DNA of 64,000 bases from Halobellus salinus (GTDB lineage Archaea > Halobacteriota > Halobacteria > Halobacteriales > Haloferacaceae): NCBI RefSeq assembly GCF_014646875.1, contig NZ_BMOC01000002.1:1-64000 (forward strand). The letters are read 5' to 3'. Numbering within the stretch: the first letter of the stretch is position 1; every line of letters starts with the position of its first letter. Positions 1 to 64,000 of this stretch are shown here, piece by piece. Under the pieces are notes generated by a model. It was not told the DNA's origin, did no database searches, and saw only the letters and a list, made by a program, of their open reading frames with translations. The position numbers were made by a program, and so were the translations under genes.

Positions 1-381
1 TTCGCCCGGCTCGAAGGGCGCATCGAGGACAAGGCGACGGAAGCAGGCATCCCGGTCGAGTACGTGAACCCGGCGTACACGTCGCAGACGTGCCACTCGT
101 GCCGCCATATCGGTCGGCGGGACTCACAAGCTGAGTTCCGGTGTCCGAACGACGATTGCCACGTTTCGACGTTTCAGGCTGACATCAACGCTTCCGCGAA
201 TATCGCACGGCGGGTTGACCCGTGGGGAGAGAGCGTCCCTCTTGACAAGGCGGAACGCGATGACTCACCTCGGGATGGGAGCGGTTGTGACACCGCCACG
301 ACTCACCGTGAGAAGAGCGTACCAGCGCAGATGACGCTCACGGGCTACAAAGAGTCGAAACCCTCTGCCAGCGACGACTGA
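1..381 (+). CDS. tnpB: TnpB (IS200/IS605, IS1341-type) C-terminal part, truncated by window edge
   Basis: TnpB is an RNA-guided DNA nuclease carried by IS200/IS605-family elements; it cleaves DNA next to a short motif under guidance of an RNA copied from the element's right end. The frame is open from base 1, so the start lies outside the window. Visible are a treble-clef zinc finger (CHSC near residue 32 of the open frame, then a C-x4-C pair) and the third RuvC block ADINASANIARR with its catalytic Asp. The tail WGESVPL...DDSPRDGSGCD is typical of haloarchaeal IS1341-type proteins. A guide-RNA hairpin follows immediately. Whether the nuclease is intact cannot be judged. Confidence 0.88.
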   Translation, partial: FARLEGRIEDKATEAGIPVEYVNPAYTSQTCHSCRHIGRRDSQAEFRCPNDDCHVSTFQADINASANIARRVDPWGESVPLDKAERDDSPRDGSGCDTATTHREKSVPAQMTLTGYKESKPSASDD

Positions 382-384
382 CTG

Positions 385-440
385 GTATTCCCGATGCGTG
401 GGAAGCCTCGCCGTTTACGGCGAGGAGGATGTCACCAACG
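385..440 (+). ncRNA. 3' end of TnpB guide (omega/sot) RNA with terminal hairpin
   Basis: An 8-bp perfect stem (bases 406-413 with 418-425, loop TTTA) sits 25 bases after the tnpB stop and is followed by GAGGATGTCA. This hairpin plus tail is the hallmark right end of haloarchaeal IS1341-type elements. The sense-overlapping RNA from such loci has been documented in Halobacterium, and the equivalent RNA guides TnpB in bacteria. The bases after about 430 would be the guide segment. The 5' boundary of the RNA, probably inside tnpB, cannot be set from sequence. Confidence 0.7.
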
Positions 441-643
441 GGTGAACTCCGGAGAGAGGCCACACGCTAGTGCGCTAGTCGGTCGGTGACGCAGCCAACT
501 TTATTTGTGTACCTAGAGCCTTTTTGAGAAAGTAAAACTGTATACACAACTAAAAAGATAAAATATGATACTACGTGCCCATCTAATCTTCCTTATTCTG
601 ATGTATGCAGTACACTGAAGTGAGACGCGGTCGCAGGACCGGT

Positions 644-1075
644 ATGGCGACCGAGAATCCCGACACGGACCGGGCGACGGTCTCGACGTACGTCCCGGAG
701 TACCAGAAACAACGGTGGGCCGACCACGCCGATCGGATGGGGATGAGCCAAAGCGAGTTCGTCCGGACGATGGTGCAGGCCGGGCGCCGTGAGTTCGCGG
801 TTGAGGGGGCCGAAGCCGGGGGCGAGACGGCAGAAACCGAAGGCCGTGAAGACCTGTCTCGGCCGTCTAACCCCAGGGGTGAAGCATTCGAAGACCGGGT
901 TGTAGAGACCCTCTCGGAATCCGGGCATCTGTCGTGGGACGAACTGGTCGCGTCGCTCACTGACAACATCGAGGGTCGGCTCGACGAGACCCTCCAAGAA
1001 CTACAGGCGGACAACGTCGTGCAGTACAGCGGCCGACACGGGGGCTACAGCCTCGCTTCGGAGGGCCCGGAATGA
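644..1075 (+). CDS. DUF5805 family protein, RHH-like N-terminus plus winged-helix-like C-terminus
   Basis: This 143-residue haloarchaeal protein is of the DUF5805 type that commonly sits directly upstream of a site-specific integrase. The N-terminus (ATVSTYVPEYQKQRWADHADRMGMSQSEFVRTMVQAG) reads like a ribbon-helix-helix DNA-binding fold. The C-terminal 65 residues look like a winged helix (DELVASLTDNIEGRLDETLQELQADNVVQY). The start at 644 is chosen because the family homology begins there; an upstream ATG at 605 exists. Its stop overlaps the integrase start (ATGA), so the two are probably co-translated. An accessory or excisionase-like role is inference. Confidence 0.75.
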   Translation: MATENPDTDRATVSTYVPEYQKQRWADHADRMGMSQSEFVRTMVQAGRREFAVEGAEAGGETAETEGREDLSRPSNPRGEAFEDRVVETLSESGHLSWDELVASLTDNIEGRLDETLQELQADNVVQYSGRHGGYSLASEGPE

Positions 1076-2130
1076 GCACCGGACCAACGCCGGATGCGGA
1101 GCAGGACGTCGACGACCCGGTCGCATATTTCCTCCAAGACATGACGTACCACGGGAAGTCCGGCCGGACACGGACGGCCTACGAGCGCGTGCTCCGGCGG
1201 TTCGAGAGGTTCCTCTCCGAGGAGGCCCCAACATCGGTTGTGGCAGCATCACACCGAGACTGTATGGCGTGGGTCCATACGTTGCGTCGCTCCGGAGCCG
1301 CGGACAGCACGATCGCGACGTACGCATCGTACCTCCACCGTTTCTACGCGTATATGACACAGGTTGGCGTCTTCGAGTCGAACCCGATGGCGCTCGTCGT
1401 CGATGAGATGGACGAAGCGATCGATACCAACCCATCCAGACGCGAGATCTCGCTCCCGGAGATGCGGGAATTTCTCAGTGGGGTCGCACACCCGCTCGAC
1501 CGCACGGTGATCGTGACCCTGCTCAAGACGGGAATGCGGGTCGGAGAGCTGTGTAACCTCGACCTGCGAGACGTGACCCTCGCCGACCGGACGCCCATAG
1601 AGGCCGTCGCGAGCACCGAGATCACACCGCGAGCACAACTCGACGGGCGCGGTCCGTCGGTCTACGTCTCCTCGGACCCCGCTGCCGGCGAGGTGGTCGC
1701 CGGCGAGGAGCGCTCAGCGTCCAACAAGCGCAAACGAAATACGGTGATTCCGGTGGATTCGGGGCTCGAAACCGCGCTCCGGCAGTGGCTCGCGATCCGC
1801 CCGGACACACGGTCGGAGGCGGAGCCGCTGTTCGTGAGCACCTCGGGGAGTTGGGGCGCCCGGCTCACGCCTGATATGGTCCACCACATCGTTGAACGGC
1901 ACGCGGGCGCCTTCGGGTGGCACCGTCCCGGCGGCGGCGCCGAGGAGAACGTCACCCCGCACTACTTCCGTCACTTTTTCACGACACACCTCCGGGACCG
2001 TACCGGAGACCGGGGAATCGTGAAATATCTCCGTGGGGATGTCGGTGGCGACATCATCGACACGTACACACACAACTGGGGCGACCGGGTTCGCGAAACC
2101 TACGAAACGCATATTTATTCACTGGAGTAA
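1072..2130 (+). CDS. Tyrosine recombinase / integrase (XerC/D-like)
   Basis: This site-specific recombinase is 352 residues long. The N-terminal SAM-like core-binding domain spans about residues 15-110 and the catalytic domain about 125-352. Visible catalytic positions are Arg156 (TGMRVGEL), a basic KRKR strand near 219-222, His297-x-x-Arg300 (HYFRHFF), His334 and the nucleophile Tyr344 (RETYETHI). All key residues are present, so it may be active. It is translationally coupled to the DUF5805 gene. No attachment site is visible beside it; the nearest candidate is the duplicated tRNA-Leu end at 7.7 kb, but a link between them is not shown. Confidence 0.9.
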   Translation: MSTGPTPDAEQDVDDPVAYFLQDMTYHGKSGRTRTAYERVLRRFERFLSEEAPTSVVAASHRDCMAWVHTLRRSGAADSTIATYASYLHRFYAYMTQVGVFESNPMALVVDEMDEAIDTNPSRREISLPEMREFLSGVAHPLDRTVIVTLLKTGMRVGELCNLDLRDVTLADRTPIEAVASTEITPRAQLDGRGPSVYVSSDPAAGEVVAGEERSASNKRKRNTVIPVDSGLETALRQWLAIRPDTRSEAEPLFVSTSGSWGARLTPDMVHHIVERHAGAFGWHRPGGGAEENVTPHYFRHFFTTHLRDRTGDRGIVKYLRGDVGGDIIDTYTHNWGDRVRETYETHIYSLE

Positions 2131-3107
2131 TGTTTTTTCGACGCGTGCAGAACTAGTAAATTCTATATTGCTATATCAAAATCCGGGCCTTCCGCACGAT
2201 GGGAGCGAGGTCGTACCGGGGGCGAGTCCCGCCCGCCGCAGGATCGGTCACGCTAGATGACACCGGCCGCAACGATGGCAGAACCACCAGAAACCGCGGG
2301 CCTTGAGAGGCGCTCTCGTCGGAATCGGGGGGAAACGGGAGGGTCGTCGGACGCTTGGAGCAGCGACCGGAGTCGGTGTGGTCCGTTGAGGATGAGCCGG
2401 TAGTGGCCCAGGTGGTCGATCAGTTCGTGCACTCGAAACCTGACTTCCTCGGCGATCTCCACAGTGTACAGTTCAGCGAGGAGCAAACCATTGCGGCGGG
2501 GATCGTCGCACACTGGGACTCTGGAGGTGTTCACGAGCGATCACGGGGGGCGGCAGAGCAGTACGGACTGAGGACGAGGAAATGCGAGGTGCGAACCGAT
2601 CCGAACGACCGAACCACCGACAACACCAGTCACACGGGAACAGAAACACCGCCCGGAGCCGCGGGATTCGAGAACGCAAACTACAGCAGCGGTTGCAAGT
2701 CCGTACTCACTCGATCGCACGCAGTCGTGCGGTCTGCTGCGCAATCAGTTGCAAACGCCACCGTACGCCGGGAGCAAGAGCGGCGGCGAGGCCGTCGCAC
2801 AGGTGGCGCAGAGGCCAGCCACGATCATAATGAGTTCGGAGTTCGCGGGGCTCGGTCTGATATTGGAGAGTCTCATCGACGATATCGGAGACGACTCGGC
2901 GGACGGATCCGGTCGAACACGGTTCGGAAGGCTCGACGAGACGGGAACAACGGTCGGGGTGACCGCGGTTGGGACGGACTGGGTGACACGGGTCGACTGA
3001 GTCGAGCAGTACAGACGGCTACGGTCCTTCTACCGGCTGATCGGTCGCGCGTAGTTGACCGACACCCCCCGAAGACCCGTGGTGGGTGCGAGTGGAAGGA
3101 CCGATAT
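2131..3107. other. 977-bp stretch without a convincing gene; probably decayed accessory DNA
   Basis: Open frames exist on both strands but are arginine-rich, overlap each other and have no recognisable family. The least bad candidate is a 93-codon minus-strand frame at 2253-2534 with a reasonable composition in its middle (LLAELYTVEIAEEV), but its C-terminal third looks non-coding. Composition is less GC-biased than the flanking core genes. The position between an integrase and a permease fits a deletion remnant of an integrated element. No tRNA or att-like repeat was seen. Confidence 0.5.
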
Positions 3108-5282
3108 TCAGAACGTCAGTCGTTCGAGCAGCCGGTGGATGAACCCGCGCTGCCGCGATTCGTGGGGGTAGACCGTGATCGTCGTACACCCCGGGCTGGG
3201 AACGAGGGGTCGGTCGTCGAACACCACGTCCCGAAGCCGGTCGTCGGCACCACGTCTAACCACGAGGTCTGGGGTGTGCCCTCCGTCGGGTCGAGACGGC
3301 TCGGCCGTGACAGGAACGGAAAGCAGTTCAGCAAGCTCCGTGCGGTAGTCGTCGATCGTGGTGACGTGTGGGCCACTTTCGCCCGCCTCAATCGGATACC
3401 GGAGCGCGAGGCTCCCGGTGTTCGCCGCGGCGACGGCGCCGGCGACATCCACGGCGGCCGGTGAGTAGGGGCCGCCCTGCCCGGAGAGCACCACCTGCTG
3501 TGGTGAGTCGTAGCCGAGGTTATCCACGAGCAACACGTCACAGGGCGCGTGTCGGACCACCCAGTCGATGGGGTCGCCGACGATCCGAGAACGGAGCCGG
3601 AGGGGTTCGTGTTCCGCGATGATGGTTTTCACCCCGCGGCGGTCGGCGAAATTGATGATCGCGTGTTTGGTGTCGTGGCTGACGATCTCGTCAGCCTCAA
3701 TAGCGACACCGAGTTCTTCGGAGTGCGCTGTCGTCCGGGCCTCGAAGGAGCGGTCCGACGACGACTGGTCGGTCACGTCCTGGGTCAACGGCGCCTGGTC
3801 GGGGACCTCTTGGAACTGGACTGCCACCACGCGTCCGTCGTCACCCCGGACGAGATCCGCGGCGAACGCGAGCAGCGAGCGCTCCCGCTCCTCGTCGGTG
3901 CCTCGGGTGAGTGCGACGAGCACCTCGTGGGTGCTGTCGTCGCGAGCGGAGGCTACTTCGGTGATCGTCTCCCGGCCGACCTGCCGCCGGATCGCGTCGG
4001 TCGCAGCGCCCTCGCGGTCCACTCGCGGGCGGACGTACGCGAAATACCACAGCACGCTCCCAGCGGTGATGACGACGGCGCCGAAAAGCGCGGTCGTCCC
4101 CATCTGCGTCAGCAGCAACACGCCGGTTATTGCGCCGAAAATCTGCGTCCACGGGTATAGCGGCGAGGTAAACTCGGGTTCGTACGCCGCGTTTCCCTCC
4201 CGAAAGGCGATCAATGCAAGATTGATCAGCGCAAACACCATAATCTGGAAGGCGCTCGCGAGTTTCGCGATGTCGAGGATCGGGACGAACGCGATGAGGA
4301 TCAAAAGCACCGCACCCGTCAGTGTGATCGAGGCGACCGGGGTCCCGAACCGGTCGCTCACGCTCGCCAGCGACGGGGGAGCGAGTTTGTCACGACTCAT
4401 CGCGAGGGGGTACCGCGACGACGACAGGATCCCCGCGTTCGCAGTGGAGATCAGCGCGAGGATCGCCGCGAGGATGACAGCCACCACACCCGCTCGGCCG
4501 AGGGTGGCCTCCGCGGCGACCGCCACCGGCGTCAGCGACCCCGCGACCGAACCGGGGTCGGTCACGCCAACCAGAACCGCCACGATCGCAACGTAGAGAA
4601 GGGACGTAAACGCGAGCGAACCCAAGATGCCGAGCGGAATGTTCCGACCGGGGTCTTCAACCTCCTCGGCGACGCTCGCGACCTTGGTAACACCCGCGTA
4701 CGACACGAACACCAGCCCGGTGGCGGCCAACAGGCCGCCGATCCCGTCGGCGAAAAAGGCGGCGTAGTTCGTGGAATCGACGCTGGGGGCGCTGCCAGCC
4801 GCGAACCACCCGAGCGCCGCCAGCATCACGACCACGATGCCGACTTGGAGCCGCCCGGTCTGTTTGGCGCCGGCGACGTTCACCAGAATCAGGACGGCCG
4901 CGAGCCCCAGCGCGACCGGCTTCAGCGGGAGGTCGAACAGCAAAAGCAGGTACGGTACCCCGCCGACCAGAGCGAGCGCACCCTTAAACGAGAGCGAAAA
5001 CCAGGTTCCGACGCCCGCGACCGTCCCCAAGAGCGGGCCCATCCCGCGCTCGATGTAGATGTATGTCCCGCCGGCCTCGGGCATCGCGGTCGCCATCTCC
5101 GATTTCGAGAGCGCGGCGGGAACGACTAACAGTCCCGCGAGGCCGTAGGCGACAATCACGGCCGGACCCGCGATCCCCAAAGCGAGCGCGGGGAGAATGA
5201 AGATCCCGCTTCCGATCATCGCCCCGACGCTGATCGCAAGCACCGATGGCAGTCCGAGGTCGCGCTCGAGGTCCTTCGTCAT
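3108..5282 (-). CDS. APC-superfamily amino-acid permease fused to two UspA-like domains
   Basis: The 724-residue protein starts with an APC amino-acid transporter core (about residues 1-425). It has the conserved first helix SVGAMIGSGIF, which binds substrate through its unwound GSG, and around a dozen hydrophobic segments. After the membrane part come two cytoplasmic universal-stress-protein domains (about 445-580 and 585-724), which in related archaeal transporters bind nucleotide and regulate transport. The start at 5282 (MTKDLERDLGLPS) is preferred over an ATG 42 bases upstream because homology begins there. Substrate is unknown; a cationic or neutral amino acid is likely. The gene shares its orientation with the upstream Lrp-type regulator. 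Confidence 0.88.
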   Translation of the reverse strand: MTKDLERDLGLPSVLAISVGAMIGSGIFILPALALGIAGPAVIVAYGLAGLLVVPAALSKSEMATAMPEAGGTYIYIERGMGPLLGTVAGVGTWFSLSFKGALALVGGVPYLLLLFDLPLKPVALGLAAVLILVNVAGAKQTGRLQVGIVVVMLAALGWFAAGSAPSVDSTNYAAFFADGIGGLLAATGLVFVSYAGVTKVASVAEEVEDPGRNIPLGILGSLAFTSLLYVAIVAVLVGVTDPGSVAGSLTPVAVAAEATLGRAGVVAVILAAILALISTANAGILSSSRYPLAMSRDKLAPPSLASVSDRFGTPVASITLTGAVLLILIAFVPILDIAKLASAFQIMVFALINLALIAFREGNAAYEPEFTSPLYPWTQIFGAITGVLLLTQMGTTALFGAVVITAGSVLWYFAYVRPRVDREGAATDAIRRQVGRETITEVASARDDSTHEVLVALTRGTDEERERSLLAFAADLVRGDDGRVVAVQFQEVPDQAPLTQDVTDQSSSDRSFEARTTAHSEELGVAIEADEIVSHDTKHAIINFADRRGVKTIIAEHEPLRLRSRIVGDPIDWVVRHAPCDVLLVDNLGYDSPQQVVLSGQGGPYSPAAVDVAGAVAAANTGSLALRYPIEAGESGPHVTTIDDYRTELAELLSVPVTAEPSRPDGGHTPDLVVRRGADDRLRDVVFDDRPLVPSPGCTTITVYPHESRQRGFIHRLLERLTF

Positions 5283-5721
5283 CGGTTGCGGCGGTCTGGG
5301 AGTGGTACGTCGTCGAGCCCCCAAGCGGAGCGCCCCGGCGGGCCGGCGGTGCGGGCGAGCGGTCCGGAATGTGTGTCGTGTGTCATGTGAGCCACCGAAG
5401 GGAGTAGTTCGCAGTCGGACGGATTCGACGGGTCAGGTCGAACCGACCGGGACGTTCGTCGTGGGTGATCGTGGGTCACGATCGATATCTCTCGTTGAGT
5501 TCCGACCCGGATAAAAGAGTTGTTTCTATCTCTGGTCTGGAAGGATTGTTCGACACAAATCAGGGTGCGGAACCGGAAGCCGAAACCGGAGTCGAACGTG
5601 GTCCGGCTATCGCCGAACTCCGTGGGCGGCTACCGGCCTCGACACCGTCGGCTCCTGGGCCGTGACGGACTCCGACGTCCGCAACCGGGTCGGCAATCCG
5701 TTGCGGGTTCCGTCGCCGGTC
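5283..5721. other. 439-bp intergenic region upstream of the permease
   Basis: No gene is supported here. On the minus strand a T-rich, TATA-like CTTTTATC lies at about 5510-5519, some 230 bases before the permease start. It could be the permease promoter with a long leader, or an unrelated AT patch. No repeats were noticed. Confidence 0.35.
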
Positions 5722-6210
5722 TCACTCAACGGCGTCGGTCGGGGTGTCCCGGAACTGGTGGAACGGGCGGGTGTACTCGTTGCGGATCAGGTCTTCGTCG
5801 ACCACTTCGAGCCCGATCTCGTTGAGGTCGCGCCCGATCCGGCTGAGGTCGTTGCTGTCGATCCCGACGACCTCAACGTGGACGTTCTCCGCCCCGGTCA
5901 TCACCTCCCTGATCGCCACCACGCCCTCGACGTCGAGCGCGCGGCGGGCAACCTCCTCACGCTGGTGGATCGGCGCAGTACAGACGATCAGGGTGTGGAG
6001 TTGGTAGCCCGCGGTCTCGTAGTCTACGTCCACGTCGTACCCGCGGATCACCCCGGCGTCTTCGAGTTTGTGAATTCGGTTCCGGACGGTCCGCGCAGAG
6101 ACGTCGAGAGACTCCGCAATCGTCGTCGCTGACGTGTGTCGCGCGTCCCGCTGGAGCGCGTGGATAATGTGCCTGTCGAGGTCGTCGATCGAGTGCTCCG
6201 AACCGGGCAT
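5722..6210 (-). CDS. Lrp/AsnC family transcriptional regulator
   Basis: This 162-residue regulator has an N-terminal AsnC-type winged helix-turn-helix (LDRHIIHALQRDARHTSATTIAESLDVSARTVRNRIHKLEDAGVIRGY, residues 8-57). It is followed by a RAM/AsnC ligand-binding domain (about 65-150). Such proteins sense amino acids as oligomers and control amino-acid metabolism or transport. The start at 6210 is set by the helix-turn-helix. The amino-acid permease downstream on the same strand is a plausible target, but that is inference. A TATA-like element sits 27 bases upstream of its start. The divergent neighbour is coaD, and the shared promoter region contains five GTGTCGG repeats. Confidence 0.92.
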   Translation of the reverse strand: MPGSEHSIDDLDRHIIHALQRDARHTSATTIAESLDVSARTVRNRIHKLEDAGVIRGYDVDVDYETAGYQLHTLIVCTAPIHQREEVARRALDVEGVVAIREVMTGAENVHVEVVGIDSNDLSRIGRDLNEIGLEVVDEDLIRNEYTRPFHQFRDTPTDAVE

Positions 6211-6231
6211 ACGTTTCCGTAGGACGGGTGC

Positions 6232-6241
6232 GATACAAAAA
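6232..6241 (-). promoter_or_regulatory. TATA-like promoter of the Lrp gene
   Basis: On the minus strand the T-rich CGTTTTTGTA is centred about 27 bases before the Lrp start codon, the spacing expected for a leaderless haloarchaeal transcript. This is inference from position and composition. Confidence 0.4.
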
Positions 6242-6261
6242 CGACCGGGCAGCACCCGCTC

Positions 6262-6296
6262 GTGTCGGGTGTCGGGTGTCGGGTGTCGGGTGTCGG
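6262..6296. repeat. Five perfect tandem copies of GTGTCGG between divergent promoters
   Basis: Five head-to-tail 7-bp units fill the space between the TATA-like elements of the Lrp gene and coaD. The position is that of an operator or upstream activating region. The perfect copies also suggest replication slippage. Confidence 0.9.
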
Positions 6297-6305
6297 TTTC
6301 GCCCC

Positions 6306-6315
6306 GTTTAAGTTT
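6306..6315 (+). promoter_or_regulatory. TATA-like promoter of coaD
   Basis: GTTTAAGTTT is centred about 26 bases upstream of the coaD ATG, as in leaderless haloarchaeal promoters. Confidence 0.4.
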
Positions 6316-6335
6316 CGGGGGGTACTGGCCGCGGT

Positions 6336-6839
6336 ATGTATGTCGCGCTGGGTGGGACATTCGATCCGGTCCACGACGGCCACCGCGCGCTGTTCGAGCG
6401 CGCCTTCGAGTTGGGGGACGTGACTGTCGGGTTGACCACCGACGACCTGGCCGCCGAGACGCGCCACGTTGACCGGTACGTCCGCGCGTTCGCCGACCGG
6501 AAGCGTGACCTCCGCACCGAGCTGTCCGAGGCCGCGACCGAACACGAGCGTGACTTCGAGATACGGCCCCTGGAGACGCCCACGGGTATCGCAACGGAAC
6601 CGGGCTTCGACGCGCTCGTGGTCTCGCCCGAGACCCGGGAGGGCGGCGAGTTGATCAACGAGATCCGTCGGGACCGTGGTCTCGATCCGCTGGACATCGA
6701 TGTCGTCGACCACGTCACCGCGGCGGACGGGGACCGGATCTCATCGACCCGAATCGTGCGCGGCGAGATCGACCACCACGGCAACCCCACTCCGGACCGC
6801 GACGGCCGCGGTCCCGACCGCCCCACCGAGAGTGGGTGA
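6336..6839 (+). CDS. coaD: Phosphopantetheine adenylyltransferase (archaeal type)
   Basis: The enzyme transfers AMP from ATP to 4'-phosphopantetheine, giving dephospho-CoA, the penultimate step of coenzyme A synthesis. The 167-residue protein has the nucleotidyltransferase signature GGTFDPVHDGHRALF (residues 6-20) and a later ISSTRIV motif (ISSTxI) typical of this superfamily. The last 25 residues are a proline-rich, probably disordered tail. Its stop codon TGA contributes the first base of an 80-bp inverted-repeat element that lies between it and a convergent TFB-like gene. It is monocistronic, divergent from the Lrp gene. Confidence 0.92.
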   Translation: MYVALGGTFDPVHDGHRALFERAFELGDVTVGLTTDDLAAETRHVDRYVRAFADRKRDLRTELSEAATEHERDFEIRPLETPTGIATEPGFDALVVSPETREGGELINEIRRDRGLDPLDIDVVDHVTAADGDRISSTRIVRGEIDHHGNPTPDRDGRGPDRPTESG

Positions 6840-6918
6840 TACTGTCGGCTATAATTATGTGAATATTTTCGACACCCCGGGGTGTCGAAATACGTCACGC
6901 GACTATAGCCGACAGTAT
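6839..6918. repeat. 80-bp inverted-repeat element, copy 1
   Basis: Terminal 15-bp perfect inverted repeats (6839-6853, ATACTGTCGGCTATA, and 6904-6918) flank a central perfect 24-bp palindrome (6867-6890, half-site TTTCGACACCCC). The element lies between the converging coaD and TFB-like genes. A second copy in opposite orientation lies at 17135-17214. It could be a MITE or REP-like element, a bidirectional terminator, or a protein-binding palindrome. Confidence 0.9.
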
Positions 6919-6962
6919 GAGTCCCCGTCGTGGATCGGACGCGTGGGCGTTGTGAGCCGAGG

Positions 6963-7271
6963 TCACCACGATGGCGGTTGAAACCCCGCGGCCGCCAGGA
7001 TCGGCTTCCAGTGCTGGTGGACGCTGAGTCGGCTGACCTCCATCGCGTCGGCGACACGTGACTGCGAGCGCTGCTCGCCCGCGACGAGCGCGCCGGCGTA
7101 GAGGCTCGCAGCCGCCACCGCGGGCTTCGACCGGTCGGCGTCGGGCGCCTCCGAGAGGAACAGGTCGGCCGCGACCGACCGGGCGTCGGCCCCGAGTTCG
7201 AGCCTGTCGGCGCCGCGCTCGATTCGGTTGAGCCACCGCTTGTTTTCGACCCGGTCCCGGGCACTGTACAT
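6963..7271 (-). CDS. Small TFB-like protein with a single cyclin repeat
   Basis: This 102-residue protein resembles one cyclin-fold repeat of archaeal TFB (the TFIIB homologue). The stretch KPAVAAASLYAGALVAGEQRSQSRVADAMEVSRLSVHQHWKPIL has the fold and helix-turn-helix typical of the second TFB repeat. The zinc ribbon, B-finger and first repeat are missing, so it cannot act as a normal initiation factor. Such mini-TFB proteins recur in haloarchaea and might bind promoter (BRE) DNA or TBP as regulators; this is inference. The start at 7271 is the first ATG before the conserved part. It converges on coaD. Confidence 0.8.
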   Translation of the reverse strand: MYSARDRVENKRWLNRIERGADRLELGADARSVAADLFLSEAPDADRSKPAVAAASLYAGALVAGEQRSQSRVADAMEVSRLSVHQHWKPILAAAGFQPPSW

Positions 7272-7365
7272 ACCCGGTAATGAGCCGGCGTGGTATAAGA
7301 AGCCACCGCGCGCCGGGTGGTCCTCGGACGTCGCTCTGCGGTCGTCGGGGCCGCCACCCCGCGAG

Positions 7366-7548
7366 TTCGATCCTGGTGATCTCGGATCGCGCACCGTCTC
7401 GTGTCCCCGCAACGGCGCGGACCGACCACCCGTAGGCCTCGACGATGCGTTTCACGACACGACGCGTGAAGCCGAGTCCATTGTCCGGCGCGGAGGACGC
7501 GAACGCGGCCGTCCGTACACCGCACCGTACGGAGACCGTGTTGAACAC
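7366..7548 (-). pseudogene. Histidine kinase ATPase C-terminal relic
   Basis: The minus-strand frame reads GLGFTRRVVKRIVEAYGWSVRAV...GARSEITRIEL. It matches the G2 box and C-terminal end of haloarchaeal histidine kinases (GxGxGL-IVxxIVEAHGWxI...GGARFEI). Compare the intact kinase at 19349-20845, whose C-terminus is GTGFGLAIVGRIAAAHGWEV...GGARFEF. The rest of the kinase, including the dimerisation domain and N box, is absent, and the glycine-rich motif is degraded (NGLGF). A gene remnant upstream of the tRNA is the best reading. Confidence 0.5.
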
Positions 7549-7673
7549 AGGGATGAACTCCCGTTTGGACCGGAAACGCCCTGGGTCGTCTGAGCAGCCT
7601 GGTGGACCCGCGGCGACAACGTAACATTATCAACCCGACGCCTCGAACACGCGGTTGGATTCGGAAACTCCGG

Positions 7674-7758
7674 GCGCGGGTAGCCAAGCCAGGCCAACGG
7701 CGCAGCGCTTAGGACGCTGTCCCATAGGGGTCCGCCGGTTCGAATCCGGTCCCGCGCA
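7674..7758 (+). tRNA. tRNA-Leu, anticodon UAG
   Basis: This 85-base type II tRNA has acceptor strands GCGCGGG and CCCGCGC with discriminator A. The anticodon stem CAGCG/CGCTG surrounds loop CTTAGGA, giving anticodon TAG. It has a long variable arm and T-arm GGTTCGAATCC. The gene is intact. Its last 20 bases before the end are duplicated at 7850-7869, as expected when the tRNA served as an integration target and its 3' end was restored by the incoming element. Confidence 0.95.
7737..7756. repeat. att-like 20-bp direct repeat, copy inside tRNA-Leu
   Basis: GGTTCGAATCCGGTCCCGCG, covering the T-arm and 3' acceptor strand, is repeated exactly at 7850-7869. Tyrosine integrases of archaeal proviruses and plasmids use exactly this part of tRNA genes. 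Confidence 0.75.
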
Positions 7759-7849
7759 TATTCTGCCCGAGCGACAGCGAGGGCGAATATCGGTACGGAG
7801 GATTCGAGCCAGGGAGGTCGCGCGCAGCGGAGCGAGCACGTCCGACCGT

Positions 7850-7869
7850 GGTTCGAATCCGGTCCCGCG
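7850..7869. repeat. att-like 20-bp direct repeat, distal copy
   Basis: This is an exact copy of the tRNA-Leu 3' end 113 bp downstream, without the rest of a tRNA. It marks the junction of former or nested integrations, and the type IIG island starts right after it. No third copy was noticed at the far end of the island. Confidence 0.7.
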
Positions 7870-7969
7870 TGGAGTACACACACGACACCGGGCGGCGTGT
7901 TCGGGGGCAGGCAGCCGCGTGTCGGCATCATCTATTTGTGAGTGCCACGGTGCATACGTGATAGATCAG

Positions 7970-10900
7970 ATGAGCCAAGCGACCATCTCGGAACGGCCCT
8001 ACCTCAACGCGGCGCTGTTCTCCAGCCACTACTTGGACGAGCGTGTTCGAGAGCGTGACGAGTGGGACTGCGACGACGCGGCCCGCGAAGCGATGAACGA
8101 CCTGCGGACGCTCTACGAGTTGGAGGGGCCGCTGGTCGAGGGGTACGGCGAGGACGCGCTCGTCGACAACTGGATCGACGAGGTGCTCGACGTGCTCGGG
8201 TTCGGGACCCAACAGGAGGTGGCGCTTCCGGACGGCGGCGGCTTCGTCGACGAACTCCTCTTCGAGACGGCGGCCGCTCGCCGGGACGCTGCGGGCGTCT
8301 ACCTCGATACCGACGACACCACCGACCTGTTCGCGCGCGGCCTCGGTATCGTCGAGGCCAAACAGCGGGACGCCGCGTTCGACGTGCGGTACGACGAGCG
8401 CCGGCCCTACCGGAACGCCTCCCACCAGACCAAACACTACCTGGAGAACACGCCGCCGAACATCCAGTGGGGCGTGCTCACGAACGGGCGGAAGTGGCGG
8501 CTCTACGGCACCAACGACTACGAGACGCAGACCTACTACGAGGTCGACCTGCCCGAACTGCTGGAACGCGGCGACCTGGAGGCGTTCAAATACTTCTACG
8601 TGTTCTTCCGACCCGGCGCGTTCCACGAGTCCGGCGGCACGACCTTCCTCGACGAGGTGTGGTCCGAGAGCGAGACCGCGTCCCAGGAACTCGGGGAGAA
8701 CCTCCAGGACAACGTCTTCACCGCGCTCCGGGTGCTCGGGCGCGGCTTCGTCGAGACCAACGACACCCTAGACATCGACCCGGACGACGAGGAGCGGCTG
8801 GACGAACTGAAAGAGCAGTCGCTCGTGTTCCTCTACCGGCTGATGTTCGTGCTCTACGCGGAGGCGCGCGGGCTCATCCACCCCGAGGGGCAGTCGGCGC
8901 AGGACGAGTACGAGGAGAACTTCAGCCTCGACGAGCTCCGGCTGGAGGTCCACGACGCCATCGGCGAGGTGGACGAGGGGTTCACCGAGGAGTTCAGCGA
9001 CTACTCCACGACGATGTGGAGCCGACTCGAAGACCTGTTCCGGCTCATCGACGAGGGCGAGGCGGACCTGGGGATCCCGCCGTACAACGGCGGCCTGTTC
9101 GACCACGACGCCCACGACTTCCTCACGGACCACGAGGTGAGCAACCGGTACCTCGCGGAGGTGGTCTACCGGCTGTCGACCACGCGGAACGCCGAGGGCC
9201 GGTACGTGCTCGCGGACTACGCCGACCTCGACACGCGCCACCTCGGGAGCGTCTACGAGGGCCTGCTAGAGCATCAGTTCCGCATCGCGCCCGAGCAGTA
9301 CGCCGCGGTGTCCGAGGACGGCGGGCAGGTCTGGAAACCGGCCACCGAGGTCTCGGTCGCCGACGCGGTCGAGACCGTGCCCGAGGGCGGGCTGTACGTC
9401 GTCAACGACGAGGGCGAGCGGAAGGCCACAGGGGCGTACTACACGCCCGACTACGTGGTGACGTACATCGTCGAGGAGACGGTGGGGCCGCTGGTCGAGG
9501 AGATCCGCGCGGACCTCCGAGAGCAGGGGTTCGAGCCGGGGACACAGGAGTTCATCGGCCCGTTCATCCGGCGGATCACCGACCTGCGAATTCTCGACCC
9601 CGCGATGGGCAGCGGGCACTTCCTCACGAAGGCCACGGGGTATCTGTCGAGCGAGGTGCTGACCGAGTACCGCGCGGCGGAGGTGGAGATGGGGCAGGCG
9701 TTCGACGAGGAGTCGCTGCGGCGCGACATCGCCAAGGAGTGCATCTACGGCGTCGACCTGAACGGGATGGCCGTCGAACTCGCGAAGTTGTCGATGTGGC
9801 TGGAGACGCTCGCCTCCGACCGCCCGCTGGCGTTCCTGGATCACCACTTCAAACAGGGCAACTCGCTGGTCGGGTCGGACATCGAGGCGATCGAGGAGTT
9901 GGAGTCCGACGCGAGCGCCGACGACGACTCCCAGGCGTCGCTGGCGGAGTTCGGCGCGACCCGGGAGGGAACCATCGAGCGGCTGATGGCGGTCTACAGC
10001 GAGTTCCTCGCGATCGAAAACGAGGGGATCGACGACGTCCAGGCGATGAAGCGGAAGTACGCCGAGATCGAGCAGGACGACCTCCGGCAGCGGCTGGTGG
10101 CGATGGCGAACGTGCACACCGCGGAGCGGTTCGATCTCGACGTGCCCGGCGGGGCGTACGAGCGGATGGCGAAAGCGCTGGAGGACGACGGGGAGTGGGC
10201 CGATGTTGTGGAAACGGATTGGTTCGAGTCGGCGCAGGCGTTGGCTGAGAATAAAGACTTCTTCCACTGGAAGCTGGCGTTTCCTGAGGCTTTTTACCGG
10301 GAAGATGGCGGGGTAAGAGGCGATGCAGGGTTTGATGCGGTAATCGGAAATCCACCATATGGGGCTGAGTTCTCTAAGTCGCTACAGTCGTACTTGGATT
10401 ATAGATATACTGTCCGTGGGATTGAGTATGATAGCTATATTTTTTTCGTCGAGTTGGGGCATAAATTGCTACGTACGAATGGAGAATTTGGATATATCAT
10501 CCCAACGGTTTGGACGAAGCTGGAGAATAACGAGCCTCTGAGGACCTTTTTACTCAAAAATTCGCGGATTCGACATATCGTTGATTGCGGAAAAATATTC
10601 AAATCTACTGGGAGACAGCCGATTGTAGACACGCTTATCCTGATTGTTAGAAAATCAATAGAAGACCAATCTACACTCGTACGGTCAGTTCCGGGGAATT
10701 CGGTAGAAGACCGACTTGCCAACCTTGGAGAACGACGATGGGATGTCGAATATGAAACCGATCAAGAGCGTTTTACCCAAAATCAACCCAATTCTATAAA
10801 ATACCATACATATGACCCAGATCATCTTAATCTAATTAGAAAAATAGAGGAGCAATCAGTTAGACTCGAAGAAATTTCTAAAATCGGACAGGGAGTTACA

Positions 10901-12037
10901 GCATATGATCGTCGAGCAGGTCAACCAGATGAGGTTGTTGAAAATAGAGCATACCATTCAAATAATAAAGAAAATGAAACATATGGGAGATGGTTGAACG
11001 GGAGAAACATTAGCAGATATGAATTGAGTTGGTCTGGTGAGTGGTTAAGTTATGGCGATTGGCTGGTGTTCTCAAGGGACAAAGATCTGTTCACTAAAGA
11101 GCGGCTCCTGTTCCGTGAAGTTACTGGCGGTTTAAATCGAATTATTGCAACCCACTCGGACGAAGAATATTATTATGGGCACAGTATCATTCCAGCAGTA
11201 GTTAGTGAATCAAAATTCGACGGGCTCACTCTATTGGGTATTGTAAACTCTAATGTACTCAGTTATTACCACTTATCAGAATCTCCGAATGCTCAAAAGG
11301 AGGTCTTTCCAAAAATGAATCCCAGTGATGTTGAGTCGCTACCTATTACCTCAGGTATTCCTCCCGAAGCTGAGGATAAAATTTCCTCAAATTGCAATGA
11401 AATGCTGAGTCTCAAACAAGATCGGAACGATATTAATCTAAATCTGCTTGATTACCTTGGCAACTATAGAGTGAAGTCTACATTGCCTGATATCGGGTTC
11501 TACACACCAGTTGCAGACTCCAGCTCGTACCTTCATCGAACCACCAAGGAAATGCCGAATCTCCGCATCGGGTCTGTGGAAGTTGAACGCGAAGCTGAGG
11601 ACACCGTACGCATCCACGCCACAGCACGCTACAAGCCCGACAACGAAGACGAGTACGACACCGACCGCTGGGGCTACACCGAGACCGACCCGATCCCCGC
11701 GATGCGGCTGACCGACCTGACCGGCACCGAGGCCGCGCTGGTCGAGGCGTTCGTCCCGGTCGCCGTCGACGAGGCCGGGGGGTTCGCGAACTTCCGCGAG
11801 ACCGCGACCAAGACCAACTCCTTGATCGACCGCCTCGAAGCGTTGACGCTTCCCGATCCCGACGACGTCGCCGACGGGCTGGAGCGGTACGTCGACGCGA
11901 GAGACCGCGCCGCGGACCTCGACGCGAAGATCGAGCGCACCGACGCGCTGATCGACGAAATCGTGTACGAGTTGTACGGGCTGACCGACGAGGAAGTCGA
12001 GATAGTCGAGGAGGCGGTCGGCGAGGACGAGGAGTAG
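7970..12037 (+). CDS. Type IIG restriction-modification enzyme (fused nuclease, N6-adenine methylase and specificity domain)
   Basis: A single 1355-residue polypeptide would both methylate adenine and cut DNA. An N-terminal PD-(D/E)xK-like nuclease is suggested by VDELLFE (about residue 92) and GIVEAKQRD (about 125). The methylase has SAM motif I ILDPAMGSGHFL (about 541) and catalytic motif IV NPPY (about 792). The target-recognition region follows (about 800-1195), then a helical C-terminus. The ATG at 7970 is chosen; an in-frame GTG lies 12 bases upstream. The coding DNA is haloarchaeal GC-rich except about 10300-11560, which is markedly AT-rich, so the specificity half appears to have been exchanged. 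The 3' end is partly duplicated in the repeats downstream. Confidence 0.9.
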   Translation: MSQATISERPYLNAALFSSHYLDERVRERDEWDCDDAAREAMNDLRTLYELEGPLVEGYGEDALVDNWIDEVLDVLGFGTQQEVALPDGGGFVDELLFETAAARRDAAGVYLDTDDTTDLFARGLGIVEAKQRDAAFDVRYDERRPYRNASHQTKHYLENTPPNIQWGVLTNGRKWRLYGTNDYETQTYYEVDLPELLERGDLEAFKYFYVFFRPGAFHESGGTTFLDEVWSESETASQELGENLQDNVFTALRVLGRGFVETNDTLDIDPDDEERLDELKEQSLVFLYRLMFVLYAEARGLIHPEGQSAQDEYEENFSLDELRLEVHDAIGEVDEGFTEEFSDYSTTMWSRLEDLFRLIDEGEADLGIPPYNGGLFDHDAHDFLTDHEVSNRYLAEVVYRLSTTRNAEGRYVLADYADLDTRHLGSVYEGLLEHQFRIAPEQYAAVSEDGGQVWKPATEVSVADAVETVPEGGLYVVNDEGERKATGAYYTPDYVVTYIVEETVGPLVEEIRADLREQGFEPGTQEFIGPFIRRITDLRILDPAMGSGHFLTKATGYLSSEVLTEYRAAEVEMGQAFDEESLRRDIAKECIYGVDLNGMAVELAKLSMWLETLASDRPLAFLDHHFKQGNSLVGSDIEAIEELESDASADDDSQASLAEFGATREGTIERLMAVYSEFLAIENEGIDDVQAMKRKYAEIEQDDLRQRLVAMANVHTAERFDLDVPGGAYERMAKALEDDGEWADVVETDWFESAQALAENKDFFHWKLAFPEAFYREDGGVRGDAGFDAVIGNPPYGAEFSKSLQSYLDYRYTVRGIEYDSYIFFVELGHKLLRTNGEFGYIIPTVWTKLENNEPLRTFLLKNSRIRHIVDCGKIFKSTGRQPIVDTLILIVRKSIEDQSTLVRSVPGNSVEDRLANLGERRWDVEYETDQERFTQNQPNSIKYHTYDPDHLNLIRKIEEQSVRLEEISKIGQGVTAYDRRAGQPDEVVENRAYHSNNKENETYGRWLNGRNISRYELSWSGEWLSYGDWLVFSRDKDLFTKERLLFREVTGGLNRIIATHSDEEYYYGHSIIPAVVSESKFDGLTLLGIVNSNVLSYYHLSESPNAQKEVFPKMNPSDVESLPITSGIPPEAEDKISSNCNEMLSLKQDRNDINLNLLDYLGNYRVKSTLPDIGFYTPVADSSSYLHRTTKEMPNLRIGSVEVEREAEDTVRIHATARYKPDNEDEYDTDRWGYTETDPIPAMRLTDLTGTEAALVEAFVPVAVDEAGGFANFRETATKTNSLIDRLEALTLPDPDDVADGLERYVDARDRAADLDAKIERTDALIDEIVYELYGLTDEEVEIVEEAVGEDEE

Positions 12038-12233
12038 CACCGCGCGAGCGACCAGCGGGAGCGAGCGCGGGGGTGTTTTGGTCCAGCTTTTGCGACGAGC
12101 GGTGGCGAGCGAAAGCGAGCCACCCGAGGAGTAAAAGGTGGGAGTGAGATCGCGATCGTCGAGGAGGCGGTTGACGGAGACGAGGAGTAGCACCGCGCGA
12201 GCGACCAGCGGGAGCGAGCGCGGGAGTTTTTCG
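12029..12233. repeat. About 150-bp island repeats R1 (full) and R2 (truncated)
   Basis: R1 (12029-12181) begins with the last codons and stop of the type IIG gene (GAGGAGTAGCACCGCGCGAG). It runs through TTTTGGTCCAGCTTTTGCG and a hairpin-like GGTGGC...GCCACC to a second, degenerate copy of the 3' coding end (EIAIVEEAVDGDEE then stop). R2 (12182-12233) repeats the start and is cut off by a 27-bp hairpin. The period is 153 bp. Further copies occur at 12874, 13001, 13152, 13304 and 14014. Confidence 0.9.
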
Positions 12234-12299
12234 CCCACGTTTTTGCGGTGAGCGGTGTGCTCGCTTTCGCTCGCACACCGCTCACCGCAAAAACGTGGG
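12234..12299. repeat. 27-bp perfect inverted repeat (hairpin) upstream of the first hicB
   Basis: Arms 12234-12260 and 12273-12299 are perfectly complementary (outer sequence CCCACGTTTTTGCGG) around a 12-base loop. The hairpin lies between the type IIG stop and the first hicB start. It could be a terminator for the restriction gene, a toxin-antitoxin operator, or a mobile-element relic. Confidence 0.9.
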
Positions 12300-12331
12300 T
12301 TTTAATCCGATCCATCGGCATACAGTACGTG

Positions 12332-12601
12332 ATGGCAGCCTCGACGCGGGACGGTGACGATCGCGACGAGGAGATCCGCCTGTGGCGGGAAGGCAGTGGT
12401 TGGATCGCCGAAGACGTCGAGACGGGCGTGACGACGCAGGGTGCCTCGCGAACCGCGGCGCTGGAGAACCTCGACGACGCGGTCGCTCTCAGAAGGGGCG
12501 AAGCGGGACGGGAGCCCACCGAGGCGGAACTCAGGGCGGCGGGGGTCGATCCCGAAGCCAACACGACCGGTGATCGTGCTCCTCCGGACGTACTCGAGTA
12601 G
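12332..12601 (+). CDS. hicB: HicB-like antitoxin 1
   Basis: This 89-residue protein has the HicB RNase-H-like half-fold: IRLWREGSGWIAEDVETGVTTQGASRTAALENLDDAVAL, where a strand pair is followed by the helix that carries the inhibitor. It should bind and neutralise the HicA toxin encoded directly after it; the stop TAG and the next ATG abut. The start at 12332 is the ATG nearest the conserved region. No DNA-binding domain is evident, so autoregulation may use the hairpin upstream or the complex itself. Confidence 0.8.
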   Translation: MAASTRDGDDRDEEIRLWREGSGWIAEDVETGVTTQGASRTAALENLDDAVALRRGEAGREPTEAELRAAGVDPEANTTGDRAPPDVLE

Positions 12602-12853
12602 ATGGGGAGACGAACGTTCGCTGGACTCGAAGTGGTCTCGGTCCTCGTCAACATCGGCAGGTTCGAGTGGCGTCGGACGACCGGCGACCACGCGCAACTG
12701 TACTACGAGCACCCGACAAACGACGACGACCGGCGGCAGGTGACTGTTCCACTTCACGACGAGCTACGGATCGGCACGTTGCGGGCGATCGCCGACGACG
12801 CCGGTGCGGAGGACTTCGACGCGTTCTGCGAGTGGATCGACCGGAACTCGTGA
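12602..12853 (+). CDS. hicA: HicA-like mRNA interferase toxin 1
   Basis: HicA toxins are small double-stranded-RNA-binding-fold ribonucleases that cleave mRNA. This 83-residue protein has the expected layout: AGLEVVSVLVNIGRFEWRRTTGDHAQLYY with the catalytic His in GDH (about residue 30). It then has a VTVPLHDELRIGTLRAIADDAG strand-helix and a C-terminal helix. It starts immediately after the hicB stop. Its last 19 residues are identical to those of the second HicA at 13732-13989, while the N-terminal half is diverged. Confidence 0.82.
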   Translation: MGRRTFAGLEVVSVLVNIGRFEWRRTTGDHAQLYYEHPTNDDDRRQVTVPLHDELRIGTLRAIADDAGAEDFDAFCEWIDRNS

Positions 12854-12873
12854 GACGGACAGTAAGTAGTGGA

Positions 12874-13413
12874 GGAGAGGTAGCACCGCGCGAGCCCGGG
12901 GGCCGGCTTTTGCGACGAGCGGTGGCGAGCGAAAGCGAGCCACCCGCAGAATAAAAAGTGAGAGTGAGATCGCGACCGTCGAGAACGCAGTTGGGGGACA
13001 AGGAGTAGCACCGCGCGAGCGACCAGCGGGAGCGAGCGCGGGAGAGTTTTGGTCCAGCTTTTGCGACGAGCGGTGGCGAGCGAAAGCGAGCCACCCGAGG
13101 AGTAAAAGGTGGGAGTGAGATCGCGATCGTCGAGAACGCAGTTGGGGGACAAGGAGTAGCACCGCGCGAGCGACCAGCGGGAGCGAGCGCGGGAGAGTTT
13201 TGGTCCAGCTTTTGCGACGAGCGGTGGCGAGCGAAAGCGAGCCACCCGAGGAGTAAAAGGTGGGAGTGAGATCGAGATCGTCCAGGAGGCGGTCGGCGGA
13301 GACGAGGAGTAGCACCGCGCGAGCGACCGGAGGGAGCGAGCGCGGGGAGTTTTGGTCCAGCTTTTGCGACGAGCGGTGGCGAGCGGAGCGAGCCACCCGA
13401 GGAGTAAAAGGTG
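12874..13413. repeat. Tandem array of island repeats R3-R6
   Basis: Four copies start at about 12874 (short, missing the TTTTGGTCCAG part), 13001, 13152 and 13304. R4 and R5 carry a variant prefix, GAGAACGCAGTTGGGGGAC, in place of the GAGGAGGCGGTC coding end. R6 has the coding-end version (EIVQEAVGGDEE then stop) and leads into the second hicB. Copies are nearly identical in the TTTTGGTCCAGCTTTTGCG to GAGTAAAAGGTGG part. No spacers or CRISPR logic are present. Confidence 0.9.
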
Positions 13414-13453
13414 GAGGGAAGCAGTTTTGAGCGTGGGGACGGTATCGAACGGT

Positions 13454-13729
13454 ATGGCACGGGCCGACTCGGGCGAGGCCGACGCCCCGGACCGGGAGAT
13501 CCGGCTGGTGGGAAATCCCGACGGACAGTGGACGGCCCGCGACCTCCGCGTCGGGGTTACCGCACAAGGGGAGAGCCGGGGCGCCGCGCTTGAAAACCTC
13601 GACAGCGTCGTCGACGCTATCGAAAACGACGGCGGACATCCCCCGACCGACGACGAGATTCGTGACCTCGGCGTCGATCCCGACATCGCTCGGTCCCGGG
13701 GCGACGAACTCCCCGACGTACTACAGTAG
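13454..13729 (+). CDS. hicB: HicB-like antitoxin 2
   Basis: This 91-residue protein is paralogous to the first HicB (REIRLVGNPDGQWTARDLRVGVTAQGESRGAALENLDSVVDAI). It is predicted to neutralise the HicA encoded two bases downstream. The start at 13454 follows a GC-rich leader after repeat R6. The C-terminus ends in DELPDVLQ, parallel to APPDVLE in copy 1, so the two pairs share a common origin but have diverged enough that cross-neutralisation is uncertain. Confidence 0.8.
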   Translation: MARADSGEADAPDREIRLVGNPDGQWTARDLRVGVTAQGESRGAALENLDSVVDAIENDGGHPPTDDEIRDLGVDPDIARSRGDELPDVLQ

Positions 13730-13731
13730 GG

Positions 13732-13989
13732 ATGGCGAAGCGGGATTTCTCGGGCGAGGACGTGTACAAGGTTTTAGTGAACGTCGGGGGCTTTCGGCAC
13801 ATTCGGACGGCGGGCGACCACCTGATCCTGCGGTGGGAGCCACCGGACAGTCACGGGGAAACGAAACCGCGTACCGTGGTCGTCCCAGCGCACGATTCGC
13901 TCAGTATCGGCACGTTGCGTGACATCGCAGACGACGCCGGTGCGGAGGACTTCGACGCGTTCTGCGAGTGGATCGACCGGAACTCGTGA
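13732..13989 (+). CDS. hicA: HicA-like mRNA interferase toxin 2
   Basis: This 85-residue HicA has the catalytic His in AGDHLILRW, followed by RTVVVPAHDSLSIGTLRDIADDAG. The C-terminal DDAGAEDFDAFCEWIDRNS is identical to the other toxin, and the DNA is near-identical there, which points to duplication or gene conversion of the 3' part. It is separated from its antitoxin by two bases and followed by repeat R7 (14014-14122). Confidence 0.82.
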   Translation: MAKRDFSGEDVYKVLVNVGGFRHIRTAGDHLILRWEPPDSHGETKPRTVVVPAHDSLSIGTLRDIADDAGAEDFDAFCEWIDRNS

Positions 13990-14013
13990 CCCCGGGGAGC
14001 CGAAGCAACACCC

Positions 14014-14122
14014 GAGGAGTAGCACCGCGCGAGCGACCGGGGGGAGCGAGCGCGGGAGAGTTTTGGTCCAGCTTTTGCGACGAGCGGTGGCGAGCGGAGC
14101 GAGCCACCCGAGGAGTAAAAGG
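14014..14122. repeat. Island repeat R7
   Basis: This is the last copy of the roughly 150-bp repeat (GAGGAGTAGCACCGCGCGAG to GGAGTAAAAGGTGG). It closes the island and lies just before the VOC gene at 14166. Confidence 0.88.
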
Positions 14123-14165
14123 TGGCGAGCGAAGCGACTTTGAACCCGCCGCTTGTCGCCTCGGT

Positions 14166-14585
14166 ATGCCCGAACCAACAGCCCACCACGTCGGCATCAC
14201 GGTTGCGGATCTCGACCGCGCGGTGGCGTTCTACACCGACACCTTCGACCTCGACGTGGTGGCGGAGTTTTCCGTCGGCGGCGACGCCTTCGCCGACGCC
14301 GTTGCTGTCGACGGCGCAACCGGATCGTTCGCCCACCTCGACGCCGGCGGCGCCCGGATCGAGTTGGTGGAGTACGACCCGGAGGCGGCCGGCAGCGACC
14401 CGCCCGAACTCAACCACCCGGGCGCGGTCCACGTCGGGCTGGCAGTCGACGACCTGGACGCGTTCTACGAGGGCCTCGACGACGACATCGAGACGCTGAG
14501 CCAACCGCGGACCACCGACAGCGGGACGCGGATCCTGTTCGTCAGGGATCCCGAGGCGAACCTGATCGAGGTGCTGGAAGCGTAA
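14166..14585 (+). CDS. VOC-family (glyoxalase/bleomycin-resistance) protein
   Basis: This 139-residue single-chain protein is made of two beta-alpha-beta-beta-beta modules typical of the vicinal-oxygen-chelate fold. HHVGITVADLDRAVAFYTDTFDLDV starts the first and HVGLAVDDLDAFYEGL the second. Metal-ligand candidates are His8, a Glu in the RIELVEY strand, His in AVHVGLAV and Glu in NLIEVLEA. The arrangement resembles methylmalonyl-CoA epimerase or glyoxalase I, but no specific substrate can be named. It is the first likely core gene after the island. Confidence 0.82.
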   Translation: MPEPTAHHVGITVADLDRAVAFYTDTFDLDVVAEFSVGGDAFADAVAVDGATGSFAHLDAGGARIELVEYDPEAAGSDPPELNHPGAVHVGLAVDDLDAFYEGLDDDIETLSQPRTTDSGTRILFVRDPEANLIEVLEA

Positions 14586-14598
14586 CCGGGGTACCGAG

Positions 14599-15042
14599 TC
14601 AGTTCTCCGCGGGAGCCGTCAGCCCGTCCGCGAGGTTCCGGACGGTCGCCTCCAGCTCCCGGCGATTGAACCGGTTCGTCAGCGGGGAGACCAGCCACCG
14701 AACCAGCCACGGGAGCCCGAGGTCGTAGGTCGCGGTGTAGGTGAGTCGGGTCCCGGCGTCGACCGGCTCGAACTCCCACTCGATCCGCCCGTCGATGTCG
14801 CCGGAGAGCTCGAAGACGATGCGCTCCGGCGGGTCGTGGACGACACCCCGAACCTCGCCCTCGAACGAGAGCCCAAACAGCCGGTAGGTGTAGGTCGCGC
14901 GCTTGCCACCGTTGTCGAGGACGCCGACAGTTTCGACGCCGGAGAGCCGCGGGGAGATACGGCCCTGGTTCTCGGGGACGTCCATGTACTCGAACACCGC
15001 TTCTGGCGGCCGATCGATGACGGTCCGGACGGAGGCTTTCAT
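14599..15042 (-). CDS. SRPBCC (polyketide cyclase/START-like) protein
   Basis: This 147-residue protein has the helix-grip fold signature: MKASVRTVIDRPPEAVFEYMDVPENQG at the start and LTYTATYDLGLPWLVRWLVSPLTNRFNRRELEATVRNL as the long C-terminal helix. Members bind hydrophobic ligands, but the ligand is unknown here. The start at 15042 matches the family; an ATG 6 bases upstream is equally possible. It is convergent with the VOC gene and divergent from the ABC transporter operon. Confidence 0.78.
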   Translation of the reverse strand: MKASVRTVIDRPPEAVFEYMDVPENQGRISPRLSGVETVGVLDNGGKRATYTYRLFGLSFEGEVRGVVHDPPERIVFELSGDIDGRIEWEFEPVDAGTRLTYTATYDLGLPWLVRWLVSPLTNRFNRRELEATVRNLADGLTAPAEN

Positions 15043-15127
15043 ACGCATTCGTTCGGACGCGACCAATAAAACCTCCGAGGGTCGGCGTCGGGTGGAGCTT
15101 TTCCCTGCGGACACCCTGAAGGCGGTA

Positions 15128-16252
15128 ATGGCCACGCGCGAGGGGCGGTCGACCGACGCGACAGCAGGGAGCGACCCGGCCGCCGGTGAAGACGGCGCGG
15201 ATCGAGTTGCCGACACTCCTGACAGCGGCGACCGCCGCAGGGATCGCCGGAGCGCAGAGGCTTCCGAATCCGGGCCCGGTGGCGCCGGCGCCGCCGTCCC
15301 GGCGGTGGCCGTCTCGGGGCTCTCGAAACGGTTCGGGAGCGGGCCGGACGCCGTGACGGCGGTCGACGACGTCTCCGTCGAGATCGAAGCCGGCTCGATC
15401 GTCGGGTTGCTCGGCCCGAACGGTGCGGGGAAGACAACGCTCATCAAGTCGATTCTCGGGATGGTGCTGCCCGACGAGGGGTCGGTCCGGCTGCACGGCA
15501 TCGATGTGCGCGAGGACTCCCGGGCGGCGTACGCACGTGTCGACGCGATGCTCGAGGGCGCGCGCAACGACTACTGGCGGCTGACCGTCCGGGAGAACCT
15601 CAGATACTTCGCCGCGATCGGCGGTGTCGACCCCGACTCGGTCGCGGAGCGTCACGACCGGCTGCTCGACCGGTTCGGGCTCGACTCGAAGGTCGACACG
15701 GCGGTCCGGAACCTCTCGCGGGGCATGAAACAGAAGGTGTCGATCGCGAGCGTGCTCGCGGGCGACGCCGACGTGGTGTTTCTCGACGAACCGACGCTCG
15801 GCCTCGACGTGGAGAGTTCGCGCACGCTCAGGGCGGAACTGCGGCGGATCGCGGAGGAGCGTGGGCTGACAGTCGTCGTGAGTAGTCACGACATGGACGT
15901 CGTTGAGGCGGTCTGTGACAGGGTTTTGATCATGTCCGGCGGCCGGATCGTCGCCGACGACGCCGTCGAGGCGCTGCTCGCGGGCGACGACCGGCACCGT
16001 CTCCGGGTCGTCGCCCGCGGCATAGACCCCGGGCTGGTCGCCGACCTCAGGCGGGAGTTCGACGGCGTCGCCGTCGACACCGAGGCCGGGCGCACGCGAC
16101 TCCGGGTTGCCGTCGATACCGACGACCTCTACGCGCTCGTGGCCCGACTCCGCGAGCACGACGTCACCATCGACCGGTTAGACACGGTCGAACCGGATCT
16201 CGAAGACGTGTTCGTGGATTTGACCCGCGGCACCGGGGGCCACAGTAGATGA
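15128..16252 (+). CDS. ABC transporter ATP-binding protein (ABC-2 type exporter)
   Basis: This 374-residue ATPase has Walker A GPNGAGKTT (about residues 96-104), signature LSRGMKQKV (about 196), Walker B VVFLDEPTLGLD (about 216) and the H-loop SSHD. It has the layout of CcmA/DRA-type subunits that drive ABC-2 exporters. The first 55 residues are a low-complexity acidic and charged leader with no homology, so translation could begin further in. It overlaps the permease start by four bases (ATGA). The export substrate is unknown. Confidence 0.9.
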   Translation: MATREGRSTDATAGSDPAAGEDGADRVADTPDSGDRRRDRRSAEASESGPGGAGAAVPAVAVSGLSKRFGSGPDAVTAVDDVSVEIEAGSIVGLLGPNGAGKTTLIKSILGMVLPDEGSVRLHGIDVREDSRAAYARVDAMLEGARNDYWRLTVRENLRYFAAIGGVDPDSVAERHDRLLDRFGLDSKVDTAVRNLSRGMKQKVSIASVLAGDADVVFLDEPTLGLDVESSRTLRAELRRIAEERGLTVVVSSHDMDVVEAVCDRVLIMSGGRIVADDAVEALLAGDDRHRLRVVARGIDPGLVADLRREFDGVAVDTEAGRTRLRVAVDTDDLYALVARLREHDVTIDRLDTVEPDLEDVFVDLTRGTGGHSR

Positions 16253-17061
16253 GCCGCGAGCCCCGACGCGGGAGCGACGGACCCAGCCCCGCGGGCCACT
16301 ACCGACTGGCGCGGGCGGTTCTCTACCGGGAGGCCGTCCTGTTCGTGCGGTACCCTGCAAACGCGATCGGCGGCGTCGTGATCGCGGTGTTCTTCTTCGG
16401 GGTGCTGTTCTACGGCGGCCGGATGGTCGCGGGGCAGGCGCTGACCGACTCCATCGAGGGGATCATCGTGGGATACTTCCTGTGGACCCTCTCGGTGGGG
16501 GCGTACTCCGCGATCTCGAATGACATCGGCAGCGAGGTGCAGTGGGGGACCCTAGAGCGTCACGTCATGACTCCGTTCGGGTTCGCGCCGGTGGCGCTGC
16601 TGAAAGGCCTCGCGAAGGTGATTCGGACGTTCCTCACTTCCGGGGTCGTTCTGGGCGTGATGCTCGCCGTCACCGGGACGGCGCTCGAACTCAACGTCCT
16701 CACGATTGTGCTCGTCTCTGGGCTGTCAATCACCTCGGTCCTGGGGTTGGGCTTCGCTGCGGGTGGGATCACCCTGCTGTACAAGCGAATCGGAAACTGG
16801 CTGAACCTGCTACAGTTCGGGTTCGTGGTGCTCGTCTCGGCGCCCTCGCTGGACGTTCCGTGGCTCCGAGTTCTGCCGTTGGCCCACGGCAGTGGCCTCC
16901 TCCAGCGGGCGATGGTGAACGGCACCCGGATCTGGGAGTTCCCCGTCGCCGACCTGGCGCTACTGGTCGTTGTCGCCGTGGGCTACTTGGGGGCGGGCTA
17001 CCTCGTCTTCCAGTACGCGACGCGCCGCGCTCGGCGGCTGGGCGTGCTCGGCGACTACTGA
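16249..17061 (+). CDS. ABC-2 type transporter permease
   Basis: The 270-residue integral membrane partner of the preceding ATPase has six hydrophobic segments, starting with AIGGVVIAVFFFGVLFYGG. The central WGTLERHVMTPFGFAPVALLKGLAKVIR is the coupling-helix region typical of ABC-2 permeases. It is translationally coupled to the ATPase gene. Function is probably export of a small molecule, lipid or drug. An 80-bp inverted-repeat element begins 73 bases after the stop. Confidence 0.9.
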   Translation: MSREPRRGSDGPSPAGHYRLARAVLYREAVLFVRYPANAIGGVVIAVFFFGVLFYGGRMVAGQALTDSIEGIIVGYFLWTLSVGAYSAISNDIGSEVQWGTLERHVMTPFGFAPVALLKGLAKVIRTFLTSGVVLGVMLAVTGTALELNVLTIVLVSGLSITSVLGLGFAAGGITLLYKRIGNWLNLLQFGFVVLVSAPSLDVPWLRVLPLAHGSGLLQRAMVNGTRIWEFPVADLALLVVVAVGYLGAGYLVFQYATRRARRLGVLGDY

Positions 17062-17134
17062 CGACCAGGTGTCCGGTGGTGGTCGGCCGCAGGTTCGTCC
17101 GGACACACGGCGGCCGACGCTCCTATGGGGACTC

Positions 17135-17214
17135 ATACTGTCGGCTATAGTCGCGTGACGTATTTCGACACCCCGGGGTGTCGAAAATCTTCATGTAGTT
17201 ATAGCCGACGGTAT
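17135..17214. repeat. 80-bp inverted-repeat element, copy 2 (opposite orientation)
   Basis: Ends are at 17135-17149 and 17200-17214 (one mismatch), with the same central 24-bp palindrome (half-site TTTCGACACCCC) as the element at 6839-6918. The reverse complement aligns to copy 1 along its whole length and for a further eight bases (GAGTCCCC) beyond one end. Confidence 0.9.
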
Positions 17215-17287
17215 CAAAACGCTGCGCATTCGGATGGGTACTGTGAGCGGGGAGTGAACTCAGTGAGAACCGGAGAGAGACGAGCGT

Positions 17288-17590
17288 GGAAGCCCCCGCG
17301 CTCTCGACTCGATGGGCTTGCTGTCGCTCACGGGGTCGCTGCTCACGGGCGCTTCGCGCCCGTTCGTACGGCTTGCGGCGGCGAAGCCGCCGGGGGCGCA
17401 GACCACTTCCGAGTCCACGGCGGCTGCGCCGCCGCGAACGCTTCACTGCTTGCGTCGCGCGCCTGCACCAGAACGTGTCGCGTTCTGGGTGGCTGACGAG
17501 AGCTCTCCCGTCACCGTCGTTGAGACCGCGGCCCCGTGTCCAGTCTCACCCAGCGGCGGTTCGCCGGTCGGTCGTCGCTTACCTAAACAC
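17288..17590 (-). repeat. GC-rich interspersed element, copy E1
   Basis: Read on the minus strand, the element starts with GTTTAGGTAAGCG, passes GGGTGAGACTGGACACGGGGC and ends near GCGGGGGCTTCCACGCTCG. The same order of boxes is found at 17609-17880 and on the minus strand at 43057-43335. It contains no gene. It abuts copy E2 head to head, so the two heads form an 18-bp near-perfect hairpin at 17578-17620. Confidence 0.65.
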
Positions 17591-17608
17591 GACCTTCGGA
17601 CGGGTCGT

Positions 17609-17880
17609 GTTCAGATAAGCTGGTGACCCTGTGACCACCTCGAAAGTCCCGGCCGGCGGCGGCCGGTTAGCCAGCCGATGTGGGCGGGACTGAAACGGGC
17701 CGGTCGCTCGTCAGCCGAGACGACGTAAGCACCGCAACGTAGTGAGGAGCGCAACGAGTCGCAGGCAGGGAGGGACCTGCGGTCCCTCTGGCAGCCGGCG
17801 CAAAGTGCCGGCGACGGCGAGCGACCGGGGGCTTTCGAGGTGTCTCCAGTCGCACCGCCCTCATCTCAACACTGCCTTCG
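17609..17880 (+). repeat. GC-rich interspersed element, copy E2
   Basis: The element head is TTCAGATAAGC, the middle box is GGGCGGGACTGAAACGGGCC (17684 onward) and the distal box is CGAGCGACCGGGGGCTTTCG. The middle and distal boxes are partly complementary (GGTCGCTCG/CGAGCGACC), so the transcript could fold into a long hairpin. No gene is supported between 17062 and 17923; this element, E1 and the 80-bp palindrome fill that gap. Confidence 0.65.
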
Positions 17881-17923
17881 GACGCCCGGACGAATTCAAG
17901 TACGTCGGGTCACAGGTGGCGGT

Positions 17924-18661
17924 ATGGAGTTGACACCCGATCTCAATGGCCGGACCGCGCTCGTGACCGGGAGCGCAACCCGGGTTGGCCGCGAACTGCT
18001 TCTGACACTCGCCGCGTGCGGCGCTGACGTGGTTGTCCACTACCGGACGAGCGAGGCCGCCGCCGAAGCGACCGCCGAGGAGGCACGCGAGTGCGGCGTC
18101 AACACCACGACCGTCGCAGGCGACGTCACCGATCCCGACGCAGTCGACGCGCTGTTCGAGAACGCCGAGTCCGCGCTCGGACCGGTCGATATCCTCGTCA
18201 ACAACGTTGGCAACTTCGATCCCAGACATTGGTCGGAGATCGAGTGGCCGGCGTGGCGCGATGCCGTCGAGAGCACGTTCTACGGGACGGTCCTCTGCTC
18301 GCGCCGGGCGCTCAAGGGGATGCGCGAACAGGGGTGGGGTCGGATCGTGAACATCGGCTTCGCCGACAGCGATCGGATGCACGCCCACCCGGTGAACTTC
18401 CCGTACTTCGTCGGAAAGACGGGGGTCGTGATGTTCACCCGAATGCTCGGGGCGGACACGCAGGACGACGGCATCACCGTCAACGCGGTCTCGCCGTTCG
18501 CCGTCGAGAACACCGTGTCGGACGTGTCGTCATTCCCGCGTGGGCGGGCAGCGAGCGTCGAGGAAGTCGCTGCACCGGTGCTTTTCTTTCTCGGTGACCA
18601 CGCCGGGTACATCAGTGGCGAGAACGTGGCCGTCGACGGCGGTCGCCTTCCGGAGCGCTGA
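17924..18661 (+). CDS. Short-chain dehydrogenase/reductase (FabG-like)
   Basis: This 245-residue SDR has the NAD(P)-binding TGSATRVGRE loop (about residues 16-25), NNVGN (about 90), and catalytic Tyr-x3-Lys in YFVGK (about 160-164). The end SGENVAVDGG is typical of FabG-like proteins. A Ser is available in ADSDR as the third catalytic residue. TGSATRVGR rather than TGxxxGIG recalls pteridine- or FolM-type reductases. Substrate is unknown. The start at 17924 is the ATG in front of the Rossmann fold. Confidence 0.85.
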   Translation: MELTPDLNGRTALVTGSATRVGRELLLTLAACGADVVVHYRTSEAAAEATAEEARECGVNTTTVAGDVTDPDAVDALFENAESALGPVDILVNNVGNFDPRHWSEIEWPAWRDAVESTFYGTVLCSRRALKGMREQGWGRIVNIGFADSDRMHAHPVNFPYFVGKTGVVMFTRMLGADTQDDGITVNAVSPFAVENTVSDVSSFPRGRAASVEEVAAPVLFFLGDHAGYISGENVAVDGGRLPER

Positions 18662-19120
18662 TACAGATACGATCGGGTACCCCTGTGGTGGGGGTCAAGC
18701 GGACACGTGGCCCAGTTGTCGGTGTATGTATACCCGTGGTGCTTGGGAGTGTGGATGCTACGGACTCGGTGAGATGCCGTCCCCGAACCACAAGGGGTGG
18801 CGGGCAGTGGGTCACACGGCGATGACACGGAGTTCGATGGGGGCTCAGTGGCCGGGCCACAGCCCTACGAGAGACAACCGAGAGTTCCCCCGGCGTGTGG
18901 CCGGGTCCCCCCGAGTGCGGGGTGGAGCCGACGGGCGACGACCACCCGAATCCAGTGGTCGGATCGCCGCGCCTTCAGCCGCGGGAGGAGGACGAACCGT
19001 GGTCTCTCGTCACGAGACGGCGTTCAACACTCGAGGGAGTGTCGAAGACCTACGCGTGGTTGCGGCCGCCAGTACGCCTCCGTGGCCGGAGCCACGAGGC
19101 GGCGCGTGCTCCGGCCCGTG
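18662..19120. other. 459-bp gap; possible degraded IS200/IS605 right end
   Basis: No gene is supported. A short stem CCGCG/CGCGG with GAGGAGGAC after it (about 18970-19000) resembles the terminal hairpin of haloarchaeal TnpB guide RNAs, but the match is weak and no tnpB lies upstream. The rest shows no structure. Confidence 0.3.
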
Positions 19121-19288
19121 TCACTCCGAACGGTCGTGGAGCCCCCGGGTGAAGTACGCGGCAGCCGCCGGATCCGACGGAAGTGGGTCGAGCCCCGTCG
19201 CTCCGCACTGATCGCACTCGTCGTGATCCTCGGGGACTGCATAGACCGTGCCGCAGTCGGGACACGAGCGGTAGTGAAGGCCAGACAT
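19121..19288 (-). CDS. Small zinc-ribbon protein
   Basis: This 55-residue protein has two Cys-x2-Cys knuckles (CPDCGTVYAV, then CDQCGATGL) forming a rubredoxin-like zinc ribbon. Such proteins are plentiful in haloarchaea and mostly uncharacterised. The start at 19288 (MSGLHYRSCPDC) is the ATG nearest the first knuckle. It is followed on the same strand by no close gene and preceded by the kinase gene's 3' end. Confidence 0.75.
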   Translation of the reverse strand: MSGLHYRSCPDCGTVYAVPEDHDECDQCGATGLDPLPSDPAAAAYFTRGLHDRSE

Positions 19289-19348
19289 TACGTTGGTAAC
19301 CCTCGCCGTCGGCAAAACCGTGTCGCCGTGCCGCGCGATCCGCGCGAT

Positions 19349-20845
19349 TCACGTCGCCGAGTTGACCGGATCTGCGCTCTTCGAGGGCTGCTCGACGCCG
19401 GTGAACTCGAACCGGGCGCCGCCCGCGTCGCTCTCCGTGAGCGTCACTTCCCACCCGTGGGCCGCCGCGATCCGCCCCACGATCGCCAGCCCGAAGCCGG
19501 TCCCCGCTTCGGCGGTGGTGTAGCCGGGCTCGAAGACGGAGTCGCGCGTCCCCGGGGGGATGCCCGGGCCGTCGTCGGCGACGTAGAACCCAGTCCCGTC
19601 GTCGAGCGACCCGACCGTGATCGCGACGCCGGGAGCCTCGTGAGCCACCGCGTCCTCGGACGCCGACCGACTTCCCGTCGAGCCGTGCTCTGTGCTGTTC
19701 CGGAACAGGTTCTCGAGCAGCCGCCGCAGCCGTCCGGTGTCGGCCTCAACCGTCGGAGACGACGTCACCGAGAGGTCCGCCGCGTCGGAGCCGACGGTCT
19801 CCCACGCCGTCCGTACGGCAGCCTCAAGATCGATCGTCTCGGTCACGGCCACGCCGTCACCCTCGCGGGCGAGCGTCAGGAGTTCGTCGAGCATCCGCTC
19901 GAACCGGTCGTGAGCGTCGTCGATTTTCTCAAAGAACTCCGCCTCACCGGTCTCTCTAGCCAACTCAGCTGCGGTTCGCGCGGTCATCAGCGGGGTTCGG
20001 AGGTCGTGTGAGGCCACGGAGACGAACTCCTCTAACCGCTCGTTCTTTCTCGCTAACTCCTCGCGCCGGCGGTGCTGAGAGGTGATGTCGCGGAGGATTC
20101 CGGCACACCCACGGTACTCGTCGTCGAAGGGCAACGGCGCGAGGTGGTCTCGGCACGGGATCACGTCGCCCTCCTTGGTCCGGATCTCGATCTCGAACTG
20201 CTCGGCGTCGGGGCCCGACGAGGACACGACCGACCGCAACGCGTCATCGGCGTGCTCGACGCTCGCGTCGGTCTTGACGATCGAGGGCTCGGCCCCGACG
20301 AGTTCATCCCGGTTGTAGCCGGTGAGGTCGGCAAACGCATCGTCGACGTACGCGAAGCGACCCTCGGCGTCAACCACGTAGGTCGGATACCCAAGCGCCT
20401 GCAGAACCGCGGAGTATCGCTCTGTTTCCAGACCGGCGCGGTACTCCCGTACCGCGTGCTCGACACGGTTTGCCAGCCGTTCGTGTTGTTCGGGGCCACC
20501 CTTCTGGAGGTAGCCGGTGACGCCCGCGTTGATCGCCCGACTCGCGATCGACTCGCTGCCCTTTCCCGTGTACAGCAGGAACGGCAGGTCCGGGGACCGC
20601 GCTCTGACCTGTGACAACAGCTCCAACCCGTCGGTTCCGGGCATCTCGTAATCGCTGACAACACAATCGAACGACTCCTCTCGGAGCCGCTCGATCGCCG
20701 CCGCCGGCTGGCCGACTGTCGTGATCTCGACCGACTGGAGTTCCCGGGTCAGAAACGCTTCGGTCACGTCCAGAAACGCCGGGTCGTCGTCAACGTGGAG
20801 CAGACGGATTCGACCGGGTGCGTACCGATGCTCGGTTCCGTTCAT
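19349..20845 (-). CDS. Hybrid sensor: receiver, PAS and histidine kinase
   Basis: This 498-residue soluble signal protein has a receiver domain at about residues 12-125 with the phosphorylatable Asp65 (VVSDYEMPG). A PAS domain follows (about 145-258, YVVDAEGRFAYVDDAFADLTGY), then HisKA with His280 (SVASHDLRTPL). The HATPase domain has the G1 box DDGPGIP and G2 box GTGFGLAIV. The receiver-first layout is common in haloarchaea and may connect several kinases in a phosphorelay. No membrane segment is present. The partner and input signal are unknown. Confidence 0.9.
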   Translation of the reverse strand: MNGTEHRYAPGRIRLLHVDDDPAFLDVTEAFLTRELQSVEITTVGQPAAAIERLREESFDCVVSDYEMPGTDGLELLSQVRARSPDLPFLLYTGKGSESIASRAINAGVTGYLQKGGPEQHERLANRVEHAVREYRAGLETERYSAVLQALGYPTYVVDAEGRFAYVDDAFADLTGYNRDELVGAEPSIVKTDASVEHADDALRSVVSSSGPDAEQFEIEIRTKEGDVIPCRDHLAPLPFDDEYRGCAGILRDITSQHRRREELARKNERLEEFVSVASHDLRTPLMTARTAAELARETGEAEFFEKIDDAHDRFERMLDELLTLAREGDGVAVTETIDLEAAVRTAWETVGSDAADLSVTSSPTVEADTGRLRRLLENLFRNSTEHGSTGSRSASEDAVAHEAPGVAITVGSLDDGTGFYVADDGPGIPPGTRDSVFEPGYTTAEAGTGFGLAIVGRIAAAHGWEVTLTESDAGGARFEFTGVEQPSKSADPVNSAT

Positions 20846-20898
20846 CTCTCGTGCGCGCACGTACGAGCGCGAGAAATAATATGGGTTTCCCTTACACG

Positions 20899-21816
20899 TT
20901 AGGTTCCGTCCACCGCGCCCGGAAGCGGCTCGTTGATGCCGAGGAGGACCGTGCTCCGTTCCCAGAGCCGCCGGGCCGCCCCGTTGTCGCGGGCCGTTGC
21001 CGACGGCGTCTCCGGGTCTTGGCCCGAGAAATACCGCCCGGAGACGCCGGCGACCCGGGGGGAGACCCCGAGGAACAGAAGCGCCGCCGCGCCGTCGGCG
21101 ACCGATGTGACCCCGGGAATCGAATCGAACAGCCGGATGACGGCCGGGAGCGGCCCGGGGAGGAACCGGCTGAACCCGCTGCCGGGGATCGCACCCGGGT
21201 GGAGGCTGTTTGCGGTGATCGGCCGTCCGGCGGCGTCGAGCCGGCGGGCGAGTTCGTTCGTGAAGAGCACGTTCGCGAGTTTGGAGTGGCTGTACGCCCA
21301 GGTGCCCGAGTATCGGTCAAGTGTCGTGGTTCGGTCGAGATCCAGGTCGGTGCCGCGGTGGGCCGCCGAGGCGGTCGTGACCACGCGGGCACCCTCTCGC
21401 AGGTGATCCACCAACTCGGCGGTCACCAGAAACGGCGACAGGTGGTTGACGTGGAACGTCCGTTCGACGCCGAGTTCGGTGATTCGGCCGTCGCGGAAGA
21501 ATCCCCCGGCGTTGTTGACCAGCAGGTCCACCCCGTCGGTCTCGGCGCGGACGGTTGTCGCAAACTCCCGGACGGCCGACCGGTCCGTGAAATCAGCCGG
21601 TACAAACGTCGCGTCCGCGCCGACGGCGTTGAGTTCGGCAACCACCGCCGACCCGGCGTCGCGGTCGCGCCCGTGGACGACCACGTCCGCACCCAACCGC
21701 CCCAGCGCCACCGCCGCGGCGCGGCCGATTCCGCTCGTCGACCCGGTGACAACCGCTTGTGTTCCGGCGCGGTCGGCGTCCGCAACGCCGGCGCGGGCTT
21801 CCGGAGGTGTCTCCAT
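20899..21816 (-). CDS. Short-chain dehydrogenase/reductase (retinol-dehydrogenase-like)
   Basis: This 305-residue SDR has TGSTSGIGRA for NADP binding, NNAGG, a Ser in VTTASAA, and the catalytic Tyr-x3-Lys in YSHSKLAN. HPGAIPGSGF follows, as in the retinol dehydrogenase/WW-domain oxidoreductase-like group. The start at 21816 (METPPEA) precedes the Rossmann fold by about 20 residues. It lies divergent from the halorhodopsin gene. Its likeness to retinol dehydrogenases is a family resemblance; a role in retinal metabolism is only a guess. Confidence 0.82.
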   Translation of the reverse strand: METPPEARAGVADADRAGTQAVVTGSTSGIGRAAAVALGRLGADVVVHGRDRDAGSAVVAELNAVGADATFVPADFTDRSAVREFATTVRAETDGVDLLVNNAGGFFRDGRITELGVERTFHVNHLSPFLVTAELVDHLREGARVVTTASAAHRGTDLDLDRTTTLDRYSGTWAYSHSKLANVLFTNELARRLDAAGRPITANSLHPGAIPGSGFSRFLPGPLPAVIRLFDSIPGVTSVADGAAALLFLGVSPRVAGVSGRYFSGQDPETPSATARDNGAARRLWERSTVLLGINEPLPGAVDGT

Positions 21817-21975
21817 ACGGTCGGAACGGGCCCGACGGACAAAAACGACCCGCGCGTGGACACCGCGCGACTCGTGTTGGAGGTGTCGGAGGTGGAAACG
21901 CATCCCCGGGGTCACCGCCGGAAAGTTGGGCAATTGAAAAAGATTGTGGCCGTTTATTTTCCGAATCGGTTGTAC

Positions 21976-21985
21976 TTATTTATAC
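21976..21985 (+). promoter_or_regulatory. TATA-box of the halorhodopsin gene
   Basis: TTATTTATAC is centred 28 bases before the ATG at 22009, the exact spacing of leaderless haloarchaeal promoters. The flanking region is notably AT-rich. Confidence 0.6.
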
Positions 21986-22008
21986 AGCGAGTCCGTACGT
22001 GTTGATGT

Positions 22009-22824
22009 ATGCCGGGAGTAAACGCACTGAACGGAATCGCCGTACCGCTGCAGCAAACACAGGCCGACGCGGCCACGGAGATCGCGAACAACGCGTTGCT
22101 CGCTTCGTCGCTGTGGGTCAACGTCGCCCTCGCCGGGTTGTCGGCCCTGCTGTTCGTGTATATGGGTCGGAGCATAACAAACGGTCGCGTGAAGGCCATC
22201 TGGGGTGCGACGCTCATGATCCCGCTGGTGTCGATCTCTAGTTACCTCGGGCTTTTATCCGGACTCACAGTCGGATTCATCCAGATGCCGGCGGGGCACG
22301 CACTCGCCAACGAAGTGATACTCAGCCAGTGGGGCCGGTATCTCACGTGGGCGCTGTCAACACCGATGATCCTGCTCGCGCTCGGCCTGCTCGCCGACGT
22401 CGACCTCGGTAGCATCTTCACCGTCATCGCCGCCGATATCGGGATGTGTATCACGGGGCTTGCGGCCGCGCTGATCACGTCTTCCTACGGGCTTCGGTGG
22501 GCGTTCTACGCCGTCAGTTGTGCGTTCTTCCTGGCCGTGCTGTACGCCCTGGTCGCCCAGTGGCCGGACGCCGCTGCGGACGCCGGAACAAGCGAGATCT
22601 TCAGCACGCTGCGGGCGCTCACGATCGTGCTGTGGCTGGGGTACCCCATCATCTGGGCGATCGCTCCCGAGGGTCTCGCGCTCATTCCGGTCGGCATCTC
22701 GTCGTGGGGGTACTCCGCGCTCGATATCTTTGCGAAGTACATTTTCGCGTTCCTTCTGATTCGGTGGGTCACCGACAACGAGTCGTCGATCCGCGATTTC
22801 GCACTGCACTCCTCCTCCGCGTGA
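22009..22824 (+). CDS. hop: Halorhodopsin, light-driven chloride pump
   Basis: This 271-residue, seven-helix retinal protein belongs to the bacteriorhodopsin family. In helix C the motif RYLTWALSTPMILLALGLL gives Thr113, Ser117 and Ala124 at the positions of bacteriorhodopsin Asp85, Thr89 and Asp96. This TSA motif defines inward chloride pumps. Arg110 is present and the retinal-binding Lys243 lies in ALDIFAKYIFAF. Light drives Cl- into the cell, giving osmotic and energy benefits. The start fits a leaderless promoter. The last residues (ALHSSSA) are encoded by the outer arm of a mobile-element hairpin, and the stop codon is that hairpin's loop, so the natural tail may have been replaced. Confidence 0.93.
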   Translation: MPGVNALNGIAVPLQQTQADAATEIANNALLASSLWVNVALAGLSALLFVYMGRSITNGRVKAIWGATLMIPLVSISSYLGLLSGLTVGFIQMPAGHALANEVILSQWGRYLTWALSTPMILLALGLLADVDLGSIFTVIAADIGMCITGLAAALITSSYGLRWAFYAVSCAFFLAVLYALVAQWPDAAADAGTSEIFSTLRALTIVLWLGYPIIWAIAPEGLALIPVGISSWGYSALDIFAKYIFAFLLIRWVTDNESSIRDFALHSSSA

Positions 22825-22906
22825 CGCGGAGGAGTCCCGCCACGGGGTTTCAGGCCGAGTGAAGCGGCCTGTTGGGTTCAACAGTCATACGTTCTGCTCT
22901 GTTGAA
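22812..22906 (-). ncRNA. Orphan TnpB-type guide RNA 3' end (remnant A)
   Basis: Read on the minus strand, three hairpins follow in order: 22906-22877 (8-bp arms), 22871-22851 (CAGGCCG/CGGCCTG) and 22834-22812 (10-bp arms, CTCCTCCGCG). The last is followed by a short tail. The order and final hairpin match the right end of the TnpB element at 385-440. No tnpB frame remains upstream. A second copy at 25812-25903 keeps the folds with different bases in one stem. It overlaps the halorhodopsin 3' end. The rest of 22907-23125 shows no gene. Confidence 0.6.
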
Positions 22907-23125
22907 TAGCGGGTTCTGTGTTAAGCCGAAGGCACGCCAATGCTGAGACCACCGGCCACAGAGGCGTACAAGGGTACGCAGATTCCGACTGTCGACGGGG
23001 ACACCCCTATGCAACGGCAGATTGTCACACCATAATTCGGCTCAACGCCCGGCTGTGCGGTGTTTTCGTTCCGGGCACCCGGTTCCTCCACAAACCACTT
23101 ATACCGTCACCGGGGAGTGAGTGGT

Positions 23126-23458
23126 ATGCTTGACCCGCTGCAACTGTCGCTTGACCCCACGCAACTCGGCCTCGAGTTCGGGAGCGGCGCAGTCATCGGC
23201 GGCATCGTCGGCTTCGCCGCCAAGAAGGTCGCCAAGATCATCGCCGTGCTTGTCGGACTGGAACTGGCGCTGTTCAAATTCTTGGAATCCCGCGGCATCC
23301 TAACGGTCGACTGGGAGCGGTTGAGTTCCGGGGCCCTCCAGAACGCGCAGGTGGCGGCCGGCGGTACGCCGCCGGGGTGGGTCTCGACGATTCTCTCGAC
23401 GCTGTCGATTTCGGCGGGGTTCACCGGCGGGTTCCTAGCCGGGTTCAAGAAGGGATAG
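23126..23458 (+). CDS. FUN14-like small membrane protein
   Basis: This 110-residue protein has a FUN14-like pattern. A short amphipathic start is followed by FGSGAVIGGIVGFAAKKVAKIIAVLVGLELALFKFLE (glycine-rich membrane helix, then charged KKVAK, then a second helix). A C-terminal helix STLSISAGFTGGFLAGFKKG ends with the GFxxGFK motif of the family. Function in archaea is unknown; eukaryotic FUNDC1 is a mitophagy receptor, but that role cannot be transferred. Confidence 0.8.
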   Translation: MLDPLQLSLDPTQLGLEFGSGAVIGGIVGFAAKKVAKIIAVLVGLELALFKFLESRGILTVDWERLSSGALQNAQVAAGGTPPGWVSTILSTLSISAGFTGGFLAGFKKG

Positions 23459-23473
23459 TTCGGATCGACGCCG

Positions 23474-24199
23474 CTACCGCGTACTGAGTTCGTCCTTGTC
23501 TTTGATGACCTGGGTCTCGGCCTCGCCCGAGGTCAGTTCGTTGACCAGGTCGTAGAAGTCGTTCCGCATCCCTGCGGGGAACGTCACGACGCCCACCCAC
23601 GAGCCGTCGGGTTGCCACTCCTCACGCGCTAAGTCGCCGTACTGCCGGACCTGTGCCTGAGTGCTGCCGGCGTAGTCGGCGGGGACCTGCACGGCGACGG
23701 TCACCTCGTCGAACCGGATGGGGATCACCGGTCGGAGCGCGTCCAGAGCGTCGTCGACTTGCGTCTCTACGGGTTCCATCGGGTCGACCTGGAACCCCCC
23801 CTCCTCGAGGGCGCGCTCGATCCGCTCGGGCGGGTGCGGAGCGTTGTCCATCTGGGGGTTGACCGCGTTCCGTGCGATCCGGGTTATGAGGTTCTTCCGC
23901 TTCTGTTCCTGCATCTCTCGCCGTTGTTCGGCGGTAATCTGGATCTCGCCGTCCCGGACGACCTCCGGGATGATCTCTAAGGGGTCGGTCGTCTCGAACA
24001 CCGTCTCGAGGTCGGACTCCGCAGGGCGGTCGCCGCGGGAGGCGTCCGAGAAGACGTCTTCAGCCGCGATCACGTCTTCCAGCTCGTCCTCGAATTCCCC
24101 GCGCTTCATCGAGAGCGCCGCGTCGGGATCAACGAGAACCTCGAACCGCTCGCCGTGCGATTCGAGCCTGGCCGTCACCGCTTCGTCGAGCGAGATCAT
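23474..24199 (-). CDS. Ribosome maturation factor SBDS/Sdo1
   Basis: This 241-residue protein is the archaeal SBDS orthologue, which acts with EF-2-like GTPase activity in 60S/50S subunit maturation (eIF6 release in eukaryotes). Domain I (FYSH) covers residues 1-90 (ERFEVLVDPDAALSMKRGE, DVFSDASRGDR). Domain II is helical (TAEQRREMQEQKRKNLITRIARNAVNPQ), and domain III is ferredoxin-like (about 165-240). The start at 24199 (MISLDEAVTARLESHG) matches the family. A divergent small zinc-finger gene shares the upstream region. Confidence 0.93.
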   Translation of the reverse strand: MISLDEAVTARLESHGERFEVLVDPDAALSMKRGEFEDELEDVIAAEDVFSDASRGDRPAESDLETVFETTDPLEIIPEVVRDGEIQITAEQRREMQEQKRKNLITRIARNAVNPQMDNAPHPPERIERALEEGGFQVDPMEPVETQVDDALDALRPVIPIRFDEVTVAVQVPADYAGSTQAQVRQYGDLAREEWQPDGSWVGVVTFPAGMRNDFYDLVNELTSGEAETQVIKDKDELSTR

Positions 24200-24328
24200 A
24201 CCGTCTCCTACTGGCTCCGAGGTAAAAAGCCCTCCCTGCCGGGGGACCGACCGCGGGCGCTCGCAGGACGGGATTAAGCGGTCGTTAACCCCGTATTTGA
24301 CCGTGGTATCGATCGGCAACCGGCGATT

Positions 24329-24338
24329 AACTAAATAC
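24329..24338 (+). promoter_or_regulatory. TATA-box of the small zinc-finger gene at 24363
   Basis: AACTAAATAC is centred about 29 bases upstream of the ATG at 24363, consistent with leaderless transcription. Confidence 0.45.
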
Positions 24339-24362
24339 CCTTGCCCTGAATCGTGGGGTACG

Positions 24363-24554
24363 ATGGTACCTGGAACAGCCGACACCGCAAACGACGACCT
24401 CGGCGCCTACCACATCGTCTGCCACGACTGCCCGACGGAGCTGCTCGCCGACGGGGAAGCGGAGGCCCAACGACACCTTTCGGAGCACCGGTCCTCCACG
24501 GGCCATAACGTGGAGTTCGCGGCGCTGCGTGGTGTGGATATGGAAAACGAGTGA
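24363..24554 (+). CDS. Small Cys/His-rich protein
   Basis: This 63-residue acidic protein has a C-x2-C and H-x3-H pattern (HIVCHDCPTELLADGEAEAQRHLSEH) that could bind one zinc. Proteins of this kind are common and uncharacterised in haloarchaea. The start is supported by a TATA-box 29 bases upstream. It is convergent with the thioredoxin gene. Confidence 0.65.
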   Translation: MVPGTADTANDDLGAYHIVCHDCPTELLADGEAEAQRHLSEHRSSTGHNVEFAALRGVDMENE

Positions 24555-24572
24555 CCGGGCGGTCGACCGAGA

Positions 24573-24911
24573 TCAGGCCGACAACTGCTCGATGACACCG
24601 ACCAGATCTGACTTGTCCTGCACACCGACGACGCGTTCGGCTTCCTCGCCGTTCTCGTAGAACGCCAGGGTGGGAACCGACCTAACGCCGGCGTCCTGTG
24701 CGACCGCCCGCAGATCGTCGATGTCGACTTTCAGAACCGTGGCTTCGGTTTCGGCCGCGACCTCCTCAACGGTCGGTTCGAGCATCTTGCACGGACCACA
24801 CCACTCGGCGTGGAAGTCGACGAGCACGACGTCGTGTTCGCCCAGTAGCTCTTCGAGGTGGTCTTCGCTCTCAACGTGGATCGGCGCGCCGGTCGTTTCG
24901 GGTGTACTCAT
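24573..24911 (-). CDS. trxA: Thioredoxin
   Basis: This 112-residue disulfide reductase has the WCGPCKM active site (about residues 37-43) and the cis-proline loop SVPTLAFYENGE. All fold elements of classic thioredoxin are present. It keeps cytoplasmic protein thiols reduced, fed by a thioredoxin reductase not seen in the window. The ATG at 24911 is chosen; a GTG immediately before it is possible. A minus-strand TATA-like AAATAAGTAA sits about 32 bases upstream. Confidence 0.93.
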   Translation of the reverse strand: MSTPETTGAPIHVESEDHLEELLGEHDVVLVDFHAEWCGPCKMLEPTVEEVAAETEATVLKVDIDDLRAVAQDAGVRSVPTLAFYENGEEAERVVGVQDKSDLVGVIEQLSA

Positions 24912-25018
24912 CACCTGTTCATTGAACGGGCAGCCTCTTACTTATTTCGTAGGTGGGACTGCGGGCCGCACGACCGCACCGAGCGGGTGGTGGGCCTCGA
25001 CGCTCCCGTGAACGGCCC

Positions 25019-25702
25019 TTACCCGTTCGCCCCGGATCGCCCGGTCACCGTATACTCGAGGAGGACGCCGTCGTCGACCGCCCGGACGTCCTCCAACGAC
25101 AGGTCCGGAAACGACCCCACGAAGCCGTCGCCGTCGGCGAGTGTCGGCGCGTCCCGGCCACCAACGATCACCGACCCGACGTACACGGAGAGTTCGTCGA
25201 CCAGCCCCGCAGCGAAAAACGAGTAGATGACCTCTCCACCGCCTTCGATCATCAGCGTCTCGATTCCGCGGGTCGCCAGTGCCGAGACCGCGTCGTCGAG
25301 AGCAACGCGGTCGTCGCCGGCGACAACGACCTCGGCGCCCGCGTCGGCGAGCGCCTGCCGCCGCGACCGGGTCGCGGCCGACGAGACGACCGCGTAGGTC
25401 GTGGCTGCGTTGTCGAGGATCCGCGCGTCGGTCGGCGTCCGGCCGGTTGAGTCGAGCACCACGCGCGCGGGGGTCGCCGGGTCGTCGCGGTCGGTCCGCG
25501 CCGCCCGGAGCGACGAGTCGTCGACAGTCAGGTGCGGATCGTCGGCGAGCACCGTCCCGACACCGACCAGCACCGCATCGGCGCCGGCACGGAGCCGATC
25601 CACCCGAGCGAAGTCCTCGGGGCCGCTGATCCGAACCTGCTCGCGACGGCGGGTCGAGAGTTTGCCGTCCGCGCTCGCTGCGGCGTTGACGAAAACGTGC
25701 AC
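25019..25702 (-). CDS. 2,5-diamino-6-ribosylaminopyrimidinone 5'-phosphate reductase (ArfC/RibD-C type)
   Basis: This 227-residue NADPH-dependent reductase of archaeal riboflavin and F420 synthesis reduces the ribose of the deaminated GTP-derived pyrimidine. It has the RibD C-terminal (DHFR-like) fold: HVFVNAAASADGKLS at the start, GADAVLVGVGTVLADDPHLTV, and IETLMIEGGGEVIYSFFAAGLVDELSVYV near the end. The GTG at 25702 is chosen because homology starts there; upstream codons run into remnant B and are not conserved. It is monocistronic here. Confidence 0.88.
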   Translation of the reverse strand: MHVFVNAAASADGKLSTRRREQVRISGPEDFARVDRLRAGADAVLVGVGTVLADDPHLTVDDSSLRAARTDRDDPATPARVVLDSTGRTPTDARILDNAATTYAVVSSAATRSRRQALADAGAEVVVAGDDRVALDDAVSALATRGIETLMIEGGGEVIYSFFAAGLVDELSVYVGSVIVGGRDAPTLADGDGFVGSFPDLSLEDVRAVDDGVLLEYTVTGRSGANG

Positions 25703-25811
25703 ACAGACGGGTGACACCGGGGGGCAAAGCGGGTTTCGGTGCGGTGAGTGTGGTCCGGTACCACCTACACGGGGATACTGTGGTGATTGTATCGGATGGA
25801 CTTTTGACCTC

Positions 25812-25903
25812 TTCGTCCGCGTGAACGCGGAGGAACCCCGACACGGGGTTTCAGGCCGAGTGTAGCGGCCTGGTAGTTTCAAGACGCGTACGTTCCACGC
25901 GTC
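25812..25903 (-). ncRNA. Orphan TnpB-type guide RNA 3' end (remnant B)
   Basis: Minus-strand order matches remnant A: a hairpin with arms 25903-25897/25889-25883 (GACGCGT/ACGCGTC), then 25872-25852 (CAGGCCG/CGGCCTG), then 25835-25812 with the tail GAGGTCAA. Compared with remnant A the first hairpin has entirely different paired bases but the loop keeps ACGTTC, a covariation that supports a real RNA structure. No tnpB coding remains between it and the glycosyltransferase at 26135. The rest of 25904-26134 shows no gene. Confidence 0.6.
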
Positions 25904-26134
25904 ACCTGCTGGGCTTCAGGATCGTCCCCAGAAATCGAAGATTTCTGGTGTGTGAACGAATCGCTGCGCGATTCGGTAACGGCGTGGCTGTTTTGTGGCC
26001 CGGTCAACGAGCCCCCATCCGTAGCCGAGTCATCATCGGGATGAATCGGGCGAAAAAACACAGCAGTGCGGCTGAATACGGAAACCGTATTACCAACAAC
26101 TGTTATGTGCCGGTGCGTGGTGGGATAATCAACG

Positions 26135-27178
26135 ATGTCGCCGAACGTACTGATGCTCGGCTGGGGGTTCCCGCCGAACGTGAGCGGCGGACTCGACACC
26201 CACGTTGGCGAGCTGTTCGACGGGATGCAGACCCGGGAAGTCGACATCGAACTCGTGCTGCCCGCGGAGTACGCACCCGAGGACAGAGCCGGGATCGTGG
26301 GCGTCCCCACCGGCGACGGCGACATCATCACCCGAGTGGGGCGGCTGAGCGAGACGTTCGCGGAACGCGCCGCTGACGCTGACATCGTCCACACACACGA
26401 TTGGTTCGGCTACGGTCCGGGGTCGCGGGCAAAGTCGAACGCCGACGTCGAGTGGGTCTCGACGTTCCACTCGCTGTCGACCGATCGGAACCTCGACCCC
26501 CCACAGCGGGAGGTCGAGACCGAGCGCCGGCTCGCCCAGCGCGCGGACCACCTCATCGCGGTGAGCGAACTCACCGCCGCGAACGTGCGCGAACAGTACG
26601 GCGGCGACCCCACCGTGATCTACAACGGGTTCTCGGAGTGTCCAACCACCGGCCGCGAGCTCAAATCCGAACTCGGCGTCGACGGCGAGATGCTGTTTTT
26701 CGTCGGACGGCACACCGATCAGAAAGGGATCGCCCACCTGGTGTACGCGATGGAACGCCTCGACCGCGCGAACGTCACCTTAGTGATCGGCGGCTCCGGC
26801 CACCTGACCGACCAACTCGAGCGGTTCGCGGAACTGCTCGGGGTCAACGACCGGATCGAGTGGGTGGGCTACGTCCCCGAGACCGAACTCGGCGACTACT
26901 ACGCCGCCGCGGACCTGTTCGTGTCGCCGTCGCTGGCGGAGCCGTTCGGGATCACGATCACGGAGGCGCTGTCGGCGGGGACGCGGGTGGTCGCCACCGA
27001 GAGCGGTGTCAATGAGGTGCTCTCCGAGGCGTCGGTCGTGGAGGTGAAACCGGACTCGAAGTCCATCGCCGCCGGGATCGAACGCGCGCTCGAACTCGAC
27101 GGCCGACCCGAGTTCGACCCGATCACGTGGGCGGACGTGGTCGACGAGACGCTCACGTTCTACGACGAGATCCTGTAG
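26135..27178 (+). CDS. GT4-family glycosyltransferase
   Basis: This 347-residue GT-B retaining glycosyltransferase resembles starch/glycogen-synthase-like and trehalose-type GT4 enzymes. The N-lobe has LMLGWGFPPNVSGGLDTHVGEL (acceptor and nucleotide loop GG) and HTHDWFG. The C-lobe has FFVGRHTDQKGIAHLV with the donor-phosphate Arg-Lys pair, and EPFGITITE, the E-x7-E motif that binds the sugar nucleotide. Cytosolic; the sugar and acceptor are unknown. The gene stands alone. Confidence 0.85.
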   Translation: MSPNVLMLGWGFPPNVSGGLDTHVGELFDGMQTREVDIELVLPAEYAPEDRAGIVGVPTGDGDIITRVGRLSETFAERAADADIVHTHDWFGYGPGSRAKSNADVEWVSTFHSLSTDRNLDPPQREVETERRLAQRADHLIAVSELTAANVREQYGGDPTVIYNGFSECPTTGRELKSELGVDGEMLFFVGRHTDQKGIAHLVYAMERLDRANVTLVIGGSGHLTDQLERFAELLGVNDRIEWVGYVPETELGDYYAAADLFVSPSLAEPFGITITEALSAGTRVVATESGVNEVLSEASVVEVKPDSKSIAAGIERALELDGRPEFDPITWADVVDETLTFYDEIL

Positions 27179-27239
27179 AACGGGAGTCGGCGCGTCGTGG
27201 CCCCGTTCGAGGCCCTACCGCCCTTTCATCGACCGTGCG

Positions 27240-27719
27240 TTACCGCAGGACCCGCACGTCGGTCACGGGCTCGGGGTGTCTGATCCGGTAGCCGTCTGTG
27301 GTCGCGGTGAGCCCTTCGCTTGGTGTCGTCTCGCCGGCCGCCTGGTAGGGGCTGTCGCTCTCGGCGCCCTGATACGGGCTGTCCATCGGCATCGATTGAT
27401 ATGGGCTCTCGCTCTCTACGCCTCGGTAGGGGCTGTCCGTCGGCACCGACTGGTAGGGGCTATCAGGTCGGAGCCCGCCGTAGGGGCTGTCGGCCCCCGC
27501 TGACGGGGATGCGCCGCCGCTTCCGGAGGCCGCGCGATCGAACCCTTCGGGTGGGAGGTAGATCCGCTCGCCGGACGCCGAACGGACCACCACTGCGGTG
27601 TCGCGGTCGCCGCGCATCCTGATCACGGTCTCTCCACCCTCGATGGTCACCGAAAACGAGACGGTGTCGTCGCCGGCTCCCCCGTCGGCCCCGGCGGATT
27701 CCTCGTGCGGTGGCGTCAT
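27240..27719 (-). CDS. Hypothetical protein with six 9-residue DSPY repeats
   Basis: No family is recognised. The 159-residue protein has a short beta-rich N-terminal part (VSFSVTIEGGETVIRMRG, about 20-60) that could be a small sandwich domain. Residues 77-130 consist of six tandem nonapeptides of the form D/E-S-P-Y-x5 (DSPYGGLRP, DSPYQSVPT, DSPYRGVES and so on). A short basic C-terminus follows. The repeat is encoded by 27-bp units and is probably disordered, with a tyrosine each turn that could be modified or bind partners. The start is at 27719, before an acidic leader. Confidence 0.7.
   Translation of the reverse strand: MTPPHEESAGADGGAGDDTVSFSVTIEGGETVIRMRGDRDTAVVVRSASGERIYLPPEGFDRAASGSGGASPSAGADSPYGGLRPDSPYQSVPTDSPYRGVESESPYQSMPMDSPYQGAESDSPYQAAGETTPSEGLTATTDGYRIRHPEPVTDVRVLR
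27330..27491 (-). repeat. 27-bp coding tandem repeat (six units)
   Basis: These six units encode the DSPY nonapeptides of the hypothetical protein. Units differ at several bases but keep exact 9-codon spacing. Confidence 0.85.
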
Positions 27720-27844
27720 ACCGAACGGGTCGGCGGCAAGGCACTTATAGTACGGTCGTGCGCGTCGACGGCAGCGTGCGCCCACGCGGAACGAGCCGGT
27801 GATGTGGCCCCGAACCTCAAGTGGGGGGCCCACGAACTGCGGGT

Positions 27845-28600
27845 ATGGATATTCGGGACGCGAGCACGGACGACGTCGATGCGATCCGCCGGGTTGCGAT
27901 CGAATCGATGCGGGCGTCGTACGGCCACGCCATCGACGAGGAGACAATCGCGGCGGCCGTCGACGAGTGGTACAGCGCCGAGCGGCTAACCGACGCTCTA
28001 GCCGATGACGACGCGGTGTTCGTCGTCGCGATCGATGCGGGGTCGGTGGTCGGATTCGCACAGAGCGAGGTTTCGGAGGGTCGCGAGTCAGTCGGGTACC
28101 TAGACTGGCTCCACGTGGTACCCGACCACCGCGGCGCCGGGATCGGCTCGCAACTCCTCACCCGGCTCAAACAGGAACTGGTCGCCGCCGGTGTCGACCG
28201 CCTCGAAGGCCGGGTTCTGGTCGATAATCAAGAGGGGGTGTCGTTCTACGAGGAACAGGGGTTCAGCGAGGTCGGGACCCGGCCCGTCGAGATTCACGGC
28301 GAGACGTTCGAGGAGTGCGTCCACACGACGTTCCTCGAGGATACCGACTCCGACCCCAGCGGGCTCGTGGAACGGGAGATCGACGGCCAGACCGTCTACG
28401 TTGCGTACGACGAGTCCGCGCGCGGGTCAGACTCGCCGTTCTTCGCGGTCTATCTCGACGAGAGCCGGGAGAACCCCTACGGGTGGATGTGCGGCGGCGA
28501 CGAGGGGTTCGACATCGCGATGGACACGATGGAGCGACTGGAGTGCAACGAGTGCGGCAACCGCCGGAAGGCGGCGCGGTGGGACGCCGCGTATCTGTAG
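27845..28600 (+). CDS. GNAT N-acetyltransferase fused to a DUF5816 zinc-ribbon-like domain
   Basis: The 251-residue protein has an N-terminal GNAT domain (about 1-165) with the acetyl-CoA motif HVVPDHRGAGIGSQLL (Q/RxxGxG/A) and FYEEQGF. The C-terminal domain (about 180-251) has FFAVYLDESRENPYGWMCGG and LECNECGNRRKA. It resembles DUF5816, a haloarchaeal module with a Cys-x2-Cys pair. Substrate is unknown; the fused domain may recognise a protein substrate. The start at 27845 is directly before the first GNAT strand. Confidence 0.85.
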   Translation: MDIRDASTDDVDAIRRVAIESMRASYGHAIDEETIAAAVDEWYSAERLTDALADDDAVFVVAIDAGSVVGFAQSEVSEGRESVGYLDWLHVVPDHRGAGIGSQLLTRLKQELVAAGVDRLEGRVLVDNQEGVSFYEEQGFSEVGTRPVEIHGETFEECVHTTFLEDTDSDPSGLVEREIDGQTVYVAYDESARGSDSPFFAVYLDESRENPYGWMCGGDEGFDIAMDTMERLECNECGNRRKAARWDAAYL

Positions 28601-28630
28601 GTTCGGACGCTCACGTCCGCAGGATCCGCC

Positions 28631-30619
<1,989 letters not shown>

Positions 30620-30646
30620 ATTCATCCTCATTATTCGAACACCAGT

Positions 30647-30655
30647 TCATAAATC
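30647..30655 (-). promoter_or_regulatory. TATA-like promoter of acs
   Basis: On the minus strand GATTTATGA is centred about 31 bases from the acs start codon. Assignment rests on position and composition. Confidence 0.4.
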
Positions 30656-30783
30656 CCGGCGACGGAACCGCGCCCCGTCCCCCGGCCACGCCGTCGGCGC
30701 CGCCCGGGCGGTCCGCGGCGACGATTCCCACTCGTTCGGAATCTCCCGGGCACGCTTTTGACGTTGGCGTCCGACGTAGAGGT

Positions 30784-31389
30784 ATGCTTGGTGTGTCGAT
30801 CCGGTCGGGCCGCACAGCAGCGTCAACACCGGTCACTCGACGCCGAGTCTTGGTCGCGGGCGCGGGGACAGCGGCCGTCTCCGTCGCGGGGTGTCTCGGC
30901 GGCGGGGAGGCCGAGACCCCGGATCCCGTCACTGTCCCCGAGAAAGCGACGTGCGACGTCTGTGGCATGGTGATCAGCCAGCACCCCGGACCAACGGCCG
31001 AGGTCTTCTATCCCGACCGCGACCCGAGCGGCCACGACAACCCCGCCCGCTTCGACAGCGTGTGGGAGGCCTACCAGTACGAGTTCGGGAAGGACAGCGC
31101 AGGCTGGGAGGACGCCGCCTTCTACGTCACCGACCACTCGAGTGTGTCGTACGAGACGTTCGAGGACGGCAGCGACACGCTGATTTCACGCCACTACGAT
31201 GCATCCTCGTTCGCCGCTGCGAGCGACGTGACCTACGTCGTCGGTTCGGCGGTCAAAGGGACGATGGGACGGGACCTGCTCGGATTCTCAGGCCGGAGTG
31301 ACGCGGAGGCGTTCCAGTCGGAGTGGGGCGGGTCGCTCACGACACACGACGGCGTCACACCCGAGGTCGTCGCCGGGCTCGGACGCTGA
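30784..31389 (+). CDS. nosL: NosL-like copper-binding lipoprotein
   Basis: NosL delivers Cu(I) for nitrous-oxide reductase assembly. The 201-residue protein has a Tat-type signal with lipobox (TRRRVLVAGAGTAAVSVAGC, residues 18-37), so it would be anchored outside the membrane. The family motif CDVCGMVISQHPG (C-x2-C-G-M) binds copper. FDSVWEAYQYE and AVKGTMGRDLLGF are also NosL-like. Its stop overlaps the nosD start by one base (TGATG). No nosZ is found in the window, so its copper client could be another enzyme. Confidence 0.85.
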   Translation: MLGVSIRSGRTAASTPVTRRRVLVAGAGTAAVSVAGCLGGGEAETPDPVTVPEKATCDVCGMVISQHPGPTAEVFYPDRDPSGHDNPARFDSVWEAYQYEFGKDSAGWEDAAFYVTDHSSVSYETFEDGSDTLISRHYDASSFAAASDVTYVVGSAVKGTMGRDLLGFSGRSDAEAFQSEWGGSLTTHDGVTPEVVAGLGR

Positions 31390-33395
31390 TGGCGGTTCTG
31401 ACGCCGGCCACGACACAGTGGCTCGCAGCGGCGGTGGCGGGAGTCGTCGTGCTCGCCGGCGTTTCGTTCGTGCTGACGCCCGCGGGCGGGGCGTCGCTGC
31501 GCCCGGCGGAGTTCTCCGAGACGGTGACCGTTGGCGGGACGGGAGTCGACCAGCGCCGCGCCGAGAGCGAAGGGTTCGTGCTCCCCCGGGCGCAGGTGTT
31601 TTACTCCGGGTACCGGTACGTCGTCGGATACGTCGGCGTCGAGACGGCGGCGAGCGCGCTCGCCGACGGGGACGCGAGCCGACAGTTCGGCGACCCGCTG
31701 ACCGTCTACGTCTCGGATCTCTCCGATATCACGCCGACGCTCACCGATCAAGGGTACGTCGTTGCCGAACGGGGTCGGCACGTGGGGTGGGCCACCGCCG
31801 ACACGGCGTCGTTCGTCGTCGGGAGCGACGCCGCGATCCCCTCCGGGCCGGTGGCGGTTCCGTTCTCCGAGCGCGCGGACGCGGAGCGGTTCGCCGCGGC
31901 CCACGGCGGCGAGGTGATCGACTGGGAGACGCTCCGCGCGACCGTCGCCGACCCGCTCCCCGGCCGACTCGACCGGTTCGAGGCAGCCACCGAGCGGCTC
32001 CACTCGTGGGGCGACCGGGTGGCCGCGGCCGCGGCGGACCGTCGGGAGCGGCCGGTGGGGGCGGTCGTCGGGAATCGGTCCGACATCCCGGAGCGGATCG
32101 GGCCCGGCCGGCAGCTGGGGGAAGGAGTTGTGGCCGAACCGACGGTCGAGGACGCGATCGCCGCCGCGCCGACAAACACGACCGTGTACGTCCCGCCGGG
32201 GACCCACGCAGTCGACCAGGTCGTCGTGAACCGCTCCGTGACGCTCGCGGGTGCCGGGAACGGAACGGTCGTTCGCGGCGACGGGAACGGCAGCGTCGTG
32301 CACCTACGGGCCGACGGCGCGGCGGTCGCCGACCTCCGGATCACCGGCGTCGGTCCGGTCGGGAGCCGAGGCGGCGACAGCCGAAACGACACCGTCGACT
32401 GGGACACGACCGTCCAGTTGGCGTACGGGTACGGGGACGCGGGCGTGGTCCTCGACGGCGCGGCCGACGCGTCGGTGTCGAACATAGAAATCGACACGCC
32501 TGCAAGCGGCGTGATCGTCCGCGAGAGCCCCCGGTCGGCGGTGACGAACCTGACAGTCCGCGGGGCGCCGACCGCGCGTGAGGGCTTCATGGGCGCCGTA
32601 CTCATCGGCGCACCGAGTCTGGTGCAGAACTCGACGTTCCACGACGGTCGCGACGGGATCTACACCCACCGCGCGGACGGGAGCGTGGTGCGCGACAACC
32701 ACGCCGAACCGGGGAGGTACGGCGTCCACGAGATGTACACCTCCAAGTCGCTGGTGGCCGAAAACACCGTCGAGGACGCACAGGCGGGCGTCATCGTGAT
32801 GACGCGCCCGACCCGGAACCTCGTCGTCGACAACGCCGTCCGCGGGAGTACGTACGGCGTCGTACCTGCGGGCGGAGATTCCTACTACGCGGACAACGTC
32901 GTTGTCGACAATGAGTACGGTCTCCAGGTGGCCGGCGGCCGGAACGTTTTCGTCGACAACGTCGTCGTCGGCAACGATGTCGGCGTGCGGGCCAACGAGA
33001 TCCTGCCCTCGAACCAGGTGCTCCGGAACGACGTTGTTCACAACGACCGGGCGGTGGCGTCAACCATCGGCCCGCTCCGAGTGTGGGCCCACGGCGGGGT
33101 GGGCAACCACTGGGGACGGCTGCCGATCGCCGACAGTGATGCCGACGGCGTCTACGACCGGGCGTACCGGCCGTCGGGAACGGTCGACTCGCGGCTCGGG
33201 ACGGTCCGTGGCGCGACCGCGTTAGCGGAGTCCCCGGCCGTCGCGGTGCTCCGGCGGGTCCAACAGGCCGTCTCCGGACTCCGGCAGTCGGGCGTTGTCG
33301 ACACCGCGGCAAGAACCCGACCGTTCGACCCCGACACGGTCCGGAACGCGACCGACCGACGGCAAAACGCCACCCGCGCGGGTGACGAACCGTGA
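31389..33395 (+). CDS. nosD: NosD-like beta-helix protein
   Basis: NosD is an extracytoplasmic parallel beta-helix protein required with NosFY for maturation of the Cu-S centre of N2O reductase. This 668-residue version begins with a signal anchor (WLAAAVAGVVVLAGVSFVL, about 11-29). An extra NosL-like region follows, and then from about 260 to 590 the repetitive right-handed helix (TVYVPPGTHAVDQVVVNRSVTLAGAG, DGIYTHRADGSVVRDN, YGVHEMYTSKSLVAENTV). The N-terminal region (EFSETVTVGGTGVDQRRAES...) adds length over bacterial NosD. It is coupled to nosL upstream and nosF downstream. Confidence 0.85.
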   Translation: MAVLTPATTQWLAAAVAGVVVLAGVSFVLTPAGGASLRPAEFSETVTVGGTGVDQRRAESEGFVLPRAQVFYSGYRYVVGYVGVETAASALADGDASRQFGDPLTVYVSDLSDITPTLTDQGYVVAERGRHVGWATADTASFVVGSDAAIPSGPVAVPFSERADAERFAAAHGGEVIDWETLRATVADPLPGRLDRFEAATERLHSWGDRVAAAAADRRERPVGAVVGNRSDIPERIGPGRQLGEGVVAEPTVEDAIAAAPTNTTVYVPPGTHAVDQVVVNRSVTLAGAGNGTVVRGDGNGSVVHLRADGAAVADLRITGVGPVGSRGGDSRNDTVDWDTTVQLAYGYGDAGVVLDGAADASVSNIEIDTPASGVIVRESPRSAVTNLTVRGAPTAREGFMGAVLIGAPSLVQNSTFHDGRDGIYTHRADGSVVRDNHAEPGRYGVHEMYTSKSLVAENTVEDAQAGVIVMTRPTRNLVVDNAVRGSTYGVVPAGGDSYYADNVVVDNEYGLQVAGGRNVFVDNVVVGNDVGVRANEILPSNQVLRNDVVHNDRAVASTIGPLRVWAHGGVGNHWGRLPIADSDADGVYDRAYRPSGTVDSRLGTVRGATALAESPAVAVLRRVQQAVSGLRQSGVVDTAARTRPFDPDTVRNATDRRQNATRAGDEP

Positions 33396-34192
33396 CCGGG
33401 GAGTCGACACCGCTTCGGGCGACCGGTATCGAACAGGCGTTCGGCAACGTTGTGGTCCTCTCGGGGGTCTCGGTGACCGCCGACCGCGGTGAGGTCGTCG
33501 CCGTCGTGGGACCGAACGGCTCCGGGAAGTCGACGCTGCTCCGCATCCTTGCGGGTGTTCGTCCGCCCGATCGGGGGACCGTGGCCCTCCCTCCCGCCGC
33601 GGGCGGCGCCCGCCGCCTCGGCTACCTCCCACAGCGGCCGGCGTTCAGGTCGGGGTTCACCGCTCGCGACACACTGCAGTTCTACGCGCAGTTGCTCGAC
33701 GGCGTCAGCGGCGACGACGTCGTCCGAACGCTCGACCGCGTGGGGCTTGCCGGCGTCGCCGACCGGGACGTGGGGTCGCTGTCGGGCGGAATGACGCGGC
33801 TGCTGGGGCTGGGGCAGGCCGTGCTCGGTAACCCTGGGGTGTTGCTTCTGGACGAACCCGGAAGCGGGCTCGATCCGGGGATGGTCGAGCGGCTGTTCAC
33901 CGTCGTCGGCGACCTCGCGAGTGACGGGACAGCAGTGATGGTCGCCTCTCACGAACTCCCGGCCGTCGAGACGCACGCCGACACCGTCGCAGTGCTCGCC
34001 GACGGCGGATTTCGCGCGGTCGACACGCCGGCAGCACTGCTCGACGACACCGACACCGACTCGCTGTCGGCGGCGTTCCTCCGACTCGTCGGGACCGAAC
34101 CGGACAACGCAACAGTCGCGTCGGGAGCCGAGCGGTCGACGACCGAAGCCGGGTCGGACACCGACTCGGGGGGTGGACGCGACAATGCCTGA
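33392..34192 (+). CDS. nosF: NosF-like ABC ATPase
   Basis: This 266-residue ATPase has Walker A GPNGSGKST (about 39-47), a Q-loop at YLPQRP, signature LSGGMTR, Walker B VLLLDEPGSGLD and the switch His in ASHEL. It pairs with the NosY permease to drive the NosD-dependent maturation step. It starts with GTG four bases inside the nosD stop, and its end overlaps nosY by 8 bases, so all four genes look translationally coupled. The last 30 residues are a Ser/Thr/Asp-rich tail. Confidence 0.88.
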   Translation: MTGESTPLRATGIEQAFGNVVVLSGVSVTADRGEVVAVVGPNGSGKSTLLRILAGVRPPDRGTVALPPAAGGARRLGYLPQRPAFRSGFTARDTLQFYAQLLDGVSGDDVVRTLDRVGLAGVADRDVGSLSGGMTRLLGLGQAVLGNPGVLLLDEPGSGLDPGMVERLFTVVGDLASDGTAVMVASHELPAVETHADTVAVLADGGFRAVDTPAALLDDTDTDSLSAAFLRLVGTEPDNATVASGAERSTTEAGSDTDSGGGRDNA

Positions 34193-35174
34193 CGGACCCG
34201 CGCCCGGAGGCGACCCGCCGGACGCGACCGAGCACACCCCGTCCGGAGGCGACCCGCCGGACGCGACCGAGCACACCCCGTCCGGTGGGCGAGAGGCCGG
34301 ACCGACGGATGGACCCGGGTGGACAGACCGTGCGGCGGTCGTCCGCACCTGGCAGGACCTCCTGACGGTCGCGACGCGGGAACTCCGGACGGTCGTCCGG
34401 ACGCCCGCGCTGCTGGTCATCTCGATCGCGTTCGTGGTGAGTGTGGTCGGCGTCGCGTGGGCCGGCACCGGCGCCGGGGGCGGGTTCGTGCCGCTGACGC
34501 TCGATCTCCTCACGTTCATCGAGGTGCTGGTACCGCTTCTGGCCGTCGCGTTCGGCTACCGATCGATCCTGGGGGACCGTCAGACCGGGGAACTCGACGT
34601 GCTTCGAACCTTTGACGTGGACCGGGTCGCGTACGTCGGCGGCGTCTACCTGGGGCGGGCGCTCGCGCTCGTCGGTTTGGTCGTCGCCGCGCTGCTGGGT
34701 GTGGGGCTATTGGTCCCGGTTCTCACAGCGGACATCCCGACGTTCCTGGCGATCAACGAGGCGGTCGATTCGGGGGTCCGGTACGTCCGGTTCGTCGTGT
34801 TGTCCGTGGCGTTCGCCCTCGTGGTACTCGCCGCGACGGTGGCGATCTCGGCCGCGGCCCGAACCGTCCGGACGGCGCTCGCGCTGGCTGTCGCGCTCGT
34901 GATCGCGCTCGTCCTCGGGTTCGACACGGTACTGGTTGCCGGGATCGCCGGCGGCGCGATCCCGGATGACGGGCTCGCAGTCCTGGTGGCCGCCAGCCCG
35001 AACAGCGCCTACCGTGGCCTTGTGCTCTCGGCCGCGGTCGGTGTGGTCGGCGGCGCGGACGTCACCGCGGGGAACGCGGCGGTGAACCTGCTGGGACTGG
35101 CCGCGTGGTGGCTCGGAAGCGTGGCCGTGGCCGTCTGGCGGGTGTGGCCGGCGGTCGGGGAGACGACAGCGTGA
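34185..35174 (+). CDS. nosY: NosY-like ABC permease
   Basis: This 329-residue ABC-2-type permease has six hydrophobic segments (first LLVISIAFVVSVVGVAWAG, last LLGLAAWWLGSVAVAVW). It has the conserved FGYRSILGDRQTGELDVL coupling segment. It forms the membrane channel of the NosDFY complex. The first 45 residues contain two exact tandem copies of a 13-residue unit (GGDPPDATEHTPS) encoded by a 39-bp duplication (34206-34244 and 34245-34283), a recent slippage event absent from usual NosY. Confidence 0.85.
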   Translation: MPDGPAPGGDPPDATEHTPSGGDPPDATEHTPSGGREAGPTDGPGWTDRAAVVRTWQDLLTVATRELRTVVRTPALLVISIAFVVSVVGVAWAGTGAGGGFVPLTLDLLTFIEVLVPLLAVAFGYRSILGDRQTGELDVLRTFDVDRVAYVGGVYLGRALALVGLVVAALLGVGLLVPVLTADIPTFLAINEAVDSGVRYVRFVVLSVAFALVVLAATVAISAAARTVRTALALAVALVIALVLGFDTVLVAGIAGGAIPDDGLAVLVAASPNSAYRGLVLSAAVGVVGGADVTAGNAAVNLLGLAAWWLGSVAVAVWRVWPAVGETTA

Positions 35175-35297
35175 CCGCGGTCCCGCAGTGGACAACCGAA
35201 CGAACTCGGCTCTCGCCGCGGGATCGATTCCGTTCGCTCGAAACGGCTCCGGGCTGCTCGTTCGTCGGGGGGTCCGTTTCGTTTCGGTGGCGGCGTC

Positions 35298-35936
35298 TCA
35301 CCCGAAGTTCTCGGCTTTCGCGTCGTCGGGGTCGACCCCCGCGGCGTCGAGCGCCGCGGACGCGTCGTCGATGAACCCCTCGAACCCGTAGACGAACACC
35401 TGTTCGGCAGCATCGGTCCCGACGGCCGCTGCGACGTGCTCGTCGATGTCACCGTCGGTGACGACGACGGACGCGCCCGTGTCCCGGAGCGCCTCAAGCC
35501 GGTCCTGGTGGGCCGGCGCGTCCGTCCGGTAGACGATTGCGACCTCGTTCCCGTCGGCCACCGCGGCCTCGCCGATTCCGACTGCGGGACCGACACCCGG
35601 GCCGCCAGCGAGCACGACCGCGCGGGGCTCACCCTCGTAGAAACTCCGCCCGAACGGTCCGGCGATATCGATGGTGTCGCCGGCCCCGAGCTCCAGGAGG
35701 AACTCGCTGAACGGGCCGGCTTCTTCGGGGTCGATCCCGACGGTGATCTCGAAGGTGTCGTCGACGCCGGGCGAGGAGAGGGTGTAAAACCGCGCGTACT
35801 CCTCGCCGTTGACGACGCCTGTGAGCTTCAGGAACTGTCCGGGCTCGGCGTCGAGCCCCGCCGGCGCCTCGAACTCGATCGCGATCGTCTGCGGCCCGGC
35901 GTCCCGGACGGCGGTGACGGCGACTGTCGCATCCAT
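35298..35936 (-). CDS. FAD-dependent ferredoxin/flavodoxin reductase-like protein
   Basis: The 212-residue protein has the two-domain ferredoxin-NADP reductase fold without an iron-sulfur domain. RFYTLSSPG (FAD RxYT/S motif, about 49-57) lies in the barrel. GPFGRSF and GGPGVGPAVGIGEAA (about 111-125) bind pyridine nucleotide. The C-terminal VFVYGFEGFIDDASAALDAAG matches the family. It probably transfers electrons between NAD(P)H and a ferredoxin or similar carrier; the partner is unknown. It is convergent with the nos cluster. Confidence 0.85.
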   Translation of the reverse strand: MDATVAVTAVRDAGPQTIAIEFEAPAGLDAEPGQFLKLTGVVNGEEYARFYTLSSPGVDDTFEITVGIDPEEAGPFSEFLLELGAGDTIDIAGPFGRSFYEGEPRAVVLAGGPGVGPAVGIGEAAVADGNEVAIVYRTDAPAHQDRLEALRDTGASVVVTDGDIDEHVAAAVGTDAAEQVFVYGFEGFIDDASAALDAAGVDPDDAKAENFG

Positions 35937-36705
35937 ACCTCCAATTACGGGTGCGGTGAGAAGGGCCTTGCCTTTGACAGCGCGACCGACCGGGGCGGTC
36001 GGCGGACCGATCGATCCGATAGCGCCTGCGTGTCCGCTGCTGTCGACCTGCTCCCCGGCGGCCAGCGCCTCGCCGGTCCCGGTCGTGGCGTAGGCGGTTC
36101 CCGGGGCGACCCGCTCGAAGTTCTCGACGTGGGCCCGGTAGGTCGGAGTGCCGCGGCGGCTCGGCGGGGCGATGGGTCAGGTCGCGTGGTGGGAGAGCGC
36201 CGCCAGCGTCCTCGACCGTGGGGACACGACCCTGCCGGGCCACGAGTGGGGGATTCTCGACGCCGAACCGGTCGGGGTGACCGACGTCGTCCACCACGTC
36301 GGTTCCGCCGACATCGAACTGATCAGGCTCGTCCTCGTGAACAACAGCGGGGTTCCCCGCGGCCGGGTCGCCGACAGCGAGTCGCTGCACGGGTCGTTCC
36401 TTGCTGTGAAGCGCAGCGAGCGGGAGCAGTCCACCGAGGACGGCGACGCGGACACCGACTACGCCGGAGCTTCTGACGCGAGACGTCGCAGCCGGCGCCG
36501 ACTACCGGTATCTGGTGGGTCTCCCGAGGCACGGCTTCTGTGGAATAACAGAATTTTACTACATATTTTATCAGTGTGTTGTAAATCCTCCCGGATTTTC
36601 GAGGCTATATATTCACGTTTGTACATTACCGTTCCGACACGGGGGGCGTCGAGTCGCGTCTCGTTCCGAAGGCTTTTGGTCGGTCCACAGAAACGAGTAG
36701 GCCAT
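35937..36705. other. 769-bp gap: possible decayed gene, then AT-rich korA promoter
   Basis: From about 36160 down to 35940 the minus strand reads TPTYRAHVENFERVAPGTAYATTGTGEALAAGE in one frame. This resembles the C-terminal end of haloarchaeal succinylglutamate desuccinylase/aspartoacylase proteins, but a stop codon and frame changes lie upstream and no intact gene can be made. From 36530 the DNA becomes AT-rich and contains the korA promoter. Confidence 0.3.
36605..36614 (+). promoter_or_regulatory. TATA-box of korAB
   Basis: CTATATATTC lies 95 bases before the korA ATG inside the only strongly AT-rich block nearby. It implies a leader of about 65-70 bases if used. Confidence 0.5.
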
Positions 36706-38466
36706 ATGCCCGCGGACTTCAATTGGGCCATCGGCGGGGAGGCCGGCGATGGCATCGACTCGACGGGGAAGATATTCGCCCAGGCCCTGTCCCGGGCGGG
36801 GCGGCACGTGTTCACGTCCAAGGACTTCGCGTCCCGGATCCGCGGCGGGTACACCGCGTACAAGATCCGGACATCAGTCGACCCTGTCCAAAGCGTCGTG
36901 GACCGCCTCGACGTGCTCATCGCGCTCACCCCGCGGACGATCGAAGAGAACCTCGACGAACTCCACGAGAACTCGGTGATCGTCTACGACGGCGAGCGCA
37001 CCACGATGGCGAACGTCGAGATCCCTGAGGGGATGACCGGGCTTGATGTTCCGCTCAAGCGGCTGGCCGAGGAGGCCGGCGGCGCGATCATGCGCAACGT
37101 CGTCGCGCTCGGCGCGGCGTGTGAGGTCACGGGGTTCCCGATCGAGAACCTCGACAGCGCCCTCGAAAAGCGGTTCGCCTCCAAGGGCCAGGCGCTTGTC
37201 GATAACAACAAGGAGGCCGCCAGAAGCGGGCAGGACTACGTGGCAGAGGCGTCCGACGTCGACACCGGGTACGAGTTGGAGACCACCGACGCCGACTACG
37301 TCCTGCTCAACGGCGACGAGGCGATCGGCATGGGCGCGATCGCGGCGGGGTGTAAGTTCTACGCAGGGTACCCGATCACCCCCGCTACCGACGTCATGGA
37401 GTATCTCGTGGGGCGGATCGAACGGTTCGGCGGCCACGTGGTTCAGGCCGAGGACGAACTCTCGGCGATCAACATCGCGCTCGGCGCGGCGCGGGCCGGC
37501 GCGCGGTCTATGACCGCGACCTCCGGGCCCGGGATCGACCTGATGACCGAGACGTTCGGACTGGTGGCCACGAGCGAGACGCCGTTGGTGATCGTCGACG
37601 TGATGCGGTCGGGGCCCTCCACGGGGATGCCGACCAAACAGGAGCAGGGCGACCTGAACGGGCTGCTGTACGGCGGCCACGGCGAGATCCCGCGGTTCGT
37701 GCTCGCGCCCACCACCATCTCGGAGTGTTTCTGGAAAACTATCGAGGCGTTCAACCTCGCCGAGAAGTACCAGACACCGGTGTATCTCACCGCGGACCTC
37801 TCGCTCGCGGTGACCGAGCAGACGTTCTCCCCCGAGGCGTTCGACATGGACAACGTCGAGATCGACCGGGGGAAGGTCGTCGACGAGGAGACGATCGAGG
37901 AGTGGCAGAACGAGAAGGGGCAGTTCCAGCCGCACGCACTCACCGACGACGGCGTGTCGCCGCGGGCGTTCCCCGGGACCATCGACGGCGCACACATGTC
38001 AACGGGGCTCGAACACGACGAACTCGGCCGGCGGACAGAGGACACCGGGATGCGCGTCGAGCAGGTCGACAAGCGCAACCGGAAAGTCGAGACCGCCCGT
38101 GAGGCGGAAGATTGGGGTCCTCGGGAGTTCGGGGACCCCGACTCGGACAGCCTCGTGATCTCGTGGGGGTCCAACGAGGGCCCGATGACCGAGGCGATCG
38201 AGATACTCGACGACGAGGGGATCGATCTCCGGTTCATCTCGGTCCCGTACGTCTTCCCGCGGCCGGACCTCACCGAGGCGGTTGAGGCCGCCGAGACGGT
38301 GGTCGTCGTGGAGTGTAACGCCACCGGACAGTTCGCAGACATTGTCGAACACGACACCCTCACACGGGTGGAGCGAATCAACAAATATGACGGCGTACGG
38401 TTCGACGCCGACGAACTCGCTGCGGAGATCGAGGCGGCAGTCCAAGAACAGGAGGTAATCCAATGA
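36706..38466 (+). CDS. korA: 2-oxoacid:ferredoxin oxidoreductase, fused gamma-alpha subunit
   Basis: With the beta subunit it oxidatively decarboxylates 2-oxoacids (2-oxoglutarate or pyruvate) to acyl-CoA and reduces ferredoxin; halophiles use it in place of the NAD-dependent complexes. The 586-residue chain is an N-terminal gamma domain (NWAIGGEAGDGIDSTGKIFAQALSRAG, 1-180). It is fused to the alpha domain beginning YVLLNGDEAIGMGAIAAGCKFYAGYPITPATDVMEYL (about 202). TSGPGIDLMTE and MPTKQEQGDL are conserved. The layout matches haloarchaeal KorA; pyruvate specificity cannot be excluded from sequence. The stop overlaps korB (ATGA). Confidence 0.92.
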   Translation: MPADFNWAIGGEAGDGIDSTGKIFAQALSRAGRHVFTSKDFASRIRGGYTAYKIRTSVDPVQSVVDRLDVLIALTPRTIEENLDELHENSVIVYDGERTTMANVEIPEGMTGLDVPLKRLAEEAGGAIMRNVVALGAACEVTGFPIENLDSALEKRFASKGQALVDNNKEAARSGQDYVAEASDVDTGYELETTDADYVLLNGDEAIGMGAIAAGCKFYAGYPITPATDVMEYLVGRIERFGGHVVQAEDELSAINIALGAARAGARSMTATSGPGIDLMTETFGLVATSETPLVIVDVMRSGPSTGMPTKQEQGDLNGLLYGGHGEIPRFVLAPTTISECFWKTIEAFNLAEKYQTPVYLTADLSLAVTEQTFSPEAFDMDNVEIDRGKVVDEETIEEWQNEKGQFQPHALTDDGVSPRAFPGTIDGAHMSTGLEHDELGRRTEDTGMRVEQVDKRNRKVETAREAEDWGPREFGDPDSDSLVISWGSNEGPMTEAIEILDDEGIDLRFISVPYVFPRPDLTEAVEAAETVVVVECNATGQFADIVEHDTLTRVERINKYDGVRFDADELAAEIEAAVQEQEVIQ

Positions 38467-39326
38467 GCTCAGACGTACGTTTCACCGACTTCAAATCGGA
38501 CAAGCAGCCGACGTGGTGTCCCGGATGCGGCGACTTCGGGACCATGAACGGCATGATGAAAGCGCTCGCAAACACCGGCAACGATCCGGACAACACGTTC
38601 ATCGTGGCCGGCATCGGGTGTTCCGGCAAGATCGGGACCTACATGCACTCCTACGCCCTCCACGGCGTCCACGGCCGTGCACTGCCGGTCGGCACGGGTG
38701 TCAAACTCGCCAACCCGGACCTCGAGGTGATGGTCGCGGGCGGCGACGGCGACGGCTACTCCATCGGTGCGGGCCACTTCGTCCACGCGGTCCGCCGGAA
38801 CGTGGACATGAGCTACATCGTGATGGACAACCGGATCTACGGCCTCACGAAGGGGCAGGCCTCCCCGACCTCGCGTGACGACTTCGAGACGGCGACGACG
38901 CCTGAGGGCCCCCAGCAGCCGCCGGTGAACCCGCTGGCGCTGGCGTTGGCGTCGGGCGCGACGTTCATCGCGCAATCCTTCTCGACGGACGCTCAGCGCC
39001 ACGCCGAGATCGTCCAGGAGGCGATCGAACACGACGGCTTCGGGTTCGTGAACGTCTTCAGCCCGTGCGTCACGTTCAACGACGTCGACACCTACGACTA
39101 CTTCCGCGACAGCCTGGTTGATCTCGCGGAAGAGGGCCACGACCGGACCGACTACGACGCCGCGAAAAACAAGATCCTAGACGCCAGCAAGGAGTATCAA
39201 GGCGTCGTCTGGCAGAGCGAGAAGTCGGTCCCCTACGGCGAGAAACACGGGCTCGACACGGACATGTCCCGGGTTGATGACGGCGCACCCGAGGGCGCGA
39301 TGGATCTGGTTCGGGAGTTCTACTAG
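38463..39326 (+). CDS. korB: 2-oxoacid:ferredoxin oxidoreductase beta subunit
   Basis: The 287-residue subunit carries the thiamine-diphosphate and proximal [4Fe-4S] sites. WCPGCGDFG (first two Cys) and GIGCSGKIGTY are conserved, and the TPP/Mg motif GGDGDGYSIGAGHFVHAVRRN...N is intact. A further Cys in FSPCVTFND completes the cluster. It is full length and coupled to korA. Confidence 0.94.
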   Translation: MSSDVRFTDFKSDKQPTWCPGCGDFGTMNGMMKALANTGNDPDNTFIVAGIGCSGKIGTYMHSYALHGVHGRALPVGTGVKLANPDLEVMVAGGDGDGYSIGAGHFVHAVRRNVDMSYIVMDNRIYGLTKGQASPTSRDDFETATTPEGPQQPPVNPLALALASGATFIAQSFSTDAQRHAEIVQEAIEHDGFGFVNVFSPCVTFNDVDTYDYFRDSLVDLAEEGHDRTDYDAAKNKILDASKEYQGVVWQSEKSVPYGEKHGLDTDMSRVDDGAPEGAMDLVREFY

Positions 39327-39579
39327 CGGACCATCTTCGGTCGGTGGGTTCCCGCAACGCGGGGTCCCACCTCACAAAAAGCTCCAGCAAAACCACCCGC
39401 TCGCCTTCGGCTCACGGCGAACGGCGCGCACGGCGCGCCGATGCTGGCCTTTCGATTACGTGGCGTTCTGCAACCGCCCGGCGAACTCCCGGTAGGGCAG
39501 ACCGGAGCACAACTGAACACGAAATGCAACCCAAAATTGAACTGTGTCGGGTGGAATCGGGATAGATACTTGATCTGTA
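39327..39579. other. Intergenic region with a degenerate TTTTGGTCCAGCTTTTG-type box
   Basis: No gene. At 39375-39405 the plus strand reads CACAAAAAGCTCCAGCAAAACCACC. It is a reverse-complement relative of the box that recurs in the 12-14 kb island repeats (TTTTGGTCCAGCTTTTG). The motif therefore seems to be spread beyond the island. Confidence 0.45.
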
Positions 39580-40719
39580 ATGAGTGATTCCAACGGGAGT
39601 CGGGCACCGGGAGCGGAACGGTGGAGCGTCGAGATGTCTGGTCGGGTGAACTCACCCGCAGCAGCGGACGGCACGGTCTACGTCGGGAGCGGTCAGAGCG
39701 GCAATCTGCACGCGGTGGATTCTCAGACGGGCGAACAGGAGTGGGTTCGCAACTTCGAGATGGGCCTCTACTCGTCACCGACAGTGGCTGACGACACGGT
39801 GTACGTAGGAAGTGATCACCTGTACGCGCTGGAAGCTGACACGGGCGAAGACGTGTGGGTATTCGAGACTGACAGTCTCGTGAAAGCGGTCCCGACGGTG
39901 TCGCAGGGGACAGTGTATATCGGAAGTTACGACAACAACCTGTACGCGGTGAACACGCTCACTGGGACCGAACAGTGGACGTTCGAGACCGGCGCCTCCG
40001 TGCGCTCGTCACCGACGGTGGCCGACGGAACCGTGTACGCCGGGAGTGGTGACGAGACCCTGTACGCGCTGGATGCCGGTACCGGCGAACCGGAGTGGGA
40101 GTTCCCCACTGGCGACTCTGTGAGTTCGTCACCAACGGTGAGAGACGGGACGGTGTACGTCGGGAGTAGCGACGACAATCTGTATGCGATCGACGCTGAG
40201 ACCGGCGAAGAAGAGTGGGTGTTCAATACCGGTGACACTGTGAGCTCGTCGCCAGCAGTGGTAGACGGGACAGTGTACGTCGGAAGCTTCAGTAATCGGC
40301 TGTACGCGGTGGACGCGGACACCGGTACGGGCAGGTGGGGCTTCAGAACCGCCGCGTCCGAACTCTCGTCGCCGACAGTGGCCGATGGGACCGTGTACGT
40401 CGGGAGTTACGACAACGGTCTGTATGCGGTCGGCACCGACACCGGCGACAAGGAGTGGGTGTTTGAGACCGAGAGGGTAGTACATTCGTCCCCGACAGTC
40501 GCCGGTGGGACGGTGTATTTCGGGGGTGACGAAAACCTGTACGCGGTGAACGCAGACACACCCGACAGGACACCGACCATCTCTTCGGACCGGGCCACCG
40601 ACGGGGAACGCACCGATCCCTCGAGGCGTTCGAACGGTTTCTGCGACGGCTGTGCGGAGGATCTGGGACAGGTCGGTGTCCCCGTCACATACTGCCCCTT
40701 TTGCGGGGAGAAACAGTAG
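39580..40719 (+). CDS. PQQ-like beta-propeller protein with C-terminal zinc ribbon
   Basis: The 379-residue protein consists of about eight blades of the PQQ/BamB-like type. Each is close to S-S-P-T-V-A-D-G-T-V-Y-V-G-S...LYALDAxTGexeWxF. The C-terminus has two zinc knuckles (CDGCAEDL and CPFCGEK). No signal peptide is visible, so it is probably cytoplasmic, unlike quinoprotein dehydrogenases; the calcium/PQQ ligands of true dehydrogenases are not obvious. A scaffold or sensor role is likely. The gene stands alone, followed by a T-rich stretch (about 40766) that may terminate it. Confidence 0.85.
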   Translation: MSDSNGSRAPGAERWSVEMSGRVNSPAAADGTVYVGSGQSGNLHAVDSQTGEQEWVRNFEMGLYSSPTVADDTVYVGSDHLYALEADTGEDVWVFETDSLVKAVPTVSQGTVYIGSYDNNLYAVNTLTGTEQWTFETGASVRSSPTVADGTVYAGSGDETLYALDAGTGEPEWEFPTGDSVSSSPTVRDGTVYVGSSDDNLYAIDAETGEEEWVFNTGDTVSSSPAVVDGTVYVGSFSNRLYAVDADTGTGRWGFRTAASELSSPTVADGTVYVGSYDNGLYAVGTDTGDKEWVFETERVVHSSPTVAGGTVYFGGDENLYAVNADTPDRTPTISSDRATDGERTDPSRRSNGFCDGCAEDLGQVGVPVTYCPFCGEKQ

Positions 40720-40927
40720 CTGGAATTCCGCCCTCTCACAGGCGTCAGGAACGTTCCCGCGCGCTTTTTTATCTGCGCCCCGATTTTCCGAGTGAGAATG
40801 ATCGCTGACGCCGCGGCGGCCGGCCGAGGAGTCGGGCCGGCCAGTCGACATCTGGAGCGCGGCTTCCGTGTGACCGTCACACCGGGGAGCCGGGACGCGC
40901 AGCCGACGCACGCCACGGGAATACGCC

Positions 40928-42163
40928 ATGTCTGAGCACTACGACGTCGTCATCGCCGGCGCAGGCCCGGCCGGAGCACAGTGCGCGCGCGACCTCGCAC
41001 AGCGGGAGTACGACGTGCTCGTGTTGGAGGCCGAACCCGAAGACGGGTTCCCACGGCAGTCGAACAAGTCCACGGCAGGGACGTTCGCGTCGATGACGGG
41101 CGCGTTCGGGATCCCCGACGACGTCGTGATGAACTACACCGACGAGGTGGTGCTTGAGTCCCCCAACGAGTATTTCGTCCAAGATCAACCCGGCGCGGTG
41201 CTTGAGTTCGCGGACTTCAAGCGGTGGCTGGTCGCCGAGGGGCGCGAGCACGGCGCGGAGTACCGTTTCGACGCGCGCGTGAACAACCCGATCACCGAGG
41301 ACGGCGGTGTCGTCGGGGTGCAGTACGCCGGCGACGAGGAGGTGTTCGCCGACATCGTCGTCGACGCCACGGGGCCGGCGGCGCCGCTCGCGAAGAAACT
41401 CGACGTGTGTACCCTCGAACGAAAGAACCAGGCGGTCGGCATCGAGTGGGAGATGGAGGGCGTCGACGTTGACCACCCCGACTTCGCGGACCTCACCGAC
41501 GCCATGATGTTACGGCTCGACCACGAGTACGCCCCCGGCGGCTACTCGTGGGTCTTCCACACGGGCGGCGACACCGCGAAGGTCGGGGTGTGTTACATCC
41601 AAAGCGAGAGCTACCAGCAGTACGGCGACACCTCAAAGAGCATCGACGGCCACCTCAACCACTGGCTGGAGGTCGACCCGCGCTTCGCCGACGCCCAGCG
41701 TCTCGGTGACAAACAGCAGCACCGCGGGAGCGCACACATCCAGATGCCTGACGACCTCAGCACGGACAGTTTCTTAGCCATCGGCGACACCGTGCCGACC
41801 ATCGACCCGCTGTGGGGAGAGGGCATCCACAAGTGTATGGAGTCCGCACGCGTCGCCGCCATCACGGCGGACCGGTGTCTGATGGGATCGGAGACCGACA
41901 CCTCCGCCGGCGCGATGTCGATCTACGACGACCTCTGGCACGCCCGCGTCGCACCGGACATGCGCACCCGGCTGACGATGACCCAGTTGCTGTACCTCGC
42001 GCCGAACGAGCGCTACGACCGCCTGATGGACGACCTGAATGCGATGGACGTCGACACACTCAGCGACGCCAACAACGGGAGCATCCGAAGTCTCGCGCGG
42101 CTCACGCACCTCGACGACCTGCCGTTGCTCGCGCGGTTCGCGAAGCAGCGGCTCGCTGAGTGA
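40928..42163 (+). CDS. Geranylgeranyl reductase family flavoprotein (digeranylgeranylglycerophospholipid reductase)
   Basis: This 411-residue FAD enzyme saturates the double bonds of archaeal lipid side chains (or of menaquinone/retinoid prenyl chains). It has the dinucleotide fold VVIAGAGPAGAQCARDLA (about 7-24) and the second FAD motif GDTVPTIDPLWGEGIHKCMESARVAA (about 285-310). LEFADFKRWLV and VDATGPAAPLAKKL are also present. Length and motifs match haloarchaeal members. It may be co-transcribed with the aldo/keto reductase 55 bases downstream. Confidence 0.9.
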   Translation: MSEHYDVVIAGAGPAGAQCARDLAQREYDVLVLEAEPEDGFPRQSNKSTAGTFASMTGAFGIPDDVVMNYTDEVVLESPNEYFVQDQPGAVLEFADFKRWLVAEGREHGAEYRFDARVNNPITEDGGVVGVQYAGDEEVFADIVVDATGPAAPLAKKLDVCTLERKNQAVGIEWEMEGVDVDHPDFADLTDAMMLRLDHEYAPGGYSWVFHTGGDTAKVGVCYIQSESYQQYGDTSKSIDGHLNHWLEVDPRFADAQRLGDKQQHRGSAHIQMPDDLSTDSFLAIGDTVPTIDPLWGEGIHKCMESARVAAITADRCLMGSETDTSAGAMSIYDDLWHARVAPDMRTRLTMTQLLYLAPNERYDRLMDDLNAMDVDTLSDANNGSIRSLARLTHLDDLPLLARFAKQRLAE

Positions 42164-42218
42164 CCGACGGACCGCTGCCGCAACGGCTTTCGGCGCGACA
42201 CGACTATGTCGGCCCGAG

Positions 42219-43049
42219 ATGTCTCGACAATCGACAGCCGAGGCGGGCGGCCCGCGCGCAGCCGCGATGCCGATGCTCGGGTTAGGTACGTGGAAGAACG
42301 ACGATCCGGAGGCCTGCACGAACGCGGTCGCAACGGCGCTCGAGGCGGGCTACCGCCACATCGACACGGCACAGGCGTACGGCAACGAGGAACACGTCGG
42401 GCGCGGGATCGAACGCGCGGACGTGCCCCGCGACGACGTCTTCCTCGCCACGAAGGTCTGGATCGACCGGCTTGCCTACGACGACGTGCTCGCTTCCACC
42501 GCGGAGAGCCTCCGGAAGCTCGGCGTCAACGCCGTCGACCTCCTGTACGTCCACTGGCCGGCCGGTGAGTACGCCCCCGAAGACACGTTCCGCGCGTTCG
42601 ACGAACTCGTTGACAACGAGAGGGTCGACCGGATCGGGATCAGCAACTTCGAGCCCGAGCAGGTCGACGACGCCATCGACCGCACTGACGCGCCGATCTT
42701 CGCCAACCAGGTCGAACTCCACCCCCTGTTACCGCAGGAGGAACTGCGGGCCCACTGCGTCGACCGCGGGGTCGAAGTCGTCGCGTACTCGCCGCTGGCG
42801 CGTGGGGCGGTGTTCGACGTCCCGGAGGTGACCGAGATCGCCGCGAAACACGGCGTGAGCGAGGCGCAGGTGTCGCTGGCGTGGCTCCGGGAGAAGGGGG
42901 TCACTGCGATCCCGAAGGCGACGGGCGGGTCCCACATCCGCGACAACCTGGCGTCGCGCGATCTCTCCCTTGACGCCGAGGACGTGGCGGCGATCGACGC
43001 CATCGACCGGACCGACCGGCGGGTCGATCCCGGGTTCGCACCCTGGTGA
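42219..43049 (+). CDS. Aldo/keto reductase
   Basis: This 276-residue NADPH-dependent TIM-barrel reductase has catalytic Asp and Tyr in HIDTAQAYGNEEHVG, Lys in LATKVWI and His in LLYVHWP. The C-terminal IPKATGGSHIRDNL binds NADP phosphate. GISNFEPEQVDDA is also diagnostic. Substrate is unknown. The start at 42219 (MSRQSTAEAGG) or an internal ATG 48 bases later (MPMLGLGTW) are both possible. Confidence 0.9.
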   Translation: MSRQSTAEAGGPRAAAMPMLGLGTWKNDDPEACTNAVATALEAGYRHIDTAQAYGNEEHVGRGIERADVPRDDVFLATKVWIDRLAYDDVLASTAESLRKLGVNAVDLLYVHWPAGEYAPEDTFRAFDELVDNERVDRIGISNFEPEQVDDAIDRTDAPIFANQVELHPLLPQEELRAHCVDRGVEVVAYSPLARGAVFDVPEVTEIAAKHGVSEAQVSLAWLREKGVTAIPKATGGSHIRDNLASRDLSLDAEDVAAIDAIDRTDRRVDPGFAPW

Positions 43050-43056
43050 CGGTACT

Positions 43057-43335
43057 GGTTAGATAAGACCGCAAGTGCGGAGAGAGTCTCGGAGACGATT
43101 TTGAAAGCCCCCGCGGTCTCGGCGAACCCGGACGTTCACGCCGGCGAGCCGGCGTGAGCTCGGGAGAGCTCCGCTCTCCCGGCGACGCAAGGACCGCAGG
43201 AGTGAGCCGGGCGAGACCGGAGGTCTCGCTGGAAACCGGCGGCTCGCCGCCGGTGACGCCGCGAACGACGAGGACCGCAGCCCCTTTCAGTCCCGCCCGG
43301 GGTCGGTTTCTTGATCACGCATCGCTTATCTGAAC
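43057..43335 (-). repeat. GC-rich interspersed element, copy E3
   Basis: On the minus strand it starts GTTCAGATAAGCG, has GGGCGGGACTGAAAGGGGC, then several nested GC hairpins (e.g. CCGGCGGCGAGCCGCCGG), and GCGGGGGCTTTCAAAATCG. It ends near CTTATCTAACC, giving imperfect AGATAAG termini. It is the same family as E1 and E2 at 17.3-17.9 kb. No protein is encoded. Confidence 0.65.
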
Positions 43336-43434
43336 ACTGCCCTCTACGGGGATCAAAACGGACCGCGTGGAGGGGCCGCCGTGGAGGGGCCGCCGTAGAC
43401 CGGCCCTGAATCCGGGGACAACGAAGCCAGACGA

Positions 43435-43645
43435 ATGGCCGAAGAACACCGGAAATTACACTCGGGTGGGACGGCTTCGGACTTCGGCCACGGGACGAAA
43501 CACCGCGCAGGAACCCCCTCCGCGTGCTCGTCCTGCCGCTGTGAATCGCGCCACGTCCACGCACGGGGGCGGATGGAAACCGCACGGGGAACGCCCCGCC
43601 CTCAACAAGCGAACCGAACGGCGAGCGAGTAGGGCGGGGTAGTTT
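43435..43645 (+). mobile_element. Probable IS200/IS605-type right-end remnant
   Basis: A 9-bp perfect stem (43594-43602 with 43631-43639, CCCCGCCCT) encloses AACCGAACGGCGAGCGAG and ends GGGCGGGGTAGTTT, a recurring right-end pattern of haloarchaeal TnpB elements. The short frame before it has Cys-rich CSSCRCESRHVHARGR, which could be a decayed TnpB tail. No functional gene remains. Family assignment is by resemblance only. Confidence 0.4.
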
Positions 43646-43690
43646 GCACCCTTGGGAACGTTTTTCCGGGACGAAACCACGAGTGTGGGT

Positions 43691-44173
43691 ATGAGCGACC
43701 GCTCACCCTCCGGGACGCCGACCAACGTGCAGGCGCAGGCGGGGTGGACCGACGTCATCGATGACATGGAGTCGACCGCGGCCTCGTACCGCGACAGCGG
43801 GTGGGAGACCCTGGAGCTTCACCCGGGGGATTCGGTACTCGTCGACTCCGATCGCCGAACTGGGCTCGATGTGCTCCTCCCCGGGCCGGAGTTCGAGGCG
43901 CTCGAAGCCCTCGCCGACGACTCTCCGTTCGAGAGCGTCGAGGTGTTCCGCGCCGAACGCGGCGGCATCGTCTACGTGTTGGTCGCCGAACTGGACCCCG
44001 AAACCGAGACGGTCGCGTTCGTCCCCGCGTACTACGACCGGGCGTCCTCGAACGAGACGATCGAGGCGATCCGCGACGCCGGTGAGATCCGGCTGTTCTG
44101 TCGCCGGTTGGACGACGACGCCGTGGCGTTCGTCCACGACGACCCCGAGCCGTTCCTGCCCGAACCACCCTGA
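43691..44173 (+). CDS. Conserved haloarchaeal protein of unknown function
   Basis: This 160-residue acidic protein has no recognised catalytic motif. It has an alpha/beta pattern (DDMESTAASYRDSGWETLELHPGDSVLVD, VYVLVAELDPETETVAFVPAYYD, IRLFCRRLDDDAVAFVHDDPEPFLPE). Similar proteins appear widespread in haloarchaea as single-domain orphans. The start at 43691 (MSDRSPSGTP) is the ATG nearest the conserved part; 39 bases upstream another ATG exists. Confidence 0.7.
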   Translation: MSDRSPSGTPTNVQAQAGWTDVIDDMESTAASYRDSGWETLELHPGDSVLVDSDRRTGLDVLLPGPEFEALEALADDSPFESVEVFRAERGGIVYVLVAELDPETETVAFVPAYYDRASSNETIEAIRDAGEIRLFCRRLDDDAVAFVHDDPEPFLPEPP

Positions 44174-44311
44174 CGCCCCCTACGGGCCCCCTCCGCTGTG
44201 CCCTGGCGTCGTTCCCGGTGCCATCGATTACAACACGGTTCTCAAGCAATATTTTTCACCCGTGCACCGAGGACAAAAAATTGAAACCCTCTCGGGTCGC
44301 TACCACGTCGT

Positions 44312-45130
44312 ATGCACCCCATCGACGACTCCCCCATCACCCGAGACGGGAACTCTCTCATCCTCGCGTACGACCACGGGACCGAACACGGTCCCGTCGA
44401 CTTCGAGCCGATGCCGAAGAGCGCCGACCCCACGCACGTCTTTGAGGTGGCGCGACACGACGCGGTCACCGCCATCGCGTTGCAGAAGGGGATCGCCGAG
44501 TACTACCGGACCTGGGAGGCCGACCACGGGATCGACGACGGGGCGCCGCTTCTGGTGAAGGTGAACGGCAACTCCAACCTCCCGGTGCGCGAGGACTACT
44601 ACTCGCCCACCCAGTGTTCGGTGGGGTACGCCGTCGAGGAACTCGACGCCGACGCGATCGGGTACACGATGTACGCGGGGTCGCGCCACGAGGATCGGAT
44701 GTGGACGGAGTTCCGCGAGATCCAAGAGGCAGCCAGAGCGTACGGCGTCCCCGTGGTGATGTGGAGCTACCCGCGCGGACAGGGGATTCAGGCCAACGAC
44801 GCCTACAGCGGCCAGTCGGACCCGGCTGTCGTCGCGTACGGGGCCCGGCTGGGGCTCGAACTCGGCGCCGACGTGGTCAAATGCAAATACCCCGGAACCA
44901 GAGACGGGTGGCAGCAGCTCGAGGACGCCGTCGGCGGCCTGAAAACGGTCATGAGCGGCGGGTCGAAGCGGAGCGACGAGGCCTTCCTCGAAGACGTCTA
45001 CACCACGATCTCCGCCGGTGGGAACGGCCTCGCGGTCGGGCGGAATATCTTCCAGCGGCAGGATCCCGAGCCGCTCTTGGACGACCTCGAGCGCGTGATC
45101 TTCGAGGGGACCGATCCCCGGGAGGTGTAG
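44312..45130 (+). CDS. fba: Class I fructose-1,6-bisphosphate aldolase, archaeal (DhnA) type
   Basis: The 272-residue Schiff-base aldolase splits fructose 1,6-bisphosphate in sugar breakdown. It has LILAYDHGTEHGPVDFE near the N-terminus, LLVKVNG, the Schiff-base region ADVVKCKYPG (about 185-195) and phosphate-binding strands SGGSKRSDEAF and NGLAVGRNIFQR. It belongs to the archaeal class IA family and is full length. It is convergent with ptsI/ptsH, matching the fructose-PTS degradation setting known in Haloferax. The upstream AT-rich AAAAAATTGAAA (44275-44286) is a promoter candidate. Confidence 0.92.
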   Translation: MHPIDDSPITRDGNSLILAYDHGTEHGPVDFEPMPKSADPTHVFEVARHDAVTAIALQKGIAEYYRTWEADHGIDDGAPLLVKVNGNSNLPVREDYYSPTQCSVGYAVEELDADAIGYTMYAGSRHEDRMWTEFREIQEAARAYGVPVVMWSYPRGQGIQANDAYSGQSDPAVVAYGARLGLELGADVVKCKYPGTRDGWQQLEDAVGGLKTVMSGGSKRSDEAFLEDVYTTISAGGNGLAVGRNIFQRQDPEPLLDDLERVIFEGTDPREV

Positions 45131-45145
45131 GGTCTCACCGCCCCG

Positions 45146-46897
45146 TCACGACACTGTCCCGTCCAACACCGCCGCAACCTCTTCGCGCGTTCCGGCGGCG
45201 AGCGCACGCTCGGCGAGGTCGCGCGCAGCGTCGTCTCGGACCTCGCTCACGGCCCGCTTCACCCGGGGTGCCGACGCGGGGGCCACGCTCAACTCGTCAA
45301 CCCCGAGCCCGACGAGCAGCGGCGTCACCGCGGGATCGCTGGCCATCTCACCGCAGACTCCGACCCACACGTCGGTGCCCTCGGTCGCCGCGACACCCCG
45401 GCGGATCGCCCGGAGCACCGCGGGCTGGCGCGGGTCGGCGAGGTCTGCCACCCGGCGGTTCCCCCGCGCGGCGGCCATCACGTACTGCGCGAGGTCGTTG
45501 GTGCCGACGCTGACGAAGTCGACGTGGCCGACCAGTGGCTCCGCCAGCAACGCCGCGGCCGGGGTCTCGATCATTACGCCGAACTCCGGGGTCGCGTACG
45601 CCTCGCCCGCGGCGTCAAGGGCCGCCGCCACCGACTCTATCGCCTCGCGCGCTGCGACGACCTCATCGACAGTCGTGACCAGCGGTACCATCACCGAGAG
45701 CCGCCCGCCGGCGTCGGTCGCGGCCGCACGCAGGAGCGCACGGAGTTGTGTCTCGAAGACGTCGGCATCGGGCCCCAGCGACCGCCGGATCCCGCGCTCG
45801 CCCAAGAACGGGTTCTCGTCGTCCGCCGGGTCGAGGTACCCGACGGGCTTGTCGCCGCCGACGTCGAGGGTCCGCACCACGACCCGCCCGTCGGGGAACG
45901 TCGCCAGCGCCTCCCGGTAGGCCTCGTACTGCTCGTCCTCGTCGGGCGGGGACGCACGATCGAAAAATAGGAACTCCGTGCGGAACAACCCGATCCCGTC
46001 GGCGCCGTGGTCGGCTGCGGCGGCGAGATCGGCCTGCTGGCCGACGTTCGCCGCCACCTCGATCGGTGTCCCTTCGGCGGTCGTGACGGGCGCCGTCCGG
46101 ATCTCGACGCGCTCGTCTCCCCCGGCCGCCTCCCGGGTCGCGGCGTCGGGACCGATGACGACCTCCCCCTCGGTACCGTCGACGACCACCTCGGCTCCCG
46201 CCGCGACGTCGTGGAGGCCCTCGCCGACGCCGACGACCGCGGGCAGCCCCAGCGACCGCGCGAAGATCGCGGCGTGGGCGGTCGGGCCACCCGTGACGGT
46301 CGCAAACCCCGCAACGCGGTCGGGATCCAGACGGGCGGTGTCGCTCGGTGTGAGGCGCTCTGCGAGCACGACGCTGCCAGCCGGGAGGTCGGCGAGGTCG
46401 TCGCGGTCCCCGCCGACCAACTCCCGAAGGAGCCGGTCGCGCACGTCGCGGAGGTCGTCGGCCCGCTCGGCCGTCCGGCCGCCCGTCCCCTCGAAGCGGT
46501 CGACGAACGCCGCGAACGCCCGGTCGACGGCGTGTTCGGCGGGTAGCCCCGACTCGATCCGCGCAGCGACGGTCTCGGCGAGTTGTGGGTCGTCGAGAAA
46601 CTGGACGTGGGCGTCGAAGACCGCAGCCGCGGCGTCGTCCAGGCGCTCGGTGGCTCGCTCGCGCTCGGCGCGGATCGCCTTCCGCGCCGCGTCGCGCGCC
46701 GACTCGAACCGTTCGGTCTCGGTCTCGGTCTCGGTCTCGGTGTCGGTGTCGGTGTCGGTGTCGGGGTCGGGGTCGGGGTCGGGGTCGACCGTACCGATGG
46801 CCGGCGGGTCGCCGAGGTCCGGCTCCGACCCGTACCACACCGCCGTCCCGGTGCCCGCGGCCCGGATCGCGCCGACGCCGGAGAGCCGCCGCACCAT
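45146..46897 (-). CDS. ptsI: Phosphoenolpyruvate-protein phosphotransferase, PTS enzyme I
   Basis: Enzyme I takes phosphate from PEP and passes it to HPr in the sugar PTS, which a few haloarchaea use for fructose. The 583-residue protein has the phospho-His domain with His208 (GGPTAHAAIFARSLGLPAVVG) and the PEP TIM barrel (about 255-560). Barrel motifs include GIGLFRTEFLF, RTLDVGGDKP, FGVMIETPAA and the active Cys in GVCGEMASDP. Residues 38-63 are an unusual (DP)(DT)(ET) low-complexity run encoded by twelve hexanucleotide repeats, inserted between the N-terminal strand and the HPr-binding helices. HPr lies directly upstream, four bases away. Confidence 0.93.
   Translation of the reverse strand: MVRRLSGVGAIRAAGTGTAVWYGSEPDLGDPPAIGTVDPDPDPDPDTDTDTDTETETETETERFESARDAARKAIRAERERATERLDDAAAAVFDAHVQFLDDPQLAETVAARIESGLPAEHAVDRAFAAFVDRFEGTGGRTAERADDLRDVRDRLLRELVGGDRDDLADLPAGSVVLAERLTPSDTARLDPDRVAGFATVTGGPTAHAAIFARSLGLPAVVGVGEGLHDVAAGAEVVVDGTEGEVVIGPDAATREAAGGDERVEIRTAPVTTAEGTPIEVAANVGQQADLAAAADHGADGIGLFRTEFLFFDRASPPDEDEQYEAYREALATFPDGRVVVRTLDVGGDKPVGYLDPADDENPFLGERGIRRSLGPDADVFETQLRALLRAAATDAGGRLSVMVPLVTTVDEVVAAREAIESVAAALDAAGEAYATPEFGVMIETPAAALLAEPLVGHVDFVSVGTNDLAQYVMAAARGNRRVADLADPRQPAVLRAIRRGVAATEGTDVWVGVCGEMASDPAVTPLLVGLGVDELSVAPASAPRVKRAVSEVRDDAARDLAERALAAGTREEVAAVLDGTVS
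46714..46785 (-). repeat. Coding hexanucleotide repeat, 4+4+4 units
   Basis: On the plus map there are four CGGTCT, four CGGTGT and four CGGGGT units in a row. They encode the Asp-Pro, Asp-Thr and Glu-Thr dipeptides of enzyme I. Confidence 0.95.
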
Positions 46898-46900
46898 CGC

Positions 46901-47170
46901 TCAGCGGTCGTCTTCCGGGGTCGTCAGTATCCGCTCGAGTTCGTCGAGCGTGGCGTCGGCGTCCTCGCCCTCGGCGACGAGGCGGACCTCGTCCCCGTGC
47001 TCGACACCGAGTCCCGTCACTGCGAGCATGCTCGCCGCGTTCACCAGGTCGCCCCCGGTGTGGCCGACCTGCACGTCGGCGTCGCTGTCGGCTGCCGTCT
47101 CCACGAACGTCGCGCCGGGCCGGGCGTGGAGGCCGTCCTCGGGCACAACTGTCGCGATCCGTTCGGGCAT
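46901..47170 (-). CDS. ptsH: Phosphocarrier protein HPr
   Basis: The 89-residue HPr has active-site His15 in DGLHARPGATFVETA and the usual GxxVNAASMLAV motif around the regulatory-serine position. The bacterial Ser46 site appears as NAASMLA. It accepts phosphate from enzyme I and hands it to EIIA. It is the first gene of the ptsH-ptsI pair on this strand. EII genes are not in the window. Full length for the family. Confidence 0.92.
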   Translation of the reverse strand: MPERIATVVPEDGLHARPGATFVETAADSDADVQVGHTGGDLVNAASMLAVTGLGVEHGDEVRLVAEGEDADATLDELERILTTPEDDR

Positions 47171-47315
47171 CAGCGCGTCTCCTCCCGGACCTCCGCCCGG
47201 GCACTCCAGCGGGTCGAGTGGAGTGTGCGCTCGACGTGTCCGTACATCACTACCGGAACGAGGGACCCGGAGCCTCCTAAGTGTTCCTCGGGGGTTCCGG
47301 ACGGTCGCGGTCAGC

Positions 47316-48317
47316 TCAGTCGAGCCGGTCGATGACGGCGCCGGTGACCGCGTCGGTACCGGCGTCGCCGCCGAGGTCGGGCGTCCGGGGGCCCGACTCC
47401 AGCACCGACTCCACCGCGCCGCGGACGGCCGCGGCTTCCCCGTCGTAGCCGAGGTGCTCCAGCAACATCGCCGCCGAGAGGATCGCCGCCGAGGGGTTCG
47501 CGACACCCTCGCCCGCGATGTCCGGGGCGGTGCCGTGGACCGGCTCGAACAGCGCGTTGTCCGGGCCGATGTTTGCCGAGGGCAGCAGCCCCAGCCCGCC
47601 CACCAGTCCGGCCGCCAGATCCGATAGCACGTCGCCCGCGAGGTTGGGACAGACCACCACGTCGAACTGGGTGGGATCCAGACAGATCCGCGTCGCAAAC
47701 GCGTCCATCAGCACCTCTTCGGTGTCGAGGCCGTGGTCGTCAGCGACGGAGACGACGGCGTCCCGGAACCGACCGTCGGTTTCGCGCATAACGTTCGACT
47801 TGTGGACCACCTGGAAGGCGTCCCCGCCCCGGTCTGCGACGAACTCGCAGGCGAACGCCGCCAGCCGTTCGGACGCGGAGGTGGTCACCACGCGGGTGAG
47901 CGTCGAGAGATCCTCGGAGAGGCGGTCCTCGTGGCCCGCGTAGACGCCTTCGGTGTTCTCACGCAGAAAGACCACGTCCGTCTCGGGTTGGACCGCATCC
48001 ACGCCGGGGTACGCCCGCGCGGGGCGGACGTTCACGAACGACCCCACCGCGGTCCGGAGCGGCAAGATTACGTCCGCGGCGGTCTCGCCCGCCGCGCCGA
48101 ACAGCGTCGCGTCGGCGTCGGCGACCGTGTCGTAGGTCTCCTGTGGGAGCGCCTCGCCTGTCTCCGCCCGCACCGCGTCACCGGCCCTCGCAGTCCGGAA
48201 CTCGAAGTCGCCGACGGCGTCGAGCACCTCGACCGCGGCGGGCACGACCTCGCGACCGATCCCGTCGCCCTCGATGACGGCAACCTCCTCATAACTATTA
48301 CTCTCACTGTTCACCAC
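47316..48317 (-). CDS. leuB: 3-isopropylmalate dehydrogenase
   Basis: This NAD-dependent beta-decarboxylating dehydrogenase of leucine synthesis oxidises 3-isopropylmalate to 2-oxoisocaproate. The 333-residue chain has [15 protein letters not shown] at the N-terminus, [12 protein letters not shown], the substrate/metal region [14 protein letters not shown], and [30 protein letters not shown]. It starts with GTG. It is the last gene of the leuA-ilvBNC-leuCDB cluster, 54 bases after leuD. The same family includes isocitrate dehydrogenase, but size and context favour LeuB. Confidence 0.92.
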
Positions 48318-48371
48318 CGAGCGCCACCCCCACTGACGGCGCTCGGCGGTGAGAGACGACCGTAATCATCA

Positions 48372-48980
48372 TCAGACATCGGTGTAGGAAAGCGATGTGG
48401 CCCTGTCGGCGACGGCGTCGGCGTTGGACTTCATGAGCGCCGTGGTGTCCCAGACACCCTCGGTGAGCGCCCGCCGCTGGGCGTCGTCGACCGTCGCCTC
48501 GATCGTGTTCCCGCCGTAGGTGACGGTCTCGGTCTCGACATCGACGTGGATCTCACCGTCGGGGTTGTCGTCGATCCACGCCTGGAGGTCGGCGATGGCG
48601 TCGTGGTCGGCGGTGACCGTCGGGATCCCCAGCGCGAGGCAGTTGCCCGCGAAGATCTCCGCGAACGACTCGCCCACGATGGCGTCGATCCCCCAGCGCA
48701 TCAGCGCCTGTGGGGCGTGCTCCCGCGAGGAGCCACAGCCGAAGTTGGCGTTGACCGCGAGCACCGACGCGCTCTGGAACGCCGACTCGTTGAACGGGTG
48801 ATCCTTCTGTTCGTCGTCCTCGTCGAACCGGAGGTCGAAGAAGGCGAACTCGCCGAGGCCGTCGAAGGTGACGACTTTCATGAACCGCGCGGGGATGACC
48901 TGGTCGGTGTCGATGTCGTTGCCGCGGACCGGCACGCCCGTGCCGGTCACCGAGCCAATCTCGGGGATCTCATCGGTCAT
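48372..48980 (-). CDS. leuD: 3-isopropylmalate dehydratase small subunit
   Basis: LeuD is the swivel domain of isopropylmalate isomerase and works with LeuC. The 202-residue protein has RGNDIDTDQVIPARF at the start, and the substrate loop FGCGSSREHAPQAL with its GS-SREHA motif. GESFAEIFAGNCLALGIP follows. Full length. It follows leuC by 55 bases. Bacterial-type length and ending make the leucine pathway, rather than homoaconitase, the likely function, supported by the operon. Confidence 0.93.
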   Translation of the reverse strand: MTDEIPEIGSVTGTGVPVRGNDIDTDQVIPARFMKVVTFDGLGEFAFFDLRFDEDDEQKDHPFNESAFQSASVLAVNANFGCGSSREHAPQALMRWGIDAIVGESFAEIFAGNCLALGIPTVTADHDAIADLQAWIDDNPDGEIHVDVETETVTYGGNTIEATVDDAQRRALTEGVWDTTALMKSNADAVADRATSLSYTDV

Positions 48981-49035
48981 ACCATCACCTCCGGAGCGGC
49001 GCTCCGGCGTACTCGCATTCGCCGTCGCGGACAGT

Positions 49036-50457
49036 TCATGCGACCGTCACCTCCTTCAGGTCGCGCACGTCTGTCACTTCGCCTTCGACCGCCGCGGCGG
49101 CGACCATCCGAGGGTTCATGAGGACGGTCCGCCCGTCCTTTGACCCCTGCCGGCCGACGAAGTTGCGGTTCGACGACGACGCACACGCCTCGTCGCCCTC
49201 AAGTTGGTCCTCGTTCATGCCGAGACACATCGAACACCCCGCGTTGCGCCACTCGAAGCCGGCTTCCTCGAAGATCTCGTCGAGGCCCTCGGCTTCGGCG
49301 GCGGCCTTTACGCGCTGGCTCCCGGGGACGACCATCGCGCGAACGTCGTCGTGGACCTCGCGACCCTCGACAACCGCCGCTGCACGCCGGAGGTCGGGGA
49401 GGCGAGCGTTCGTACACGACCCAAGGAACGCGACGTCAACCTCGTACCCCTCCATCGTGTCGCCGGGCGTGACGCGCATGTGCTCCTGGGCGCGCCGTGC
49501 GGTGTCCTGTTTGTCGGCCGCAAGCGACGCCGGCTCGGGGATCGGGTCGTCGATACCGATCCCCTGGCCGGGCGTGGTTCCCCACGTGACGACGGGCTCC
49601 AGTTCGGAGCCGTCGATGGTGACGACGTCGTCGTACTCCGCGTCGTCGTCGGAGCGGATCGACTCCCAGTACGGCTTGAGTTCCTCGAAGCGCTCCGGGC
49701 GCTCCCGGAACTCGTCGGTTTCTTTCAGCCACTCGTAGGTGGTCTCGTCGGGGTTGACATACCCCGCGCGGGCGCCGCCCTCGATGGACATGTTGCAGAT
49801 GCTCATCCGCCCCTCCATGTCGAGGGTCTCGATTGCCTCGCCGGCGTACTCGTAGACGTAGCCGACGCCACCCTCGGTGCCGAGACGACGGATCACCTCG
49901 AGGATAATGTCTTTGGCCTCGACGCCGGGGCCGAGTTCGCCCGTCACCTCGATTTTCCGGACGTCCTTCTTCTCCATCGCGACCGTCTGGGTCGCGAGCA
50001 CGTCGCGGATCTGGCTCGTGCCGATCCCGAACGCCAGCGCGCCGAACGCGCCGTGTGTCGAGGTGTGAGAGTCGCCGCAGACGATCGTCTTCCCGGGCTG
50101 GGTCAGCCCCTGCTCGGGCCCGATGACGTGCACGATCCCTTGGTCGCCGGTCGTCGGATCCGAGAACTCGATGCCCGCGTCGCGGACGTTCTCCTCTAAC
50201 TCTGCCATCATCTCCTCGGCGGCGCCGTCGCGGTAGGGCCGCGACTGGTCGGCCGTCGGGACGATGTGATCTACGGTCGCGTGGGTGAGTTCGGGGTACG
50301 CGACCTCCAGGTCGCGCTCCTGCAACATCCCGAACGCCTGCGGGCTCGTCACCTCGTGGATGAGGTGGAGGCCGACGAACAGCTGCGTCTGTCCCGTCGG
50401 AAGCTCAGAGACCGTGTGCTCCTCCCATACTTTGTCGTACAGCGTTCCCTCACTCAT
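49036..50457 (-). CDS. leuC: 3-isopropylmalate dehydratase large subunit
   Basis: This 473-residue aconitase-family subunit isomerises 2- to 3-isopropylmalate. Its [4Fe-4S] ligands are visible as Cys in [10 protein letters not shown] and the C-x2-C of [33 protein letters not shown] and [13 protein letters not shown] are diagnostic. The start at 50457 ([14 protein letters not shown]) fits the family better than an ATG nine bases upstream. It lies 39 bases downstream of ilvC. Confidence 0.94.
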
Positions 50458-50496
50458 GTCGATCACCGGTTTGCAGTGTCACTGTCATCATCCCCG

Positions 50497-51531
50497 TCAG
50501 TCGTCCGCGGCCGCTTCGGCGGCCTCCTCTTTGTCGTCCCCCCACGCGAACAGGTCGCGCAGCGGCTCACCCACCTGCTCGATCTGGTGGGTCTCCTCGG
50601 CGTGTTTCAGCTGCGTGTACGAGGGCCGGCCGGCCTGGTTCTCCGTGATCCACTCGCGGGCGAACGTGCCGTCCTGGACCTCTTCTAACACTTCCTCCAT
50701 CTCCTCGCGGACGTGCTCGTCGATGAGGCGGTCACCGCGGGAGAGGCCGCCGTACTCGGCGGTGTCGGAGACGGACTGCCACATCTCGGCGTGTCCGCCC
50801 TCGTACATGAGGTCCACGATCAGCTTCAGCTCGTTCAGACACTCGAAGTACGCCATCTCGGGGGAGTAGCCGGCGTCAACGAGCGTCTCGAAGCCCGTCT
50901 TCACCAGCGCGGTCACCCCGCCGCACAGCACCGCCTGCTCGCCGAAGAGGTCGGTTTCGGTCTCCTCGCGGAACGTGGTCTCGATGACACCTGCCCGCGT
51001 GCAGCCGATCGCGTGGGCGTACGACATCGCCTCGTCGAACGCCTCGCCCGTCTCGTCTTGGTAGATCGCAACCAGCCCGGGGGTGCCCTGACCGGCCTCG
51101 TAGTTCCGCCGCACCAGGTGTCCGGGCGACTTCGGCGCCACCATCGTCACGTCAACGTCCTCGGGCGGCCGGATCTGGTTGTAGTGGATGTTGAACCCGT
51201 GGGCGAACTGGAGGGTATCGCCGGGCTCTAGCCCGTCCCGGATGGTCTCGAACACCGTGGGCTGGACCGAATCCGGGACCAGCACCGACACGATGTCGGC
51301 TTCGGCGGCCGCGGCCGCGGGCGTTGCGACCCTGAGCCCGTCGGCTTTCACAGCCGAACGGGACGAGGAGCCCTTCCGCAGTCCGACGACCACGTCAACT
51401 CCGCTGTCAGAGAGGTTCTGTGCGTGGGCGTGGCCCTGGCTGCCGTAGCCGAGAACGGCTACGGTCTTGTCGTCGATCTGGGAGCGGTCGGCGTCGTCGT
51501 CGTAGTATACCGTCGTGTCTAAGTCTGTCAT
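50497..51531 (-). CDS. ilvC: Ketol-acid reductoisomerase
   Basis: The 344-residue NADPH and Mg2+ enzyme converts acetolactate to dihydroxyisovalerate in valine, leucine and isoleucine synthesis. The Rossmann domain has [15 protein letters not shown], with Arg/Lys/Ser in LRKGSSSR that fit NADP. The knotted C-terminal domain has [14 protein letters not shown] and metal ligands Asp and Glu; the last residues are an acidic tail. The class I length matches. The start is seven bases after the ilvN stop. Confidence 0.95.
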
Positions 51532-51538
51532 TCGTGGG

Positions 51539-52234
51539 TTACCGCATGTTGGTCGGCCGTGTCGGTTCGTCGGCGGTTCCCGGCTTTTCGCCGGGCGCGG
51601 TCGGCTGGTTGCCGCGGGCCAGCGCCGTGTAGCCCGTCCGCGCGATCTCGATGATGCCGAACTGCCGGAACGCGTCGATCGCGTCGTCGATCTCCTGTTC
51701 GTCTCCCGTGAGTTGCACGGTGATCGTCTCGGCGCCCGCATCAAGGGTCTGACCGTCGTACATCTCGGTGATCGCGTGCACCTTGTCCGGCTCCCCGCCC
51801 TCGACTTTCAGGAGGACAAGTTCGGTCCGCACCGCGTCGGCGTCGAGTTCACCGACGGTGATGACAGGTTTGAGTTTTCCGAGTTGCTTTTTGATCTGGT
51901 CGATGTCGGGTTCGGTCTCCTCGACGACCATCGTGATCCGTGAGTGCCCGTCCACGGTGGTTGGGCCGACGGTGAGGCTCTCGATGTTGAACTGTCGCCG
52001 GGAGATCAGGCCCGCGATCCGCGAGAGCACGCCGGGTTCGTCCTCCACCAGCGCGGAGAACACCGCGCGCCGCGGCTCGTGCTGGGCCTCGACCTCGGGG
52101 TCGATCCGGATCCCCTGTGCGTTCCGCCGCCCCTGGGGGTGAGGCCGCTCGTTGGGCTCCGGTCCGGCGAGTCCGTGTTTGGGTGGCCCCTCGCGTCCTC
52201 CCCGTCCGGCTTCGGTGTCGTCGCCCGAACTCAT
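51539..52234 (-). CDS. ilvN: Acetolactate synthase regulatory subunit
   Basis: The 231-residue protein has an N-terminal ACT domain for branched-chain feedback ([33 protein letters not shown], about residues 57-90) and the second ferredoxin-like half ([25 protein letters not shown]). The first 50 residues are a charged leader without homology and the last 20 are Pro/Thr-rich. It binds IlvB and confers valine sensitivity. Its start overlaps the ilvB stop by four bases. Confidence 0.92.
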
Positions 52235-54039
52235 AGCTGGTCCTCCGTGAGGGCGAACTTGCCGTTCGCGCCGCCCGAGGCAACCATTGGGTAGACGTTT
52301 TCAGCGGGATCGATGTGGAAATCGATCACCGACGGGCCGTCGTAGGCGAGCGCCTCCTCGACGGTGTCTGTGACCTCGTCGTAGTCGTCAACCCGCCACC
52401 CGCGGGCGCCGAACGCCTCCGCGAGCATATCGAACTCCGGACACCAGTTGTACTCCGCGGCCATGCGCCGGCCCTCGAAGAAGGCGTCCTGCCACTGCCG
52501 GACCATCCCGATGTACTCGTTGTTGAGCACCGCAACGGTGATGTCCAGCTCCTCACGCACCGCGACCGACAGCGACTGGATAGTCATGAGAAACGACCCG
52601 TCGCCGTCGATGCAGACGACCTCTTGGTCGGCGGCGGCGGCGATCCGGGCGCCGATTGCGGCGGGGAGTCCGTAGCCCATCGTGCCGAGACCGTGGCTCG
52701 ACACCCAGGTGCGTGGCTCCGTGTACGTCCAGTACTGCGACGCCCACATCTGGTGCTGGCCGACGCCGGTTGTGACGATGGTGTCGTCGGCGGTGGCCTC
52801 GTCGAGCACCTCCACGACGAACTGCGGCTTCAGCGGCTCGTCGTCGGGAGTGGCGTAGTCCATCGGATACTCGGCTTTCCAGGTCTGACACTGCTCGCGC
52901 CACTCGTCGACGTCTGGCGCCTCGTCGACAGCGTCGTCGACCTGGCCGAGCACGGTCCCCGCGTCGCCGATCAACGGGTAGTCCGCGTGAACGTTCTTCG
53001 AGATCTCCGCGGGATCGATGTCGATGTGGATCACCTCCGCTTCCGGTGCGAAGGTGTCGATGCCGCCGGTCAGTCGGTCGTCGAACCGGGTGCCGACCGC
53101 GATCAGCAGGTCGGTGTGGGTGATCGCCATGTTTGCGTATCCTGTGCCGTGCATCCCTGCCCACGACAGACACAGGTCGTCGTCTTCCGGGAACGACCCG
53201 ATCCCGGGCATCGTGGTGACGACCGGGATCTCGTGATCGCGCGCGAATGCCCGCGCCTCCTCGGTGGCGTCAGCCTTGATCACGCCGCCGCCGAACAACA
53301 GCAGCGGGCGGTCGGCCGACTCGATCGCGTCGGCGGCGACCGCGACGTTCGCCTCGTCGGCGATGTACTGCGGTCGGGTGGTCTCGGGCGGTTCGGCCGG
53401 TCCCGGTTCCCTGTCGGTATCTGCGAGGGTGGTGTCTTTCGGGAGGTCGACAAGCGTGGGCCCGGGCCGTCCCTCGTCGGCCAGCGCCAGCGCCTCTCCG
53501 ACGGTGTCACCCACGCTGTCGGGATCGTCGGCGAAGTAGTTGTGCTTCGTGAGCGGCGCGGTCACGCCGGTGGTGTCGGTTTCCTGGAACGCGTCGGAGC
53601 CAACCATGTCCGACGGGACCTGGCCGGTCAACGCCAACATCCCGTCGGAGTCCATGTTCGCGTCGGCAATCCCGGTCACCAGGTTGGTTGCGCCGGGGCC
53701 CGACGTGGCTAAACAGACTCCCGGCTCGTTCCGAACCACGCCGAACGCGTCGGCGGCGTGTGCGGCGCCCTGCTCGTGCGCCATAACGATGTGCCGGATA
53801 TCGGAGTGGTACAGCGCGTCGTAGACGGGCATGATCGCGCCGCCCTGGACGCCGAAGGCGGCCTCGATGCCGGCGTTCTCCAGCGCGTGGACCACGGACT
53901 CGGCGCCAGTGGTCGCTGGAGTGTAGTCCGCCTCCGCGTCGGCTCCGGTGGCCTGCTCCGCGGCGGCTTCGGTGGCCTGCTCCGCGTCGGTTCCGGGCTC
54001 CGGGTCTGCGTCCTCGTCGGGCGTCGCCTGTTTGCTCAT
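52231..54039 (-). CDS. ilvB: Acetolactate synthase catalytic subunit
   Basis: This ThDP- and FAD-dependent enzyme condenses two pyruvates (or pyruvate and 2-oxobutyrate), the first common branched-chain step. The 602-residue chain has the N-terminal Pyr domain with the catalytic Glu in VMAHEQGAAHAADAFG. The FAD domain follows, then the ThDP motif GDGSFLMTIQSLSVAVREELDITVAVLNN. Residues 1-42 are an Ala/Glu/Asp repeat-like acidic leader. A leader-peptide ORF with rare Val codons lies 167 bases upstream. It overlaps ilvN by four bases (ATGA). Confidence 0.95.
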   Translation of the reverse strand: MSKQATPDEDADPEPGTDAEQATEAAAEQATGADAEADYTPATTGAESVVHALENAGIEAAFGVQGGAIMPVYDALYHSDIRHIVMAHEQGAAHAADAFGVVRNEPGVCLATSGPGATNLVTGIADANMDSDGMLALTGQVPSDMVGSDAFQETDTTGVTAPLTKHNYFADDPDSVGDTVGEALALADEGRPGPTLVDLPKDTTLADTDREPGPAEPPETTRPQYIADEANVAVAADAIESADRPLLLFGGGVIKADATEEARAFARDHEIPVVTTMPGIGSFPEDDDLCLSWAGMHGTGYANMAITHTDLLIAVGTRFDDRLTGGIDTFAPEAEVIHIDIDPAEISKNVHADYPLIGDAGTVLGQVDDAVDEAPDVDEWREQCQTWKAEYPMDYATPDDEPLKPQFVVEVLDEATADDTIVTTGVGQHQMWASQYWTYTEPRTWVSSHGLGTMGYGLPAAIGARIAAAADQEVVCIDGDGSFLMTIQSLSVAVREELDITVAVLNNEYIGMVRQWQDAFFEGRRMAAEYNWCPEFDMLAEAFGARGWRVDDYDEVTDTVEEALAYDGPSVIDFHIDPAENVYPMVASGGANGKFALTEDQL

Positions 54040-54194
54040 CGCCGGTCACCTCCGGTTCGGGCTGTCCGGTTCGTCGCGGTCTGGGGGCGGTGCGTCGGTG
54101 TCGGTCGTGCGGATCTGGCGTAGTGGGTCATACTGGGTGGCGGTGTCGTGGTCGGTCGGACGTCGATCGACGGTCGGGACGGCGAGAAATGGGT

Positions 54195-54223
54195 GTAGTG
54201 GGGGGCTATACGGCCCCTACTAC
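54195..54223 (-). promoter_or_regulatory. Hairpin spanning the end of the ilvB leader ORF
   Basis: The minus strand folds as GTAGT-A-GGGGC, loop CGTATA, GCCCC-CC-ACTAC. The hairpin includes the last Val codons and the TAG stop of the leader peptide. A ribosome stalled on the Val codons would melt it. No clear U-tract terminator follows. Confidence 0.5.
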
Positions 54224-54328
54224 GACACGAATCGGGGTGCTCCGGTACTCGGGGCGCGACCGCGGCAGCGACGCGGTTCGGGACCCAGCGGGGGCGCCCG
54301 TCGCGTCGGTTCGCCGGTGTCGCGTCAT
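54206..54328 (-). CDS. Candidate ilvB leader peptide (attenuator)
   Basis: This 40-codon frame starts at ATG 54328 and ends TAG at 54206, 167 bases before ilvB. Its last codons read ACC CCG ATT CGT GTC GTA GTA GGG GCC GTA TAG (Thr-Pro-Ile-Arg-Val-Val-Val-Gly-Ala-Val). They use ATT and GTA, codons avoided in the GC-rich neighbours. A weak TATA-like TTCATTA lies about 24-30 bases before the ATG, so the transcript may start leaderless. Position, branched-chain content, rare codons and an overlapping hairpin fit a translation-coupled attenuator. Expression is not shown. Confidence 0.5.
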   Translation of the reverse strand: MTRHRRTDATGAPAGSRTASLPRSRPEYRSTPIRVVVGAV

Positions 54329-54436
54329 ACCTGATGGGTCTCGCTCGTCCGTAATGAACGTTTCGTGGTCCGTCGCCGGGACGGGGTCTGCGGCGCGCCC
54401 GTGGCCCGGTGGACCGAGCACCCGGCGCGCGCGCCA

Positions 54437-55636
54437 TCAGGCGTTGCCCTCCCCGTCGTCGTCGGCGCGATCGACGCCGACGTCGCGGGCGAACCCGGTC
54501 AGCGCGTCGACGGTGACCCGCTCCTTCTCGGCGCCGTAGTCTTTCACCAGACGGGTGACCTCGCGTACCTCCGCGTCGGTGGGTGCGAAGCCGGATTCGA
54601 CCAGTCGCTTCCGGACCGAGTGGGTCCCGGTGTGTTTCCCGAGGACGAACTCGCGTTGCGCACCAACCATGTCGGGGGTCATCACACCCGGCTCGAACGT
54701 GTCGGAGTTCTCGATGACGCCCGCGGCGTGGATCCCGCTCTCGTGGGAGAAGGCGTTCCGACCGACAACCGGCTTGTTGCCGGGGACCGGAATGTCGCTG
54801 GCCTCCTCGACGATCCGCGAGAGCTCGGTGATCCGGGTGGTGTCGATCCCGGTGTCGACGTCGTACAGCGACTCCGCCGCCGTGACGACCTCCTCGAAGG
54901 CGGCGTTGCCGGCGCGCTCGCCGATACCGTTGACCGACACCTGCGCCTGCGACGCGCCGGCCTCGAAGCCGGCCATGGCGTTGGCCGCCGCGAGCCCGAA
55001 GTCGTCGTGGGCGTGGACGTCGATCTCGGCGTCGGTGAACGTCCGGATCTCTTTGACGAGGTTCGCGAACCGGGTCGGCGTCCCCACGCCGGTGGTGTCG
55101 GGGATGTTGACCCAGTCGACACCCGCCTCGTCGACGGCGCTCAGGATCTCCGCCAGGAAGTCCACGTCGGTCCGGGTGGCGTCCATGGGCGAGAACATCA
55201 CCTCGACGCCCGCCTCCTTCACGCGCTCGACGCACTCGACCGCGCGGTCGACGGCCTCCTGCTTGGAGGCGTGCATCGAGTCCGCCAACTGGACGTCGCT
55301 GGTGGACACGAAGACGTGGACTAGTTCGACGCCGGAGTCGAGGGCGGCCTCGACGTCCTTGTCGACGACACGTGCCAGCCCGCAGACGGTGGTGTCGGTC
55401 GCGGCTGCGATGTCGCTCACGGACTCGAACTCGGCCTCGGAGTTGACCGGGAACCCCGCCTCGATGACGTGGGTTCCCATCTCGTCCAGTGTGGCCGCGA
55501 TGCTACGCTTCTCGTCGTAGCTGAACGATGTACGTGGCGACTGTTCGCCGTCGCGGAGCGTGGTGTCGAAAATCCGTACGTTGTCGATCTCGGATTCAGT
55601 AATGTGGGCTAGTGTGCCCTGGAAGAACTCGACCAG
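54437..55636 (-). CDS. leuA: 2-isopropylmalate synthase (possibly citramalate synthase), unclear start
   Basis: The first committed enzyme of leucine synthesis condenses acetyl-CoA with 2-oxoisovalerate. DTTLRDGEQSPRTSFSYDEKR with its metal-binding Asp, the HAHDDFGLAAANAMAGFEAGA metal-binding HxH, and NGIGERAGNAAFEEVV are hallmarks. GKHTGTHSVRK follows. The chain lacks most of the LeuA regulatory C-terminal domain, as is usual for the archaeal group that also contains citramalate synthase (CimA). The frame has no ATG or GTG before the conserved VEFFQGTL; the CTG at 55636 is set provisionally. An ATG at 55673 opens a different frame. Confidence 0.8.
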   Translation of the reverse strand: MVEFFQGTLAHITESEIDNVRIFDTTLRDGEQSPRTSFSYDEKRSIAATLDEMGTHVIEAGFPVNSEAEFESVSDIAAATDTTVCGLARVVDKDVEAALDSGVELVHVFVSTSDVQLADSMHASKQEAVDRAVECVERVKEAGVEVMFSPMDATRTDVDFLAEILSAVDEAGVDWVNIPDTTGVGTPTRFANLVKEIRTFTDAEIDVHAHDDFGLAAANAMAGFEAGASQAQVSVNGIGERAGNAAFEEVVTAAESLYDVDTGIDTTRITELSRIVEEASDIPVPGNKPVVGRNAFSHESGIHAAGVIENSDTFEPGVMTPDMVGAQREFVLGKHTGTHSVRKRLVESGFAPTDAEVREVTRLVKDYGAEKERVTVDALTGFARDVGVDRADDDGEGNA

Positions 55637-55861
55637 CCGGGGTGTCCGACTGAGCCTCCTTGTCGTGAGACATTGTACCTGTATCGAGCCGCGGAACCGT
55701 ATTAAAGGCTTTCGTGTTGCGTGTGGGCGCCCGTCGCCGAATCGACCCGGTTCCGTACGCACGGCGCGCGTTTCCCGCAGTTTCGCCGGCGAACACGTGC
55801 TCGTCGGGACCGGCGGCTCGCCGTCCGAACGCTTTTCGTCCCGCTTTCCCTCTGCGCCGGT

Positions 55862-56143
55862 ATGAGCGACTTCAACCTGAACCTCTCGGAGGCCGAAGAG
55901 TACCTCGACAACGACGAGACCGACATCGTGCTCGGAACCCTCGACGGAACCACACCGGCCGACGAGTGGATCGGGACCGTCCACGCCGGCAACGTGCTCG
56001 TGCTCGCGGTGGAGGGCGACCTCAACGAACTCGCGACGGGGTTCGCTCGCCCGATCCGGGACCTGGGCGGCAACCTCACTCACTTCCGGCAGTTCCTGGT
56101 GGTGACCCCCCCGGATATCGAGGTCGACACCACCCGACTCTGA
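55862..56143 (+). CDS. DUF5779-family haloarchaeal protein
   Basis: This 93-residue protein is found throughout haloarchaea and has no known function. The N-terminus is acidic (FNLNLSEAEEYLDNDETDIVLGTLDG), followed by a beta-rich part (EWIGTVHAGNVLVLAVEGDLNELATGFARPIRDLGGNLTHFRQFLVVTPPDIEVDT). No cysteine or membrane segment is present. The start at 55862 is the ATG before the conserved part. It is divergent from leuA. Confidence 0.75.
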   Translation: MSDFNLNLSEAEEYLDNDETDIVLGTLDGTTPADEWIGTVHAGNVLVLAVEGDLNELATGFARPIRDLGGNLTHFRQFLVVTPPDIEVDTTRL

Positions 56144-56173
56144 GCCGTCGGCGGCTCGGCCGCCCTCCCCGAT

Positions 56174-56986
56174 TCAGCCCCCGTCCCCGACTCGGCCGCC
56201 GTCGTCACCGGCCCGGAGGAACGTCAGCACGTGGCCGTCGCCGTCGACGACCCGTCGCCCGCCGGACACCGACTCGACATCCCCGGGCCACGGCGCGCCG
56301 GCCTCAACCGCGGTCGCGGGGTCGTCGGTTATGAAGGCGAGATCAACGTGGAGTCCGCCGCGGGCGTCCGCGATCCCGAGTTGTGGTTCCCAGAGTTCGA
56401 GATCGACCGGTCCCGACAGCCGGACGCGCCGTCGCTTTGCCCCCCGGTCCACCACCTCGAACCCCAACCGACGGTAGCGGGCTTCCGCGGCCGGCAGGTC
56501 CGTGACCTCCAAAACGACCTCGAACAGCCCCGACAGCGCGGGGGCTGCGTCCGGGTCGGGGTCACCCGTACGGGCTCCGGGGTCGTCGGCGTCCGCCCGC
56601 CCGTGGTCGAACCCGCCGATCTCGACGCAGTGACCCGCGGGGTCGTAGACGTACAGGGAGTCAGTCGCGCCGAAGGAGACCTCGACGGGATCGAGGTCGG
56701 CGAGCCGCTGCCACCACCGCTTGTACGCGTGCGTTGTCGTCGCGAACGCGTAGTGGGTGTGGACGCCCCCACGCGGCGTATCTGTCGGCCGCCGGAGCAC
56801 GAAGCGGGTCGGCCCGGCGCCGGCAGCCGACGACCCACCGCGCCCCGGGGCGCCGACTCTGTACGCCACGCGCGACCCTGACTCCGGCTCCGCGTCGGCG
56901 ACGAACCCCAGCCGATCCTCGTAGAACGCCCGCGCCGCGTCGAGGTCTTTGACTTCCAACCCGAGCCGGTGGACGTCAGTGAGCAT
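56174..56986 (-). CDS. VOC-family dioxygenase-like protein
   Basis: The 270-residue protein has two VOC modules. DVHRLGLEVKDLDAARAFYEDRLGFVADAEP begins the first, with VHTHYAFATTTHAYKRW and YVYDPAGHCVEIGGF. The second begins LSGLFEVVLEVTDLPAAEARYRRLGFEVVDR. The first module's His and Glu ligands resemble catechol-2,3-dioxygenase-like extradiol enzymes. The second lacks an obvious metal triad. Substrate unknown. Confidence 0.82.
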   Translation of the reverse strand: MLTDVHRLGLEVKDLDAARAFYEDRLGFVADAEPESGSRVAYRVGAPGRGGSSAAGAGPTRFVLRRPTDTPRGGVHTHYAFATTTHAYKRWWQRLADLDPVEVSFGATDSLYVYDPAGHCVEIGGFDHGRADADDPGARTGDPDPDAAPALSGLFEVVLEVTDLPAAEARYRRLGFEVVDRGAKRRRVRLSGPVDLELWEPQLGIADARGGLHVDLAFITDDPATAVEAGAPWPGDVESVSGGRRVVDGDGHVLTFLRAGDDGGRVGDGG

Positions 56987-57246
56987 ACCCGGCAGTGCGA
57001 CCGCGTTCGTGAATACTCTGGCGACGCCGCTACCCCCACGGCCACGCCGCCGACCAGTTCGGGTATTGAGACCGCTATTTCGGAACGGTCCGCTCGGCCG
57101 ACTGCCGGCCGGGAGCCCGCTCCCGGGCTCTCGGGTGTGGCGGCCGCGTGGGCGTCTCCGCCCGCTCGTCGCCGGCGCTCGGCTCCGAGGCGTGCGTTCG
57201 GATGCCGTCCCGCGCTCGTTCGTCCGAAGCGGCTCCGCCCCGTTTG

Positions 57247-58206
57247 TTACGGATCTACCCGCGCCACCCACTGCGTTGGGTCGTCGAACTCGGCGTCGGT
57301 CGGGAGGTTTGCGGGGTCGTCCCACACTGCGGCCGCGGCCGCAACGCTGCGCTGGTCTGCAACCGCGCGGAAGAACGCCGCGCCGCGCTCGTACTGCCGG
57401 CGTTTCATACCCAACCCGAGGAGCCGACGCGCGACCCTCATCACCGGACCGCCGCCGCGGCGCCGGGCGTCCAGCTTCCGCCGGAGATCGGCGTACTCCG
57501 CGTCGAACGCGCGGTCCATCAGCATCTCCGCGTACCCCTCGACGGCTGTCATCGTGGTGTTGAGGTCGCGGAACGCCTCCCGGTCGAACCCACCCTGCGA
57601 CAGCGTCCCGAGCGCGCCCTCAAGTCGGGCCTCCAGCCGAGTCGACAGCCACGGCGCCGCGCCGAACTCCGCGGCGTGGGTGACCTCGTGGAACGCGATC
57701 CACCGCCGGAACCGGGGGTAGTCGACGTCGAGGTCGGCGGCGGCCTCGACGATGTTGGGGTGGACGAAGTAGAGTTCGTGGTCGTCACCGTCCGCGAGGA
57801 GCAGCGGGTCGTACTGTCCGAGCACGTTCGACGCCAGGAAGGAGAGAACAGCCGCCATCGACCCGGTGTTGAACACGCTCGTCGCCGTCGGGAACGCCAC
57901 GTTCACCTCGGACTCGACGGGGGCCATTACCCGTCGGAACGTCGCCACGTTGGCGTCGATCCAGTGGTGGCGGTTCTGGACTTCTACCGTCGGGGGGATG
58001 TCGAAGTTGAGGCCGCCCACCGAGCGCAGTCGGTCGCGGGCGTCGGCGACGTCGGCGGCGTACCCCGCCCGCTCGGCGTCGGTCAACTCGAGGGCGCCAG
58101 CGCCGATCGCGGATTTGGCGGCTGTCGCCACCGCCTCCCAGTCCACCCCGCCGGACCCGTTGCCGGACGCGGTCGCGATCGCTCGAACACTCCGCTGGAG
58201 GTTCAT
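57247..58206 (-). CDS. Zinc-dependent metalloprotease-like protein (DUF2342 / F420-associated family)
   Basis: The 319-residue protein belongs to the DUF2342 family, which co-occurs with coenzyme F420 and is found in actinobacteria and haloarchaea. The HExxH zinc motif is intact (AFHEVTHAAEF, His173-Glu174-Val-Thr-His177), followed by FGAAPWLSTRLEARLEG. The N-terminal part (residues 20-120) has the conserved VDWEAVATAAKS and VEVQNRHHWIDANVATFRRVMAPVE. No signal peptide is present, so it acts in the cytoplasm. Its true substrate is unknown. Confidence 0.85.
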   Translation of the reverse strand: MNLQRSVRAIATASGNGSGGVDWEAVATAAKSAIGAGALELTDAERAGYAADVADARDRLRSVGGLNFDIPPTVEVQNRHHWIDANVATFRRVMAPVESEVNVAFPTATSVFNTGSMAAVLSFLASNVLGQYDPLLLADGDDHELYFVHPNIVEAAADLDVDYPRFRRWIAFHEVTHAAEFGAAPWLSTRLEARLEGALGTLSQGGFDREAFRDLNTTMTAVEGYAEMLMDRAFDAEYADLRRKLDARRRGGGPVMRVARRLLGLGMKRRQYERGAAFFRAVADQRSVAAAAAVWDDPANLPTDAEFDDPTQWVARVDP

Positions 58207-58278
58207 ACCAGCGGGATGGGGTGCGCGGGCAAAACCCTGTTGCGCCGGCGTCCATCCCGTACCGGACAGCGACTGTCG

Positions 58279-59433
58279 CTACACCGCGCAGTTGTTCGGT
58301 CCGAGTTCCAGACCGGTGGCCTCGCCCTCGTCGAGGGCGATATCCCCGCGGTTCGCGTCGATGATGCGGTGGTAGTTCGCCGGTTTTTCCGTTGACGTTG
58401 CGGTGACGCGTTCGAGGAACGCCTCGCGGTCGAGCGAGAACATCGGCAGGTCCTCACGGAGGTCATCCAGCCTCGCAGCCACGAGGTCGCCGGGCGCCGC
58501 GACGCTGAACCGCCCTTCGGAATCGACCGAGACGTGGCCGGGGAGAGTCACGATGTCGTCCGACAGCGACGCGTACCGGTCGTGGAGTGTGTCGTAGAGA
58601 AGGCCTGCACCGTGTGCCGCGTCGCCCTCGCCGAACTCCAACTCCGTCCGGCCGACCGAGTCCACGAACAGCGCGTCGGCGCTGAGGAGATACTGGTCGT
58701 CGACCAGGAGGTTTAGGAGTTCCGTGGTGTGGCCCGGTGCGGCGACGGTCTCGGCCTCGATCCCGCCGACAGCGAGGGTGTCGCCGTCGCTGATCGGCTC
58801 GTAGTCGACCGCGACGCCGCGCTCCTCGGCGTCCGCGCTCAGGTAGTACGGAACCGAAAGCCGGTCGGCCAGGTCGCGGCCGCCCGAGAGGTGATCAGCG
58901 TGCACGTGCGTGTCGACGACACCCGTGATCACGGTCCCGGCGTCGGCGGCGACGAGTTCGAACTCGTGGTGCTGGCGCGTGGCGTCGACGACGAGGGCCT
59001 CGCCCGCCGCGCGGTCGCCGACGACGTAGCCCAGACACCCCTTGGCGCGGCGCTGGAGCTGTGCGAGAAACAGGTCACCGTCGGTCGCGACCTCGACGAC
59101 GTCGTAGAGTTTACTCCAGTCCTCCATGCCGCCTTTGATGACTCGGACGTCGTCGTGGCCCCGACTCGCCAGTTCGATCCCGAACGACGTCGAGGCCACC
59201 CCCTTCCCGCAGATGACGGCGACCGGGGTGTCGCCGACGAGGTCCTCGACGTCATCCCACCTCGACCCGTCGCTGAGGCCATCGGTCGGGTGGTACGGCA
59301 CGTTCACCGCACCCGGGACGTGCCACGCGTCGTAGCTGTCGGGCGGCCGGGTGTCGACGACGAGGAGGTCGTCGTCGCGGTCGAGCGCGGCTGCAAGCTC
59401 TGCGACGGTGTGTTGCTGGAGCAGTTCGGACAC
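58279..59433 (-). CDS. Rhodanese plus metallo-beta-lactamase fold protein (persulfide-dioxygenase-like)
   Basis: The 384-residue fusion has a rhodanese domain (about 1-115) with the sulfur-carrying Cys75 in VAVICGKGVAS. It is followed by a metallo-beta-lactamase domain with HVHADH (residues 176-181) and AAPGHTTELL. The pairing is typical of sulfide/persulfide oxidation (ETHE1-like) proteins, though here the rhodanese is N-terminal. The start is set at a GTG (59433) because no ATG lies near the domain start. It lies 111 bases downstream of rps2 on the same strand. Confidence 0.85.
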   Translation of the reverse strand: MSELLQQHTVAELAAALDRDDDLLVVDTRPPDSYDAWHVPGAVNVPYHPTDGLSDGSRWDDVEDLVGDTPVAVICGKGVASTSFGIELASRGHDDVRVIKGGMEDWSKLYDVVEVATDGDLFLAQLQRRAKGCLGYVVGDRAAGEALVVDATRQHHEFELVAADAGTVITGVVDTHVHADHLSGGRDLADRLSVPYYLSADAEERGVAVDYEPISDGDTLAVGGIEAETVAAPGHTTELLNLLVDDQYLLSADALFVDSVGRTELEFGEGDAAHGAGLLYDTLHDRYASLSDDIVTLPGHVSVDSEGRFSVAAPGDLVAARLDDLREDLPMFSLDREAFLERVTATSTEKPANYHRIIDANRGDIALDEGEATGLELGPNNCAV

Positions 59434-59544
59434 ACCGACTCGTACGGTGGGGTGGGGAATAACTCTTGGACTCCCCGGTAAGATCCCGTGGCCGTCGCTC
59501 CGGGAAGCAGAACCCACAAAAGACTCGCCGAATCCGAACGCCGC

Positions 59545-60348
59545 TCAGATCTCGTCCTCGAAGTCGTCGAGGGCGTAGACGGTGTCGCTCCCGCGGCGGT
59601 CGAGCGTCTCGTTCGCCAGAAGCCAGTAGACCACCGACAACGCGCGCCGCCCCTTGTTGTTGGTGGGGACGACCAGGTCGACGTTGCCGGTCTGGTTGTT
59701 GGAGTCGCACATCGCGATAACGGGGATGCCGACCGTGATTGCCTCTTTCACCGCTTGGGCGTCGCCGATCGGATCGGTGACGACCACTACGTCGGGCTCG
59801 ATGTAGCCGTCGTAGTCGGGGTTGGTCAGCGTGCCGGGGATAAACCGCCCGGTGCGGGCGCGGGCGCCGACTGCGTCGGCGAACTTCGTCGCCGGGAAGC
59901 GGCCGTACTGCCGCGAACTCGTCACCAGGATGCGCTCAGGGTCGTAGTTCGCCAGGAAGTCGGCGGCGGTCCGGATCCGGGAGTCGGTCTGGCTGACGTC
60001 TAAGACGTACAGGCCGTCGTCGCGAACCCGGTGGATGAACCGTTCCATGTCCTGTGTTTTCTGCTGGGTCCCGATGTGGACGCCCGCCGCGAGGTAGTCC
60101 TCGACAGGGATGAGGAGGTCGGCCTCCTCGTCGGGCATCACGTCCTCGTCGAACGTCGGGCCCTGATCTTCGGCTGGTTCTTCTGCCTCGGCGACCTCGG
60201 CGGCCTCTGTGGCCCCCTCGGCGGCGTCGGCGACCGGTTCGGTCTGGTCGGAACTGGCCTCAGCCGTCGTGCCGGCGTCGTCCCCGGTTGCGTCCGGGTC
60301 CGAGTCGTCGTCGACGACCTCGACCGCGTCGTTGTCGTTGTCTGTCAT
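59545..60348 (-). CDS. rps2: 30S ribosomal protein S2 (uS2)
   Basis: The 267-residue protein binds the platform/body of the small subunit. The conserved core begins at about 80 ([38 protein letters not shown]) and includes [23 protein letters not shown] and [28 protein letters not shown]. The N-terminal 75 residues are an acidic disordered extension typical of halophiles. It is the last gene of the operon, overlapping eno by four bases. Confidence 0.95.
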
Positions 60349-61595
60349 ACTGCGTCGTCCGCGATGCGGATGAGTTCGTTGAGTTTGGCGGTTCGCTCGC
60401 CGCCCACTGTGCCGGTTTTGATGAATCCGGCGTCGGTGGCGACGGCGAGGTGTGCGATGGTGGTGTCTTCGGTCTCGCCCGAGCGGTGGGAGATCACCGT
60501 CTCGTAGCGGTTCTCGGTCGCGAGTTCGATGGCGTCGAACGCGTCCGAGAGGGTTCCGATCTGGTTTGGCTTGATCAGGATGGCGTTGCCGGCCTCTGTG
60601 TCGATCCCGTCCTGCAGGCGCTCGACGTTCGTCACAAAGAGGTCGTCGCCGCAGATCAGGGTGCGGTCGGCTCGCGGGCCTCCCCCGCTCGCATTCGGGG
60701 CTGAAGCCCCGCCGCCGACACGGGCGGTCAGAGCCGAAAACCCCTCGTAATCGTTCTCATCGAGGGGGTCCTCGACGTACACTAGGTCGTACTCGTCGAC
60801 CATGTCTGCCACGTAGTCGACCTGTTCGGCGGTCGAGCGAGTCTGGTCGCCGTAGACGTAGACGCCCTCGTCCGCGTCGTACAGCTCCGCAGCGGCCATG
60901 TCCAGCCCGAACCCGATCTCGAACCCGAGTTCGGATTCGACGTCGTCGACCGCCTCCCCGACGACCTCGAAGGCTTCGCCGTCCGAGATCGGCGGCGCCC
61001 ACGCGCCCTCGTCGCCTTTCCCCGCAGGGACCCCGCGGTCGTCGAGGAGCTCGGAGATCCGCGCGTGGACCGCGGCGTTGGCGAAGACCGCTTCGGAGAC
61101 GCTGGGCGCGCCAACCGGCGCGGCCAGGAACTCCTGGATGTGGGTAGCCTCCTTGGCGTGCTCGCCGCCGCCGACGACGTTTCCGAGCGGGACCGGAAAC
61201 GAGTCACCGCGGAAGGTGCCACCCAGATGCTGGTACAGCGGCGCCCCCAGCGCGTCGGCGCCCGCCTTCGCGGCCGCCATCGAGATCGCGACCGCGCTGT
61301 TGGCCCCGATCTCGGAGAAGTTCCCGGTGCCGTCGGCGGCGTGGAGCGCGGCGTCGACCTCCCGTTGGTTGCCGGCGTAGACCTCGCCGACCAGACGTGG
61401 GAGCGCGTGCTCCCGAGCGGCGGCGATGGCCGCCCCCGGCGGGAGTTCGATGGCCTCGTGTTCGCCCGTGCTCGCTCCGCTGGGCGCCGCGGCGCGGCCG
61501 AACCCGCCCGAGTCGGTCAGCACGTCCGCCTCGACGGTGGCGTTGCCCCGGGAGTCGAGCACACGACGGAGCGCGACGCTCGTAACCTGCGTCAT
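60345..61595 (-). CDS. eno: Enolase
   Basis: Enolase dehydrates 2-phosphoglycerate to phosphoenolpyruvate. The 416-residue chain has [12 protein letters not shown], the catalytic Glu region [44 protein letters not shown] and [14 protein letters not shown]. Between ARVG and DRTLICGDD lies an extra 15-residue Gly/Ala/Ser-rich block (about 295-309). It is encoded by a GC-rich segment with a CGGGGC-TGAA-GCCCCG hairpin (60696-60711) and is not expected in the family. Placement in the ribosomal operon is typical of archaea. Confidence 0.95.
60669..60713 (-). repeat. In-frame 45-bp insertion in eno with a 6-bp hairpin
   Basis: This segment encodes [15 protein letters not shown] inside an otherwise ungapped enolase strand. 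It holds a perfect CGGGGC/GCCCCG stem. It looks like a small palindromic element inserted in frame. Confidence 0.6.
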
Positions 61596-61596
61596 C

Positions 61597-61779
61597 TCAG
61601 TTGCCCTCGCGTTTGACCGTAAAGGGCAGGACACCGGCGTCGTACTCCTCGGCGGCGACCAGGATCGGTTCGGTCTGGTCGGTCTCGATGAGCACCGGCG
61701 CACCGTAGGACACCTGCAGCGCTCGCGCGCCCAGGATCCGGGCCTTCTCGTACCGGTTGTACTGTGTGCGTCCGCTCAT
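61597..61779 (-). CDS. rpoK: DNA-directed RNA polymerase subunit K (Rpo6)
   Basis: This 60-residue archaeal subunit is homologous to eukaryotic Rpb6 and bacterial omega; it clamps the largest subunit. The core [28 protein letters not shown] matches the family. It overlaps rpoN by four bases and is separated from eno by one base, so the three are co-translated. Confidence 0.95.
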
Positions 61780-61970
61780 TGGTAGGGGGCAACCACGTCG
61801 ACGAGGTCTTTGTGCGAGACCATCATGCGACGGCAGCAGTGCCGCTCGACGCCCAACTCGTCGAGGACCTTTCCGGGGTCCTCGTCGCCCTCGCGGGCCC
61901 GCCGCTTGAACTCGTCCCAGTGTTCGCCGATCACGTTACCGCACGTGAAACACCGGACGGGAATCATCAT
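61776..61970 (-). CDS. rpoN: DNA-directed RNA polymerase subunit N (Rpo10)
   Basis: The 64-residue zinc-binding subunit has [18 protein letters not shown] and the paired cysteines ERHCCRRMM, the four ligands of the Rpb10 zinc site. It is essential for RNA polymerase assembly with subunits D, L and P. It lies twelve bases after rps9. Confidence 0.96.
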
Positions 61971-61982
61971 TGGTGGATCACC

Positions 61983-62381
61983 TCAGCGGTAGGACTTCTG
62001 GTAACGGGCCCGCGCGCCGGGGCCGCCCCATTTTTTCGGTTCGGACTGCCGCACGTCGTTGACGAGCAGCGACCGGTCGAAGTCCATATACGCGTCGCGA
62101 AGCTCGGCGTCGTTGAGATACTGCACCAGCCCGCGGGCGATCGCGGTTCGCACGGCGTCGGCCTGGCCGGCGAACCCGCCGCCGGCGACGCTGACGTCGA
62201 TGTCGACCTGCGAGCGGAGGTCCTCGCCGGCAATGCGGAACGGTTCCAGCATCTTGAGGCGGGCTGTCTCCGGCTCGAACAGCTCGACCGGCTGGGAGTC
62301 GATACGGACGCGACCCTCGCCGTCGCGCACGGTGGCGCGGGCGATGGCCGTCTTCTTCTTCCCCGATGTGTTGGTTACCAT
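61983..62381 (-). CDS. rps9: 30S ribosomal protein S9 (uS9)
   Basis: The 132-residue protein has the S9 core: [44 protein letters not shown] and the conserved basic end [12 protein letters not shown], which contacts tRNA in the P site. It overlaps rpl13 by seven bases. Confidence 0.96.
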
Positions 62382-62812
62382 GTGACGTTCGCACCCAGGT
62401 TCTCGGATACCTCTCCGAGCGAGAGGAACTTGATGTTCGAGAGCCGATCCAGCGTGGTTCCCTCGAGGGCCTCGCCGTCCTCGTCAAAGGGGTTGCCGAC
62501 GTAGACGCGGACGTTTTCGAAGGCCTCACGACCCCGACCGGTCTTGTACGGGACCATCCCGCGCACCGCGCGCTTGAAGATTCCGTCCGGCCGGGTCGGG
62601 TAGTGCGGCCCGCGGTCGGAGCCTTGCTCCGTGCGGGTCCGATATTTGTCCATCACGCTCCCCTCGCGGCCGGTGACGACCGCGTCCTCGGCGTTGATGA
62701 TCGCGACCCGCTCGCCGTCGAGGGCGCGCTGTGCGACCTCGCTGGCGACGCGGCCAACAATACAGTTTCGCGCGTCGACGACAACGTCGGCGTCGAACTC
62801 GGCGAGGCTCAT
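62375..62812 (-). CDS. rpl13: 50S ribosomal protein L13 (uL13)
   Basis: This 145-residue early-assembly protein of the large subunit has [37 protein letters not shown] and [27 protein letters not shown]. Full length for archaea. It overlaps rpl18e by four bases. Confidence 0.96.
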
Positions 62813-63159
62813 CGGATCACTCTCACGTTGCTGCCGCCGGGGTTCTCGGCGACGAGCTCCTCTAACGCCACCGTCTCCCCCACTTGTTCGATCTTGGTTC
62901 GAGCGGACGACGAGAAGTCGACCGCCGCGACTGTGACATCCTTCTGCAGCACACCGCTGCCCAGCACCTTGCCGGGCACGACGACGGTCTCCTCCTCGCG
63001 GGCGTACCGTTCGATACGCCCGAGGTTGACCTCCGCGTGGGTGCGCCGTGGCTTCTCGAGCCGGTCCGCGACGTCCTGCCAGACGTTTGCGCCTGACTCG
63101 CGCGACACCGACTTCAGCTCGGCGATGAGACTGTTGAGTCTCGGATTCGTCTTACTCAT
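62809..63159 (-). CDS. rpl18e: 50S ribosomal protein L18e (eL18)
   Basis: The 116-residue archaeal/eukaryotic protein begins [21 protein letters not shown] and ends with [10 protein letters not shown]. The core [26 protein letters not shown] fits L18e/L15. The start at 63159 is chosen over an ATG nine bases upstream from family alignment. First ORF after the tRNA. Confidence 0.94.
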
Positions 63160-63231
63160 AATGTACATCCTGTAAACGTCCGGAGTGCGGGCGTGACGCC
63201 CGTCGCTCTCCCGTACAATCGAGCACAGAAG

Positions 63232-63316
63232 TGCAGGGAGCAGGATTTGAACCTGCGGACCCCTATGGGACAGCGCCCTGAACGCTGCGCCGTTGACCTG
63301 ACTTGGCTATCCCTGC
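63232..63316 (-). tRNA. tRNA-Leu, anticodon CAG
   Basis: This 85-base type II tRNA has acceptor GCAGGGA/TCCCTGC with discriminator A. Its anticodon loop is TTCAGGG (CAG), with a long variable arm similar to the other tRNA-Leu and T-arm AGGTTCAAATCCT. It lies between rpoD and rpl18e on the minus strand, a conserved position in haloarchaeal operons. No intron. Confidence 0.95.
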
Positions 63317-63474
63317 TCGCACTCCGTGCTATTGCGTGGCCCTTCAAACTCCTTTCGGTCTGGCAACGCCCGCGGATCGACGCCCCGAACGCGGGAGCGG
63401 CGGCACAGCTTGCTGCCGGTCGCGGCGGGGCGGAGCGCGGGCGTCGGGGTGGGAGTGAAGGGACAGTCATTGTG

Positions 63475-64000
63475 CTATATCGCGACTTTCGATTCGAGTT
63501 CGGCTGCGCGGTCGCCCAGCGTTTCGGCGGCGCGGAGCACCAGTTCCTCGACGCTGAACGAGCCGTCGGTCTCGACGTGGAAGACGAACGCGTCCGGCAC
63601 GTCGTGGACCTCGACCTCCTTGCCCGGATACCGGTTCGTGAGGTCGTTGTCGAACGCGTCCGTGGCGACGAGGTCGCCGTCCGTTGCGTCGGCGTCGGCG
63701 TCGGCGTGTTCGGCCGCCGCCTCCTCGATCACGCCGCGGAGGATGTTCGGCTCCTGTTCTTCGAACTCCCCGGCGTCACCGGCGACCTCAACCCGCTGGA
63801 GGTGGCGGTAACCGACCGACACGCCGCCTTGGTGTTTGGCGTGGGACTTCCCTGAATCGAGCACTGCGTCGGCTTCGAACTCGAGGTGCTGGCCGTCTTT
63901 GAGCTCGATGATCGGGATGTTCTCGTCGGCGGGTTGAACCATCGCATCCGCGGACTCGAGGTCTCCGGAGTAGGCGGTCGCCGGCCCCTCGACATCCAAC
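63475..64000 (-). CDS. rpoD: DNA-directed RNA polymerase subunit D (Rpo3), 5' end outside window
   Basis: The visible 174 residues are the C-terminal part of the alpha-like subunit D, which with L forms the assembly platform of archaeal RNA polymerase. [31 protein letters not shown] is the conserved strand-helix. [23 protein letters not shown] is the C-terminal dimerisation helix. The middle [16 protein letters not shown] run is an acidic insertion. The start lies beyond base 64000. It heads the operon with the tRNA and eL18. Confidence 0.93.

Follow-up and report, generated by a model that had tools for sequence, protein, structure and literature searches.

A candidate ribosome-mediated attenuator upstream of ilvB and valS in haloarchaea

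Leader-peptide attenuation is a textbook bacterial mechanism. In the enterobacterial ivbL, ilvL, leuL and trpL attenuators the leader peptide carries codons for the regulated amino acid, some of them rare (CUA in leuL), and competing antiterminator and terminator hairpins are followed by a U-run. The E. coli pheM leader, located before pheST, is a classical bacterial attenuator of an aminoacyl-tRNA synthetase gene. In tnaC, a ribosome at the end of the leader ORF masks the adjacent RNA from Rho, blocking termination, and free tryptophan is sensed via the nascent peptide. Ribosome stalling at the E. coli tnaC leader has been described (PMC8429421). The Corynebacterium ilvBNC leader, or ilvB-II motif, features a conserved uORF implicated in operon regulation, and a three-hairpin model is available for it (PMC10272879, PMC11857589). 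As for archaea, FttA shows a preference for U-rich RNA, and the authors put forward the hypothesis that it competes sterically with the ribosome (PMC11616081). T stretches act as terminators in vivo in Haloferax volcanii, where 59% termination was measured for one tested hairpin; the terminators described, T stretches and some hairpins, are found at gene ends or within genes, and the word 'attenuation' is absent (PMC7237163). A literature search for leader-peptide attenuation in archaea found no description, most subscription papers being outside the search.

A short ORF (uORF1) whose stop codon lies in a hairpin is found upstream of ilvB in the window, i.e. the whole stretch of 64,000 nucleotides of Halobellus salinus DNA that was analysed. 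The region is best explained as a ribosome-mediated attenuator, in which stalling at Ile/Val codons would mask the hairpin and permit ilvB expression, and hairpin formation would pause or terminate RNA polymerase; a probability of about 0.7 is given to this reading. Its features are the following.

52231..54039, minus strand: ilvB, acetolactate synthase large subunit (TIGR00118), the presumed controlled gene
54036..54131, minus strand: uORF2, MTHYARSARPTPTHRPQTATNRTARTGGDRR and stop, its TGA overlapping the ilvB start (ATGA)
54046..54053, minus strand: Shine-Dalgarno-like GGAGGTGA before ilvB, within uORF2, as read from the sequence
54184..54190, minus strand: pyrimidine/T tract ATTTCTC, about 11 nt 3' of the hairpin
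54195..54223, minus strand: extended 10-bp hairpin GTAGT-A-GGGGC(CGTATA)GCCCC-CC-ACTAC, from the minimum-energy fold of the window leader
54202..54217, minus strand: core hairpin GGGGC(CGTATA)GCCCC, with the stop TAG at 54208-54206, supported by the fold, by covariation at pair 5 and by the valS leaders at pairs 3-4
54206..54328, minus strand: uORF1, leader peptide MTRHRRTDATGAPAGSRTASLPRSRPEYRSTPIRVVVGAV and stop, 40 codons, predicted to be leaderless, with the transcript start at about 54328-54331
54218..54232, minus strand: sensor codons ATT CGT GTC GTA GTA (Ile-Arg-Val-Val-Val), from codon statistics of ilvB leaders
54352..54365, minus strand: BRE/TATA-like promoter element CGAAACG-TTCATTA, read from the sequence, a similar AT-rich element being found in relatives

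The 40-codon minus-strand frame with an Ile/Val-rich end, pointed out in the earlier note, is found in sequence and translation exactly as claimed (54206-54328). Its 3' codons are ATT CGT GTC GTA GTA GGG GCC GTA TAG, and GTA, one of the codons described there as largely avoided, accounts for 1.1% of the Val codons of 117 ilvB genes. A TATA-like element had been placed at about -27; TTCATTA (54358-54352) indeed lies about 27-30 nt 5' of the uORF1 ATG, preceded by the BRE-like CGAAACG, and relatives likewise have an AT-rich element some 30 nt 5' of the ATG. The 3' end of leuA, a gene named from C-terminal sequence and context only, is located at about 54437, so the promoter and the leader lie in the leuA-ilvB gap. 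ilvB starts at 54039, 166 nt after the uORF1 stop (167 bases in the earlier note). The predicted hairpin of 10 paired bases, enclosing the last codons and the stop, is recovered in the minimum-energy fold at 54195-54223, and its outer pairs are not kept in all relatives. The arrangement is more than a chance product: when the two strands of the window were scanned for ATG ORFs that follow a promoter and have their stop in a hairpin loop closed by a GC-rich stem of 5 bp, two places were returned, the uORF1 site and an unremarkable one. The pattern GTAGGGGN{3,8}TARN{0,3}CCCC occurs at a single place in the entire Halobellus salinus genome.

Like the Corynebacterium ilvBNC leader, the haloarchaeal leader features a conserved uORF before ilvB; unlike this bacterial leader, modelled with three hairpins, it has one stop-holding hairpin, no second structure and, as predicted, a leaderless archaeal mRNA. 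With the enterobacterial attenuators it shares a leader peptide including codons, some rare, for the regulated amino acid. A leader-peptide attenuator is expected to have an upstream short ORF with codons for the amino acid of the downstream gene, which is the case here if translation is judged from sequence, and sensor codons placed for a stalled ribosome to mask a hairpin arm; this also holds, GTA directly preceding the 5' arm (masking is inferred from position). It should also have mutually exclusive antiterminator and terminator hairpins, and this the haloarchaeal leader does not: folding of the leaders gave a single hairpin only, with no antiterminator partner or competing hairpins. The module is hence treated as a variant, not a member, of the bacterial attenuator class, and the 'remodelling' of the hairpin imagined in the earlier note is better understood as masking, as no alternative antiterminator structure was found. 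Like pheM, the leaders located before valS precede an aminoacyl-tRNA synthetase gene, but the haloarchaeal module is common to both ilvB and valS. As in tnaC, a ribosome at the end of the leader ORF would mask adjacent RNA, blocking termination; unlike tnaC, which involves free tryptophan, the nascent peptide and Rho, sensing looks codon-based. Archaea use FttA/aCPSF1 (PMC11616081). That these leaders make up an undescribed archaeal attenuation system for ilvB and valS, in which a single stop-in-loop hairpin is masked directly by the ribosome, without competing hairpins, and translation is coupled to archaeal termination, is a proposal towards which the balance inclines, though not heavily. 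Occurrence of the module in nearly all sampled haloarchaeal genera, together with the Val-only control provided by valS, offers a direct and cheap test of transcription-translation coupling in archaeal gene regulation, and also of the response of archaeal termination to a stalled ribosome.

ilvB loci were gathered from 60 relatives and from named genomes. In this unselected survey GTAGGGG, a stop and the CCCC arm were found in 79 of 81 distinct ilvB loci with upstream sequence. In one exception, L139 of a low-GC family, the sequence varies to GTAGGTGCTTAGCGCGCC and the stem compensates for this; the other, L131 (genome G024), lacks the module before ilvB, but G024 has it before valS. The module fits the consensus (Ile/Val)-Val(GTA)-Gly-(Ala/Val)(-x)-stop. 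Its stop codon is enclosed by a GGGGY...RCCCC hairpin, and 10-12 nt 3' of this hairpin a T-rich tract is found. The final set includes 117 distinct ilvB leaders and 32 valS leaders; in these the final GTA is invariant by construction, and counts derive from related genomes sharing ancestry, and are not independent events. Carriers include Halobellus, Haloquadratum, Haloplanus, Salinigranum, Halorubrum, Halonotius, Halohasta, Halogeometricum, Halomicrobium, Halorussus, Halorarius and Haloglomus. Class-wide, the module pattern has matches in 379 of 391 genomes and, at genus level, in 82 of 86. A reversed control pattern yields about one match per strand per genome; the class tally is therefore only supporting, and weight is put on loci before ilvB and valS. 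In other classes of the phylum, matches were found only at control level. The L283 candidate (genome G423, another class) was rejected as a terminator look-alike, being an ordinary gene-end hairpin, GTAGGGGCTTGCTAGCCCC, with a long T tract. The leader is absent in the deep-branching families f9 and f11 (L140, L141, L142), where ilvB adjoins leuA. Lack of conservation in relatives had been set beforehand as a refuting result; frame, Ile/Val codons, stop and hairpin are all kept across the haloarchaea sampled. The Val run proposed as sensor holds for the window and its nearest relative, L002, where Val replaces Ile before the final GTA and an Ile codon is found slightly earlier, but not for most species, where the sensor is Ile-Val.

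Translation of uORF1 is suggested by reading-frame bias. The best promoter-preceded ATG is in the GTA frame in 103/107 ilvB leaders and 15/17 valS leaders, and an open frame with ATG is found in the GTA frame in 106 of 108 ilvB leaders, versus 2 and 46 in the other frames. The stop codons TAG, TAA and TGA are all used, and in almost every leader the distance from Gly to the stop is one or two codons. The peptide upstream of the module is variable. On these grounds, and in the absence of ribosome data, uORF1 is judged to be a conserved, translated short ORF.

The codon preceding GTA differs according to the downstream gene. In the 117 ilvB leaders it encodes Ile 108 times (Val 3, Phe 3, Leu 1, Met 1, Ser 1), in the 32 valS leaders never (Val 13, Arg 10, Phe 5, Pro 3, Glu 1; Fisher P 9.6e-25), and after thinning of the ilvB leaders to <70% identity Ile is still found in 67/74. 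A further Val occurs within the three preceding codons in 29/32 valS leaders. Rare codons are favoured: ATT makes up 75% of the Ile codons before GTA in ilvB leaders vs 11% in ilvB genes, and GTA 54% of the Val codons among the last nine of valS leaders, vs 1.1% in background ilvB genes. Among the final nine codons 45% encode branched-chain residues, compared with 12% further 5'. The valS leaders came to light because the motif occurs a second time in several genomes, and the gene that follows this second copy was identified by TIGR00422/NF009687, with scores far above the valine--tRNA ligase cut-offs; the Val-only version of the module is found before valS in several families. Sensing of Ile/Val codons is strongly supported by these codon statistics, and codon identity, as far as the compared leaders tell, is matched to the downstream gene, Ile-Val for ilvB and Val for valS. 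The regulon found comprises ilvB and valS and, in a few genomes, a paralogue of ilvB (L176). The same hairpin preceded by non-GTA codons was found at background level only (9 places in 97 genomes; 3 in 194 genomes, one of them lying on the strand opposite to an ilvB site and another belonging to a disrupted valS leader), so no general all-amino-acid device of this form was found. No comparable leader was detected in the ileS upstream regions of about 29 genomes.

The stability of the full 289-nt window leader is ordinary (z -0.87). The local 34-nt hairpin starting from GTA is more stable than shuffled sequences (mean z -3.7, family average), and is included in the predicted fold of 105/113 leaders. 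At pair 5, which joins the bases that follow GGGG and precede CCCC, C-G is found 107 times, T-A 12 and T-G 9, and A is never opposite C (Fisher 1e-11). The choice of Ala or Val after Gly can accordingly be ascribed to base pairing at this position, and not to sensing. Six valS leaders (L254, L255, L256, L258, L259, L260) have swapped arms, GGCCCC...GGGGCC, the stop being still inside the hairpin; the swapped-arm form is rare, as the pattern GGCCCCNNNTAGGGSCC was not found in any of 97 class genomes. Backed by covariation, the leader hairpin is taken as genuine.

These data bear on two readings differing from codon sensing. The C-terminal V-G-A/P/V and the stop might form an arrest peptide, sensing free Ile/Val or the release step rather than the supply of charged tRNA. 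Val-Gly is retained in the leaders with swapped arms, where the Gly codon is GGC, but this is weak support, as Val-Gly was a selection criterion of that set. The residue after Gly tracks base pairing rather than the chemistry of the peptide, the one before Val varies by gene (Ile in ilvB; Val, Arg, Phe or Pro in valS), and the recurring feature of an otherwise variable peptide is the rare codons; an arrest peptide is thus improbable. Alternatively, the GGGG/CCCC dyad, whose GTAGGGG core is invariant in nearly all ilvB leaders, could be a DNA operator or an RNA site for a regulatory protein, the reading frame being incidental. A single protein is not expected to tolerate the swapping of half-sites seen in some valS leaders, and frame, stop codons and amino-acid choice are all constrained, with pairing covarying with the stop codon. 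Such a site seems very hard to credit.

The first TTY peaks 10-12 nt after CCCC in the leader family, and T is about 33% in the tract vs about 10-12% further 3'. By inference, at this spacing of 10-12 nt the hairpin would have just emerged from RNA polymerase. Where the bacterial attenuator class has a U-run after the terminator, the tract here is T-enriched but short and interspersed with C, unlike strong archaeal U-run terminators. No second structured element was found in the 60 nt 3' of the hairpin (mean z +0.36, leader family), and a covariance-model search of the Rfam families, any ilvB leader motifs among them included, with the window interval 53500-55000, at E up to 10, gave no relevant match.

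In the attenuator model the mRNA would start, leaderless, at the uORF1 ATG, and ribosomes would meet rare Ile (ATT) and Val (GTA) codons directly 5' of the stop-in-loop hairpin. When charged Ile- and Val-tRNAs are ample, the ribosome would complete uORF1 and depart, and the hairpin would fold as RNA polymerase arrives at the T-rich tract 10-16 nt 3', causing a pause or termination, either intrinsic or via FttA/aCPSF1, and low ilvB expression. When Ile or Val is scarce, the stalled ribosome would sit over the 5' hairpin arm, letting transcription proceed into uORF2 and ilvB. A Val-only version would control valS. Starvation should raise expression, an inference from the controlled genes being biosynthetic and tRNA-charging. 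Stalling, termination as output, direction of the response and role of uORF2 are all inferred, no expression, termination or ribosome data being available. Against the model, the hairpin would likewise be covered by a ribosome positioned on the stop codon, which makes fast release a requirement, and the window has Val instead of Ile before GTA. With these limits, the leader-peptide attenuator of the earlier note finds support in the conserved frame, codons, stop and hairpin and in the Val-only version before valS, regulation itself being inferred.

The main rival is translational control. A ribosome stalled or terminating at uORF1 could set re-initiation at uORF2, ATGA-coupled to ilvB, without transcription termination. 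An open ATG in the uORF2 frame overlapping the ilvB start is found in 63/91 relatives, vs 9 and 1 in the other frames; the uORF2 start is fairly fixed, mostly 65-80 nt after uORF1, and the window has the Shine-Dalgarno-like sequence before ilvB. Yet uORF2 is missing in 13/17 valS leaders examined, which have the same hairpin and codons, and the conserved T tract 3' of the hairpin is left unexplained. Control through uORF2 is thus possible, but rather unlikely. In the window uORF2 is C/A-rich, and its peptide is rich in Thr, Pro, Arg and His.

An ilvB paralogue with its own leader is found in L167 and L176, the L176 peptide ending in SPVFVGAA before the stop. Protein matches distinguish two types of haloarchaeal ValS, about 62-94% and about 37-42% identical to L177 ValS, respectively. 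The leaders examined go with the first type, and most f1 genomes having the first type lack the leader. The valS leader region of L319 (genome G131) is split just before the hairpin; the intervening sequence, whose ends are inverted (CAGGGCGGACGTAA...TTACGTCCGCCCTG), may be an insertion or an assembly artefact. In the leaders with swapped arms, the Val-Gly-x-stop reading is retained, Val-Gly having been used to select the set.
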